A DNA stretch of 49,566 nt from Candidatus Angelobacter sp. (lineage in GTDB: Bacteria > Acidobacteriota > Terriglobia > Terriglobales > Acidobacteriaceae), in the NCBI GenBank assembly GCA_025462835.1, contig JAOAPH010000113.1, positions 1 to 49,566 on the forward strand, written 5' to 3'. Positions 1 to 49,566 of the stretch are shown here, piece by piece. A program made the translations under genes and the position numbers. The notes below the pieces were generated by a model, which saw only the letters and a list, made by a program, of their open reading frames with translations, ran no database searches and was not told where the DNA came from. Positions within the stretch are counted from its first letter, which is position 1. The number at the start of each line of letters is the position of its first letter.

Positions 1-295
1 AGACCAGCACTCCGCCAAGGACGCCGGCGTACACTCCGCCGATCACGCCCATGATCATTGTGGCTTCAAATGCCAGGTCAGCCGCCTGGAAATTCCGTAC
101 CATGTGCCTGACCTGCACACCCAATCCATAAGGGACCGAAATTGCAGCAGTGAGAATGGTGGTGTGGCGCAGCGTGCGGCCTTCTTCGCGAAAGAGGCGG
201 GAGTGAAATTCGCGCGAACGCACCAGCGCCGCGGAGATCGCCGCGGAAACTCCCAACTTCACCAGGAGCGTTACCAGGATAAATTTCTCATCCAT
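1..295 (-). CDS. LytS/YehU-type sensor histidine kinase, N-terminal part (runs off the window)
   Basis: Reading the minus strand from the ATG at 295 gives an open frame to the window edge, starting MDEKFILVTLLVKLG. Visible are a first hydrophobic segment, a basic loop (RSREFHSRLFREEGR), a second segment (TTILTAAISVPYGLGV) and a third Gly-rich one (MIMGVIGGVYAGVLGG). A Gly-rich membrane segment of this type is typical of the 5TMR-LYT sensor domain of LytS-like histidine kinases. No catalytic domain lies inside the window, so the kinase assignment is inference from the N-terminus. It is divergent from ribA, with about 60 bases between the starts. Confidence 0.55.
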   Translation of the reverse strand, partial: MDEKFILVTLLVKLGVSAAISAALVRSREFHSRLFREEGRTLRHTTILTAAISVPYGLGVQVRHMVRNFQAADLAFEATMIMGVIGGVYAGVLGGVLV

Positions 296-356
296 TGCGA
301 CTATTAAATCACTTCTTCATCTAACCGTTGTAGATACCTTTGAGGCTGGGTCAAAT

Positions 357-1010
357 ATGGCAGGAATAGCAGTGTCCTATAATTACCCCGTGAGTTCTTC
401 CGACATGGTCCGCAAGATCGCAGAAGCTGACTTCCCTACGCGTTGGGGACACTTCCGCATCATGGGCTTTCAAGGCCGTACCGTTGAAGATCGCCGCGTG
501 GAAGAAGCTGTCGCGCTGATTCATGGCGATATCGCTTCCGCTCCACCGCTGGTTCGCGTTCATTCGCAATGCCTTACCGGGGACGTTTTCGGATCGCTGC
601 GCTGCGACTGCCGATTGCAACTCGAGATGGCGTTGACGATGATCGGCGCTGCCGGCGCCGGCGTGCTGGTTTACGAGCAGCAGGAAGGGCGCGGCATCGG
701 ACTGATGGCGAAACTCCAAGCTTACGCTTTGCAGGACGAGGGCATGGATACTGTCCAAGCCAACGAGCATCTAGGCTTTAAGGCCGACCACCGCGGATTC
801 GAACTTCCTGCGCAAGTGCTGGTGGCGCTTGGCATCAAGGAAGTCCGGTTGCTTTCAAACAATCCTGAAAAGGTCGCTGCTGTGGAAGCTGCAGGCGTGA
901 AAGTGATCGAGCGCGTTCCCTGCGAGATCGCACCTCAGGAGCACACTATGAAATACCTTAAGACGAAGCAGGAAAAGCTGGGACACCTCTTTGGCAAAGC
1001 GGGGAAATAA
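357..1010 (+). CDS. ribA: GTP cyclohydrolase II
   Basis: RibA opens GTP to 2,5-diamino-6-ribosylamino-pyrimidinone phosphate, formate and pyrophosphate, the first step of riboflavin synthesis. The 217-residue product has the zinc ligands C72, C83 and C85 in HSQCLTGDVFGSLRCDC, the catalytic-loop motif YEQQEGRGIGL, and the GTP-binding end LLSNNPEKV. It is a stand-alone enzyme without the RibB (DHBP synthase) domain often fused to it. The start is uncertain: the family core begins near the internal ATG at 405, and a GTG at 391 is also possible; none has a clear ribosome binding site. Its stop lies six bases from the stop of the convergent DUF2520 gene. No other rib gene is in the window. Confidence 0.93.
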   Translation: MAGIAVSYNYPVSSSDMVRKIAEADFPTRWGHFRIMGFQGRTVEDRRVEEAVALIHGDIASAPPLVRVHSQCLTGDVFGSLRCDCRLQLEMALTMIGAAGAGVLVYEQQEGRGIGLMAKLQAYALQDEGMDTVQANEHLGFKADHRGFELPAQVLVALGIKEVRLLSNNPEKVAAVEAAGVKVIERVPCEIAPQEHTMKYLKTKQEKLGHLFGKAGK

Positions 1011-1016
1011 CAAAAG

Positions 1017-1934
1017 TTATTTCCCTTTAATCGCCCGTCTGAGGTCCTTTGCATTGCGGACCGGCAAGTTATCCAACGCGTTCCTTGCCAACGCGGCGTA
1101 AATCTCTCCCGCACCCGGCACGTCCTTCAATGCGGCAATGTGCTTGCGGACGGTGGCGACATCGCCTCGGCGAATCGGCCCACTGAAGGCAGCATTAGAA
1201 CCCTCCCGGAGGAAGTTCTCCAGTGTCTGCGACAGAATCTTTCCGACTAACGCATTCGGCTTGTTGATGCCCGCCTGTTCCGCAATCCTCTCCACTACGT
1301 TCAGCAATGAGACCAACAACGGCGATGAGAACGATCCCACTGCGTGATACAAAACTTTGCTGTCTGGCTTGAGGGTGAATACCTCCGCACCACCATTGAT
1401 CTTTCTTGCGATCTCCCGCCCCACACGCACCGCCACTCCATCGCCCTCAACGCCAAAAGGAGTGCCGTTCAAGTTCGGTTTGCTGCCAACAACAAACGTG
1501 TTCATCGGATGCAGTGATCCCACAGCTGCGCCGTTGTATTTTAGCGGCGTCAATTCCGACGAGGTCAGCGCCCCGCTCGCATGGAGCACCACCTTTTGCT
1601 TCCAATCCGCCGCCCGCTTCGCCAGCTCACTGGCAACTTGCGCGATGGCACCATCCGTCACGCATAGCCAGAGCACGCTGGCATCGAGTTTCGCGCCGGC
1701 AACCGTCGATACGCTTGCGCCTACCCGCTTCGCTAACGCTCGGGCTTTGCGTAAAGATAGCGCTTCATCCCGGGCAATGATTTCTGTAACGCGAAAGCCG
1801 GCACGGTGCAGCGCCAGTGCCAGCACCCGTCCGACATTGCCAGGCCCGACTATCGCAATTGTCTTTTGGGGCGCAACTGTTTTTTGTGGGCTAATGTTCG
1901 ATCTCCAGTCAGCCAATGATACACAGCACTGCAC
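1017..1934 (-). CDS. Rossmann-like and DUF2520 domain protein
   Basis: A protein of about 305 residues with a dinucleotide-binding N-terminus (IAIVGPGNVGRVLALALHRAG, Gly-rich loop around residues 29-36) and a helical C-terminal half. The layout resembles the 6-phosphogluconate dehydrogenase/ProC-like fold: HASGALTSSEL and GSLHPMNTF in the middle, then an all-helical dimerisation part. It matches the family annotated as Rossmann-like plus DUF2520, whose substrate is not established to my knowledge. It is probably an NAD(P)-dependent oxidoreductase. The start is unclear: a GTG at 1934 opens the frame, but the fold begins only near residue 25. It is divergent from the Nudix gene (60 bases) and convergent with ribA. 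Confidence 0.8.
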   Translation of the reverse strand: MQCCVSLADWRSNISPQKTVAPQKTIAIVGPGNVGRVLALALHRAGFRVTEIIARDEALSLRKARALAKRVGASVSTVAGAKLDASVLWLCVTDGAIAQVASELAKRAADWKQKVVLHASGALTSSELTPLKYNGAAVGSLHPMNTFVVGSKPNLNGTPFGVEGDGVAVRVGREIARKINGGAEVFTLKPDSKVLYHAVGSFSSPLLVSLLNVVERIAEQAGINKPNALVGKILSQTLENFLREGSNAAFSGPIRRGDVATVRKHIAALKDVPGAGEIYAALARNALDNLPVRNAKDLRRAIKGK

Positions 1935-1994
1935 GAACTACGATGGTCGATAGTACACAGCAAAAACTTAACGTGAGCATTTATCATTCTGCGC

Positions 1995-2585
1995 ATGGCA
2001 AAACGCTCGACCAAACGCTCTCAGCCGAAAACCAAAAATATCCAAGTCATTTCTTCCAAACTGATATACGAAGGTCCGGCCTTCTCCATTTTCAGCGACA
2101 TCGTCCGGGAAGGTGAACACACGGGACAACGCGACGTCGTCCGCCATACTGGCTCGGTCGTGATCATGGCTGTGGAAGAGCCTCGCTCTGGGCGCGACGA
2201 CGCTCTGGTTCTACTCGTGCGGCAATATCGCTACGCAGCCGGAAAATATTTATGGGAACTCCCCGCTGGACGCATCGATCTGGGCGAGAACAAACTTGCC
2301 GCTGCCAAGCGTGAACTGCTGGAAGAGACCGGGGTCCGCGCGAAACTGTGGAAGCGTCTGTACCAGTTTTATGCAAGCCCCGGCTTTCTGGACGAGACCA
2401 TGGACGTCTATCTCGCGCGTGGCCTCACCATCGGCGAAGCGCAACCCGAAGAAGATGAACAGATCACAAAACGTTTTTTTTCGTTGCCTGAAGCGCTCGG
2501 CATGGTCGTGAGCAACAATATCTGTGACGCAAAGACCATGACGGGATTGTTGTGGCTGTACATGATGCTGCGTGAACAAAAGTAA
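1995..2585 (+). CDS. Nudix hydrolase, ADP-ribose pyrophosphatase type
   Basis: The 196-residue product carries a complete Nudix box, G-x5-E-x7-REL-x-EE-x-G-V, from AGRIDLGE to REL-LEETGV, preceded by YLWELPAGRID. ADP-sugar pyrophosphatases of the NudF group have this WELPAG context and the following YQFYASPGFLDE segment. The expected reaction is ADP-ribose to AMP and ribose 5-phosphate with Mg2+, a housekeeping role; the exact substrate cannot be read from sequence. The N-terminal 20 residues are basic and low in complexity. It is followed 77 bases later by the antiporter gene on the same strand. Confidence 0.9.
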   Translation: MAKRSTKRSQPKTKNIQVISSKLIYEGPAFSIFSDIVREGEHTGQRDVVRHTGSVVIMAVEEPRSGRDDALVLLVRQYRYAAGKYLWELPAGRIDLGENKLAAAKRELLEETGVRAKLWKRLYQFYASPGFLDETMDVYLARGLTIGEAQPEEDEQITKRFFSLPEALGMVVSNNICDAKTMTGLLWLYMMLREQK

Positions 2586-2662
2586 TAGGCAGCACAAAAG
2601 CCAGTACTCTCATCTACCTTGTAGCTCCTGCAACTGCAACTTGAAGAGAGGGCCTGGCACAA

Positions 2663-3952
2663 GTGTCCGATTCACAATTTGGTTCTCTCAGTCTTGTGCT
2701 GGTTGCTCTGCTCGGAACGGCCCATTTGCTTGGATACCTATTCGCCTATTTTCGACAGCCGAGGGTGATTGGAGAGATCCTGGCCGGCGTCTTACTCGGT
2801 CCATCCGTTCTGGGACACTTCTTCCCGAACATTGCAATCGGCAATGCGCACCAACCGGCTCTGGGCTTTCTTTTTAATCTGGGACTGCTCTTGTTGATGT
2901 TCGTCTCCGGCGCTGAGACCAAGAGCCTCTTCAGTCGTTCCGATCGACGCGAGATCGCATTTCTCGGCATCGTCGGAACTGGACTGCCATTCCTGATTGC
3001 CTTGGCCATCTCACCTCTGGTTCAGCAGCCGTTACTGATGGGAACTGCTGGCCAATCCACAGCCTTGTTATTGGTCATTGGTATCGCAATGGCCGTTACT
3101 TCGATCCCGGTGATTTCCCGTATTCTTCGCGACCTTGGCATTTTGGATACTCGATTCGCCCGGCTCATTCTCGGCGTAGCTGTTTGCGAGGACATTTTTC
3201 TTTGGGCGATTCTTGCGATTGCAGTATCCCTGGCAAAAGACGGGTCCGTGCCGGGATGGGTGATCGCGCTGCACACAATACAGATTCTCATTTATTCGGC
3301 GGTGGGACTGTTGGTAATGCCGAAGGTCCTCCGCATCCTCAACACCTCCAAATGGAATCTCTTGGCGACTAGTTCTCCTGTCGCTTACATTTCTTTGGTC
3401 CTGCTCGCCTACGCTGGGGTGGCGGCGGCTTTGGATGTCAGTTTCGTTTTTGCCGCATTCCTCGCCGGTTTTGCCCTAGGCCGCAGCGGTGATTCCCTGC
3501 GCGATGCTTTTCACACACTCGGCGGCATGGCGTTCGCGATCTTCATTCCTATTTACTTCGCGCTGGTCGGAAGCAAGCTTGACTTGACCAAGGGTTTCTC
3601 ATTCCAGATGTTCATGTACTTTCTCGCGGGGGCGTGTTTTGTGAAGTTGTTCTCTGCTGGTTTGGGCGCAAGACTTGCCGGATTTCCCTGGCGCGATTCG
3701 CTGAACCTTTCTGTTGCTCTCAACGCGCGTGGCGGTCCCGGGATCGTCTTGGCGAGTGTTGCATTTGAAGCAGGAATCGTGAATCGCAATTTCTATACGA
3801 CTTTGGTTTTGGTCGCGCTGCTCACATCGCAGTTCGCCGGTGCATGGCTGGATTTTGTCCTCCGCAAAAATTGGCCACTCCTCTCATCGACGGAGTCGGC
3901 GACGTTCTCTCATACATCAACTGAGGTTCGCGAATTTGAACCTGCTGCATAA
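2663..3952 (+). CDS. Cation:proton antiporter (CPA2/Kef-type membrane domain)
   Basis: The 429-residue protein is almost entirely hydrophobic, with about 12 membrane segments. It starts at a GTG (VSDSQFGSLSLVLVALLG), with GAGAGG about a dozen bases upstream. CPA2 hallmarks are FRQPRVIGEILAGVLLGPSVLG near residues 30-52 and ALNARGGPGIVLASVAFEAGI near the C-terminus. There is no C-terminal TrkA-N or TrkA-C domain, so it lacks the nucleotide-gated module of KefB/KefC. The family exchanges Na+ or K+ for H+ across the inner membrane; the ion is not predictable here. The last 30 residues are a short polar tail. Confidence 0.9.
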   Translation: MSDSQFGSLSLVLVALLGTAHLLGYLFAYFRQPRVIGEILAGVLLGPSVLGHFFPNIAIGNAHQPALGFLFNLGLLLLMFVSGAETKSLFSRSDRREIAFLGIVGTGLPFLIALAISPLVQQPLLMGTAGQSTALLLVIGIAMAVTSIPVISRILRDLGILDTRFARLILGVAVCEDIFLWAILAIAVSLAKDGSVPGWVIALHTIQILIYSAVGLLVMPKVLRILNTSKWNLLATSSPVAYISLVLLAYAGVAAALDVSFVFAAFLAGFALGRSGDSLRDAFHTLGGMAFAIFIPIYFALVGSKLDLTKGFSFQMFMYFLAGACFVKLFSAGLGARLAGFPWRDSLNLSVALNARGGPGIVLASVAFEAGIVNRNFYTTLVLVALLTSQFAGAWLDFVLRKNWPLLSSTESATFSHTSTEVREFEPAA

Positions 3953-4003
3953 TTGTGAGACTTTACATCCCCTTTACATCACTGTTTACGCGTGTTTACT
4001 CTA

Positions 4004-4033
4004 TTGACAACACATAAGCTGATTGCAACAATA
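4004..4033 (+). promoter_or_regulatory. Putative sigma70 promoter of the cold-shock gene
   Basis: A perfect -35 TTGACA lies at 4004-4009. An A/T-rich -10 region (AACAAT/ACAATA, about 4027-4033) follows at 17-18 bases. The inferred start would leave a leader of about 165 bases before the csp start codon. Long structured leaders are usual for cspA-type genes, where they control stability and translation in the cold. Whether this leader does so is inference. Confidence 0.5.
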
Positions 4034-4207
4034 AGGACAACGCCTTTACCATGTTCCCCAAGACGTTTTCGTATGTTGGCATCCGGCCTCCGGGCCGCCC
4101 GCTGATTTGCTGGGACGTCAAAGTTTAATGGTCTGGGTTAAATCAAGGGTTGTGGAAGTGGTAAGCAAGTAAAGCCGCTCCTCCCATACAGCACGGAGGG
4201 ACGCTAG

Positions 4208-4420
4208 ATGTCTCGTATGAAAGGCAAAGTAAAGTGGTTCAACAACGCAAAAGGTTTCGGCTTCATTGGTCGTGATGATGGGCCGGACGTTTTTGTTCAC
4301 TATAGTGCAATAGAATCGGAGGGCTACCGCAGTCTTCAAGAAGGAGACGACGTAGAATTCGAGATCGCTCAAGGACAGAAGGGCCCGCAAGCCGAAAAGG
4401 TTACCCGCGCCGCATCGTAG
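4208..4420 (+). CDS. Cold-shock protein, CspA family
   Basis: A 70-residue single OB-fold protein of normal family length. It contains both nucleic-acid-binding motifs, RNP1 KGFGFI (residues 15-20) and RNP2 VFVHY (28-32), and the N-terminal KGKVKWFN signature. Such proteins bind single-stranded RNA or DNA and act as RNA chaperones in the cytoplasm. The start is fixed by GGAGGG at about 4195-4200, eight bases upstream. It is monocistronic: a long leader with its own promoter lies before it and a strong terminator after it. Confidence 0.95.
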
Positions 4421-4448
4421 ATCCAGTAGCAAGGCACATCCTAGGGAG

Positions 4449-4480
4449 ACCCAGCCACACATCGGCTGGGTTTTGTTTTT
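4449..4480 (+). terminator. Rho-independent terminator of csp
   Basis: ACCCAGCC (4449-4456), a seven-base loop and GGCTGGGT (4464-4471) form an eight-pair stem followed by TTTTGTTTTT. It sits 30 bases after the csp stop. It also argues against any start for the next gene inside the T tract. Confidence 0.88.
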
Positions 4481-4520
4481 TGCATCAGGGAATACCACTA
4501 CTCCGGCTACAATCTACGCG

Positions 4521-5534
4521 ATGCAAAATACCCCCAAGGTCTTCCCCAAGGTATTTATTGTTCTCGTCAACTGGAACTCCTGGGGACACACCGTCGAGTG
4601 TCTGGAATCCATCTACCGCAGCGACTATCCGAATTATCAAGTCATCATTGTCGATAACAATTCGGCGGACGATTCGCTCGCAAATATCGCAGCGTGGGCC
4701 AGCGGTGATCTCGCTGCACCGTCCGGCGCGACCGAGCAGATGAAGTCCTACTCGAAGCCTCCCGTGGAGAAACCAATTGATTGTGTTTCGCTATCGCTGC
4801 AACAAACGAAAGAGAAACACCTTGATCTTCTGCCGCAGCCGCTCATCCTCATTCAGTCCGGATTCAACGCCGGGTTCGGCGGTGGGAATAATGTTGCCAT
4901 GTTATACATTTCGCAGCGCGGCGATGCCGACTACGTTTGGCTTCTCAACAATGACACCGTCATCGGATCTGACGCCATCTCAGCAATGGTGCAGACCGCA
5001 CAAACCGCTCCCGGCATCGTCGGCTCCGTTGTGCGAAATTATTTTCGCCCGGAAAAAGTACAGGCCTACGGCGGCGGACACTTCTCCTCATTGACCGGCA
5101 GCGCTCGGCTCTTCAGCAGGCCCACACGAAGGCCGCTCAATTTCATCTTCGGCGCCAGCTTCATGCTCGACCGCTCCTCGCTGGAACAAATAGGATCATT
5201 CGACGAAAACATCTTCATGTACTTCGAAGAGGTCGAATACTGCATCCGCGCAAGAGAGCTCGGAATTCTCATGTCGTTCTCGCACGCGAATGTCTATCAC
5301 AAGATCGGGGCGTCCAGCGGAGACAAGCATTTTCAGTGGCTCAATCTGTATCGCAATCGCATTTACACCATGCGCAAGCATTTCGGCAACGGCCCGTGGA
5401 TAGTGTTCACTGTGTTGAACTGGCTGATCAACGTCGTCAGTCCTTCGACCAGCAGCGACAAGAGACGCGCATCGCGTGAGGCGTTTTCCTATTTATGGGA
5501 AGACTCGAGAACGGGTGGCAGAGCTAAGGACTAG
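4521..5534 (+). CDS. Glycosyltransferase family 2 (rhamnosyltransferase-like)
   Basis: About 337 residues with a GT-A fold. VFIVLVNWNS is the opening strand, VIIVDNNSADDS binds the nucleotide sugar, VWLLNNDTVI holds the metal-binding acidic pair, and IFMYFEEVEYCIRARELG resembles the acceptor-side motif of dTDP-rhamnosyl or similar transferases. It should move a sugar from a nucleotide donor onto a surface glycan at the cytoplasmic face of the membrane; donor and acceptor are unknown. An insertion of about 55 residues separates the first two motifs. I chose the ATG at 4521 because an earlier in-frame start at 4473 lies inside the csp terminator. Convergent with the methyltransferase gene. Confidence 0.85.
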   Translation: MQNTPKVFPKVFIVLVNWNSWGHTVECLESIYRSDYPNYQVIIVDNNSADDSLANIAAWASGDLAAPSGATEQMKSYSKPPVEKPIDCVSLSLQQTKEKHLDLLPQPLILIQSGFNAGFGGGNNVAMLYISQRGDADYVWLLNNDTVIGSDAISAMVQTAQTAPGIVGSVVRNYFRPEKVQAYGGGHFSSLTGSARLFSRPTRRPLNFIFGASFMLDRSSLEQIGSFDENIFMYFEEVEYCIRARELGILMSFSHANVYHKIGASSGDKHFQWLNLYRNRIYTMRKHFGNGPWIVFTVLNWLINVVSPSTSSDKRRASREAFSYLWEDSRTGGRAKD

Positions 5535-5539
5535 GTGCG

Positions 5540-6325
5540 CTAGAGTGGGCGTCCTACTTCGGGCAGCGCAGCTTTGCTCATCAGCAGCATACCCAACCTA
5601 AGCGTTGTTCTCTTCTTCGCCGCCTTCAGTGGCAGGATGCGGCAGTTGAAATTTTTAAGTCGGGAAAATGATTGGAAGTCGCCATGGACGATGAACGCTC
5701 CCAGGCTCTTGTCGTTCATCAGCCGGCTGATGTCATCGATGAAGTGTTCCAGTGACCAGTGGAAACCGATGGCGTAGAAGCTGTAGATCAGATCGTACGG
5801 ACCATCTACTTTAGCCAGCGCTCGTTCTTGTGCATCGATGATCTTGTAATTCTTTAGTCCGTTGTAGTCCAGTAGCGTTGAGAGTAATTTCAAGTTTCCA
5901 CAGAACGAATCTTCGAAGCGCGGCCCGCGCTTGTATTTGTATTTCGTCGAGTTCCCGTTGCCGTCGAATAGATGGAACTCGCTCTCCTGCCATCCGAACT
6001 TCTTGGTGAAGAACACGGCCGAGCGTCCCATTCCTGGTCCGATCTCCAGCACCCGCTTTGGCTTATCGAGCGATTGCAGCGCCGGAGCGAGCGCTTCGTA
6101 CTCTCCCCAAGAGGCGGCATTCTGTTCTTTCTGCCAGAGCAGTCGGGACTTCTCGTTCGGTTCCAGCGTCAACTGCGTGGAGATCAGGCGAATGGCAGCG
6201 ACAAGGTCCGGCGTAAAGGGCGGTGCCAGAAATACTGGCGGCTTACTCGCCAGCTCCGGATCGAGCGCCTGCTCGGCCTTCGCCATCTTCCGTTGCTTCA
6301 ACCACGATTGTGCCGCTGCAAACAT
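5540..6325 (-). CDS. SAM-dependent methyltransferase-like protein
   Basis: A 261-residue protein with motif I of class I methyltransferases, VLEIGPGMGRSA, near residue 92. An acidic residue ends the next strand (HLFDGNG) and the strand after it is YDLIYSFYAIGFHW. The N-terminal 70 residues are helical and basic. The acceptor is unknown. Its convergent position next to a glycosyltransferase suggests surface-glycan or small-molecule modification, but that is only context. Confidence 0.72.
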   Translation of the reverse strand: MFAAAQSWLKQRKMAKAEQALDPELASKPPVFLAPPFTPDLVAAIRLISTQLTLEPNEKSRLLWQKEQNAASWGEYEALAPALQSLDKPKRVLEIGPGMGRSAVFFTKKFGWQESEFHLFDGNGNSTKYKYKRGPRFEDSFCGNLKLLSTLLDYNGLKNYKIIDAQERALAKVDGPYDLIYSFYAIGFHWSLEHFIDDISRLMNDKSLGAFIVHGDFQSFSRLKNFNCRILPLKAAKKRTTLRLGMLLMSKAALPEVGRPL

Positions 6326-6433
6326 TTTGCGTGCTCCTCAGTGGCAATAAGAATACACGATGCGATTCCGCTCACGCACACTCATGCGCGGCGCCCAGTT
6401 AGGCACAAAGCCGTATAGAATCTCCCCATACAA

Positions 6434-8188
6434 ATGGACAATAAGGCCATCGCGAACATCTTGTACGAGACTGCCGATCTTATGGAAGTCGCGAATGACG
6501 ATCCGTTTCGCATTCGCTCTTATCGGCGCGCAGCCGAAGCCATAGAAGCCTCGCCCGAACGCATCGCGGACATCATTACCGAAGACAAGAAACTGCTCGC
6601 GATCCCCGGCATTGGTAAAGGGATGGTCGCCAACCTCAAGGAGATCTTTCGTGAAGGCAAACTTCTCCTCCATGCTGAATTGCTCAAGAAATATCATCCG
6701 TCGATGCTGGAGCTGTTGAAGATCCAAGGGCTCGGCCCCAAGACGATCGCGCTCATATGGGCTGAATTTCACGTCAGCGACATTGAGGGCGTGGAAAAAC
6801 TCGCCCGCGAAAAGAAGATTCAAACCCTGCCGCGCATGGGCGAGAAGCAGGAACAGAAGATCCTCAAGGGCATCGAGGACTATCGCCGCATCTCCGGGCG
6901 ATTTCATCTCGATGCTGCCGATATGACCGCGCAGAAATTGATCGAGCACTTGTCCGGCAAGCCGGGCATTGAAAAGATCACGCCTGCGGGATCACTGCGC
7001 CGCGGGCGTGACACCGTCGGTGACATCGACATTCTCGTCACCGGAAAATCGTGGAGTGCAAAGGCCGGAGCGAAGAACGGCAACGCCACTGCTGCCATCG
7101 AGAGGACACTGACCTTTCCCGGAATCCTTCAGGTGCTTGTCAAAGGCGACGATAAAGTCAGCTTCAAATTGCGCAACGGGATGCAGGTGGACGTGCGTTT
7201 CCTTTCGCCTGAATCCTTCGGCGCAGCGATGCAGTACTTCACCGGATCGAAGAACCACAACGTCAACCTCCGCCAGCGCGCACTCAAACAAGGATTAACG
7301 CTCAACGAATACGGGCTGGTGCGCGTCGAAGATCAAAAGCGTGTGGCGGGAAAAACCGAAGAAGAGGTTTACAAGGCACTCGGCCTCGACTACATCCCGC
7401 CGGAACTGCGAGAGAACTGCGGCGAGATCGAAGCTGCGGCCGCGCATGCTCTTCCCGAACTCATCACGGAAAAAGACATTCAAGGCGACGTACACATGCA
7501 CACCGTCGAAACCGATGGCCGATGCACGATCGAAGAGATGGCCGCTGCGGCCGCCGAGCGCGGATACAAGTACATGGCTATCACCGACCATTCGAAAAAT
7601 CTTGCCTTCGCGAATGGACTCGATGACGCACGCGCGGTGAAGCACATTGAAAAAATCCGCGCCGCCGATAAAGCAACTGCCGGTATCAAGATCTTCGCCG
7701 GCATTGAAGTGGACATCCTGATCGATGGCGACCTGGACCTCTCCGCCGATGTCCTCGCGCAAATGGATCTGGTGATCGCCAGCGTGCATTCACATTTTCA
7801 GCAGGAGCCCGCGAAAATGACCGCACGCCTGATCCGCGCGATCGAGAGCAAGAGCGTCTCCATCATCGGACATCCGACCGGGCGAATCCTGCTTCGTCGC
7901 GACGCCTATCCTTACGATATGGACGCGGTGCTCCGCGCCGCCGCGAAGAACAAAGTCGCGATGGAGTTGAACGCATATCCCGACCGGCTGGATCTCTGCG
8001 ACATGCATTTGCGAATGGCAAAGGAGCGCGGCGTGAAGATCGTGATCAACACGGACGCCCATCACACGTCGCACATGGAAAAGATAAAGTACGGAATCCT
8101 TCAGGCGCGACGCGCATGGCTGACCAAGGCTGACGTCCTGAACACGCTGCCCATGGCTGACTTCGCGAGGGAGATGCGCCGGGACTAG
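6434..8188 (+). CDS. polX: DNA polymerase/3'-5' exonuclease PolX
   Basis: A 584-residue family X polymerase with a C-terminal PHP domain, the usual bacterial PolX layout. Residues 1-100 form the helix-hairpin-helix 8-kDa region (IPGIGKGMVANLKEI and IQGLGPKTIALIW). The palm follows with GSLRRGRDTVGDIDILVTG, which holds two catalytic Asp, and MQVDVRF, which holds the third. The PHP part starts near residue 350 and shows HMHT, ITDHSKN, AGIEVDI, SVHSHF, GHPTGR and NTDAHH, the metal-binding set for 3'-5' exonuclease and AP-endonuclease activity. Expected role: gap filling in base-excision repair. It is monocistronic. Confidence 0.95.
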   Translation: MDNKAIANILYETADLMEVANDDPFRIRSYRRAAEAIEASPERIADIITEDKKLLAIPGIGKGMVANLKEIFREGKLLLHAELLKKYHPSMLELLKIQGLGPKTIALIWAEFHVSDIEGVEKLAREKKIQTLPRMGEKQEQKILKGIEDYRRISGRFHLDAADMTAQKLIEHLSGKPGIEKITPAGSLRRGRDTVGDIDILVTGKSWSAKAGAKNGNATAAIERTLTFPGILQVLVKGDDKVSFKLRNGMQVDVRFLSPESFGAAMQYFTGSKNHNVNLRQRALKQGLTLNEYGLVRVEDQKRVAGKTEEEVYKALGLDYIPPELRENCGEIEAAAAHALPELITEKDIQGDVHMHTVETDGRCTIEEMAAAAAERGYKYMAITDHSKNLAFANGLDDARAVKHIEKIRAADKATAGIKIFAGIEVDILIDGDLDLSADVLAQMDLVIASVHSHFQQEPAKMTARLIRAIESKSVSIIGHPTGRILLRRDAYPYDMDAVLRAAAKNKVAMELNAYPDRLDLCDMHLRMAKERGVKIVINTDAHHTSHMEKIKYGILQARRAWLTKADVLNTLPMADFAREMRRD

Positions 8189-8246
8189 ATCTATCCATTC
8201 CTCCGGCTCGCTTTTCCGCATCTCACTTTTCAGAAGGTACGTAGCT

Positions 8247-8804
8247 ATGACCGCACAGCCGCAACGACCACCGCACGACGCCGGCCACGTGCCAATGACC
8301 GAAGAGTTTGACAGCCCCCGCCGATCGCTTCCGCCGGCCGGTCCCGTACTCATCGCCGCAGTGGTGCTCGGCGTCGTAATCTACGCGATATTGCGCTTTA
8401 CTGCTACGCCAACGCCGGCGAGCGGGAATATCACGAAAATGTTCCACGTGGAACAATCGACGGGTGACCGCGTCCTTGTTGCGGTGGAAGTCCACCTGAA
8501 GAACATGAGCCAAAAGCCAGTCTGGGTAAAGGGTGTTGACGTGAAACTCACGACTCCGTCCGGCGAATTCACTGATAAACCGGCACCGGGCAGTGACAAT
8601 GAACGGTATTTTCAGGCTTATCCGGCACTAAAGCTGAGCGATGCCGCGCCTCTCACCATCGACACGAAGATTCAGCCGGGGAGTGAACGCGATGGAATCG
8701 TTATTGTTGCTTTTCCGGTCAACAAAGGTGGGTTCGAGAAGCGCCAGGGGCTGGAAGTGACAGTCCATTTTTATGATCAGAAGCCACTGGTGTTGAAGGG
8801 CTGA
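8247..8804 (+). CDS. Hypothetical single-pass membrane protein carrying a parS-like site
   Basis: 185 residues with no recognised family. A proline-rich cytoplasmic segment (1-31) is followed by one membrane helix (about 33-52, VLIAAVVLGVVIYAI) and an extracytoplasmic domain of about 130 residues rich in beta strands. The extracytoplasmic part has alternating VAVEVHLKN, VKLTTPSGEF and GIVIVAFPV, resembling small immunoglobulin-like FxLYD/DUF4352 domains. Residues 65-70 read MFHVEQ because the DNA there is a perfect 16-base palindrome of parS type. AGAAGG lies nine bases before the start. Convergent with the DUF421 gene. Confidence 0.7.
   Translation: MTAQPQRPPHDAGHVPMTEEFDSPRRSLPPAGPVLIAAVVLGVVIYAILRFTATPTPASGNITKMFHVEQSTGDRVLVAVEVHLKNMSQKPVWVKGVDVKLTTPSGEFTDKPAPGSDNERYFQAYPALKLSDAAPLTIDTKIQPGSERDGIVIVAFPVNKGGFEKRQGLEVTVHFYDQKPLVLKG
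8440..8455. promoter_or_regulatory. parS-like centromere site (ParB-binding palindrome)
   Basis: TGTTCCACGTGGAACA is a perfect 16-base palindrome. It fits the broadly conserved bacterial chromosomal parS pattern TGTTnCACGTGnAACA, in which n may vary if symmetric. It lies inside the coding region of the membrane-protein gene at 8247. I found no second copy in the window. ParB/Spo0J would load here for chromosome segregation. Confidence 0.8.
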
Positions 8805-8812
8805 AGCGCTCG

Positions 8813-9331
8813 TTAATTCCGCTGTAGAAATTTCAGCCGCTTCTGATGATGGTGCGGGTCCGCAACGTCGTCGTATTTTAAGCAACTAATGGAGCCATCT
8901 ACTTCCAACACCGCGAGCGAAACATCCGAAACCTTTTCTATGCCATGTTCCCGCAGCGCGCGGTTAATCTCGTCCATGCTGACGTGCTCTTTGGCAGTAT
9001 GCGCGGGAATGACTTCGCCGTTGTGGATCAGCAGCGTTGGGGAGCCTTGTACGAACTTGCGGAAGCGCCGGTTCCCTCCGGAAACTTCTGCTACAAGATA
9101 GTTCAGTAACAACAGAGTAAGCGCGGCAACCACCCCGCCATTCAGCGAATTATCCGGGCCGGTCATCGCATTCTGCACGGAGTTGCTGAGCAGGAGCAGC
9201 AGCGCCAAGTCGAACGGCGTCATCTGGCCCACTTCCCGCTTTCCGCTCAGGCGTATGCCCACAATCACAACCAGATATACGACTGCTGTGCGTAGCGCAA
9301 TCTCCAGCAGCGTGAGCCAGTTGGTGAACAT
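8813..9331 (-). CDS. DUF421/YetF family membrane protein
   Basis: 172 residues. Three membrane helices in the first 85 residues include IRLSGKREVGQMTPFDLALLLLLSNSVQNAMTG compressed around the family motif GKREVGQMTPFD. A soluble domain of about 85 residues follows (LLIHNGEVIPAHTAKEHVSMDEINRALRE in part, then VDGSISCLK). This is the standard DUF421 layout of Bacillus YetF-like proteins, whose molecular role is not well defined. The coiled-coil gene upstream ends three bases before this start, so the two form an operon. Confidence 0.88.
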   Translation of the reverse strand: MFTNWLTLLEIALRTAVVYLVVIVGIRLSGKREVGQMTPFDLALLLLLSNSVQNAMTGPDNSLNGGVVAALTLLLLNYLVAEVSGGNRRFRKFVQGSPTLLIHNGEVIPAHTAKEHVSMDEINRALREHGIEKVSDVSLAVLEVDGSISCLKYDDVADPHHHQKRLKFLQRN

Positions 9332-9334
9332 CGG

Positions 9335-10156
9335 CTAGCGAGCTACTGCCGCAGGAGCCGTCTTCGGCGTGGAGATGTAGCCGGTCACCTTGTCTTTATC
9401 GATGTTAAAGACCACCAGTTCATACAACATCTTGTCGCGTCCGGTATAGAACTGGAGCGGCTCATTCATGTTGCGGTCTTTCTTCTCGATGGAGCGATCA
9501 TCCGCGAAAACGTTGAGTGTGAATTTGCCTTTCTTCTTGTCAGTCTTCTTGAGAAGGAGGCTGACGGTGGAGACAGGGGTCGGATTCTTTTGCTTGGTCA
9601 GCGTGAACTCGAAGTAGTTGCGGTCGCCCTTGTGCTTGAGGACCTCAAGATCTTCACGGGTAGTGGCGATCAGGCCGCTCTGCTGTCCCAAGTCTCCGAT
9701 GGTGCGTTCTAGTTTTGCTCTTGTGGCATCGAGGTCGGTGCGGGTGCTGGCGATATCAGTCTTGGTGCCAGCCACTTCTGTTTTAACGCCGGCAACGTCG
9801 CCAGTGACGGCACCGAGGGCCTGCTGCTGCTTCTGCTGTTCTTCGGTAAAGCGGGACTCGGAAGCCTTCTGCTGACGCTGCAATTGCGCCGTGCGGGCGG
9901 CAATCTGCTTTTGCGTCAGCCCTACTTTTTCACTCAAGTCCTGACTGCTAGCCTGAATCTCAGATTGCGTGGCAGCAATCTTTTTGCCGAGCTTCTCCTC
10001 AGAGGCGGTCTGTTTAGCCTCAAGCAAGTTAATGCGGTCATTGAGCTGATAGGAGAAATACAGGGAGAAGAGGACGTAAACGCCAAATACCCCGAGAACG
10101 ATATTGCGTACGAGATTGCTGTTGCTGTTGTCAGCAGGTGGTTGTGCTTCAAGCAT
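9335..10156 (-). CDS. Membrane-anchored coiled-coil protein, unknown function
   Basis: 273 residues. A short cytoplasmic start and one membrane helix (residues about 17-36, NIVLGVFGVYVLFSLYFS) precede a long Gln/Ala/Lys/Thr-rich coiled coil (about 40-175, with repeated TxTDIAxTRxDL-type heptads). A compact basic C-terminal domain of about 90 residues follows (NYFEFTLTKQ, VSLLLKKTDK, LQFYTGRDKMLYELVVFNI). I do not recognise the family. The coil resembles spacer regions of envelope-spanning scaffolds. It is the first gene of a two-gene unit with DUF421. Confidence 0.75.
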   Translation of the reverse strand: MLEAQPPADNSNSNLVRNIVLGVFGVYVLFSLYFSYQLNDRINLLEAKQTASEEKLGKKIAATQSEIQASSQDLSEKVGLTQKQIAARTAQLQRQQKASESRFTEEQQKQQQALGAVTGDVAGVKTEVAGTKTDIASTRTDLDATRAKLERTIGDLGQQSGLIATTREDLEVLKHKGDRNYFEFTLTKQKNPTPVSTVSLLLKKTDKKKGKFTLNVFADDRSIEKKDRNMNEPLQFYTGRDKMLYELVVFNIDKDKVTGYISTPKTAPAAVAR

Positions 10157-10696
10157 TGAAGTGTGCCTTTAGTTGTAAGTGAGGAACTCTCAATTGTTTA
10201 GCATAGCAGCGGGGGGTGTCAAATGCAGAAGCGGCAAAGCCACTGATTCGACGTGAGTCTCATATCTGAACACACAAAGCGTACAAAGGTTTCGCAAAGC
10301 GCACGCGCGATTGACGCGAGCCTCAAACCTGAGCACACAAAGGACACAAAGGTTTCACAAAGGGCACGACGCATTGAGGGTAGTAGTGGTCCTTGCATGC
10401 AGATAGGACACACCCGGTCTGGAGGTTGAATGCGCATTGCATACGTTAAATCTTTGCAAAAGGATCCTAAGGTGTGCAGCTCGGCAATGAAATTGCAACG
10501 GAAAGTGCAGCTGCTTCGGACAAGTTTTGGATATACGCTTCAGGTATTCTTCTTAAGTGATAGTCCAATCTCTATTTAGCTGACGTAAGCTGCTTTATTT
10601 AGGATTTGGAAGAAACCTTTTTAGGTGTGAACTGGAATTCTCCCCATGAGTATTTTTTTCCACATAACCGGAACTGCCAATCGCAGGGGAACGGCA
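10157..10696. other. Long intergenic stretch between the coiled-coil gene and the LPEGG protein
   Basis: No convincing gene. It contains two diverged direct copies of a 34-base sequence at 10271-10304 and 10334-10367 (cacacaaag...acaaaggtttc...caaag...gcac; offset 63 bases, five mismatches). The right part is A/T-rich and probably holds the promoter for the LPEGG protein and sortase genes, but I see no clear -35/-10 pair. Confidence 0.6.
10271..10367. repeat. Pair of diverged 34-base direct repeats (ACAAAGG type)
   Basis: Copy 1 at 10271-10304 and copy 2 at 10334-10367 share 29 of 34 bases and are themselves built from shorter ACAAAGG-like units. A related run, aaggacgcggaggacgcagg, occurs at 18231-18250. 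The structure suggests an intergenic repeat family rather than coding sequence. Confidence 0.65.
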
Positions 10697-10954
10697 ATGG
10701 CAAAACGCTTTCATAAATTCGCATTCTTTCATAAGTTCGCATTATTGACGGTGCTCGTGACGGCATCGGTGCCAGGTTGGGGGACTTCCCAACAATCAAA
10801 GCAGTCCAAACCGCAGAACCAGGCGGACTCCCGCCCGGCTCGCCAGCTTCCTGAAGGGGGGAGCGAACTGCCCCTGCTGTCTGTCATCGGTATGGGAATT
10901 CTCTCTGGCGGAGTGCTTTCGGCAATGAAGACTCGGCCCGCGAGGAGCCGTTAG
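10697..10954 (+). CDS. Small secreted protein with LPEGG sortase sorting signal
   Basis: An 85-residue protein. It has a basic start (MAKRFHKFAFFHKF), a signal-peptide core (ALLTVLVTASVPGWG), a short polar Gln/Ser/Lys-rich middle, and then a classic sorting signal: LPEGGS (about residues 51-56), a hydrophobic segment (LPLLSVIGMGILSGGVLSAM) and a basic end (KTRPARSR). The start at 10697 has AGGGGA eight bases upstream; an in-frame ATG at 10646 lacks this. The sortase gene starts 72 bases downstream on the same strand, so I infer this is its dedicated substrate. After processing, only about 25 residues would remain, which is unusually small. Confidence 0.72.
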   Translation: MAKRFHKFAFFHKFALLTVLVTASVPGWGTSQQSKQSKPQNQADSRPARQLPEGGSELPLLSVIGMGILSGGVLSAMKTRPARSR

Positions 10955-11026
10955 TACCTTCTTCACAGCTTCTTCTTGAGGCGGGACATATCGGTTGCGG
11001 TACAAAGGATTCCAGCATCTTAAGTT

Positions 11027-11713
11027 ATGCCGGAGAATCCTGCCCTCATGAATTCAGCTTCAACACAGCCTCGAACGGACTACACCACCCCTTCATCTCC
11101 ATCCAAGTCCGGCGGCTGGAGACGCTATCTCTCCTCTGTACTCATCATTGTAGGCACATTGATCCTGAGCTACGTAGCCTCACAGTATTACGGAATGTAC
11201 CGGGAGCAAAAGGAGCTGGAGCAGGAGTGGGCCAAACAGCAAAACGTGCAACCGCACAAACCCGGCAATGCGCCCGTCAGAGAAGAGGGCTTGATCCGCG
11301 TTTCCATTCCCAAGATCAATCTGGACGCCATCGTTCTTGATGGAACGGGGCGCAAACAACTGAAGAACGGCCCCGGGCGGGTGATTGGGACAGCGCTGCC
11401 CGGAGAACCCGGAAATGCCGTGATCACTGCGCATCGCGATACGTTTTTTCGTCATATCTACGAACTGAACAAGGGCGATAGCATCATGGTGCAACGCAAT
11501 GGAGAAACGTTGCGCTTTGAAGTGACGGGAAAGAAGATCGTTGAACCTGACGACCTTTCCGTGCTGAAACAATCTGACGATTCGCGTTTAACACTCATCA
11601 CTTGCTATCCCATCTACTACATTGGTCCCGCGCCGCAAAGGCTGGTTGTCTTCTCAAAGCTCGCTGAAGACAAGAAGGCGGCGGCGAGTGGCGCGAGCGA
11701 GGCAGTGCGGTGA
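11027..11713 (+). CDS. Class D sortase
   Basis: A 228-residue transpeptidase with an N-terminal membrane anchor (about residues 34-52). The catalytic triad is H136 in VITAHRDTFF, C193 in LTLITCYP and R205 in PQRLVVFS. The TLITCYP signature and overall length fit class D. Sortases cut between the fourth and fifth residue of an LPxTG-like motif and attach the protein to a wall or other amine acceptor. Sortases in diderm bacteria are uncommon, and their acceptor is generally unknown. The probable substrate (LPEGG) is encoded just upstream. Confidence 0.93.
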   Translation: MPENPALMNSASTQPRTDYTTPSSPSKSGGWRRYLSSVLIIVGTLILSYVASQYYGMYREQKELEQEWAKQQNVQPHKPGNAPVREEGLIRVSIPKINLDAIVLDGTGRKQLKNGPGRVIGTALPGEPGNAVITAHRDTFFRHIYELNKGDSIMVQRNGETLRFEVTGKKIVEPDDLSVLKQSDDSRLTLITCYPIYYIGPAPQRLVVFSKLAEDKKAAASGASEAVR

Positions 11714-12012
11714 TTCACGGCTGATCAGGTCAATGATCGTACCTCAGGGGCTAAAGCCCGGTTGCAGTAACGCCATGCGGCACGGCTAAAGCCGTGCCCT
11801 GTCAAACCTAGTCGTCCTCTCGCGCGGTCTCGGGTTGGGCACGACTAAAGTTGGGCACGACTAAAGCCGTGCCCTGTCAAAGCCGTATCGGCCTGCCGCG
11901 ATCCTTGAGCTAAAGCCCGCTATTCCGCCGAGTCCCAGTTCTCTTGATGTCGGGCCCGACTAAAGTCGTACCCTGTCAAAGTAAGAACATCTTTATCTTT
12001 TACAATCATTGA
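11714..12012. repeat. Cluster of GGCTAAAGCC palindromic elements
   Basis: At least five related units share the core CTAAAG: GGGCTAAAGCCC at 11748-11759; GGCACGGCTAAAGCCGTGCC at 11779-11798, a perfect 8-bp stem with TAAA loop; a doubled copy at 11837-11874 (GGGCACGACTAAAG twice, then CCGTGCCC); gagctaaagcccgc near 11907; and cgggcccgactaaagtcgtaccc near 11951. CCCTGTCAAA follows three of them. The same composite occurs again at 18298-18354. This is a REP-like intergenic family; no gene is present. Confidence 0.85.
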
Positions 12013-13110
12013 GTGCGATCGAAAACGTGGGACGCGATCATCATTGGCGGCGGGATCATTGGTGTCTCCCTGGCACTAGAGTTGCGCCATCACGGCGCAC
12101 AGGTGTTAGTTGTCGAGCGCGGTGAGCCCGGGCGTGAGGCCTCTCATGCGGGGGCGGGAATGCTTGCGGCCCTCGATCCGGAGACGCCGGCGGCGCTACG
12201 CGAGATGGCACGCGTGAGCGCAGCAAAGTATCCAGAGTTCATCGCGGAGTTGAAAGCGGAATCGGGAATGAGGATCGATTTCCGTCGGAATGGAACGATC
12301 TATCTGGCATCTGCTGAAATTCCCTGCGAAGGGACTGAGTTATCTGCAGCGGAGGTGAAGTCCCTGGAGCCGGGATTGGAGTGCTCGGGGTACGTTGCAT
12401 ACTTACTTGCGGAAGACAGTGTGGATCCGCGCGAGCTCATGGCTGCGGCGCTCGAGGCTGCGAAGCGACGCGGAGTGGAGATCGCGAGGGGATCACCGGT
12501 AACGCAATTGACGATTGAGGCCGACCGCGTGACAGGAGTAAGAACCACGAAGACGGGATTCGCATCGCCGGTAGTGGTCAACTGTTGCGGTGCGTGGGCG
12601 GGCGAAGTAGCACCGATCACGATTCCAACACGTCCCGTGAAGGGGCAGCTCTTGTCAGTGGTATTCCCGCAGCGCCCGCAACATGGAAGATCACTGGAGC
12701 ACGTGGTTCGTGGAGAATCTGTTTATCTCGTACCGCGCAGCGATGGGCGAATCCTTATCGGCGCAACAGTGGAAGAGGCCGGATTCGACAAGCGCGTTGA
12801 CACCGACGTCATCCAGCAATTGCAGCAAGCAGCGGCCATTCTTGTTCCGGAGATCGGCGAAGCACGCATTCATGATGCGTGGGCGGGCTTGCGCCCCGGG
12901 AGTCCGGATGGACTGCCGATCATGGGCAAGACTTCCGTCGGCGAATATTTCGCGGCCGCGGGACATTACCGCAACGGAATTTTGCTGGCGCCGGCGACGG
13001 CGATGGTGATGTCCCGCATCATCAGAGGCGCAGATCCGGAGATTGATGTTTCAGCATTTTCGCCCAGTCGATTTCCTTGTGACGAACATGTGGCCTTTCG
13101 GTCCGCATAA
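12013..13110 (+). CDS. thiO: Glycine oxidase ThiO-like FAD-dependent oxidoreductase
   Basis: 365 residues of the DAO fold: FAD-binding IIIGGGIIGVSLALELRHHG at the N-terminus, VVERGEPGREASHAGAGML for the adenosine end and the active-site entrance, RPVKGQLLSV in the substrate domain, and IHDAWAGLRPGSPDGLPIMG with GHYRNGILLAPATA at the C-terminus. These fit ThiO, which oxidises glycine to iminoglycine for the thiazole ring of thiamine. No thiS, thiG or other thi gene is adjacent, so a general glycine or D-amino-acid oxidase is possible. The GTG start at 12013 has no ribosome binding site. A TACAAT hexamer ends seven bases before it, so the mRNA may be leaderless. Confidence 0.85.
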   Translation: MRSKTWDAIIIGGGIIGVSLALELRHHGAQVLVVERGEPGREASHAGAGMLAALDPETPAALREMARVSAAKYPEFIAELKAESGMRIDFRRNGTIYLASAEIPCEGTELSAAEVKSLEPGLECSGYVAYLLAEDSVDPRELMAAALEAAKRRGVEIARGSPVTQLTIEADRVTGVRTTKTGFASPVVVNCCGAWAGEVAPITIPTRPVKGQLLSVVFPQRPQHGRSLEHVVRGESVYLVPRSDGRILIGATVEEAGFDKRVDTDVIQQLQQAAAILVPEIGEARIHDAWAGLRPGSPDGLPIMGKTSVGEYFAAAGHYRNGILLAPATAMVMSRIIRGADPEIDVSAFSPSRFPCDEHVAFRSA

Positions 13111-13216
13111 ATAATTTCTTCGACGTGCACAGTTCGGTAGCGGCGGCCAAAGCACTCCGACGCAGATGTATACTGGAAAGTTCAGCCACTCTCTCCCAGG
13201 AGCACATACGCCAGAC

Positions 13217-14596
13217 ATGTCATCGGCCGCGGTCACGTTTGCACAGGATAAGAGCAACCAGCAACGCTTCCTCAACGAGCTGAAAGAACTGCTACGCATT
13301 CCCAGCGTCAGCACGTTGCCCGAACATAAAGACGATCTTCTTCGCGCTGCACAGTTTCTGGCCGACGAACTGAAGCGCATCGGCATGGAGAACGTTGAGA
13401 TCATTTCCACCGGAGGGCATCCGCTGGTCTATTGCGATTGGCTGAAAGCGCCAGGCAAGCCGACAGTGTTGAGCTACGGGCACTATGACGTGCAGCCTCC
13501 TGATCCACTGGACGAGTGGAAAACTCCGCCTTTCGAGCCAACAGAACGCAACGGCAACATCTATGCCCGGGGTGCGGTGGACGACAAGGGTCAGATGTAC
13601 ATGCACGTGAAGGCGCTGGAAGCATTGTTGGCCGCGGGTAAGGGCACACTTCCGCTGAACGTCCGCGTACTGCTGGAAGGTGAAGAGGAAGTGGGTGGAG
13701 AATCGATCGCAAAGTTCGTCGCCAACAACCCTGCGCGTCTCAAGGCAGATTTCGCGCTGGTCTCAGACACCGAAATGTTTGCGCCGGACCTTCCTACACT
13801 GAACGTTGGGCTGCGCGGATTGATCTACACGGAGATTGAAGCCACGGGGGCGAAGATCGATCTGCACTCCGGCATGTATGGCGGCGCGGCACCAAATCCA
13901 TTCTTTGCGCTGGCGCAGATCATCTCCAAACTGAAAGACGAGAATGGAAAGATACTCATTCCTCATTTCTACGATCGCGTTCAACGTCCGAGCGAACAGG
14001 AATTGCAAGCGTGGAAGTCTCTGCCGTTCAATGAAGAACATTATCGCGAGCATGAAGTTGGATCGAAAGAACTGACGGGAGAGCCCGGATTTTCAGTGCA
14101 GGAACGGACGTGGTCGCGTCCGACGCTGGAGGTTCACGGCATGCCTGGTGGATTCATAGGCGCTGGGGCGAAGACGGTGATCCCGGCGAAGGCAACGGCG
14201 AAAATCTCGATGCGCATTGTGCCGAATATGAACTCAGAGGAAGTCTTCAAGCTTTACAGCGATTTCGTCATGAGTCTTGCGCCCAAGGGGATATCGATCA
14301 AGGTGAAGTTGCTGAGTATGGGAGAACCCATGATCATACGGACTGACAATCGATTCGTTAAGGCCGCAACTGAAGCGATGAAGGAGGTCTTCGGCAAAGA
14401 TACCGTTTTCATCCGCTCGGGTGGGTCCATCCCGATAGTTGCGGAATTCGAAAAGCACTTGAAGATTCCAAGCGTAATGATGGGTTTTGGATTGCCGGAC
14501 GATAATCTTCATGCGCCGAACGAAAAGTTTCACATCGCGAATTTTTATCGCGGGATCGAATCGATCATAAGATTTTTGCAGAAGGTCGGAGCGTAG
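13217..14596 (+). CDS. M20 family metallopeptidase (dipeptidase)
   Basis: About 459 residues. The zinc-site motifs of the M20/ArgE/DapE clan are present in order: SYGHYDVQPPDPLDEW (His and the general pattern GHxDVQP), YARGAVDDKGQ (bridging Asp), EGEEEVGGES (catalytic Glu and ligand), SDTEMFA (Asp), and a late His in LHAPNEKF. Between them lies the lid/dimerisation domain (GMPGGFIGAGAKTVIPAKA). The DVQPP and DEWKTPPFEP context is that of cytosolic nonspecific dipeptidases. I chose 13217 (MSSAAVTFAQ) over an upstream ATG at 13166, which has no ribosome binding site; an AGGAG lies 14 bases before 13217. It follows thiO at about 100 bases. Confidence 0.88.
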   Translation: MSSAAVTFAQDKSNQQRFLNELKELLRIPSVSTLPEHKDDLLRAAQFLADELKRIGMENVEIISTGGHPLVYCDWLKAPGKPTVLSYGHYDVQPPDPLDEWKTPPFEPTERNGNIYARGAVDDKGQMYMHVKALEALLAAGKGTLPLNVRVLLEGEEEVGGESIAKFVANNPARLKADFALVSDTEMFAPDLPTLNVGLRGLIYTEIEATGAKIDLHSGMYGGAAPNPFFALAQIISKLKDENGKILIPHFYDRVQRPSEQELQAWKSLPFNEEHYREHEVGSKELTGEPGFSVQERTWSRPTLEVHGMPGGFIGAGAKTVIPAKATAKISMRIVPNMNSEEVFKLYSDFVMSLAPKGISIKVKLLSMGEPMIIRTDNRFVKAATEAMKEVFGKDTVFIRSGGSIPIVAEFEKHLKIPSVMMGFGLPDDNLHAPNEKFHIANFYRGIESIIRFLQKVGA

Positions 14597-14751
14597 CGAA
14601 GAGACATAGGAACCCGCAAGACGGCTCAACAACGCTAAATGCTGCTTTCCTGGCGACACGAGCGTGTGAGTCCGATCAGATTCTTCGACTCGCGCGACGC
14701 GCTCGCTCAGGATTTCGCCTGCGGGCTCAGACGCCCGCAAAACGGCTCAAA

Positions 14752-14780
14752 TTGAAAAATTGAGATTCGGGTGCTAACAT
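14752..14780 (+). promoter_or_regulatory. Putative sigma70 promoter of the YtxH/YtxG-like unit
   Basis: TTGAAA (14752-14757), a 17-base spacer and TAACAT (14775-14780). The transcript would start near 14787 and carry a strong hairpin at 14804-14828 (CCCC-a-CCAAGC/GCTTGG-c-GGGG around TGC) just before the GGAGGA at 14837-14842. Confidence 0.55.
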
Positions 14781-14846
14781 CCCCACTTTGGTAGTTACAC
14801 ACACCCCACCAAGCTGCGCTTGGCGGGGACCCCGCAGGAGGAAGCT

Positions 14847-15143
14847 ATGTCAGATGATCGCAACAATAATATCGGGTGGTTCCTGGCTGGTCTTGGCCTG
14901 GGTGCCGTGGTGGGAATTCTTTACGCGCCGAAGTCTGGACGCGAGACCCGCGAGTCCCTCCTGCAAACCGCGGAAGAGGGTCGTGAGTATGTGACGACGC
15001 GCGGCCGTGAAGCCCGGGAGCAGGTGAGAGAGATCGTCGATCGCGGCAAGGAGACGGTCGGCAAACAACGGGAAAACATCAACTCCGCGATTGAAGCGGG
15101 ACGACAAGCGTATCGCGAGGCGACCAGCGATAAGAAGTCATAA
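14847..15143 (+). CDS. YtxH domain protein
   Basis: 98 residues. The N-terminal membrane segment is GWFLAGLGLGAVVGILYAPKSGRETR, where the LYAPKSGRETR ending is the YtxH signature. An amphipathic charged helix follows. YtxH-like proteins are small membrane proteins often linked to general stress; the molecular role is unknown. The start at 14847 has GGAGGA five bases upstream, which decides against the in-frame TTG at 14820. A 12-base-paired hairpin lies in the leader and could affect translation. Confidence 0.85.
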   Translation: MSDDRNNNIGWFLAGLGLGAVVGILYAPKSGRETRESLLQTAEEGREYVTTRGREAREQVREIVDRGKETVGKQRENINSAIEAGRQAYREATSDKKS

Positions 15144-15229
15144 ACAACGCATTGAGGCAGCGCGGGGATGGTCCCCGCATCTGTCTGGTGCAAGAATCGG
15201 CTGAGAAGCGATAGGCCATTTAATCCAAT

Positions 15230-15745
15230 ATGAACGAGACTCTGCTCACCACATTCGTGATTGCGACATGTCTGGCTGTGATCATTCAAGCTGGAATCCT
15301 CGTCGCGCTTTTCTTTAACGTAAAGAAGACCAGCGAGAGGATGGAGGCGGTAGCGAAGCGCGTTGAGGTCAGCGTGGTGCCGGTGCTGGAATCCACGAAG
15401 GTGATCCTGGAAGATGCCACGCCGAAACTCAGAGAGATCACCGCGAACCTAGCCGAAACTACGGGAACACTGAGGACGCAGGTGGCGCGCATGGATGCCA
15501 CGTTCAACGATGCGGTGGACCGCACACGCCTGCAAGTGATCCGCGTTGACGAATTGGTCAGCCGCACCATGGACAAGGTGGAAGAGACCACGGAGATGAT
15601 GCAACACACAGTGCTGACACCGATGAAACAGCTCTCGGGAGTTATCCAGGGTTTGTCTGTGGGGATTGGATCGTTTCTGGCTCGGCGTCGAAAAACCTCG
15701 ATGGAATCGGCGGGCGCGCGGGACGATGAGGAAATGTTTATTTGA
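15230..15745 (+). CDS. Membrane-anchored helical protein, DUF948/YtxG-like
   Basis: 171 residues. One N-terminal membrane helix (about 5-30, LLTTFVIATCLAVIIQAGILVALFF) precedes a long amphipathic helical region with regular hydrophobic spacing up to residue 140. A short Arg-rich and acidic tail ends it. The form matches DUF948 proteins such as B. subtilis YtxG, and it is paired here with a YtxH-like gene 86 bases upstream, as in that organism. This supports a common envelope role, but the family function is not established. Confidence 0.7.
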   Translation: MNETLLTTFVIATCLAVIIQAGILVALFFNVKKTSERMEAVAKRVEVSVVPVLESTKVILEDATPKLREITANLAETTGTLRTQVARMDATFNDAVDRTRLQVIRVDELVSRTMDKVEETTEMMQHTVLTPMKQLSGVIQGLSVGIGSFLARRRKTSMESAGARDDEEMFI

Positions 15746-15752
15746 GAAACAG

Positions 15753-15780
15753 CTCTTAGCTTTTAACTCTTAGCTCTTAG
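15753..15780 (+). repeat. Four tandem heptamers, CTCTTAG type
   Basis: CTCTTAG, CTTTTAA, CTCTTAG, CTCTTAG in exact seven-base register directly after the YtxG-like gene. They form the left side of a pair of heptamer arrays that flank the terminator at 15805. Confidence 0.75.
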
Positions 15781-15804
15781 CCAACAGCGATTTTCAAAAC
15801 AGCA

Positions 15805-15830
15805 GGCAGCCCTCTAAGGCTGCCCTTTTA
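15805..15830. terminator. Bidirectional terminator between YtxG-like gene and mnmA
   Basis: GGCAGCC (15805-15811), loop ctctaa, GGCTGCC (15818-15824), then CTTTTA. On the other strand the stem is followed by TGCTGTTTTG. It separates two convergent genes and can serve both. Confidence 0.75.
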
Positions 15831-15850
15831 ATTGAAAGTTGTGTACTGGA

Positions 15851-15885
15851 AGAGCTAAAGGCTAAGAGCTAATAGCTAATAGCCG
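15851..15885 (+). repeat. Five tandem heptamers, AGAGCTA type
   Basis: AGAGCTA, AAGGCTA, AGAGCTA, ATAGCTA, ATAGCCG in seven-base register, ending two bases before the mnmA stop. The unit resembles the reverse complement of the array at 15753-15780, so the two arrays form a loose inverted pair around the terminator. Confidence 0.75.
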
Positions 15886-15887
15886 CC

Positions 15888-17003
15888 CTAGGCTATCCAT
15901 CCGCCGCCGACAACCTCGTCGCCGTCGTAGAAAACCGCGGCTTGTCCGGGGGTGACAGCGCGCTGTGGCTGATCGAATGTGACCAGCACCTCATCAGCAC
16001 CGGACGTTTCTAGTGTTGCGGGTGCGGGCTCATGGCGGTGGCGAATCTTGGCTTCGATGCGCATGGGGGCTTCGAGGCGCTCGATTGCGATCCAATTCAG
16101 GCGCTTCACCCGCATCGTCTTTATATAAAGCTCTTCCCCGCTGCCGACCACAACCTGCCTCTTATCGCCCTTGAGTTCGAGAACGTAGAGGGGCGAACCG
16201 GTGGCGACTCCCAGTCCCTTTCGTTGTCCGACGGTGAAGTTGTGAATGCCGGAGTGTTGGCCAACGACTTCGCCCGATGTCGTGACGAGATCGCCGGAGG
16301 TGTCCGGGAGCTCTTCGCCCTGCTCGTGCAGGTAGGCGTCGATGAATTGCTTGTAGTCACCGCCGGGAACGAAACAGATCTCTTGCGAATCAGGCTTGTC
16401 GGCGAGGATGTTGAGTCCGTGCTGACGCGCACTCTCGCGTACTTCCGGCTTGCGCATTTCGCCGAGTGGAAAACGGGTGCGGCTAAGTTGTTCCTGCGTG
16501 AGACCGAAGAGGAAGTATGTCTGGTCCTTGGAGCGATCGGCAGGGCGCTTCAGAATCCAGCGCTTGCGTGCCTCGTCATAGTGGTTTCGGGCGTAGTGTC
16601 CGGTGGCGATGAGATCGGCACCAATCTGTCTGGCTACAATGAGAAGCTGATCAAACTTCAAGTGATTGTTGCACAAACTGCAAGGGATGGGCGTGCGTCC
16701 GGAGAGATACTCACTCACGAACGGTCGAACGACATCGCGCTCGAAACGGTCCTGATGATTGACGACGTAATAAGGGATATCGAGGGTTTCGGCGACGCGG
16801 CGCGCGTCATAGACGTCGTCGAGCGAGCAGCAGCGGCCCTCGCGGTTCTCAGCCATTCCCGGCTGGTCGGCGAGACGGCGCTGGTTCCAGAGCTGCATGG
16901 TCAGGCCTACGAGCTTGTGTCCCTCGTCGCGCAGCATGGCCGCGACGGTCGAGGAATCGACACCGCCTGACATGGCTACGGCAATGGTCTGGGTTTCTGA
17001 CAT
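15888..17003 (-). CDS. mnmA: tRNA-specific 2-thiouridylase MnmA
   Basis: MnmA thiolates U34 of tRNA-Lys, -Glu and -Gln using ATP and persulfide sulfur. The 371-residue product has the PP-loop SGGVDSS (residues 12-18), a first catalytic Cys in [10 protein letters not shown] (C111) and a second in [11 protein letters not shown] (about residue 210), [18 protein letters not shown] in the central domain and a C-terminal beta barrel. An extra Cys pair sits at EGRCCSLDD (residues 58-59). It lies 18 bases behind the cysteine desulfurase gene in the same direction, so sulfur donor and acceptor are probably co-expressed. The tRNA-Gln gene at 28042 is one of its expected substrate types. Confidence 0.96.
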
Positions 17004-17010
17004 GTTGTTG

Positions 17011-17037
17011 TAGGCTGATAGCTAGCTGCTGACAGCG
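17011..17037 (+). repeat. Degenerate heptamer array at the nifS 3' end
   Basis: Starting at G17010, GTAGGCT, GATAGCT, AGCTGCT, GACAGCG follow in seven-base register across the stop codon of the cysteine desulfurase gene and the gap to mnmA. It has the same period and a similar GCT core as the arrays at 15753 and 15851. Confidence 0.5.
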
Positions 17038-18191
17038 ATCTTCTTATTATAAACGGGGCTCAGTTCGCGCAGGCGCGCGACTGTATCTGGCAGGATCGAG
17101 AGAGCAAAATCGATATCGGCTTCAGTATTGTGCTTACCCAAGCTGAAACGGATACTGGCGCGTGCCTGGTCGGGAGGAAGTCCCATGGCAGTGAGAACGT
17201 GTGAGGGCTCTATCGCCCCGGAGGAGCATGCGGCGCCGGTGGAGACTGCCAATCCCTTCAAATCGAGGGCGATGATCAGCGCTTCGCCTTCGATGTGGTC
17301 GATGTGAATGTTGGTGGTGTTAGGAACACGCGGCGCGTTCTCGCCGTTGAGGCCAGCGTCGTCGATGTTCTTAAGGATTGACGCTTCGAGGCGGTCGCGC
17401 ATGGCAGCAATCTTCTGGACGGTGCCGTCGGCGAATGCTTGCATGGCCAGATCGGCTGCCTTGCCTAAGCCGACAATACCGGGAAGGTTCTCCGTTCCAG
17501 CGCGGCGCTGGCGTTCGTGATTGCCGCCGATGAGCATCGGCTTCAATAGAGTTCCCTTGCGGACGAACAGCGCACCTGTGCCTTGCGGCGCGTGCATTTT
17601 GTGTCCGGAGATGGAAAGCAGATCGCACCCGATCTTTTTGACGTCGATTGGAACTTTGGCGGCGGCTTGCACGGCGTCTGTGTGGAACGTCACTCCCGCT
17701 TCCCTGGCAATGCGGCCAATCTCTTCGACGGGTTGCAAGACTCCCGTCTCATTATTGGCCATCATGATGCTAATGAGCTTGGTGTTGGGGCGAATGGCAG
17801 AGCGGACAAGATCAAGATCGACGACTCCGCGGGAATCAAGGTCAACGTAGGTGACTGCAATCCCGCGCTCCTCAAGCACCTTGCACGCATTCAACACAGC
17901 GTGATGCTCGATGGTGGATGTAATCACGTGGTCGCCGGGGCCGGCGATTCCAAACACTCCAAGGTTGTCGCTCTCGGTGCCACCGCTGGTGAAGACCATT
18001 TCCGCGGCCCGGCATCCGAGAAGCTTGGCAACCGATTCCCGCGCCTTCTCCACCGCCGAGCGGGCGTGCTGGCCGTAATGGTGAATCGATGAGGCGTTCC
18101 CGAAAAGCTCGAGATAGTACGGACGCATCGCTTCCAGTACCTCAGGGAGGACCGGCGTGGTGGCGTTGCTGTCCATGTAAATCCGTTGCAT
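17022..18191 (-). CDS. Cysteine desulfurase, NifS/IscS family
   Basis: This PLP enzyme takes sulfur from cysteine as an enzyme persulfide. The 389-residue protein starts IYMDSNATTPVLPEVLEAM. PLP binding is shown by TSGGTESDN, ANNETG and the Schiff-base Lys K198 in SGHKMHAPQG. The catalytic Cys is C322 in STGAACSSGAIEPSHVL. Length and the short catalytic loop fit the NifS-like branch. With mnmA following at 18 bases, its likely main role is sulfur supply for tRNA thiolation; Fe-S assembly is possible, though no iscU or regulator is adjacent. Confidence 0.93.
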   Translation of the reverse strand: MQRIYMDSNATTPVLPEVLEAMRPYYLELFGNASSIHHYGQHARSAVEKARESVAKLLGCRAAEMVFTSGGTESDNLGVFGIAGPGDHVITSTIEHHAVLNACKVLEERGIAVTYVDLDSRGVVDLDLVRSAIRPNTKLISIMMANNETGVLQPVEEIGRIAREAGVTFHTDAVQAAAKVPIDVKKIGCDLLSISGHKMHAPQGTGALFVRKGTLLKPMLIGGNHERQRRAGTENLPGIVGLGKAADLAMQAFADGTVQKIAAMRDRLEASILKNIDDAGLNGENAPRVPNTTNIHIDHIEGEALIIALDLKGLAVSTGAACSSGAIEPSHVLTAMGLPPDQARASIRFSLGKHNTEADIDFALSILPDTVARLRELSPVYNKKIAVSS

Positions 18192-18297
18192 GTGATTATT
18201 TTACGCTGATTGGATGAGGGTACTACCGCAAAGGACGCGGAGGACGCAGGAGAAATAGAACAATTGCATCAATGACGAGTGGCGCGCAACGCATCCA

Positions 18298-18354
18298 CCT
18301 CAGGGGCTAAAGCCCGCGAACTGAACAACTTTGCGACACGGCTGAAGCCGTGCC
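18298..18354. repeat. Second copy of the GGCTAAAGCC composite repeat
   Basis: cctcaggggctaaagcccg (18298-18316) and CACGGCT-ga-AGCCGTG followed by CCCTCAAA (18337-18359) repeat the order and spacing seen at 11742-11800 (cctcaggggctaaagcccg, then the CACGGCTAAAGCCGTG hairpin). Two palindromes about 20 bases apart appear to move as one unit. Confidence 0.8.
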
Positions 18355-18429
18355 CTCAAATCAATCCAAATCAAGCGGTTATGAAACTCTCAAATCCGCA
18401 TCAGCCGTTATGGAATGAGTTACGGAAAC

Positions 18430-18458
18430 TTGACACGTCATACTGTTTTGCCCATACT
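18430..18458 (+). promoter_or_regulatory. Sigma70 promoter for the Tyr leader peptide and phhA
   Basis: TTGACA (18430-18435), a spacer of exactly 17 bases, then CATACT (18453-18458). The start point six or seven bases later falls at about 18465, which is the A of the leader-peptide ATG. No Shine-Dalgarno sequence lies between the -10 box and that ATG. Both facts point to leaderless translation of the leader peptide. Confidence 0.8.
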
Positions 18459-18464
18459 CTCTCC

Positions 18465-18542
18465 ATGCGCTTCACTGCGACCTACGCCTATTATTACTAC
18501 GCGACCCTAGACACGGGACGTGTGCGGAGGCGTATGCGCTAG
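18465..18542 (+). CDS. Tyrosine-rich leader peptide of the phhA attenuator
   Basis: ATG to TAG encodes 25 residues: M-R-F-T-A-T, then Y-A-Y-Y-Y-Y (residues 7-12, codons TAC GCC TAT TAT TAC TAC at 18483-18500), then a basic tail ending R-R-R-M-R. Five Tyr in six codons is the pattern of an amino-acid-sensing leader peptide. It begins at the predicted transcription start. Its stop lies 22 bases before a strong terminator, followed at once by the gene for the Tyr-forming enzyme. A ribosome waiting on the Tyr codons would leave 18512-18520 free to form the antiterminator. I know of no described leader peptide for this enzyme family. Confidence 0.85.
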   Translation: MRFTATYAYYYYATLDTGRVRRRMR

Positions 18543-18576
18543 GCGCGCAGACAAATCAAATCACAAACGGCCCGTG
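18512..18576 (+). promoter_or_regulatory. Antiterminator pairing segments of the phhA leader
   Basis: CACGGGACG (18512-18520, inside the leader peptide just after the Tyr codons) can pair with CGGCCCGTG (18568-18576), the left arm of the terminator, with eight of nine bases matched. It mimics the terminator's right arm (CACGGGCCG, 18585-18593), so the two structures exclude each other. The segment can also fold into a small local hairpin, ACAC-gggac-GTGT (18511-18523). Confidence 0.7.
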
Positions 18577-18603
18577 AGAAACCTCACGGGCCGTTTTCTT
18601 TTT
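18565..18603 (+). terminator. Attenuator terminator in front of phhA
   Basis: AAACGGCCCGTGAG (18565-18578), loop AAAC, CTCACGGGCCGTTT (18583-18596): a perfect 14-pair stem followed by the T-rich run TTTTCTTTTT ending at 18603. The phhA Shine-Dalgarno GGAGG starts at the next base. A terminator in front of a gene rather than behind one marks this as an attenuator. Confidence 0.92.
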
Positions 18604-18613
18604 GGAGGCAATA

Positions 18614-19366
18614 ATGATTGAAGCAGTGACAAACGAATCGGAAGCATTCATAGAACAGAATTGGAACGCCTATCTGCCGGAGCAACACGAGATCTGGAGC
18701 ATTCTCTTCTCGCGGCGCATGGCACAACTCAGAGATGCAGGAAGCAGTGCATTCTGCAACGGCATAGATCGGATCGGGCTGGTGCAGGACCGCGTGCCTG
18801 ATCTGGAGCTAGTCAATTCCCGACTGGAGGCGCTTACCGGATGGCGAGCTGTCCCGGTCAGTGGGTTTCTCGACGCCAAGCTGTTCTTCAAATGCCTGTC
18901 CCAGCGGCGATTCCCCACAACAATCATTGTGCGCACCAGAGAACAAATGGATTATCTTCCCGAGCCCGACATCTTTCACGATGTCTTCGGCCACGTGCCG
19001 CTGCACAGCGATGCGACCTTTGCGGATTTCCTGCATCGCTTTGGAGCGGTTGCGGCTTCGGCGCAGACGGAGAAAGAAGTGAAGCTACTGACGAGGCTGT
19101 TCTGGTTCACCGTGGAATTCGGGCTTATCGAAGAGAGTGGAGTGACCAAGGTCTATGGCAGCGGATTAATCTCGTCGGCGGCCGATTGCGCTAAGGCACT
19201 GGGGCCGAACTGCGAGCGGCGTCCCTTTTCGCTGGATGCGGTGTTCAAGCAGGATTTCGAAGTCGACCAGCTTCAGACCGTATTATTCGTGGTGAGGTCT
19301 TTCGAGCAGTTGTTTGAAGCGGCAGAAGAGGCACTGCAAAGATTGAAGAGTGGATCGCTTGCGTAA
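18614..19366 (+). CDS. phhA: Phenylalanine 4-monooxygenase
   Basis: This enzyme hydroxylates phenylalanine to tyrosine with tetrahydropterin, O2 and Fe(II). The 250-residue monomer matches the bacterial catalytic-domain-only form, with no ACT domain. The iron ligands are H122 and H127 in PDIFHDVFGHVPLHSD and E168 in FWFTVEFGL. The start at 18614 is set by GGAGG (18604-18608). The upstream Tyr leader peptide and terminator imply that it is made when tyrosine-charged tRNA is short, i.e. as a tyrosine biosynthetic enzyme rather than a phenylalanine catabolic one. No pterin-recycling dehydratase (phhB) is adjacent. Its stop codon lies in a 26-base tandem duplication. Confidence 0.94.
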   Translation: MIEAVTNESEAFIEQNWNAYLPEQHEIWSILFSRRMAQLRDAGSSAFCNGIDRIGLVQDRVPDLELVNSRLEALTGWRAVPVSGFLDAKLFFKCLSQRRFPTTIIVRTREQMDYLPEPDIFHDVFGHVPLHSDATFADFLHRFGAVAASAQTEKEVKLLTRLFWFTVEFGLIEESGVTKVYGSGLISSAADCAKALGPNCERRPFSLDAVFKQDFEVDQLQTVLFVVRSFEQLFEAAEEALQRLKSGSLA

Positions 19367-19413
19367 CCCTCGTTAGCTTCGCGCATTCGTAACCCTCGTT
19401 AGCTTCGCCCATT
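19362..19413 (+). repeat. 26-base tandem duplication across the phhA stop
   Basis: cgtaaccctcgttagcttcg at 19362 recurs at 19388, and the 26-base copies differ at one base (gcgcatt versus gcccatt). The first copy contains the TAA of phhA. Confidence 0.85.
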
Positions 19414-19459
19414 CGGCTTCGCTCAGGGCAGGCTTCCGTGGGGCACCCCATTGGCTTGG

Positions 19460-19825
19460 CTAGACACCCGCTGCGGCTTGATGTCCGTTCGCGAATGATT
19501 GGACGGCATCGGCCTCAGTGGGGTGGACTTCGAAGATGTTGAGCAGGCCGACGAGCTTCAGGGTCTGCACCACCAGCTTGGTCGGATTGACGAGCTTGAT
19601 GGCTCCGCCCTGCTGCTTGGCCGACGTTTGCGAGCGAACCAGCGCGCCGATGCCGCTGGAGTCCATGCTGTTCACTTCGGTCAAATTGACAACGATGTGT
19701 GGGACGTCAGTGCGCATGACCTCATCGACGGCCCCGCGGAAAGTCTCAACCGCCGGGCCGAGACGAAAGGGACCGCGCAGTTTCAAAACGTGGACTTCAC
19801 CGGTCTTGTGCACGTCGATATCCAA
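19460..19825 (-). CDS. STAS domain protein (anti-anti-sigma factor type)
   Basis: 121 residues of a single STAS domain: LKLRGPFRLGPAVETFR at the start and VVNLTEVNSMDSSGIGALVRS with the phosphorylatable Ser (S56 or S57) at the helix start. The C-terminal part is IKLVNPTKLVVQTLKLVGLLNIFEV. Such proteins bind an anti-sigma factor or kinase and are switched by serine phosphorylation. No matching RsbW-type kinase is in the window. It is divergent from the GAF-HlyD operon; a functional link is possible but not shown. Confidence 0.88.
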   Translation of the reverse strand: MDIDVHKTGEVHVLKLRGPFRLGPAVETFRGAVDEVMRTDVPHIVVNLTEVNSMDSSGIGALVRSQTSAKQQGGAIKLVNPTKLVVQTLKLVGLLNIFEVHPTEADAVQSFANGHQAAAGV

Positions 19826-19858
19826 AGATGGCCTCCGCGAATCGCCTGCCGGGAATCG

Positions 19859-19887
19859 TTGACACCCGCAGGGTCGTTTGTTACAGT
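19859..19887 (+). promoter_or_regulatory. Putative sigma70 promoter of the GAF-HlyD-M50 operon
   Basis: TTGACA (19859-19864), 17-base spacer, TACAGT (19882-19887). The transcript would start about 19894, roughly 80 bases before the chosen start of the GAF-HlyD gene. The region is shared with the divergent STAS gene. Confidence 0.6.
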
Positions 19888-19972
19888 CCCGACACCTTAA
19901 GTTAACCCTCCCGTTTTTTCAACTAATTCATTTTGGGCTCCGTTGAAAATGCGGACCATAGGAGTCGCTCGC

Positions 19973-22378
19973 ATGGCGACACAAGCAGCGGCGATGTCGG
20001 GTTATATCGCGGACTTCGCCGCAAAGCTGCTTTCCGAACGCGAAGTAATCCCCCGCGCTGAAGTCATCGTCTCCCAAATCTCCGAGTTCTTCCCCGAAGC
20101 GGGCGTAGTCCTTTATCTGCTGGAAGAGAATGACAGCGAAGCGCATTGGAAATTCAAAGCATCGAGGGGAAACGTTTCCGTGCCCAAGCATTCGGTCCCG
20201 CGCGATTCAGGCACCTTGGCGGAAGCGTGGCGAAAACGCGAACCTATCGTCTTTGGCGGTGGATTGACCTCGCGTGAACAGTATTCGCATATCGATGTCC
20301 GGCGCACTGTCATGTCGATCGGGTATCTGCCTATCGCCATTGACGAAGTCTTTCTCGGGCTCATAGAGATCGTCAGCTTTGATCGCCAGATTGAAGCCGC
20401 AGAATTACAACGATTGGAAGCTTGTGCGGATTTCAGCGCTCTGGCCCTTGCGACAGCACTGGCTTACGAGAACGAGCGCAACGGGCAGTTTGAATCCATC
20501 AATCGGATGACCCAGCTCTATGACCTGGAACGTTCCTTCAATTCCACATTGAAGCTGGACACCCTGCTCCCCATCATCACTTCGAAGATCCGCGAGACTT
20601 TAGACGTGCAGGCGGTGAATCTGTGGATGGTGGAAGAAGATTCAGTCGTTCTGATGAGCCGGGCTGGTGAAGATCCCACGACAGAGGTAGGAGCTTTCCA
20701 GAAGTCGGGTGAAGGCATTGCGTCGGAGGTCTCCGACAATGGCAAAGGTGTAGTCATCCATAAAGCCAGCGACGAACGGCTGGTAAAGCGCAACGAAACG
20801 TCGCCGGAAAAGCCAGTGCGGGCGATCATCGCCGTGCCTATCGTGTCAATGAATTACCAGGTTGGTGTGCTCGAAGTCATCAATCGGATGGATGGCAAAC
20901 TTTTCACCGAGGACGATGTCTTCTTCATCAACACGATCCTGATCACAGTGGGAAGCGCGCTGCACAACGCCAGCCTGCTCGAAGCCGAGCGCAAGATCCA
21001 GATATTGGAAACACTGGTTGAAGTGAGCCGGGAGATCACATCCAGCCTCAACACAGACCGCATCATTCAACTCGTGGTTAACGGTCCGCAAAAGATCATG
21101 ACATATGACCGGGCGACGGTCGCATTGGAACACCACGGCAAGTTGCAGTTGAAGGCCATCTCCGGAAAGACCGAAATAAATTCGGCTGAGCCCAGCGTAA
21201 AGGTCCTGCGCGGAATACTTGAATGGGCGATGCACTCGGAAGAGGAGGTTTACGTCGTACAACATGGAACCCGTGTCGACGCCGACCGCGAAGAGACACG
21301 ACTTAAGTTTCAGGAATATTTTTCGCAGACGGGACAACGCGCTTTTTATTCCGTGCCGCTCGCGGATGAGCAAGGGCGGCTTGGCGTTCTTTCATTCGAG
21401 AGCCGCAATCCGGATTTCCTTAGCGACACGCATTTCGAGTTGATCAAAGTGCTGGCTAGCCAGACGACGGTCGCTCTGCGTAATGCTTCTTTGTACAAAG
21501 AGGTTCCATTCATCGGTGTTCTGGAACCACTGCTGCAAAAGAAACACGAGTTCATGGCGATGAATTCGCGGAGGCGATCCGCCTATGTGGTGTTGTCGGT
21601 GGCAACTGCGCTGTTCCTCGTATTGTGTCCGCTGCCGTTGAGGGTGGTTGGCGACGCGACTGTGACCCCGGAGACCACAAGCAAGATTCAGACGCCAGTA
21701 GACGGCGTGGTCGCAAAGGTTTTTGTCCGCGAGGGCGACGCGGTCAAAGCTGGGGCTATCCTCGCCGACCTGGAAGATTGGGACTACCGAAGCGCGTTGG
21801 CGTCTGCACGAGCAAAATATGCGACCGCGAGCGCGGAGATGAATCGCGCGCTCTCCGCGAAGGATGGATCAGAAGCGGGTATCCAGCGGCTGCAAGTGGA
21901 TTACTGGGCTTCTGAAGTGGCGCGGGCCCGCGAGCGCCTGGAGAAAACACATCTTCGAGCGACGCAGGACGGTATCGTCGCCACTCCGCACATGGAAGAG
22001 ATGGTGGGCCGCAAGCTGGACTTGGGAGACACTGTGGCTACGGTCGTGAGTTCTGAGCGTGCGCAGGTGGATATCGCGATCGATGAAGAAGATGTTCCCC
22101 TGATTCAGAACGGCGACAACGTCGCCATCAAGATTGAGAGCTTCCCCACTAGGAAATTTACCGGAGCCGTGAGCGTGATCAGTCCGGTTAGCACCGCGGA
22201 GCTGGACAAGCGGGTCTTCTACGCGCGAGTTTCCGTTCCAAACTCTGAGGGCTTGATGCGCCCCGGGATGCAGGGTCGGGGAAAGATCTCCGCAGGATGG
22301 CACCGCGCGGGATTCGTCCTCTTTCGGGGCGTCGGCATGTGGGCTTGGTCAAAGATCTGGACTTGGTTCGGTTGGTAA
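19973..22378 (+). CDS. Triple-GAF / HlyD membrane-fusion hybrid protein
   Basis: About 801 residues. Three GAF-like sensor segments fill residues 10-530: the first up to about 170, the second around LERSFNSTLKLDTLLP to LHNASLLEAERK, the third from VEVSREITSSLNTDRI to TVALRNASLYKE. A membrane helix follows (YVVLSVATALFLVLCPLPL). The C-terminal 230 residues are a periplasmic-adaptor module: lipoyl half (KIQTPVDGVVAKVFVREGDAVKAGAIL), short coiled coil, second lipoyl half (LRATQDGIVATPHMEEMVGRK in part) and beta barrel. It thus joins a cytoplasmic sensor to an export-type domain in one chain. GGAG at 19961-19964 supports the start at 19973. First gene of a three-gene operon. Confidence 0.85.
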   Translation: MATQAAAMSGYIADFAAKLLSEREVIPRAEVIVSQISEFFPEAGVVLYLLEENDSEAHWKFKASRGNVSVPKHSVPRDSGTLAEAWRKREPIVFGGGLTSREQYSHIDVRRTVMSIGYLPIAIDEVFLGLIEIVSFDRQIEAAELQRLEACADFSALALATALAYENERNGQFESINRMTQLYDLERSFNSTLKLDTLLPIITSKIRETLDVQAVNLWMVEEDSVVLMSRAGEDPTTEVGAFQKSGEGIASEVSDNGKGVVIHKASDERLVKRNETSPEKPVRAIIAVPIVSMNYQVGVLEVINRMDGKLFTEDDVFFINTILITVGSALHNASLLEAERKIQILETLVEVSREITSSLNTDRIIQLVVNGPQKIMTYDRATVALEHHGKLQLKAISGKTEINSAEPSVKVLRGILEWAMHSEEEVYVVQHGTRVDADREETRLKFQEYFSQTGQRAFYSVPLADEQGRLGVLSFESRNPDFLSDTHFELIKVLASQTTVALRNASLYKEVPFIGVLEPLLQKKHEFMAMNSRRRSAYVVLSVATALFLVLCPLPLRVVGDATVTPETTSKIQTPVDGVVAKVFVREGDAVKAGAILADLEDWDYRSALASARAKYATASAEMNRALSAKDGSEAGIQRLQVDYWASEVARARERLEKTHLRATQDGIVATPHMEEMVGRKLDLGDTVATVVSSERAQVDIAIDEEDVPLIQNGDNVAIKIESFPTRKFTGAVSVISPVSTAELDKRVFYARVSVPNSEGLMRPGMQGRGKISAGWHRAGFVLFRGVGMWAWSKIWTWFGW

Positions 22379-22404
22379 CCAGTAATAACGCTCGAGGAGG
22401 TCTT

Positions 22405-23301
22405 GTGAGCTACAGGAAATCTGTGTGGGTGATCGTGGGAATCGGGACGACTCTGCTGATTGGCTGCAGCAGTGACCGCCCGGCTAACGTTGCGACTGCC
22501 GCCGCGGCGGCTCCAGTCCATGCAGCCTCTCCGGTTTCCGCGCCCGCGAATTACTACGAAACCTCCGGTGTGCTGGTTGTTGAGAACCAGGTGGACGTGC
22601 AAGCGCAGCGGGATGGTGTGCTGTCAGAGATTATGGTTGACACGGGTTCCCGAGTACAAAAAGGACAAATACTCGCGCGGATCGATGATCGCCAACTGCA
22701 GGCCGACCGCGAAGCGGCAGATGCGAAGATCCGCAGCATCGAGGCGGACCTGCAGACGTGGGAGGCAGATGCAAAGGTACTGCAAAGCGATTACGAGCGC
22801 GATCAAGAGATGTTCAAGGCGCAATTGATCACCGAAAAACAGTTGGAGCATTCGCATTACAAAATGATCGGCTCCGGATTTCAACTGGAGCGGGAGAAGC
22901 AAAACGTCCGCAACGCCAAAGCTACACTGCAATCGCTGGACCTCGAGATCGAGAAAACACGCATCGCGGCTCCATTCGCGGGGGTCGTTGCACGGCGATA
23001 TGTGCGGTCGGGGCAAAAAGTCGCGCCAAATGACCGACTCTTCTGGGTCACCGCCACTAGCCCGGTAAACGTTCAGTTCACGCTGCCGGAATCGTTCCGC
23101 GGAAAGATTACCACGGCGCAAGAGATCACGGTGCTGTCACCGCTGTCGCCCAAGGAGACACATCTGGCGAAGGTGCGGACTGTCAGTCCAGTGGTTGACC
23201 CTGCCAGCGGAACGATCGAAGTGCTGGCGGAGTTGGCCGACAACTCTGACCAGATGATGCCCGGTACCAGCGCGGTGGTGCGCGTGGCCAAGCCAAAATG
23301 A
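22405..23301 (+). CDS. HlyD/RND-type periplasmic adaptor lipoprotein
   Basis: 298 residues from a GTG start with GAGGAGG six bases upstream. The signal peptide ends in a lipobox (TTLLIGC, Cys about residue 20), so the protein should be lipid-anchored. The adaptor layout is complete: lipoyl half (VQAQRDGVLSEIMVDTGSRVQKGQ in part), helical hairpin (about 80-160, with FKAQLITEKQLEHSHYK), second lipoyl half (KTRIAAPFAGVVARRYVRSGQ in part), beta barrel and end (VVRVAKPK). It links an inner-membrane partner to an outer component. It begins 26 bases after the GAF-HlyD gene; the next gene overlaps its stop (ATGA). Confidence 0.88.
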   Translation: MSYRKSVWVIVGIGTTLLIGCSSDRPANVATAAAAAPVHAASPVSAPANYYETSGVLVVENQVDVQAQRDGVLSEIMVDTGSRVQKGQILARIDDRQLQADREAADAKIRSIEADLQTWEADAKVLQSDYERDQEMFKAQLITEKQLEHSHYKMIGSGFQLEREKQNVRNAKATLQSLDLEIEKTRIAAPFAGVVARRYVRSGQKVAPNDRLFWVTATSPVNVQFTLPESFRGKITTAQEITVLSPLSPKETHLAKVRTVSPVVDPASGTIEVLAELADNSDQMMPGTSAVVRVAKPK

Positions 23302-25457
23302 ACCTCACCCAAGTAATGAATGTGACGCTACCCGATCCCCCGGCAGCGCGGATGCAAGAAACATTCCCTTGTGCACATCCCAAGATGATCGCGCGCGATC
23401 ACCACGAGCGAGAAGGCCACATGATCCACGTGATCATCCCGGATGGGCCGTCGCATTTCTTCCGCTTCAGCAAACAACAGTTCGAGCTCATCAAGCTTTT
23501 TGACGGTCGGCGGTCGTACGCTGAAATCGCACGGCTGTTCACACGCACACAGGGCATTGGCATCAACGCGGAGTTTGTCCAGACCTTTGCCGACAACATG
23601 GAGAAGAAGGAGTTCTGGTATCGGACTCCGCAAGAAGAGAGCATCACGCTTTTCAACAAACTGGCCAGCGATCGCCACAAGGCGCTGCAAAAAAAACACG
23701 GCAAGAGTAGCGCGAGTGATTTGGCGATCATTGAGCTTATCTATTTCGATCCGGACAAATACTTGAATTGGATCCATGGCAAACTCAAGTTCGTTTACAC
23801 CACATGGTTCACAATGTTTGCGCTGGTGATGGTAGTGGTGATGTGCGTGATCCTGGGCGCGCGCTGGGATGAAGTTTGGGCCGACAGCGTGAAATTCTAC
23901 AACTTCACGCAAAAAGGGCTGCTGGATCTAGTTGAATTTTTTCTTGTTTTTGCGCTACTGGGGGCAGTGCATGAGACTGCGCATGGAATGACGTGCAAGC
24001 ACTTTGGGGGCGAGTCGCACAAAATGGGTGCGTTCCTTATGTACCTGATGCCCGGCGTGTTTTGCGACGTAACGCAAATCTATGTCTATGGCGGGCGATG
24101 GCAACGAGTGGCGACGCTGTTGGCCGGAGTGTGGTCAGAGATCATTATTTGTACCTGGGTAACGATCCTGTGGTGGCTGACGCCGCAAGGGACTTGGCTG
24201 CACGATATCGCCTACAAGTTCATTCTCAGCGGCGGCATATTCGTGATCATCATCAACCTGAATCCGCTGGCGAGGATGGATGGTTATTACATCTTCTGCG
24301 AACTCACGCGGTTCTTTGACCTGAAGGGCAACTCCACTGCCCTGCTTTCCAACTCGGTGCGGAAATATATCTTCCGCATGCCTGCGACCGTGCCGATCTT
24401 GCCGTGGCGTCGCAGATTGTTCTTCTTGGCATACGGTGCGGTGGCGGGAATGTACAGCTACCTGCTGCTGTTGTTCTTTGTCCGAATCAGCTATCGCATC
24501 TTTTTCAACTATTCTCCGGAATGGGCATTCGTGCCCGCCGGATGCATGGCGTGCATGATCTTCAAGTCCAGGATCAAAAAGCTTATGGCATTCCTTAAAG
24601 CGTTGTATCTCGATAAGCGTGAACTTGTGGCCACCCACTGGAAGCAGATTAGCTTGGGAATGGCGGTGGTTATTGTTCTGGCCAGCATTCCAGTGTGGCG
24701 TGATTCAGTGGAAGAACGTTTCGTGCTTGAGCCCGCGCAGAAAACAACTTTGCGTGCCACGGTGCCGGGAACGGTGCTGGAGGTGGCGGCTGATGAAGGC
24801 GAGCGTGTTTCCGCCGGACAGCCAATAGCAATCCTGCGCGACTTGCAGCTGGAATCGGATGCGGCCAAAGCTAGTGCTGAGTACGGGCAAGCTGCAGCCC
24901 ACAGCGTGCAGGCGCAATTACGGTATGCGACGTACTCTTCCGCCGAACAAGATCGCCAACGGCTAGCCGAATCCGTGCGGCAAGTCTCCGAACGCCGTCG
25001 GCAGCTTTCCATCGAGAGTCCGATTTCAGGGATCGTTACGACGCCGCATGTGCATGATCTGGTCGGGAGCTATATCCCGGCAGGAACCTTGGTGGCGGAG
25101 GTTGCGGACACTTCGTACATGCGAGCGCAGATTTACGTCCAGGAAGATGAGTTCCAAAACATTCAGCAGATCAACAAAGCGATCTTACGGATGGACGCTA
25201 ACTGGGTTCCGGTGAGAGCGAGTTTTACATCATTCAGTCCAGTGTCGCAGGAGCTGCCTGCCGGGCTGATGCCGCCGGCGAAATACAAGGGGATGCATCC
25301 GCCGGTCTATTACGTGATGGAGATGCACGTTGACAATGAAAGCGGAAAGTTGCGATCAGGGATGACGGGGACCGCAAAAGTGTACGGCGAACGGCGCAGC
25401 ACGATTGCGAAGGTATTTCGTCCCGTGGTGGAAGCGGTGGCAAGACGTTTGTGGTAG
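23298..25457 (+). CDS. PqqD-like / M50 site-2-type protease / HlyD fusion protein
   Basis: 719 residues. The N-terminal 110 residues resemble a PqqD-like peptide-binding fold (FRFSKQQFELIKLFDGRRSYAEI). The membrane core of about eight helices has the zinc-protease motif HETAH (H225-H229) and a second motif N-L-N-P-L-A-R-M-D-G near residue 325, both typical of M50 proteases. From about residue 480 a lipoyl/HlyD-like domain follows (TTLRATVPGTVLEVAADEGERVSAGQ in part, then coiled coil, then SPISGIVTTPHVHDLVG). Such proteins are annotated as putative peptide zinc metalloproteases and occur with peptide-export systems. ATG overlaps the upstream stop. The repeat-protein gene converges on its 3' end. 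Confidence 0.85.
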   Translation: MNLTQVMNVTLPDPPAARMQETFPCAHPKMIARDHHEREGHMIHVIIPDGPSHFFRFSKQQFELIKLFDGRRSYAEIARLFTRTQGIGINAEFVQTFADNMEKKEFWYRTPQEESITLFNKLASDRHKALQKKHGKSSASDLAIIELIYFDPDKYLNWIHGKLKFVYTTWFTMFALVMVVVMCVILGARWDEVWADSVKFYNFTQKGLLDLVEFFLVFALLGAVHETAHGMTCKHFGGESHKMGAFLMYLMPGVFCDVTQIYVYGGRWQRVATLLAGVWSEIIICTWVTILWWLTPQGTWLHDIAYKFILSGGIFVIIINLNPLARMDGYYIFCELTRFFDLKGNSTALLSNSVRKYIFRMPATVPILPWRRRLFFLAYGAVAGMYSYLLLLFFVRISYRIFFNYSPEWAFVPAGCMACMIFKSRIKKLMAFLKALYLDKRELVATHWKQISLGMAVVIVLASIPVWRDSVEERFVLEPAQKTTLRATVPGTVLEVAADEGERVSAGQPIAILRDLQLESDAAKASAEYGQAAAHSVQAQLRYATYSSAEQDRQRLAESVRQVSERRRQLSIESPISGIVTTPHVHDLVGSYIPAGTLVAEVADTSYMRAQIYVQEDEFQNIQQINKAILRMDANWVPVRASFTSFSPVSQELPAGLMPPAKYKGMHPPVYYVMEMHVDNESGKLRSGMTGTAKVYGERRSTIAKVFRPVVEAVARRLW

Positions 25458-25470
25458 TTGATGGAACCGC

Positions 25471-25507
25471 AAAAAAAGGGCTGAGCGAAATCGCTCAGCC
25501 CCGTTTT
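25471..25507. terminator. Terminator shared by the M50 gene and the repeat-protein gene
   Basis: GGGCTGAGCG (25478-25487), loop AAAT, CGCTCAGCCC (25492-25501). On the minus strand the ten-pair stem is followed by seven T (25477-25471), a textbook terminator for the repeat-protein gene. On the plus strand it is followed by CGTTTTCTC, a weaker one for the operon. Confidence 0.93.
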
Positions 25508-25519
25508 CTCTCTCCGAAG

Positions 25520-26008
25520 TTACTCAATGGTGTGAGATACGGAACCCGCATCAGCGGCCAAAGAGCCAGCATCGGCGGCCATCGAACCCGCATCCGCAGC
25601 CATGGAGCCAGCGTCCGCAGCCATCGAACCTGCATCGGCGGCCATGGAGCCTGCGTCAGCCGCCATGGAACCAGCGTCTGCTGCCATGGAGCCTGCATCA
25701 GCAGCCATAGAGCCGGCGTCCGCAGCCATAGAACCAGCATCAGCGGCCAGGGAGCCAGCGTCAGCAGCCATAGAACCCGCATCGGCTGCCATAGATCCAG
25801 CATCGGCTGCGAGTGAACCTGCATCCGCGGCCATCGAACCGGCGTCGGCTGCCATGGAACCGGCATCGGCGCACATTGAACCTGCATCAGCAGCAAAAGA
25901 CCCAGCATCGGCCGACATGGAACCGGCGTCAGCAGAGATTCCGGAACGCGAAGCGATTAAAGCCTTTTTCGCCGCTGCGCGGGTAGTGATCAAGCTCTTT
26001 TTCTCCAT
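25520..26008 (-). CDS. Heptapeptide-repeat protein, 19 units of AADAGS(M)
   Basis: 162 residues. A basic, Ala-rich head of 24 residues (MEKKSLITTRAAAKKALIAS...) is followed by 19 tandem seven-residue units, consensus A-A-D-A-G-S-[M/L/F/V], and the tail SHTIE. No signal peptide or aromatic-rich part is visible; one unit has Cys (M-C-ADAGS). The minus-strand frame is favoured because the variable position changes only among M, L, F and V there. The opposite strand's open frame (E-P-A-S-A-A-x) would vary among M, I, R, S, K and H. The minus-strand gene also has a GAGGA upstream, a sigma54 promoter and its own terminator. I do not recognise the family. Next to a PqqD/M50/HlyD operon it may be an exported or processed peptide. 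Confidence 0.82.
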   Translation of the reverse strand: MEKKSLITTRAAAKKALIASRSGISADAGSMSADAGSFAADAGSMCADAGSMAADAGSMAADAGSLAADAGSMAADAGSMAADAGSLAADAGSMAADAGSMAADAGSMAADAGSMAADAGSMAADAGSMAADAGSMAADAGSMAADAGSLAADAGSVSHTIE

Positions 26009-26052
26009 CTCTGTGTCCTCAATCTTTCAAAGTTTTTAGAATTTTTTTTGGG

Positions 26053-26064
26053 CCCGTTTCCGGG
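26053..26064 (-). other. GAAA-tetraloop hairpin at the 5' end of the repeat-protein mRNA
   Basis: On the minus strand CCCG-GAAA-CGGG, a stem closed by a GNRA-type loop, lies at or just after the predicted sigma54 start (about 26067) and is followed by a run of eight A. A hairpin at the very 5' end commonly stabilises abundant mRNAs; this use here is inference. Confidence 0.5.
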
Positions 26065-26077
26065 ATGTCTTTGGTAA

Positions 26078-26093
26078 TGCATCCGGGCTGCCA
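26078..26093 (-). promoter_or_regulatory. Sigma54 (-24/-12) promoter of the repeat-protein gene
   Basis: The minus strand reads TGGCAGCCCGGATGCA. Against the consensus TGGCACG-N4-TTGCW it has the invariant GG (-24) and GC (-12) at exact spacing and nine of 12 defined positions right. Transcription would start near 26067, 59 bases before the ATG at 26008. A sigma54 activator gene lies directly upstream. Confidence 0.75.
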
Positions 26094-26186
26094 TCGCTGT
26101 GGAGATTGGCGAACAAATTGAGTGCTTGTAGTTTCAGCAACTTAGGATTTTCTTGCAGGAAGTCTAGGCTGGATAGTCACGAGAAC

Positions 26187-26222
26187 GGTTAATTTTTAAC
26201 CCTCGACGGTTAAAAATTAACT
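26187..26222. promoter_or_regulatory. Tandem palindromes, probable upstream activator sites
   Basis: GGTTAATTTTTAACC (26187-26201) and GGTTAAAAATTAACT (26208-26222) are near-identical GGTTAA-N3-TTAACC palindromes with centres 21 bases apart (two helical turns). Relative to the predicted sigma54 start they lie at about -127 and -148, the usual range for enhancer-binding proteins. They overlap the stop codon of the enhancer-binding protein gene. Together they could also fold as one hairpin, but no T run follows. Confidence 0.7.
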
Positions 26223-27653
26223 CTCATTTTCAATCTTGTACTTGCGGCACAGGTATTTCATCCGCTGGTCATTGATTCGAAGCAGGCCGGCGGCGACTGT
26301 CTTCTTGCCTCCGGCTCGAAGAAGAGCGGCGCGAAGATACGCTGCCTCGATGCGCTCCATCTCCCTGTCGAAATCCAGTCCCTCGGTGGGAATGAGCAGG
26401 GACTCGTGTCTTCGGGCGCTGGTGTAGAGGATCTGTTCGGGAAGGTGATAGGCGCAGATGATCTTGTCCTCAACCATGAGGACGAGTCGCTGGATGAGGT
26501 TCTCAAATTCGCGAATATTGCCTTGCCATGAACCCTCTTCGAGGACTTCAAGCGTCTCCAGATCAAGCCGCTTGGTGGGCACGTTGTTGGCGGCGCAATA
26601 GATGTGGATGAAGTGGTCCGCGAGCAGAGCGATGTCTTCAGTGCGCTCGCGTAACGGCGGCACGGAGATGGGCACAACGTGAATGCGGTAATAGAGATCT
26701 TCGCGGAAGCGGCCGGTGCGAACCATCTCTTCCAGATTCTCATTCGTTGCGGTCAAAAGGCGGAAGTCGATCTTCTTCGAACCGCCTCCGCCGAGCCGTT
26801 GCACTGCGCGGTCTTCTAACACTCGCAGGAGTTTCGTCTGCAATGCTAGCGGCAGCGTGGCGATCTCGTCCAGGAAGAGCGTGCCGCCGTGTGCCATCTC
26901 AATGTGTCCCGGACGCGAAATTACGGCGCCGGTAAATGCTCCCTTTTCGTGTCCGAAGAGCTCTGACTCAATCAGGGCCTCCGGCAAGGCTGCGCAATTC
27001 AAGCCGACGAACGGCTTGTTGGCACGCGGCCCCAGCGCGACAATCGCACGCGCGACCAGCTCCTTTCCGGTGCCACTCTCGCCGCGAATCATCACGGTGG
27101 TGTTGCTGTCAGCGACACGCAGGATGGCGTCGTAGAGGCGCTGCATCGGCTCACTTGCGCCGATGAGGTCGCAAAGCGAGTTGCGCAAGGTCACGGGTCG
27201 CGGCGGTTGCGGCTGCGCAGGAACTGGGAGCGCGTTCAGCGCCAGATCGAGCGCATCTTTCAGTTCGAGTTCATTGCGGGCAATCTGGTCGGCGCCGAAG
27301 CGAAGAGCATCTGCGAGCGAAATCTGCGCAGCGTTTGGCATTAAGGCGATTAGTGGCATGTCGGCGCTTAGCTTGCGGATCTCGACTAGAGTGTCGAAAC
27401 CATTGCTGCCGTCGGCCGCCTGATCGCAATGGACCACGGCGGCATGCACTTTGCTTTGCTTCATTGCAGAAAGCATCTCACCGCGAGAGGCAAACTCGAG
27501 GAAGTGGAATCCGGCGGTCTCCATCTGGTCCATCGCCAGTTTGGGCGTGAATCCGGTGACCATCGCAGCAATGCGACGCACTTCGCGAGTTGGCACCGCG
27601 GCTCTGCCACCTATCAAGGGTCGAATCTCCGGGAGGGGCGAATTATCCCGCAT
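26217..27653 (-). CDS. Sigma54-dependent enhancer-binding protein (NtrC family)
   Basis: 478 residues. An N-terminal receiver-like domain (about 28-140) lacks the usual acidic pocket and phosphorylation Asp pattern, so it is probably a pseudo-receiver. The AAA+ domain has Walker A GESGTGKE (191-198), the sigma54-contact loop GAFTGA (238-243), Walker B GGTLFLDE (256-263) and the arginine-finger region RFREDLYYRIHVVP. A Fis-type DNA-binding helix-turn-helix ends the protein (AAYLRAALLRAGGKKTVAA, then INDQRMKYLCRKYKI). It lies upstream of, and in line with, the repeat-protein gene; the palindromes at its 3' end are its likely targets. Divergent from the glutaredoxin-like gene. Confidence 0.93.
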   Translation of the reverse strand: MRDNSPLPEIRPLIGGRAAVPTREVRRIAAMVTGFTPKLAMDQMETAGFHFLEFASRGEMLSAMKQSKVHAAVVHCDQAADGSNGFDTLVEIRKLSADMPLIALMPNAAQISLADALRFGADQIARNELELKDALDLALNALPVPAQPQPPRPVTLRNSLCDLIGASEPMQRLYDAILRVADSNTTVMIRGESGTGKELVARAIVALGPRANKPFVGLNCAALPEALIESELFGHEKGAFTGAVISRPGHIEMAHGGTLFLDEIATLPLALQTKLLRVLEDRAVQRLGGGGSKKIDFRLLTATNENLEEMVRTGRFREDLYYRIHVVPISVPPLRERTEDIALLADHFIHIYCAANNVPTKRLDLETLEVLEEGSWQGNIREFENLIQRLVLMVEDKIICAYHLPEQILYTSARRHESLLIPTEGLDFDREMERIEAAYLRAALLRAGGKKTVAAGLLRINDQRMKYLCRKYKIENES

Positions 27654-27755
27654 TTTGGGGAAACTGGGTAGAAATACTTAATTTGGTGTTTCTTGAGGTA
27701 AGCCATCCGCAACCGACAGGAGAGCGTCCAACTTTTGAAATCCACGGAGGTTGAA

Positions 27756-28028
27756 ATGGCGCCGGTGACCGTATACGGAGCAGATTGGTGTGTCCATTCA
27801 GTACAAACGCGCGAGGAATTGGATTCGCTTGGCGTGAACTACGACTACGTCGATGTGGACAAAGACAAAGAGGCGGAAAAAGAAGTCATCCGGTGGAACG
27901 GCGGAGAGAAGCGCAAAATCCCGGTGGTCGTCATCAAGCACGATGATGCAGAGAGCATGGTCGTTGCGCCGACACGAAAAGAATTGGAATCTGAGTTGAC
28001 TCGCTTGGGATTGACGAACGCAGCGTAA
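27756..28028 (+). CDS. Glutaredoxin-like protein with CxxS motif
   Basis: 90 residues of a thioredoxin fold: VTVYGADWCVHSVQTREEL carries C-V-H-S at the active site, a single-cysteine (monothiol-type) motif rather than CPYC. KIPVVVI supplies the cis-Pro loop, and a C-terminal helix follows. It probably reduces or carries glutathione-type mixed disulfides, or acts in Fe-S handling; the partner is unknown. GGAGG six bases upstream sets the ATG at 27756. Confidence 0.85.
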   Translation: MAPVTVYGADWCVHSVQTREELDSLGVNYDYVDVDKDKEAEKEVIRWNGGEKRKIPVVVIKHDDAESMVVAPTRKELESELTRLGLTNAA

Positions 28029-28041
28029 AACTCGCGGATGT

Positions 28042-28115
28042 TGGTTGCCCCCCAGGGATTCGAACCCCGATATGATGCTCCAGAGGCATCTGTCCTACCA
28101 TTGAACGAGGGGGCA
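28042..28115 (-). tRNA. tRNA-Gln (anticodon CUG), CCA encoded
   Basis: On the minus strand, TGCCCCC...GGGGGCA forms the seven-pair acceptor stem, followed by A and CCA. The D arm holds TTCAATGGTAGGAC. The anticodon stem GATGC/GCATC encloses CTCTGGA with anticodon CTG, and the T arm holds GGGTTCGAATCCC. Total 74 bases with CCA. Confidence 0.95.
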
Positions 28116-28211
28116 ATCAGGCTGACTTGCAAAGGAATGGCGAGCGCCAGACTCGATTTCGATTGTATTGTGCAGTGCGAGTAATGGTCAACTACTCGCA
28201 TCCAGGATGAG

Positions 28212-28373
28212 TTACGCGGCGCTGCGGTCCTGTCGCTTCACGCCCTCTTGTTCGTCGCGCAGTTCCCGTTCCCACCGCTCCGACAATTCTTCCTGTTGGG
28301 CTGAAACGCTTAACATCGAATAAATCAACAGCAAAGCAAGCCCAACGACGACGCAAATCCCACACCACAACAT
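28212..28373 (-). CDS. Small membrane protein, 53 residues, unknown
   Basis: Minus strand ATG at 28373 to TAA at 28212. A hydrophobic stretch (LWCGICVVVGLALLLIYSML, residues 2-21) is followed by a strongly charged tail (QQEELSERWERELRDEQEG in part). This hydrophobic-then-charged layout is typical of real small membrane proteins and unlikely by chance, but the ribosome binding site is weak and no family is known to me. It lies 58 bases downstream of the P-loop kinase gene on the same strand. Confidence 0.5.
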   Translation of the reverse strand: MLWCGICVVVGLALLLIYSMLSVSAQQEELSERWERELRDEQEGVKRQDRSAA

Positions 28374-28430
28374 CTCTGAATAGATGTGAGTGCAGCGAGG
28401 TGAGTTGGATTCCGTGAACGACTATTGCCG

Positions 28431-29207
28431 CTATTCTGATCCGGCCTGCTTTACACGGACCAGCACTATCTTTGAGAAGCCTTCCTTGAAGGTGGGCGGC
28501 TTCAGTTTGGAAGCCATCTGCCGCATCACGTCTTCCTGGACTTGTCGCTCGCGTTTTCGATTGCGTTCCAGGCAGAGTTCGAGGGGCACGTCAAAGAACA
28601 CCGCTTGGACCTCATATCCAAAGCCGCGCGCCATCTTGATCCATTGACGGCGCTCATGTGGAGAGAGATTTGTGGCGTCCACATAATTCCACGGCATCTT
28701 GGCGATGAGCCGCGCGCGTAGCAACGAACGCAACGTGGAGAAGACAAGACCCTGGTATCGCTGCTCTGTGATGCTGTCGAAAAGAATGCTGCGCAGCATG
28801 TCGCTGGAAAGAGGAGTAACTCCGCGACGCTTGAACCATGTGGTCTTTCCGGAACCGGGCAGACCGATGGCCAAGACCACGACTCCCCGGGGCTCGCGTT
28901 TGCCGGGAGGTTTGCGCATGGCGGCATCCTCGGCGCCGGGAGGTGTGTTTGGGGACTCCGGCTGAGTTTCTACGATGAGCTTGCCGCGTCGCGGAGGCTC
29001 TTCCGCAGCTTCAGGAACTTCAGCATAATCGGCGGACTCCGACTCAGCGTCGACGTCTTCGTCAGACGCGGCGTCAGAGTCGTACGAGGGCATGAGCGGC
29101 GCCGGCAATGAGTGATCTATCGCCTGGCCTATCTTCCCGGTTGACTCAGATGTGTTTTCCGATGATTTTTTACGGCGCTTCATGCGCTCGCGCATCCATT
29201 TGCGCAT
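28431..29207 (-). CDS. P-loop kinase (polynucleotide-kinase-like), with disordered N-terminus
   Basis: About 258 residues. The first 110 are basic then strongly acidic and low in complexity, probably disordered. The C-terminal 150 form a P-loop domain: VVVLAIGLPGSGKTTWFKRRG (Walker A), LSSDMLRSILFD, YVDATNLSPHERRQWIKMA and VFFDVPLELCLERNRKRERQ, which supplies the lid. This order (D-x-x-R after the P-loop, then DATN and the Arg-rich lid) is typical of bacterial polynucleotide-kinase-like AAA_33 proteins. Substrate unknown. A TTG at 29243 would add 12 residues; neither start has a good ribosome binding site. Confidence 0.78.
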   Translation of the reverse strand: MRKWMRERMKRRKKSSENTSESTGKIGQAIDHSLPAPLMPSYDSDAASDEDVDAESESADYAEVPEAAEEPPRRGKLIVETQPESPNTPPGAEDAAMRKPPGKREPRGVVVLAIGLPGSGKTTWFKRRGVTPLSSDMLRSILFDSITEQRYQGLVFSTLRSLLRARLIAKMPWNYVDATNLSPHERRQWIKMARGFGYEVQAVFFDVPLELCLERNRKRERQVQEDVMRQMASKLKPPTFKEGFSKIVLVRVKQAGSE

Positions 29208-29258
29208 GTCAGGATTTTTAACACACGATTCCGATTTCAGCAAACGTCATTGGGAGAA

Positions 29259-29278
29259 GCTAACACAAAAGTGTTAGC
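29259..29278. promoter_or_regulatory. Inverted repeat GCTAACAC-N4-GTGTTAGC upstream of gap
   Basis: A perfect eight-base inverted repeat around AAAA lies between the divergent P-loop kinase and GAPDH genes, about 100 bases before the gap start. It looks like an operator for a dimeric regulator, though a small transcript hairpin is possible. A second hairpin, GCTCC-N5-GGAGC, follows near 29301-29315. Confidence 0.5.
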
Positions 29279-29377
29279 ATTTATGGTTTCCCGAAAGAGT
29301 TTGCTCCTCTCTGGAGCAATGTTCTGCATCAATTATAGAATTTTTTGGTTGCTTTCATTCCGCTGGAGGAACACTAG

Positions 29378-30394
<1,017 letters not shown>

Positions 30395-30396
30395 CC

Positions 30397-31614
30397 ATGG
30401 CCAAACTTTCGATCAAAGATCTGGATATGCAGATGAAGGGCAAGCGCGTCTTCACGCGCGTGGACTTCAACGTTCCCCTCGACGAAGCGGGCCATGTGAC
30501 CGATGACACGCGCATCCGGGAAACCTTGCCGACGATCGAGTATGCGCTGCGCCACGGCGCGCGTTTGATTCTCGCTTCCCATTTGGGACGTCCAAAGGGC
30601 AGGTTCATTCCAGAGATGAGTCTCAAGCCTGTGGCCGAGCGACTCCGAATGCTCCTGGACCACGAGCTCGATTTGGATTGCAACGTGGGCTTTGCAACAG
30701 ATTGCATCGGCATTCAAGCGGAAGAGATGGCCAACAAGCTTGAGCCGGGGCAAACGCTGCTATTGGAGAATTTGCGTTTCCATCCTGAAGAAGAAAAGAA
30801 CGATCCGGAGTTTGCAAAAAAATTGGCGTCGTTGGCCGATCTTTACGTGAATGACGCGTTTGGGAGCGCGCATCGTGCGCACGCATCAACTGAAGGCATT
30901 ACGCATTTCATTTCGAAGGCAGCCGCTGGCCTACTGATGGAAAAGGAACTCACATATCTGGGCGAGGCGCTGCACGAACCGCAACATCCGTTTGTGGCCA
31001 TCATCGGCGGAGCGAAGGTCTCGGACAAGATTGACGTCATCCGAAACTTATTGAGCAAAGTCGACGCGCTGCTTATCGGCGGCGCTATGGCGTATACGTT
31101 CCTGAAGTCGCAAGGCACGCAGGTGGGCAAATCACTGGTGGAAGATGACAAGCTCGGCCTTGCGAAGGAACTGCTGGCAGAAGCGAAAGAGAAGAACGTC
31201 CGCTTTCTGTTGCCGGTGGATCACGTTGTCGCGGACAAGATCGATGCCAATGCCAAGACACGGATCATGAGTACCAGCGAGCCTGTCCCTGAAGGGTACA
31301 TGGGATTGGATATTGGGCCCAAGACCGTGGAAGCATTCGCTTCAGAGATCAGGAACGCCAAAACAATCCTATGGAACGGGCCCATGGGCGTCTTCGAAGT
31401 CGCACCGTTTGCGCACGGGACGATAAAAGTCGCCAAGGCTGTGGCTGCAAATCAAGAGGCTATATCCGTAGTCGGCGGAGGAGATTCAGTTGCTGCAGTT
31501 CACGCAGCGGGAGTCACCGACAAGATCACGCACGTCTCTACCGGCGGCGGAGCCTCACTTGAGTTTCTGGAAGGCAAGAAATTGCCGGGCGTGGAAGCGC
31601 TGACAGAGAAGTAA
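30397..31614 (+). CDS. pgk: Phosphoglycerate kinase
   Basis: 405 residues, the usual monomer length. Visible are the substrate-binding start ([12 protein letters not shown]), [41 protein letters not shown] and the nucleotide-end motif [11 protein letters not shown]. It forms ATP and 3-phosphoglycerate from 1,3-bisphosphoglycerate. The ATG is two bases after the gap stop; longer in-frame openings into gap are not credible. Confidence 0.98.
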
Positions 31615-31623
31615 TATCCCCTC

Positions 31624-32385
31624 ATGAGAACAAACTTACTGGTCGCCAATTGGAAGATGTACAAGACGCCCGCGCAGGCTGCGGAGTTCGTGCGCGAATT
31701 CCTCCCGAAGATCTCGAACAAATCTGACGAGATCGTGATCTGCCCACCCGCGATTTCCATCCCTGCAACGGTTACGGCGTTGGAGGGATCTCGTTTGGGA
31801 GCGGGAGCGCAAAATCTTCATTGGGAAAAAGAAGGCGCATTTACCGGAGAGATCTCAGCGCCAATGATTGTGGCTGCGGGATGCTCCCACGTGATCATTG
31901 GACACTCTGAACGTCGACAATACTTTGGCGAGACTGACACGACGGTGAACAAGAAGCTGCGCGCGGCTCTCGACGTGGGACTCACTCCCATTGTTTGCGT
32001 GGGCGAATTGCTGGAAGAGCGTGAGGCCGGCATTACCGACGATGTGCTGCGACGCCAGTGTTCAATCGCCTTCCGGGAGATTTCTGGGGAACAAGCGCGG
32101 AAACTGACCATCGCGTATGAGCCGGTATGGGCGATAGGCACCGGAAGGACCGCCACTCCCCAAATTGCCGCTGAGGCTCATGCAACGATTCGCGCAGAAG
32201 TAGCCAAGGCACTCGGCGACGAACTCGCGCAGAAGCTTTGCATGCTCTATGGTGGCAGCGTTAAGCCGGAAAACATAGTTGAATTGATGGCAGAGGAGGA
32301 AATCAACGGCGCGCTGGTGGGCGGAGCCAGCCTAGACCCCAAATCGTTCGCGGCGATCGTCAATTACAGGTCGGCCAAAGCCTGA
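31624..32385 (+). CDS. tpiA: Triosephosphate isomerase
   Basis: 253 residues of a TIM barrel. VANWKMYK carries the catalytic Asn/Lys, VIIGHSERR the electrophilic His, [11 protein letters not shown] the catalytic Glu and loop 6, and [10 protein letters not shown] with GGASLD the phosphate-binding end. It interconverts dihydroxyacetone phosphate and glyceraldehyde 3-phosphate. Nine bases after pgk, so the third gene of the operon. Confidence 0.98.
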
Positions 32386-32437
32386 TTTTCATCTGCTATA
32401 ATTTAGGCTCCCTCAGCGTTTTGCGTTCGAAACTCGT

Positions 32438-32522
32438 GCGGAAGTGGTGAAATTGGCAGACACACCATCTTGAGGGGGTGGCGCCGAGAGGCATAGGGGT
32501 TCAAGTCCCCTCTTCCGCACCA
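32438..32522 (+). tRNA. tRNA-Leu (anticodon GAG), CCA encoded
   Basis: GCGGAAG...CTTCCGC acceptor stem, A, CCA. The anticodon stem CCATC/GGTGG encloses TTGAGGG with anticodon GAG. It has the long variable arm of class II tRNAs (GCGCCGAGAGGCAT region) and the T arm GGGGTTCAAGTCCCC. It sits between tpiA and secG. Confidence 0.96.
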
Positions 32523-32578
32523 AAATCTTTAGAAAGCTGGCGACCCCGCTCACTTCGCGGGCTTCCCCAATCCAATTA

Positions 32579-32932
32579 ATGATTTACGTACTCACTACCG
32601 TTCACGTAATTGTCTGTATTTTTTTGATCATCGTGGTTCTGCTGCAAAGCGGCAAGAGTGCCGACTTGGCTGGCGCATTTGGCGGCACAGGAAGCCAGAG
32701 CACATTCGGCCCGCGCGGAGCGGCATCAGCACTCTCCCGGGCAACTACGGTGGCTGTGATCGTCTTCATGCTGACGTCGCTGTCACTTTCAATCATGTCG
32801 TCGCGGAAATCGGGCAGCTCAGTCTTCAGTGGCCAAAAGCAGAGCGCGCCGGCAACTCCAGCGACTACGCCGCAGCAGGCTCCAGCGACTACGCCGCAGC
32901 AGGCTCCGGCGACTCCGCCACCGACGAAATAA
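32579..32932 (+). CDS. secG: Preprotein translocase subunit SecG
   Basis: 117 residues with two membrane helices (about 3-22 and 58-75). Between them is the conserved cytoplasmic loop ([21 protein letters not shown] in part), the SecG signature. It assists SecYEG protein export. The C-terminal 30 residues are a low-complexity Pro/Ala/Thr/Gln extension with two TPQQAPAT copies. The tpiA-tRNA-Leu-secG order supports the assignment. Confidence 0.94.
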
Positions 32933-32946
32933 TCAGGTTCGATTGC

Positions 32947-32980
32947 AAAACCCCTGCCCTGGCGCAGGGGTTTTCTTTTT
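32947..32980 (+). terminator. Rho-independent terminator after secG
   Basis: AAAACCCCTGC (32947-32957), loop cctggc, GCAGGGGTTTT (32964-32974), then CTTTTT. An 11-pair stem 15 bases after the secG stop. Confidence 0.93.
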
Positions 32981-32997
32981 GGCGTTAAACTAATCAG

Positions 32998-33654
32998 ATG
33001 ATCCATGAAATCATTCCGGTCGGCCCGCTGCAATGCAATTGCTCCATCATCGGCGATGAGAAAACGCGCGAGGCGATCGTTGTGGATCCGGGCGACGACA
33101 TCGACCAGCTGCTTGCGTTGATTCTGAAACACAAGCTGAAAGTGAAACAGATCGTCATCACGCATGGACACATCGACCATATCGGCGGGGCGATGAAGCT
33201 GAAGGCTTCCACGGGCGCGCCAATCGCGATGAATGAGGGCGACCAAATGCAGGTGAAACTCCTGCCGATGCAGGCAGCATGGGTGGGAATGAAGTCGCCG
33301 GGAAAAGTGGAGATCGACCAGCACACCAAAGATCAGGACATCTTCACCGCCGGTGAGCTGCGTGGAACTATCTTGCACACCCCGGGACACACCGAAGGCA
33401 GCTCGTGTCTGTATTTCGCGAACGAGAACAAAGTGATTGCCGGAGATACACTGTTCGCGGGCAGCATCGGCCGCACAGATCTGCCGGGCGGTTCAATGGA
33501 CAAAATCATTTCATCTCTGCATGAAAAATTGATGCAGCTTCCGGATGAGACTATCGTCGTGCCGGGGCATGGGCCGCTGACGACAATCGGCGAAGAGCGC
33601 GAGACGAATCCGTTCATCACCGAAAGGCAGTACAAGCCTAAGATCAGTAGCTAG
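32998..33654 (+). CDS. MBL-fold metallohydrolase (glyoxalase II-like)
   Basis: 218 residues. It has the metallo-beta-lactamase metal motif THGHIDHIGG (about residues 56-65) and further ligands in HTPGHTEGS, AGDTLF and VPGHGP. It matches the small GloB-like/YcbL group, hydrolases of thioesters such as S-lactoylglutathione; the substrate is not certain. Its stop shares CTAG with the stop of the convergent aminotransferase gene and lies in a heptamer repeat. Confidence 0.9.
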   Translation: MIHEIIPVGPLQCNCSIIGDEKTREAIVVDPGDDIDQLLALILKHKLKVKQIVITHGHIDHIGGAMKLKASTGAPIAMNEGDQMQVKLLPMQAAWVGMKSPGKVEIDQHTKDQDIFTAGELRGTILHTPGHTEGSSCLYFANENKVIAGDTLFAGSIGRTDLPGGSMDKIISSLHEKLMQLPDETIVVPGHGPLTTIGEERETNPFITERQYKPKISS

Positions 33655-33673
33655 TAGTCAGTAGCCAGTAGTC
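33646..33673 (+). repeat. Four tandem heptamers, AGTAGYY type
   Basis: AGTAGCT, AGTAGTC, AGTAGCC, AGTAGTC in exact seven-base register, lying over the stop codons of both convergent genes. It encodes the end of each protein, including ATDY of the aminotransferase. Confidence 0.85.
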
Positions 33674-34826
33674 TTAGGATTCGGCTCACGCCTTCCTTGA
33701 ACACATCTTCCGGCGTCAGCAAGCTTAGGATCAGGAAGCCATCTTGCTCGAAATCGAAAAAGTGGCCGGGGTGGACGATCACCGACTCGTGCTCGATCAG
33801 CGCAATCGCAAGCTCCTCGTCTGACTGCGTCACGGGTACGCGAAGAGTGGCGTACCATCCACCTTCTACGTTCAAACGCGTGCAGTGATGCTGCGCTGCA
33901 ATTTGCGAATCGAGTTCCGCGAGGTTGGCTCGGAGCCTCGACTGAAGTTGTGCTTGAAAACTCTTGCGACAATTGAGCAGCGAGGGGGTAGCGAGCTCGA
34001 TTGGCGCATTCATCGAGAGAAAAATGTCCGCGATCACGTCCAAGCGAGAGAGCGCATCGCTGGCGATAGCGCTCGGGCCGCTTACGGCCATCCACGCTAC
34101 TTTCATCTGCGGGAGGCCAGAGATCTTTGAAAGGCCACTAAGAGTGAACGTCAGCGCGCCGGGGTTGTCGGCAAAAGATCGCGGAGCATTTCCGATGAGG
34201 GGATAGTCTAGAAATACTTCGTCGGCGATGATGGCTAGATCATGGGCTGAGCAGATTTCGTTCAGCTGCGAAAGTTCGCTTCCCTTCACATAAGAGCCAG
34301 TCGGATTATTCGGATGCACGACGATGACGCCGCGTGTTCGCGGCGTCATCGCTGAACGCAGTGAGTTGAAATCAATCTGCCAGCCGTGGTCGTAAACCAA
34401 CGAATACGGAACCAGGCGCACATCTTGGATCGTCGCAAGAAGGTCAAAGAGCGGATAGCTTGGTTGCGGAATCAACACTTCGTCGCCGGACTCGCACAAG
34501 AGCCGGAATGCAAATGAATAGGCTTCGCTAGTGCTGGTGGTCAGAATGATGTTTTCTGGCGACACAGTGACAGGCTCCGATTGCGCGGCGTAATACTCAG
34601 CGACGGCATTCCTTGCGACCAACAACCCCTTTGACTCCGGCTCATAGGTCAACGCGGCGGGGTTGTTGAGCGAGGACAGGACAGCCTCGGCCTCGTACAC
34701 CAGGCCGCTTGTGGTGGGATTCGATGCGGTGAGGTCCAGCAGTTCACTGCCGGATTTTTTCTTCTTCTCGAGTGCAGTGGTGAATCGATTGGGCGAGAGG
34801 TTCCAGGACGTTCGCGACGAGAACAT
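33651..34826 (-). CDS. PLP-dependent aminotransferase, class I/II
   Basis: 391 residues of fold type I. LTASNPTTSGL binds the substrate side, TTSTSEAYSFAFRLL is the PLP phosphate region, VHPNNPTGSYV carries the ring-contact Asn and IIADEVFLDYPL the ring Asp. The Schiff-base Lys is in LSGLSKISGLPQMKVAW, and the substrate-carboxylate Arg is expected near the C-terminus. The amino-donor pair is unknown; the sequence resembles the AspC/AlaT-like broad group. It starts nine bases after the multi-receiver protein gene, so the two may be co-transcribed. Confidence 0.88.
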   Translation of the reverse strand: MFSSRTSWNLSPNRFTTALEKKKKSGSELLDLTASNPTTSGLVYEAEAVLSSLNNPAALTYEPESKGLLVARNAVAEYYAAQSEPVTVSPENIILTTSTSEAYSFAFRLLCESGDEVLIPQPSYPLFDLLATIQDVRLVPYSLVYDHGWQIDFNSLRSAMTPRTRGVIVVHPNNPTGSYVKGSELSQLNEICSAHDLAIIADEVFLDYPLIGNAPRSFADNPGALTFTLSGLSKISGLPQMKVAWMAVSGPSAIASDALSRLDVIADIFLSMNAPIELATPSLLNCRKSFQAQLQSRLRANLAELDSQIAAQHHCTRLNVEGGWYATLRVPVTQSDEELAIALIEHESVIVHPGHFFDFEQDGFLILSLLTPEDVFKEGVSRILRLLATDY

Positions 34827-34834
34827 TCTGCGCG

Positions 34835-37252
34835 CTAACTTTCGAGCGCCCGCTTGATGCGGTGCATCAGGATGGGAACGCTGAACGGCTTGGCGATGTG
34901 ATCGTAGGCGCCCGCTTCCAGTGCAGCCATGACCTGGTCTTCGCGCGAATGGACGCTCATCATGATCACGCGCGAGCGAACTCCGTCACGCACCATCTTG
35001 CGCAGGATCGAATAGCCGTCGATGCCGGGCGAGTCTGCATCGAGCAATACTAGTTTCGCTTTCAGAGATGGCTTCTCGCCGGTAAGGCCCTTGGAGGCAG
35101 TCGCTCCGCTCTTCATCCAATGCGCCTTGTGTCCACGGGTCTCAAGCGCGTGGAGCAGAGTTCCGGCGAGGGCTGCATCGTCTTCGACAAGTACCACATC
35201 CCAATCGCCGTGTTCCTGCGCTGGCTTGGACTTTCGAGCCGCAGAGTGCACCTGGCTCTTCCCCGCTGCCTTCGCAGCATAGAGAGCGCGGTCGGCTATC
35301 AGGTAAAGTGCATGCGCGGTGAGACCGTCATCTGGATACTGAGCAATCCCGGCGCTGAAAGTGATCTCGATTCGCGGGCCATCGGGGACTTGAAAACGCT
35401 CGCGCTGGAGCGAATCCAACAAAGCCCGCAAGCGTTGCGCTGCATCATCGCGGCGCATACCGTACATGCCAATCACGAATTCGTCGCCGCCCCATCGCGC
35501 GACGACGTCTTCCGAACGAAACGTGTTCACCATCATCACGCCGAGTCGACGAAGCGCGGCGTCACCGATGGCGTGTCCGTGGGCATCGTTAATCTGCTTC
35601 AGGCGATCGAGATCGAGTATGGCGAGCGAAAGCGGCTGCTTGTTGCGTTCCGCGAGGTGAATGTAATGGTTCATGACCTGGTTGTATTTGCGTCGATTAC
35701 CCGCACCGGTCAACGGATCTTTTTCCGCCATCTGGCGTTGCAATCGGGTGCGCTCCAGGCGATTGAAAACGCGGGCGACAAGTTCCGGGCCGAGTAGTGG
35801 CTTCGTGATGTAGTCATCTGCGCCGGCAGCGAAGATCCTTTGCACCGTGGCCGAATCGGTGTTTGACGTCAAAAACAGGATCGGCAATTCACTCCAGCGC
35901 GGTTCGCTACGCACCACCCGGCATAATTCGACACCGGTAAGGTGCGGCATATTCAGATCAAGAATGATGAGATCCGGAAGGCTGGACTCAAGCGCGTCCC
36001 AAAACGCGAGAGGATCGTTGACAGTGGTTAAACGAACACCTTTGTTCTCGAGGAGTTCGCGTAATGACGAAAGAATCTCGGGATCGTCATCGACGCAGAT
36101 CACTTTGTAGTCGTCCTGACGCAAGCGTTGGAGCAATTCCTGGACGGCCTGCACAACTTCGGACGAAGTCATCGGCTTGCGCAGAAAACCTCGCGCACCC
36201 AGGCGTGTAGCTTGCACACGATCTTCAAACTTGTCCTGCTTCGTGTAAATGAGCACGGGGATCTCCCGTGTGGCCAATTCGGCAAGCAGGTTGGGGCCGC
36301 TTCCCTTCAGTCCGTCTGACAGTTCGGGATCAAGCAGAACAACGTCTGGCATTCGCCTCGCCATGGTCTCTTGAATATCACTCTCACTCGTGGCGACAGT
36401 CGCTTGGATTCCACGCGCAGCGCATTCCAGAAGCAACGGTTGCGCAACATTGTCATCGCTGTCCACGATAAGGAGGAACGGTTGCTTCTGTCCGGGAACA
36501 TTCGAGAGAGAATTAGCCAACGGACGCTGAATCCTTTCGCGGAGTGAAACTACGCTACGCGACATACGGAGGAGGTCCGGCTGTTCAATGGTGGCTTTTC
36601 CCTGGAGCAGCAGTTCCAGTTGCCGCGCAATCCTTGAAACCTCCATATATCCAAAACTGCCGGACGAACCGGCCAGCTTGTGCGCCTCACGTTCTGCTTG
36701 AATGCGAAGTTCGGAACTCAAGTTGCCTTTCAGCAAGGCGGCGGCCGCGTCTTCCAGCACTTGCAACCGCGCCATGTTCACGGGACGAAACTTTTCCCAT
36801 AGCGCGGCGATATCGGCTTCCATGCCTTGGTCCTTTTCGCTAAGTACCGGCAGGGTCGCGGCGGGAAGACTCAAAAGAGTTGACGCCTCTGAAGAAAGTT
36901 CGTCCCAATCCACGGGATGAAAGAAGAGTTGCTTCACGCCAAGAAAGCGCACCAGCTTTTGTTGTTCCTGCCTTGTAGCCGCGGATGAGAGACAGCAGAA
37001 TACCGGCAGCTGGGCAAACTTTTTGTCTTGCCGCAGTTGTCCCAAAATAGCGATGGTTTCCTGGACTTTCTCGCCATCGATCACCAGCAGGCTTGGAAGG
37101 GTGCGCTCAAGCTCCGCAAGCAGAAGATCCGTGGTGGCTGCGTTGTAAACCAGGACATCGGGAAAACGGTGGTGGAAGCACTTCGCCAGATCAGCGGAAA
37201 GACCAGCCGTGACGATACAGACAGGAAGTGTTTCTGGAATTGCGGCATGCAC
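34835..37252 (-). CDS. Multi-domain response regulator: REC-like, Hpt, REC, REC, GGDEF, REC
   Basis: 805 residues. In order: a degenerate receiver (about 10-130); an Hpt domain with the phospho-His in AHKLAGSSGSFGYMEV; a receiver (about 260-380, LLIVDSDDN and VVLLDPELSD); a receiver (about 384-505, VICVDDDPE and LIILDLNMPHLTG); a diguanylate cyclase domain with the intact signature RWGGDEFVIG (about 510-680); and a C-terminal receiver (VVLVEDDAA and LVLLDADSPGIDG). It should make cyclic di-GMP under phosphorelay control and can accept and pass phosphate internally through Hpt. It neighbours the CheR/CheB genes but is separated from them by the zinc-ribbon gene. Confidence 0.92.
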   Translation of the reverse strand: MHAAIPETLPVCIVTAGLSADLAKCFHHRFPDVLVYNAATTDLLLAELERTLPSLLVIDGEKVQETIAILGQLRQDKKFAQLPVFCCLSSAATRQEQQKLVRFLGVKQLFFHPVDWDELSSEASTLLSLPAATLPVLSEKDQGMEADIAALWEKFRPVNMARLQVLEDAAAALLKGNLSSELRIQAEREAHKLAGSSGSFGYMEVSRIARQLELLLQGKATIEQPDLLRMSRSVVSLRERIQRPLANSLSNVPGQKQPFLLIVDSDDNVAQPLLLECAARGIQATVATSESDIQETMARRMPDVVLLDPELSDGLKGSGPNLLAELATREIPVLIYTKQDKFEDRVQATRLGARGFLRKPMTSSEVVQAVQELLQRLRQDDYKVICVDDDPEILSSLRELLENKGVRLTTVNDPLAFWDALESSLPDLIILDLNMPHLTGVELCRVVRSEPRWSELPILFLTSNTDSATVQRIFAAGADDYITKPLLGPELVARVFNRLERTRLQRQMAEKDPLTGAGNRRKYNQVMNHYIHLAERNKQPLSLAILDLDRLKQINDAHGHAIGDAALRRLGVMMVNTFRSEDVVARWGGDEFVIGMYGMRRDDAAQRLRALLDSLQRERFQVPDGPRIEITFSAGIAQYPDDGLTAHALYLIADRALYAAKAAGKSQVHSAARKSKPAQEHGDWDVVLVEDDAALAGTLLHALETRGHKAHWMKSGATASKGLTGEKPSLKAKLVLLDADSPGIDGYSILRKMVRDGVRSRVIMMSVHSREDQVMAALEAGAYDHIAKPFSVPILMHRIKRALES

Positions 37253-37427
37253 CGTTTTGTTCTCTCCAGGCAGGGCTTACGCCCACGGACTGCGCACACA
37301 AGAAGGTTGAGAAGATGACAAGATTCTAAATGCTAATCACACCCATGGGAGACAATTGTTGCCGGTATCCGCGGTGAACCTGAGGAGTTACTTACATTCC
37401 CAGAATGATTTGCCATAGCCTAAAGGC

Positions 37428-37676
37428 ATGGCAATACGAATCACGTTTCCCTGTCCAGACTGCGGCGGCACTGACTTAAGAGTTTCGCGTTCAGGCAGTG
37501 TCGCAATGAAAGTTATCGCAACATTCTTCCTATTGAAGGCGTTCCGATGCAGGGAGTGCGGCAAGCGAAATTACTTCCCCAGTTTCATGCCTAATCGGCG
37601 AACGCAGCGCGTTGAATTTCTGGAAGAATCGGCAACCGTTCCCGTCCAAGCGGAGATGCTTGGATCACAACCCTAG
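37428..37676 (+). CDS. Small zinc-ribbon protein
   Basis: 82 residues with two Cys pairs, CPDCGG (about 9-14) and CRECGK (about 41-46), separated by a hydrophobic stretch (KVIATFFLLKAFR) that may be a membrane-associated helix. A short polar tail follows. No family beyond a zinc ribbon is recognisable. Its stop codon shares the four bases CTAG with that of the convergent CheR-PAS gene. Confidence 0.65.
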   Translation: MAIRITFPCPDCGGTDLRVSRSGSVAMKVIATFFLLKAFRCRECGKRNYFPSFMPNRRTQRVEFLEESATVPVQAEMLGSQP

Positions 37677-39682
37677 CGCTTCTTGCGGGCCCCAGAACGG
37701 ACGCTCTTAGCGTTGCGTTTCACCAGGGTCATTCTTTTGACCTTGGCTCCGCCGCCAATCGATTTAGGCTTGTTCTTGGCGCCGGTAGAATTCGTTCTTA
37801 CTCTTCCATCGTTACTGATCTTCTTGGCCGTGCCTTGCGCAATTCTCAACGGCCCGAACATGATGAGCACGCTTTGCGGGGTGCCTGCGCGGCTAACCGG
37901 CATGAAATGAATATCAAATGCGTCTCCGAACCTGGTTCCCCTGAACTCCTGTTCCTTTATGCTTACCGGCTTCATTCTTTCCACTACTGTGGCATGCCGG
38001 CGGACTAAAGCCTTCCGCAGATTGTTGTCGATGGGAAGCTGGGAGAGAGACAGGCCTATCACCGATGTACCGGTCAAGCCAAACAGTTCCTGTGCGGCGG
38101 AATTCCAGAAGAGTATCCGTTCGTTGTTGTCCACCAGTGTGACCGGCCACGGCATCTGCTCCAGCGTGGCGGCATAGCGGCTATTGAGGGAATCCAACTC
38201 GCGCGTGCGATGCTCCAGTTCCTCATTCATGTTCTCCAACTCTTCGTTGAGGGACTGCAGCTCTTCGTTGGTGGTTTCCAGTTCTTCATTTGTGGATTGC
38301 AACTCTTCATTGGTTGTTTCAAGTTCTTCGTTGGTGGACTGGAGCTCTTCGTTGGTGGTTTCCAGTTCCTCATTCGCCGATTGCAACTCTTCGCCAGTGG
38401 ACTCCAACTGTTCCACGGTGCTTTGCAGTTGTTCCTTGTGACTGATGTCTTCGGTGTAGAGAATGCTTCCCGCGCGGCCGCCGTTATCGCCCACGATCGG
38501 CCTGACTGTTATGCGAAGATTACGCTGACTGCCGTTCACTTGCGCAGCACACTCAAACTGAACTGTGCTCTTGTTCCTCTTGCTCTCTTCAACGCGGCTG
38601 GCAATATCAGGGCATCGCGTCGCCAATGCGGTATCTCTTATCGGCTTACCGGCCAACTTGATGCCAGCCAATCCCCATAACGTGAGGGCCGAATCGTTGT
38701 CGGTGACAATCACATCATCTTCGTTGAGCACAACCACACCGGGGTCAAGCGTATCGAGCAACGACCGGTGATAGAGCCGCAACAGAGATAATTCTTCTAA
38801 GTACCCGGACTGTTCGTCTGGAGACGGAGAATTACGTGTCTTCATTGCTTTAGGATCCTGTGATACCGCTTTTCTAAAAATGCGCCAGCGTGGGTCCACT
38901 GACTCGAACAAGGCGGATTCACTTAGCTTAGATTCAGCCTTACCAAGCAATAGTATGCCATTTTCCTCAAGAGCATAATGCAATCTGTGGAAAATTTTTT
39001 TTTGGGTCGCCCCGTCAAAGTAGATCAGGACGTTTCTACAAAGAATCATATCCACGTGTGAGATAGGGGCATCATGGATGAGATCGCTTCGGCCGAAAAT
39101 GGCCAGCTTACGCAATTCACGTGCCACACGAAGAACGGAATCTCCGGTGAAATACGTAGCGCGAAGCTCCGCCGACAGGCCGCGCATTCGGTCCGCCGGG
39201 TATTCCCCCCGGCGGGCGATAGCTAAAGCCTCTTCGTCGATATCAGTGGCATAGATCTTGATAGGACAGTCCAGCACCCGGGGCCAATAATACTCGGCTA
39301 GCATAATAGCCAGGCTGTAGACCTCCTCGCCGGTCGAGCACCCTGCCACCCACGCCCGAAGCGGATGTCCAGCATCGTGTTCTTTGAGCATGGGGTATAG
39401 CGCCTCACGCCCAAAGGCCTCCCACGCCATGGGATCGCGGAAGAACTCGGTCACATTGATGAGTACAGTGTTTAATAGTTGATTTCTCTCCGTGGCCTGT
39501 TCGTTAAAAAGCTTCAGATATGCCGTATAGCTATCGATCCCCAGTTGGCCCATTCTTTTGTGGATGCGGCGCTGGAGGGTGGAATTCTTATACCCACGAA
39601 GATCAAAATCGCTATGTTCGGCGAGGATCTCCAGCATCTCCGATAATGAAATGTCAGGCGACTCAGTGGTTTCGCTCATCAT
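37673..39682 (-). CDS. CheR methyltransferase with PAS domains and coiled-coil linker
   Basis: About 669 residues. Residues 10-270 are CheR: an N-terminal helical domain and an SAM-binding domain with WVAGCSTGEEVYSLA and ILCRNVLIYF. A first PAS-like domain follows (LDPGVVVLNEDDVIVTDND). A coiled coil then repeats the heptad pairs LQSTNEE-LETTNEE for about 70 residues, followed by a second PAS (MPWPVTLVDNNERILFWNSAA in part). The tail of about 45 residues is very basic (KVKRMTLVKRNAKSVRSGARKKR in part). CheR moves methyl groups onto receptor glutamates; in CheB/CheR/PAS systems the target is often not a flagellar receptor. The ATG at 39682 overlaps the cheB stop (ATGA). Confidence 0.92.
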   Translation of the reverse strand: MMSETTESPDISLSEMLEILAEHSDFDLRGYKNSTLQRRIHKRMGQLGIDSYTAYLKLFNEQATERNQLLNTVLINVTEFFRDPMAWEAFGREALYPMLKEHDAGHPLRAWVAGCSTGEEVYSLAIMLAEYYWPRVLDCPIKIYATDIDEEALAIARRGEYPADRMRGLSAELRATYFTGDSVLRVARELRKLAIFGRSDLIHDAPISHVDMILCRNVLIYFDGATQKKIFHRLHYALEENGILLLGKAESKLSESALFESVDPRWRIFRKAVSQDPKAMKTRNSPSPDEQSGYLEELSLLRLYHRSLLDTLDPGVVVLNEDDVIVTDNDSALTLWGLAGIKLAGKPIRDTALATRCPDIASRVEESKRNKSTVQFECAAQVNGSQRNLRITVRPIVGDNGGRAGSILYTEDISHKEQLQSTVEQLESTGEELQSANEELETTNEELQSTNEELETTNEELQSTNEELETTNEELQSLNEELENMNEELEHRTRELDSLNSRYAATLEQMPWPVTLVDNNERILFWNSAAQELFGLTGTSVIGLSLSQLPIDNNLRKALVRRHATVVERMKPVSIKEQEFRGTRFGDAFDIHFMPVSRAGTPQSVLIMFGPLRIAQGTAKKISNDGRVRTNSTGAKNKPKSIGGGAKVKRMTLVKRNAKSVRSGARKKR

Positions 39683-40416
39683 CGTGAACACAAGGCCTCA
39701 ATGGCTGGACCAATCTCGGCCAAACGCAATACCTTATCGACACATCCGGAGGCAATCGCGGATTTTGGCATGGCAAAAAATTCGGCCTCAGCTGGGTCTT
39801 GGGCGATGGTTGTACCGCCCGCCTTCTTGATCGCGGCTATCCCGGCAGTGCCGTCGGAACCCGACCCACTTAAAACGACTCCGATCAGTCTTTTCCCGAA
39901 ATCGCGGGCCATCGATTCAAATAACGAGTCAATGGAGGGGCGATGAAATCTCACAGCCACAGAATGTTCCAGTTTCAATATGTTTCCTGCAGAGATCAGA
40001 TGCGCATCCGGAGGCGCCACGTAGACAATCCCAGGCTCGAGAAGGGCGTCATCCGTCGCTTCTTGGACGCGCATGCGCGTAGTCCTCGCCAGCAATTGCA
40101 CCAACGCACTCTTATGCGCAGGACTCAGATGCTGGACAACAACAACGCTGGTACAGAGATTTTTCGGGAGCCGATTCAGTACCTGGCTCAAAGCAAACAG
40201 ACCACCAGCGGAGGCGCCAATAACCACTACATTGAATTTTCGGCTAGGTGCGCGCTTCTTGGGCTTTCTCGCTCCAACTGACGAACGTGCTTCCGCCATG
40301 TGATTGCCTGAAGAAAGCGTATCACCAATCGAGTCGCTCCCGACAAAATTGCAAATAGCTTTACCTTCCATCAGCCAGTATGGCAACTTGGAGGTCTGAG
40401 GGGAATCTAACTTCAA
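39679..40416 (-). CDS. CheB-type methylesterase domain protein (no receiver)
   Basis: 245 residues holding only the catalytic domain: VVVIGASAGGLFALSQVL with the nucleophile Ser, VVVQHLSPAHKSALVQLLA with the catalytic His, and LSGSGSDGTAGIAAIKKAGG with the Asp. It removes methyl groups from receptor glutamates or deamidates glutamines. There is no N-terminal receiver. The real start may be the ATG at 40299 (MAEARSSVGARKPKK), since the first 39 residues look unstructured. Translationally coupled to the downstream CheR-PAS gene. Confidence 0.9.
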   Translation of the reverse strand: MKLDSPQTSKLPYWLMEGKAICNFVGSDSIGDTLSSGNHMAEARSSVGARKPKKRAPSRKFNVVVIGASAGGLFALSQVLNRLPKNLCTSVVVVQHLSPAHKSALVQLLARTTRMRVQEATDDALLEPGIVYVAPPDAHLISAGNILKLEHSVAVRFHRPSIDSLFESMARDFGKRLIGVVLSGSGSDGTAGIAAIKKAGGTTIAQDPAEAEFFAMPKSAIASGCVDKVLRLAEIGPAIEALCSR

Positions 40417-40468
40417 TGTTCCTGCGACTCAAGATCCACACTGCTTCTTGGCGCCTTCGGAGGGGAAT

Positions 40469-41521
40469 ATGGGCAAGCGAGACATTGTTGTGATCGGAGC
40501 ATCAGCCGGTGGAGTGCAGGCACTGTTGCGCGTTGTGAGTGCCTTACCGCGCGAGTTTCCCGCTAGTGTTTTCGTAGTTGTCCACACCTCACCTTCAGGG
40601 CCAGGAATGCTGGATAAAGTCTTGAACCGGGTGGATGGGCAAAGGGCCCGCTACGCTCAGGATGGAATGAAGATACAGGGCAACTCCATATACATTGCGC
40701 CACCGGACCGGCATCTGCTTTGGGAAGACGGCGCTATCCGGATCGCTAGTGGCCCAAAACAAAACAGGAACCGCCCGGTAATCGATGCCCTGTTCCGCTC
40801 GGCAGCATCTGCTTACGGGGAGCGTGTCATTGGGGTCGTTCTGACCGGCTATCTGGACGACGGAAGCTCCGGGCTAGCGATGATCAAGAAGGCCGGTGGG
40901 GTCGCTATCGTGCAAGACCCGGAAGATGCGCAAGTCTCCGAAATGCCTGAACAGGCACTGCAGCGGGCAGACCCGGATTACTGTCTTCCCCTTGACGAAA
41001 TCCCCGGAGTTTTGCAAGAACTGGTGAGTGAGCCATCATCAACATCGGGGAGAGGAGTTATGTCGCAAAAGCGGAGATCAGCGCCAATGAAGTTTAGCCG
41101 TGCAGCACAGCCTGAGGAAACCAAGGAACTCACTGGCTTGACGTGTCCCGATTGCCACGGAGCGATCTGGGAAGTCCGCGAGGGGAAGTTGGTCCATTTC
41201 AAATGCCGGGTTGGACATTCGTACTCGCCGCAAAGCATGGCGGACGCTCACGGCGAGAGTCTGGAACGGGCGATGTGGACTGCGCTAAAGAACTTAGAAG
41301 AAAACATCGCCCTGACACGGAAACTAGTGGAACATTCACGCAAACGCAACCGGGAAAAGGCGGTGGAAGTCTGTAAGCGGCAAATCCAGGAAAAAGAAAA
41401 ACATGCACTTGTGCTGCATGCTTTGCTGGATGGCAAGAGCGATGAGATGGTGAGTGCTCTGGATTCGGTAGCGCGCAGACAAGCGGGGCGCAAATTAGAA
41501 CAAGAGGCGTCTATCGCTTAG
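40469..41521 (+). CDS. CheB-type methylesterase with C-terminal zinc-ribbon/helical domain
   Basis: 350 residues. The N-terminal 190 form a second CheB catalytic domain (VVIGASAGGVQALLRVV, VVVHTSPSGPGML, LTGYLDDGSSGLAMIKKAGG). A linker leads to a Cys-pair module (LTCPDCHGAIWEV, then FKCRVGHSYSPQSM) and a charged helical end (ERAMWTALKNLEENIALTRK in part). In this copy the active-site His follows VVV where the neighbour has VVVQH. The ATG at 40469 has GGAGGGG six bases upstream. It is divergent from the first cheB by about 50 bases, so the two paralogues stand head to head. Confidence 0.9.
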   Translation: MGKRDIVVIGASAGGVQALLRVVSALPREFPASVFVVVHTSPSGPGMLDKVLNRVDGQRARYAQDGMKIQGNSIYIAPPDRHLLWEDGAIRIASGPKQNRNRPVIDALFRSAASAYGERVIGVVLTGYLDDGSSGLAMIKKAGGVAIVQDPEDAQVSEMPEQALQRADPDYCLPLDEIPGVLQELVSEPSSTSGRGVMSQKRRSAPMKFSRAAQPEETKELTGLTCPDCHGAIWEVREGKLVHFKCRVGHSYSPQSMADAHGESLERAMWTALKNLEENIALTRKLVEHSRKRNREKAVEVCKRQIQEKEKHALVLHALLDGKSDEMVSALDSVARRQAGRKLEQEASIA

Positions 41522-41964
41522 ACGACGTTTCTATTTGCAGCGGGTATTCCTGCTGCGGCCTTTTTACAGTCACGAGTTACGCGGCGTTGATTGAATGTGG
41601 TGTGGGTCAGGTTATCTAGTGCCTCAATCAACATTCCCGGGGGATCGCCTTTCACTAGCTGAGCATTCACGATTTTTCTCAGGTTTTCAGGGACCTCCCT
41701 CACAAAACCCGAGAGCAGCAAAAGTGGCAAGCTCTTCGAGATTTGCCTCACTTTATTCGCCAGTTCTTCGCCATCCATTTCAGGCATACGATAGTCCAAG
41801 ACAATGGCATCGATGTGGTGAGCTTGCAAAAGTTGCAGTCCCTCGGCTCCGCTGCTTGCGGTAAGGACATTGAAACCAAACTGTTCAAGAAAGCTCTTTC
41901 TGGTTTGGAGGCCAGGCTTGAAGTCGTCAATGCAGAGAATGGTTGGGACAGAGTCCATATCCAT
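41518..41964 (-). CDS. Single-domain response regulator (receiver)
   Basis: 148 residues. A complete receiver has the acidic pair in ILCIDDFKPG, the phospho-acceptor Asp in AIVLDYRMPEMDGEEL, and the switch/Lys region LLLLSGF and AQLVKGDPPG. A short basic tail of about 25 residues has no output domain. Likely a CheY-like or intermediate phospho-carrier for the neighbouring CheB/CheR cluster. Its stop (TTA/TAA) overlaps that of the convergent CheB gene. Confidence 0.9.
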   Translation of the reverse strand: MDMDSVPTILCIDDFKPGLQTRKSFLEQFGFNVLTASSGAEGLQLLQAHHIDAIVLDYRMPEMDGEELANKVRQISKSLPLLLLSGFVREVPENLRKIVNAQLVKGDPPGMLIEALDNLTHTTFNQRRVTRDCKKAAAGIPAANRNVV

Positions 41965-42045
41965 ATGGGTTCAGCAACTCTCAATGGGCACACATCCGAT
42001 TATCCGGAAGCAAGTTCCATTGCCATTTTAGAAATCAGTTGAAAA

Positions 42046-42540
42046 TCAAGCTGCCATGCTGTGCCGCAGGGGCACTGCTTCTGCATGGCCCCGGACCATT
42101 CGCACAGTCATGTGTTTGGAGCAGCCGTCGCAGAGCCAAAACCAGGATTCCCGGTCAGCTGATGCGGGCTGTTTGTCGGCAAAGGCACTTTCACCACCTG
42201 CGCGTGCCTGCCTGGAATTATTGAACTTGAACAATTTCCCCTGGTTTGGGGAGATGAAAATTGCTGCACATGCCGAATTCGCACAATCTAGTAACACGTC
42301 GTGCTCTCCAATCTGATCGGGTAACGAGGGAATTTTTTCTGCAAAACTGCTGGAGCTGATATGCGCCACTGGACGGAATTCGAGAAAAGTGAAATTGCTT
42401 GCACAGATTCCGCAAAGCCACTGCAATTCCTGCTGCCATGAAGCGGTTGGAGAATCGGGCGCTTTCGATATGAAAAGCTGGCCGGTTCCGAAGTACTTGA
42501 AGCTGGCATTGCACTTGGGGTTCGCGCAATTACTGACCAT
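42046..42540 (-). CDS. Internally duplicated Cys-pair (zinc-ribbon-like) protein
   Basis: 164 residues. Two homologous halves can be seen. The first (1-60) has NCANPKCNASFKYFGTGQLF and, after about 20 residues, WLCGICA. The second (84-150) has DCANSACAAIFISPNQGKLF and WLCDGCS. Each half thus offers two CxxxxC/CxxC pairs, enough for one zinc. No enzyme motif is present. Probable DNA, RNA or protein adaptor; function unknown. A divergent HTH gene lies 150 bases away, with a terminator-like hairpin between them. Confidence 0.72.
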   Translation of the reverse strand: MVSNCANPKCNASFKYFGTGQLFISKAPDSPTASWQQELQWLCGICASNFTFLEFRPVAHISSSSFAEKIPSLPDQIGEHDVLLDCANSACAAIFISPNQGKLFKFNNSRQARAGGESAFADKQPASADRESWFWLCDGCSKHMTVRMVRGHAEAVPLRHSMAA

Positions 42541-42585
42541 AGTTGAATTCTCTTGTCGCGATTTCTGTTGTTTCGAATTGAGGTG

Positions 42586-42626
42586 AAAAAGGGCACGAAT
42601 ACGGGAACGAAGTCGTGCCCCTTTTT
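42586..42626. terminator. Terminator-like hairpin in a divergent intergenic region
   Basis: AAAAAGGGCACGA (42586-42598), a 14-base loop, TCGTGCCC-c-TTTTT (42613-42626). The stem has T runs on both strands. It lies between divergent genes, so it ends no known gene; it could stop a short leader or a small RNA in front of either. Confidence 0.65.
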
Positions 42627-42691
42627 AACGCCCACCAGCACTCTGGTAAGCGATATCAGCCTGGCTGTGGTCCAAGAAGCGGAGGTGCAAA

Positions 42692-43210
42692 ATGAACCCC
42701 AACGAGGCCTTATGCTGCGTATACAATAATCTGAGGTTCAGTTACATCGTTAACGCCGAGTTCCGCCATCTAACGTCTCGTTACGACCTGGCGCCCCTGG
42801 GAGAGCGAATGAATATCAGCAATAAGACAATCTTGAATTCGTGGAAAGAAATCGCCGAGTATGTTGGCCGCGGCATCCGCACCTTGCAGCGATGGGAACG
42901 CGACCATGGATTCCCCGTCCACAGACCTAGCGGCAAACAGCGCAGTGCAGTCTTTGCCGTCGCGAGTGAAGTCGACCGCTGGTTAAAGACTCGACCGTTG
43001 CTAATCCAAGACGGCAGCGCGACAAATGGTACTGCGACAATAGTTGTGATCCCGGAACAATTGGGGCCACGCTGGCAACGGGTTCGATTGAGTACCCATG
43101 ACCTGGTCACTAAGACCCAGCGCCTTCTAATCAGCACCGGACAGCTACAGGCGGAACTAAAACACGCTATCGAACTGGGCAGTAAGTATAAAAAGATCCG
43201 AGCAAGCTAA
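42692..43210 (+). CDS. Helix-turn-helix regulator (MerR/excisionase-like)
   Basis: 172 residues. The DNA-binding core at about residues 47-95 is LNSWKEIAEYVGRGIRTLQRW, with ERDHGFPVHRP and AVASEVDRWLKT, a winged-helix form common in acidobacterial regulators. The remaining C-terminal part is helical and unassigned. Two starts are possible: 42692 (GGAGG seven bases upstream) and 42809 (MNISNKTILNSWKE, GGGAGAG upstream), which sits right before the HTH. I list the longer one because of its stronger ribosome binding site. The ABC exporter gene follows on the same strand. Confidence 0.78.
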   Translation: MNPNEALCCVYNNLRFSYIVNAEFRHLTSRYDLAPLGERMNISNKTILNSWKEIAEYVGRGIRTLQRWERDHGFPVHRPSGKQRSAVFAVASEVDRWLKTRPLLIQDGSATNGTATIVVIPEQLGPRWQRVRLSTHDLVTKTQRLLISTGQLQAELKHAIELGSKYKKIRAS

Positions 43211-43333
43211 GCTCTCTCGTCCCGGGAAGCTTCAGTCATGAAAATCTAAGGGAATTCCACAGTTCGGCGCTCTGAACTAGTGAATTCATCTCATTGAAGG
43301 TTGCGATGGATAGCCCTATTCTGCTCATCGCCC

Positions 43334-45094
43334 ATGTCCGATGTCCCCAGAAAATCTTGGCTGGTTTACAGGCTGGTGATTGCGCAGTCGCGCTCATGCT
43401 GGGTGCATCTTCTGGGAATTGCGCTACTCAGCTTTATTTCAATGCCGCTGGCATTGCTATCCCCTTTGCCGCTCAAGGTGGCTGTTGACAGCGTGATCGG
43501 TCAGCAGCCTGTCCCCCCGGCTCTCCACTCCTTGCTTCCCTTTTTGTCAAACACTGTGACCGGACTGGCGCTCGCGATCTGTCTTCTACTGCTGATTGCG
43601 CTGCTCACTAATTTCCAAGGATTGTTCAGTTGGTGGCTGCAAAGCCACACCGGCGAAAAACTAGTCTGGGATTTCCGTTCGGAACTGTTGAGCCACGTAC
43701 AGCGCCTCTCGATGTCATACCACGATTCCAAGGGAGCCATCGATACTGCCTATCGTATCCAGCACGATGCGCCATCACTGCAGTACATCGCCATCCAAGG
43801 CTTCATTCCGCTGGTAACCGCGACCTTCACTTTAATAGGAATGTTAGTGGTCTGCTCCCGTCTTGATAGTTCGCTGGCGCTGATCGCGCTAGCAATCACA
43901 CCGGTCTTGTTTTTCCTCACACGGACTTGCGGCAAATTGGTCCGCAATCGCTCCGTGCGAGTCCGGGAACTAGACAGCTCGGCGATGTCCGTGATTTATG
44001 AAGTCCTCGGCTCGATTCGCGTAATCAAGGCGTTTGGGCAGGAAAAGCATGAGCATCAGAGGTTCCTAAAGCATTCCGCATTGCGCATATCGGGACAAAT
44101 GCGGTTGTCGATCCTGCAGGCTACGTTCAACGTCCTGATCGGCCTGACCATTTCGATCGGCACTGCGGCAGTGATGTACACGGGTGTGCACCATGTGCAA
44201 TCAGGGCTGCTTACGACAGGCGAATTACTGATGGTCATGGCATATATCGCGCAGATGTATGAGCCACTGCGCCTGCTCAGCACCAAGACAACCGATCTGC
44301 AGAGTTGGCTCACGAGCGTGGAGCGGGCATTTGCCCTTCTTGACGAAGCGCCAGAATTGGATGAGCCTCGGGTACCACGACAACTAGCGCGTGCAAGAGG
44401 GGAGATTGAGTTTCTCGATGTGTGCTTCCGATATGGAGGACGCTCCCGCGGACTGACGAACATCTCATTTCATGTTCCCAGCGGCTCGCGCGTCGGCATC
44501 GTTGGGGCAACGGGCGCAGGAAAATCCACGCTTTTGGCGCTGCTAAACCGTTTCTACGATCCAGACTCCGGTCGAGTGTTGTTAGATGGAAATGATGTCC
44601 GTGATTACCGCATTGCCGACCTGCGGCGACAATACTCCATCGTCTTGCAGGACCCGCTGCTTTTTGCCACGACCATTTCCGAAAACATTGCTTACGGTAA
44701 ACCTCATGCCACAACGGAAGAAATCAATGCTGCTGCGATTGCAGCTAATGCGCATGACTTCATCCTTGCGCTCCCCGATGGATACGAGACCAAAGTCGGC
44801 GAGCGCGGTTGCCGCCTCTCGGGCGGCGAACGCCAGCGGATCTCCTTGGCGCGCGCATTCCTGCGCGACAGTCCCATCCTCATCCTCGACGAGCCGACCA
44901 GTTCCGTGGATGCCGCAACTGAAGCGGCAATCATGGAAGCCACCGAATCCCTGATGACAGGACGCACCACTTTTCTCATCGCACATCGGCTGAGCACGCT
45001 GAAGAATTGCGATACGATCCTGCGACTTTCGGATGGAGAACTGGTGCGCGTCCAGGTCGCTGAAGAGCTGGCGGAACTCTCCTTCAGCCACTGA
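43334..45094 (+). CDS. ABC exporter, fused membrane and ATPase domains
   Basis: About 586 residues, a half-transporter of the MsbA/ABCB type. The membrane domain of six helices (about 20-310) precedes the ATPase: Walker A GATGAGKST, Q-loop VLQDPLLF, signature RLSGGERQR, Walker B PILILDEPTS and H-loop IAHRLS. It should work as a homodimer and export a lipid, peptide or drug at the inner membrane; the substrate is unknown. The start is uncertain: ATG 43334 (MSDVPRKSW) or a TTG at 43301; no clear ribosome binding site is seen. Followed by an SDR gene on the same strand. Confidence 0.92.
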   Translation: MSDVPRKSWLVYRLVIAQSRSCWVHLLGIALLSFISMPLALLSPLPLKVAVDSVIGQQPVPPALHSLLPFLSNTVTGLALAICLLLLIALLTNFQGLFSWWLQSHTGEKLVWDFRSELLSHVQRLSMSYHDSKGAIDTAYRIQHDAPSLQYIAIQGFIPLVTATFTLIGMLVVCSRLDSSLALIALAITPVLFFLTRTCGKLVRNRSVRVRELDSSAMSVIYEVLGSIRVIKAFGQEKHEHQRFLKHSALRISGQMRLSILQATFNVLIGLTISIGTAAVMYTGVHHVQSGLLTTGELLMVMAYIAQMYEPLRLLSTKTTDLQSWLTSVERAFALLDEAPELDEPRVPRQLARARGEIEFLDVCFRYGGRSRGLTNISFHVPSGSRVGIVGATGAGKSTLLALLNRFYDPDSGRVLLDGNDVRDYRIADLRRQYSIVLQDPLLFATTISENIAYGKPHATTEEINAAAIAANAHDFILALPDGYETKVGERGCRLSGGERQRISLARAFLRDSPILILDEPTSSVDAATEAAIMEATESLMTGRTTFLIAHRLSTLKNCDTILRLSDGELVRVQVAEELAELSFSH

Positions 45095-45187
45095 CGGCTG
45101 ACGAAAATACAAACCTATCAGCGATGGGCGCATCCAGAGGTTCATGCGCGCGTTTCGATTCCGACCTCCTTCCTGTGCGGTGTATCC

Positions 45188-46207
45188 ATGAATGCCGATA
45201 GCAAAAAAGTAATCAAGATCACAGCCGCGTTGCTCGCCCTGATGGGGATCCGCAAAGCCGTTCGGGAGTCGCGTCGAATGGATTTTCGACGCAAAGTAGT
45301 CCTGATAACGGGCGGATCCCGAGGCCTGGGACTGGTGCTTGCCCGCGAATTCATGCGCGAAGGCGCGAAAGTTGCCATCTGCGCACGAGACGAGAATGAA
45401 CTTATCCGTGCGCAAGACGAATTGTCTCGGTATGGAAGTGTCCTGGCCATACCTTGTGACATCACTTACACCGATGAGGTCGAGCAATTGGTTGATATTG
45501 TGCACGATCGATTTGGTCGCATCGATGTGCTGGTCAACAACGCCGGCGTTATTGCGGTAGGCCCTATCGAATCCATGAAAATCGAAGACTTTGATGAGGC
45601 GATGAGGACGCATTTCTGGGGTCCGCTGCATTCGATCCTCGCAGTCCTACCGGAGATGCAGCAGCGCAAAAGCGGACGCATCGTGAATATCTCCTCTATC
45701 GGAGGAAAGATCAGCGTGCCCCATCTGGTCCCATATAGCGCCAGCAAATTTGCGCTGGTCGGACTGAGTGAAGGTCTTCGCGCGGAACTCAAAAAAGACG
45801 GCATTTTCGTTTCGACCATCTGTCCGGGATTGATGCGGACGGGAAGCCCTAGAAATGCCGAATTCAAAAGCCAGCATCGACTTGAGTATGCCTGGTTCAC
45901 GCTGAGCGATTCCCTGCCCTTCCTTAGCATGGACGTGGATCGCGCGGCGAGAAAAATCGTGAATGCCTGCCGTTACGGTGTTGCAGAGGTGGTGCTATCA
46001 GCCCCGGCAAAGCTGGCTGTCAAATTCCACGGACTCTTCCCCGGCGTGACAGCGGATCTTCTGGATCTGGAAAACCGTCTGTTGCCTCGCGACGGCGGAA
46101 TCGGTTCAGCACGCGCGAAAGGATACGATAGCGAGTCCGCGGTCACGCTTTCTCGATTCACGGCGATGACGCGTGCTGCGGAAAGAAGAAATAACCAGAT
46201 CGCATAG
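45188..46207 (+). CDS. Short-chain dehydrogenase/reductase
   Basis: 339 residues, longer than the usual 250. An N-terminal hydrophobic stretch (KITAALLALMGIRKAVRES) may tether it to the membrane. The Rossmann core shows VVLITGGSRGLGL (about 37-49), NNAGV, the catalytic Ser in IVNISSIGGK and Y-S-A-S-K near residue 180. An extra C-terminal region of about 90 residues follows. NAD(P)-dependent oxidoreductase of unknown substrate. It lies 93 bases after the ABC exporter and may be co-expressed. Confidence 0.9.
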   Translation: MNADSKKVIKITAALLALMGIRKAVRESRRMDFRRKVVLITGGSRGLGLVLAREFMREGAKVAICARDENELIRAQDELSRYGSVLAIPCDITYTDEVEQLVDIVHDRFGRIDVLVNNAGVIAVGPIESMKIEDFDEAMRTHFWGPLHSILAVLPEMQQRKSGRIVNISSIGGKISVPHLVPYSASKFALVGLSEGLRAELKKDGIFVSTICPGLMRTGSPRNAEFKSQHRLEYAWFTLSDSLPFLSMDVDRAARKIVNACRYGVAEVVLSAPAKLAVKFHGLFPGVTADLLDLENRLLPRDGGIGSARAKGYDSESAVTLSRFTAMTRAAERRNNQIA

Positions 46208-46219
46208 ATCGCAACAGAG

Positions 46220-47134
46220 CTATTCCAGGTTCCACCATTTTATCTGCGGAAAGCGATTCCGCCATTCCGGCAAGCATGCGAGGTAGTTCCCTTCGCGGAA
46301 CGACTCGAGTTCAAAATGCCACTGCGGATAAAACTCGATGCCCTTGCGTGTGATCTTCCCAAGCTTGTAGCCAAGCGGCGATAGGAGATCGAATGCGTCC
46401 TTCAGGAAGTGCCGTGACTGAATCCAGCGATGGTTGTATTCAAACTGGAGCATAGATATCGCATGCGCTTGAAGCATTGCTCTTGCGCCTTCGAGGACGT
46501 TCAGGTCGTGGCCTTCGGCATCTATCTTGAGCAGATCGATATGCGAGATTTTGGCACTCCGACAGTACGCGTCCACTGTGTTTAATTGGACTCGTTCGGT
46601 GGACTCCACCTGATTTGGGCCTTGATGCAGCGAATTGATACCCAGACCAGCGCCGACGACATAGAACGACGCTGTCCCAACCTCATTCGATAATGCCTGG
46701 TTTACAAGTAAAACCCGCGACGGCAGATCGGCCAGATTTTTCGTCAGCATGGAGTAGGTTGCGGAAGCAGGCTCAAAAGCGTGCACCCTGAGCTCAGTAG
46801 CACCCGCCTGGTCAATCAGGCGCCTTGTCCACTCACCTGCATTTGCGCCGACGTCAAAGATAACCAGTTCATTTTCAGCAGCCCTTTGGCTCAGCAGTAC
46901 GCGATGTACCAATGTTTCACCGTTTTCAGCCATGTCGTTCCCGGTATCAAGACGGGATTCCATGGTTAGCAAGCGGGCAAAACGCACCAGATTTCGCCGC
47001 CCTAGAACGGCTTGAATGCTGGGAACAACGAAATTTCGAGTCAAACGCCCAATAGCGCTCATTCTGCGATTTAGCCAATCCTGGAATGTGGATGCTGGTG
47101 AATCGAAATCAGTATAGAGCGAACACAAGTGCAT
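46220..47134 (-). CDS. FkbM family methyltransferase
   Basis: 304 residues. SAM-binding motif I is VIFDVGANAGEWTRRLI (about residues 90-106), followed by VHAFEPASATYSML. The FkbM signature near the middle is HIDLLKIDAEGHDLNVLEGA. FkbM enzymes O-methylate sugars or natural products; this may act on surface glycans. The ATG at 47134 is listed; the internal ATG at 47062 (MSAIGRLTRNF) is an alternative. Convergent with the SDR gene. Confidence 0.88.
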   Translation of the reverse strand: MHLCSLYTDFDSPASTFQDWLNRRMSAIGRLTRNFVVPSIQAVLGRRNLVRFARLLTMESRLDTGNDMAENGETLVHRVLLSQRAAENELVIFDVGANAGEWTRRLIDQAGATELRVHAFEPASATYSMLTKNLADLPSRVLLVNQALSNEVGTASFYVVGAGLGINSLHQGPNQVESTERVQLNTVDAYCRSAKISHIDLLKIDAEGHDLNVLEGARAMLQAHAISMLQFEYNHRWIQSRHFLKDAFDLLSPLGYKLGKITRKGIEFYPQWHFELESFREGNYLACLPEWRNRFPQIKWWNLE

Positions 47135-47243
47135 TCTGTATGTGTCCAGCGCGGCTCGCCGTTTGAAGTTGACGGGGTATACTCAATTTTGCAGTTTGGC
47201 TTTAGAATTTCATTGTCCTCAACTCTGAAATCCTGAAATTCCC

Positions 47244-47285
47244 GCCCGGGTGGCGAAACTGGCAGACGCACGGGACTTAAAATCC
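47244..47285 (+). pseudogene. Truncated tRNA-Leu (UAA), 5' half only
   Basis: GCCCGGGTGGCGAAACTGGC followed by AGACGCACGGGACTTAAAATCC is the acceptor 5' strand, D arm and anticodon arm of a tRNA-Leu with anticodon TAA. From 47286 on no variable arm, T arm or acceptor 3' strand follows, and the expected CCCG closing the anticodon stem is lost (CCGG instead). No 3' half was found in the remaining sequence. It looks like the remnant of a recombination event at a tRNA gene. Confidence 0.8.
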
Positions 47286-48051
47286 GGCCGCTGAATGTGC
47301 TCCGACGCGCATCTCTCCGCTCCGTACCTTACGTTTCAATGAGTTGCAAATTGCGTCTACGAATCATTCTGAATGGAAACGCACTGGAGTTCTGGTCCAA
47401 CTGACACCAGAACTGACACCGGAATGCAATGTAGGCGACTTCATCCATACCCCCGGCCACAGATGCACGTGCCTAGCTAGCAGAATGTTGAAAAGGCTAA
47501 GCATTTTCCGAGATGCAAGTTGAATACCCTCGCCATCTGCGCATTTGCGGTCCTCTACTCCGCATAAACACTGGGTTGCGTCACTATTGGTTCGCGTAAG
47601 TGCTTATTACAAATGTACTAAATCGTATTTTTTGTCCCCGTATTCCGGGGAAGCATCGACAGGCTTTCTATCAGCTGCGGTTGTGACGCTCGTCACCATC
47701 ACCGGCGAACCTCCGTCCAACAATAATCATGTGAGGTAAGTGCCAAGCTCGATTTCCTTCACCACAACTGGTTCTTTCTCGTTCTTTCCGCGCTTTGCGT
47801 GGTCGGTCATGGACAGCACGGTGGTTGCGGAATGCGCCAGGCATTTCCCGGGCGCGCAGGGCTTGCACTGCAAAACTCCTTGTGTACGGAGATTCGGAAT
47901 CTTAGATGAACATGGAATCTAAGTTCTCGCAACAACTTACGTTACAATGATTTGCCTTCATTTCATAACCTGGCAAAACTCGAGAGAGCCCTACTGCGGC
48001 TCAATGCAGTGGTTTTGTTTGGGGATCTTAGAATCATGCGGAGGAATCGCA
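47286..48051. other. Gene-poor stretch at a probable island boundary
   Basis: About 770 bases with no convincing gene; the short open frames here lack ribosome binding sites and protein-like composition. A short direct repeat, aactgacacc, occurs twice near 47399-47424. The stretch separates the tRNA-Leu remnant from the GASH-like gene and may be the eroded end of an integrated element. Confidence 0.5.
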
Positions 48052-49332
48052 ATGCCTGATGTTCTACAGAATTTTCTTTCACTGGGATTACTGGACATCG
48101 GGGATGATGATACGCGGCTGGCGAAGTTGCGCGATGCTGCAGGCGATCTTCAGAAGCGTTTTGTCGCCGAGCCAAGGGTTGGCTTGTATCACGCCTTGAT
48201 GGTGTATTCGAATAACGTCGATTGCGAGGATGAGTGTTTCCGCGAGACCGGTGAGGTGCTTTCTCAACATTGGCCTACCTATAAAAATCGATATACAGAT
48301 GTCCCTAGGGGAATTTTTCGCGGAATGTCACTGCAAGCTCTGGATATGGCGACGCAGTCAAGTCCTGAATTGCAGGTCGCTATTGGCTATGGCCTCAGGA
48401 GTCTCGAAAAGCTTCCTCACACGCATGCCGAAGGCTCTCTATTGACTGAATTCTATGAGCACTCGGAAACGGAATTGGAGGCTAGAGCAATTGCGAGATG
48501 GCAGATTGGCGAAATGCAGCCACAAGCCGCAGGCAAGGCGACTGCAATAGCTGCACCGACAGTCACTAAGGCGACGTTGGAGGCGAGCATCACGGCAGCT
48601 AGCGGCCCGAACAACGCGCAGAACCAAGCTATCCCCAACGCGAATCTTCATTGGCCAAACACTGGACAGCCGTGGTCACAACAATTTGCTCCGAAGATGA
48701 CGGAGGCTGTCGCGTCGACAATCGATGCAGCGACCAAATCTCTTGCGAGCGAAACCACGAAAGCTCTCAAAGCGACGACGGACCAGGTGGCGGCTCTACT
48801 CGTCGCTGCTCAGCACAAGTTCAGGGATGCAGCGATCAGTACGTCGCAGCGGAGCGACTTGTTGTGGTGGCGTCAGAGCTTGTATTGCCCCGGGCTACGC
48901 AAGAGTTATCGAGATCTGCCACGGGGCGCGGCCGCGGTCCTGATGGCCGCGGACTTTGTTCAACTAGTTGGACCTTTGGCGCCGCTGAGTGCCGACTACT
49001 TTTTGAGAGAGACGGTTGGGACGGTGTTGTCCGAAGACAGGACATTATCTTGGGAAGAGATTCTCGACCAACTGGAGGCGGAACAAGCAAAAGCGAGATT
49101 TCTCGAGAGCATTCCAACTTTGCCCACCCGCGCAGGTGTGAAAACGATTGTTGAGCAGATTCGCGATGAAGTGACGTTCCGTAGGAAAGCCGGAACAGGA
49201 ACACCTAAAAAAAGTGGTGGTAAGGCCGTTAAACCACCAGCGCTCGATCTTCCCGGCCTTGCGGTAAGGATTTACTTGTCACTCCAGTCATTACGATCGG
49301 TTGCGGAGAAGGTGGATGGAAAGAAAGTGTAA
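48052..49332 (+). CDS. GASH-like all-helical protein of a GTPase-associated system
   Basis: 426 residues predicted almost entirely helical. An N-terminal helical domain (1-155) and an Ala/Thr-rich linker (160-260) precede a C-terminal domain with LLWWRQSLYCPGLRKSYRDLP (W272 to L289) and AAVLMAADFVQLVGPLAP. It ends in a Lys-rich segment. From memory this resembles the GTPase-associated-system helical (GASH) family, a component of GTPase-centred conflict systems; I cannot run a profile search. The gene that follows begins as a P-loop GTPase, which supports the assignment. GGAGGA at 48040-48045 fixes the start. Confidence 0.6.
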   Translation: MPDVLQNFLSLGLLDIGDDDTRLAKLRDAAGDLQKRFVAEPRVGLYHALMVYSNNVDCEDECFRETGEVLSQHWPTYKNRYTDVPRGIFRGMSLQALDMATQSSPELQVAIGYGLRSLEKLPHTHAEGSLLTEFYEHSETELEARAIARWQIGEMQPQAAGKATAIAAPTVTKATLEASITAASGPNNAQNQAIPNANLHWPNTGQPWSQQFAPKMTEAVASTIDAATKSLASETTKALKATTDQVAALLVAAQHKFRDAAISTSQRSDLLWWRQSLYCPGLRKSYRDLPRGAAAVLMAADFVQLVGPLAPLSADYFLRETVGTVLSEDRTLSWEEILDQLEAEQAKARFLESIPTLPTRAGVKTIVEQIRDEVTFRRKAGTGTPKKSGGKAVKPPALDLPGLAVRIYLSLQSLRSVAEKVDGKKV

Positions 49333-49369
49333 ACATCCAGATTGTTACGTTCCAGAAACCTCTTGCGTT

Positions 49370-49566
49370 ATGGGTAATCAGGACGCAAATGTTTGCGAGT
49401 TTTGGAGCGGCGGCAATACGGCTGAATTGGACGCTACCGAGACAATCTCCGACGCTTCTGGCAAGACAATGGTCCCATGGTCAGGGGGGGCAATGGGATT
49501 GTCTGATGTCGCCTTCGTAGCGGCGCGAGGTGCACCCATTGTCATCGGCGTTGTCGGCCCTCATAA
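49370..49566 (+). CDS. P-loop GTPase of the GASH system, N-terminal part (runs off the window)
   Basis: ATG at 49370, 37 bases after the GASH-like gene, open to the window end (65 residues). It starts MGNQDANVCEFWSGG and reaches GAPIVIGVVGPHN exactly at the edge. The G-V-V-G-P-H-N segment at a strand end reads as the beginning of a Walker A loop (G-x4-G-K-S/T). The rest lies outside, so the GTPase call is inference from this motif and the neighbour. Confidence 0.55.
   Translation, partial: MGNQDANVCEFWSGGNTAELDATETISDASGKTMVPWSGGAMGLSDVAFVAARGAPIVIGVVGPH

Follow-up and report, generated by a model that had tools for sequence, protein, structure and literature searches.

The gene for phenylalanine 4-monooxygenase (phhA) in the stretch of Acidobacteriota DNA analysed here (49,566 nt, hereafter the window) is very probably controlled by a ribosome-mediated attenuator of the trp type that senses charged Tyr-tRNA, and its product would replace the lost TyrA as the maker of tyrosine. 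In bacteria, phenylalanine hydroxylase is generally assigned to catabolism, and TyrA-less organisms can be mistaken for tyrosine auxotrophs. With a Tyr-codon attenuator ahead of phhA, the sequence alone would mark the enzyme as biosynthetic. We also lean toward a broader proposal, that TyrA-less Acidobacteriota have repeatedly put phhA behind independent Tyr-codon attenuators, which are leaderless in the genus of the window. These would form the first Tyr-specific class of ribosome-mediated attenuators and show an enzyme of catabolic type convergently rewired for feedback-controlled biosynthesis. The leader-bearing group of Acidobacteriota consists of soil bacteria.

The promoter, leader, Tyr run, antiterminator strand, terminator, GGAGG and phhA named in the sequence-only reading were all recovered base for base, on the forward strand. 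The sigma-70-type promoter TTGACA-17-CATACT (TTGACA at 18430-18435, CATACT at 18453-18458) has 10 of 12 consensus bases, and one other promoter-like site occurs in 2 kb. This promoter precedes a leader ORF of 25 codons plus TAG, MRFTATYAYYYYATLDTGRVRRRMR (18465-18542, with ATG at 18465 and TAG at 18540-18542). Codons 7-12 of this ORF, TAC GCC TAT TAT TAC TAC (18483-18500), include five Tyr codons (18483-18485 and 18489-18500), and the cluster is kept in four genomes of the genus. The antiterminator strand CACGGGACGTGTG (18512-18524) contains CACGGGACG at 18512-18520 and starts 14 nt downstream of the position where the last Tyr codon begins. Its partner, CACA (18560-18563) and CGGCCCGTG in 18560-18576, overlaps the left arm of the intrinsic terminator (18565-18602). 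The terminator stem, between the leader ORF and phhA, is a perfect 14 bp (18565-18596; arms 18565-18578 and 18583-18596, loop AAAC), and a T-run follows to 18602. The competing pairing of 18512-18520 with 18568-18576, proposed from the outset, is present and was found to extend to 18524 through the CACA at 18560-18563. The Shine-Dalgarno sequence GGAGG of phhA (18603-18607) lies outside the terminator stem. The gene itself (18614-19366, ATG at 18614) encodes 250 aa, and its identity is firm: 299 bits against NF008877 (phenylalanine 4-monooxygenase; cut-off 247), 149 bits against PF00351, and E = 2e-51 to a solved bacterial phenylalanine hydroxylase. Folding energies agree with a structured leader, the RNA reaching -60.1 kcal/mol (z = -5.5; 0/200 shuffles equally stable). 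The minimum free energy fold of the free leader RNA adds an element absent from the earlier description, an anti-antiterminator hairpin (18483-18534; pairs 18483-18489/18528-18534, 18498-18503/18519-18524 and 18505-18507/18515-18517), which is predicted to mask the antiterminator strand in RNA without a ribosome.

From these parts the following order of events may be proposed. Transcription would begin at the leader ATG or next to it, and translation of the leader would follow at once. When tyrosine is plentiful, the ribosome would pass the Tyr codons and mask 18512-18524, or, once the ribosome is gone, this strand would be paired within the 18483-18534 hairpin. Formation of the terminator (18565-18596) would then end transcription before phhA. 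When charged Tyr-tRNA is scarce, the ribosome would halt at codons 7-12 with its leading edge just upstream of 18512, and 18512-18524 would pair with the emerging 18560-18576, letting the polymerase continue into phhA. The two structures were compared by ribosome position: each leader was folded with a ribosome footprint at every codon and with the right arm of the terminator not yet made. For the window element, the computed probability of the antiterminator was 0.62 with Tyr codons 9-12 in the A site, 0.55 at codon 13 and 0.00 at codons 14-24; for the other elements, too, it was close to zero no more than a few codons past the Tyr stretch. Escherichia coli trpL and pheL gave a matching profile (gap 17 nt in trpL, 12 nt in pheL), and hisL a less sharp one. 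With the ribosome on the stop codon of the window leader the antiterminator partly reforms (P 0.48), as it does in several other elements. This is the least certain point of the model; at the decision the ribosome may still be upstream of the stop codon, or may be gone so that the 18483-18534 hairpin forms. At equilibrium, the finished terminator wins despite a stalled ribosome in all elements, E. coli controls included, so that antitermination must depend on kinetics. When single leaders were recoded synonymously, 2-38% of trials produced an antiterminator of equal strength, and one leader alone is thus weak evidence.

The element is conserved within the genus. Three of the four other genus genomes have phhA, and all three carry the leader element before it: MRFTATYAYYYYATLDTGRVRRRMR in G399, MRFTATYAYYYYATRDTGRVWRRMR in G304 and MRSTATYAYYYYATRSTGRVPRRMR in G401 (loci L031, L002 and L032). 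From the ATG to the T-run the element is nearly unchanged in these three genomes; the region upstream of the ATG has diverged. The order of the Tyr codons and their third bases are identical in four genus genomes. Among codons that keep their amino acid, third positions changed in 3/19 leader codons vs 90/162 phhA codons for G401, and in 2/21 vs 92/197 for G304 (Fisher p about 0.001 for each genome), which indicates that both the peptide and its nucleotide sequence are constrained. The -10 hexamer stands 6 nt before the leader ATG in each of the four genus genomes, although the promoter sequence differs; given this spacing, transcription probably begins on the ATG or next to it, and the leader mRNA is probably leaderless. 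When codons for Y-A-Y-Y-Y-Y-A-T were searched in 84,980 species (one genome each), six exact matches were obtained. Three are in short ORFs, all of them the phhA leader of this genus, and the remaining three lie inside long ORFs. The terminator is kept in all relatives with the leader. In the window lineage two of its pairs show double-sided changes (31/500 shuffles as high), and in the more distant genome G463 the stem is kept with two double-sided changes. No antiterminator pair changes on both sides in this lineage, where support comes from conservation, not covariation.

The same layout recurs outside the genus. Class- and phylum-wide searches gave 181 phhA upstream regions. A strong terminator-like hairpin is present in 18, and in 11 of these it follows a short ORF that contains a Tyr pair. 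The comparison of phhA upstream regions that had been proposed as a check thus yields a Tyr leader with a strong terminator in 11/181 regions. In the same scan, none of these terminators was preceded by a pair of any of eight other residues (W, F, H, C, M, N, D, Q), nor by a Tyr pair on the reverse strand; pairs of E (1), K (3) and I (3) were few. Outside the genus, the phhA leaders are MTSGTAEVTHSYYYGYPYWSRRRGEK (G002), MTKSLHRYRYYYGPLSIRRGGRAMGCRELTT (G424), MINRRHSYYYYYGPLSTWRDGRVMGCRGVIM (G470), MISQRHSYRYYSYYGPLSGWRDGRAMGCREMIS (G740), MINRSYSYCYYYYASYPAREAESGIGCKRVII (G750, second phhA copy), MRFDLRTYAYTVTHPGRVSVRPSS (G463) and VNFAAIIARRYYRPGGTRVA (G742), the last of which has two Tyr and is the weakest of the 11. 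Leaders turn up in three or more parts of the PhhA tree; as a label on the tree, the leader needs four changes, three of them forced by well-supported branches. The unrelated leaders have a design in common: their antiterminator strand begins 11-20 nt downstream of the final Tyr codon in the run, so placed that a ribosome stalled on the run would just expose it. G463 belongs to another class; its PhhA is sister to that of the window, with 59% identity vs about 52% for family-mates (support of the fork 93/66), and its leader element is homologous to that of the window. It scores 106 bits against RNA model R1, in whose construction it was itself included. Sister PhhA and homologous element together suggest that phhA and the attenuator travel together. 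In family f34, six terminator pairs (0/500 shuffles as high) and four antiterminator pairs (16/500 shuffles as high) show double-sided changes, and the shared left arm of the terminator covaries with both the leader strand and the right arm; these counts are modest because few sequences are available. For the order of G002, no relatives of its PhhA were found. Since the layout recurs in unrelated lineages of one phylum, the phhA attenuator is a credible and testable device.

Several other candidates in the upstream regions were set aside. The strong hairpins upstream of phhA in family f45 (L157-L159) resemble a terminator belonging to the gene before, and no Tyr leader accompanies them. Short GCACCAC...GTGGTG hairpins with a T-run occur just before phhA in family f6 (L073, L086, L091, L097), again with no Tyr leader, and many matches of RNA model R1 consist of the terminator only. 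A separate motif resembling GATGTATYCTTCTGC recurs some 30-100 nt before phhA in genus g4 of family f1 (L006-L009, L015, L016, L018, L019). One genome, G750, has two phhA copies, with a Tyr leader before the copy on C24 and none before that on C176; this pair is a natural test of biosynthetic versus other use.

The distribution of TyrA fits tyrosine synthesis by PhhA. No TyrA (PF02153) above the Pfam cut-off was found in any of the five genomes of the genus, including G304 with 100% completeness; the match in G399 reaches 20.7 bits, below the cut-off. TyrA is over the cut-off in 367 of 399 genomes of the class, and in every other family-f1 genome listed. Leader genomes and other phhA genomes differ (TyrA over the cut-off in 0/11 vs 43/69; Fisher p = 8e-5, or 0.01 with one genome per lineage), in a comparison set of 80 genomes that leaves out most members of family f36. 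By its own terms, the sequence-only reading would be refuted by relatives that keep phhA and lack the Tyr run. Within the genus there are none; outside it they exist, as in further genera of the same family (L003-L030 among them), which have no leader before phhA and have TyrA. Because the sampled family-mates all have TyrA, the contrast with them supports the model. In the phylum set, 26 of the 69 phhA genomes without a detected leader likewise have no TyrA above the cut-off, for example in genus g166 of family f34, so attenuation is one solution among several. The phhA genes of g166, a genus with most genomes lacking TyrA, neighbour a divergent Lrp/AsnC-like regulator gene and have no Tyr leader (L107, L112, L128, and others in L104-L128); this apparently is another route of phhA control. 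Full-length 4-hydroxyphenylpyruvate dioxygenase (HPD) is absent from the window's genus, where partial HPD-like matches stay below the cut-off, and pterin-4a-carbinolamine dehydratase, for pterin recycling, is present. Together with the absence of TyrA, these two findings support the biosynthetic role that had been ascribed to PhhA, which, judged by gene content, is most likely the tyrosine-synthesis enzyme of the genus. Prephenate dehydratase (PF00800) was found in G000 and G399 and not in G304 (rated 100% complete), G400 or G401, so import of phenylalanine may be needed in these three.

Taken as a Tyr-sensing trp-type device, the element is well supported: almost every feature open to a test on sequence behaves as expected. 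Genus conservation, third positions, recurrence, f34 covariation, modelled folding by ribosome position like that of trpL and pheL, and absence of TyrA all argue for it. Two rivals keep a small and equal share of probability. The first is an attenuator with another signal, either arrest by the nascent peptide or a general slowdown of translation, as in antibiotic-induced leaders. It could draw on the C-terminal part of the leader peptide, TGRVxRRMR, which is conserved in the genus, but this conservation is explained by the antiterminator and anti-antiterminator strands that the region encodes. Moreover, Tyr codons at the register position are the main feature shared by unrelated leaders, and the product of the downstream gene makes tyrosine, so we regard this rival as improbable. 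Just as improbable is a mixed Phe/Tyr or general aromatic sensor, such as AroR of Corynebacterium glutamicum with its Phe-Tyr-Phe leader (PMC11802643). Phe/Tyr leaders do stand before pheA-like genes elsewhere in Acidobacteriota (L203, L208, L209), and a single Phe codon is present in the window leader, as its third codon. However, this codon is Ser in G401, the remaining phhA leaders depend on Tyr, and a modelled stall at codon 3 leaves the antiterminator unfreed (P = 0.03). Even less should be given to a constitutive terminator and promoter around a fortuitous ORF. GC-rich terminators and short ORFs are common, but the third positions of this ORF are conserved and unrelated leaders recur; besides, the adjacent upstream gene (cysteine desulfurase-like, 17022-18191) lies on the reverse strand, which leaves the terminator without another evident nearby user. 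A T-box or other known riboswitch family would serve the same biological purpose, amino-acid or tRNA sensing, but has next to no probability, as no Rfam family reaches its gathering score in the leader region, and the best weak match, Thr_leader (21.5 bits vs a cut-off of 55), is itself a leader-peptide attenuator.

The proposed Tyr attenuator before phhA shares with trpL, pheL and hisL of E. coli a leader peptide with a run of codons for the regulated amino acid, an intrinsic terminator and, by prediction, an antiterminator exposed by stalling. It differs from them in its Tyr codons and in the regulated gene, a pterin-dependent hydroxylase. Its antiterminator strand also lies wholly within the leader ORF, at least 18 nt before the stop codon, and the leader is expected to have no 5' UTR, unlike in the E. 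coli attenuators. The aroR leader before the aroF operon of C. glutamicum likewise combines aromatic codons including Tyr with transcription attenuation; its F-Y-F codons are reported to answer to Phe, not Tyr, and it regulates DAHP synthase (PMC11802643). The probable leaderless leader also resembles the leaderless poly-cysteine short ORFs of mycobacteria cited in PMC13236596, which act as amino-acid-responsive attenuators; these respond to cysteine and are described there as translational control. As to novelty, the sequence-only reading holds in part: no Tyr-specific ribosome-mediated leader attenuator was found in the open-access literature searched, but a biosynthetic bacterial PhhA had already been described. 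In Dyella japonica and Legionella pneumophila, which belong to other phyla, PhhA makes tyrosine where TyrA is missing, with a leader attenuator unmentioned in the portion of that report consulted (PMC7311316). In an earlier survey, almost none of the attenuators predicted in Acidobacteria had an associated function (PMC2965389).

Matches to RNA model R1 extend beyond phhA. The leaders MFVDDRSRFYFYFYFPPSRGRGSMRAD and MNFSQFSSARYYFWYEPQPGLCRVARC precede prephenate dehydratase-like (pheA-like) genes (L203 and L208, both 1501-1633; L209, 1501-1632), and the Tyr leader MSLLERVHYYYGSHRPGP precedes a DAHP synthase-like gene (L213, 1501-1640), so aromatic leader attenuation may be widespread in Acidobacteriota. 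The link between the attenuator and TyrA loss also lets one test how regulation follows the replacement of an enzyme in an essential pathway. Two further observations concern the window downstream of phhA. Repeat-rich ORFs occupy both strands of the same DNA at 25451-26039, with EPASAA-type and ADAGSMA-type repeats. At 19943-25457, three consecutive genes, perhaps for an export system, encode one GAF/HlyD-like and one HlyD-like protein together with a membrane protein that carries an HETAH motif.
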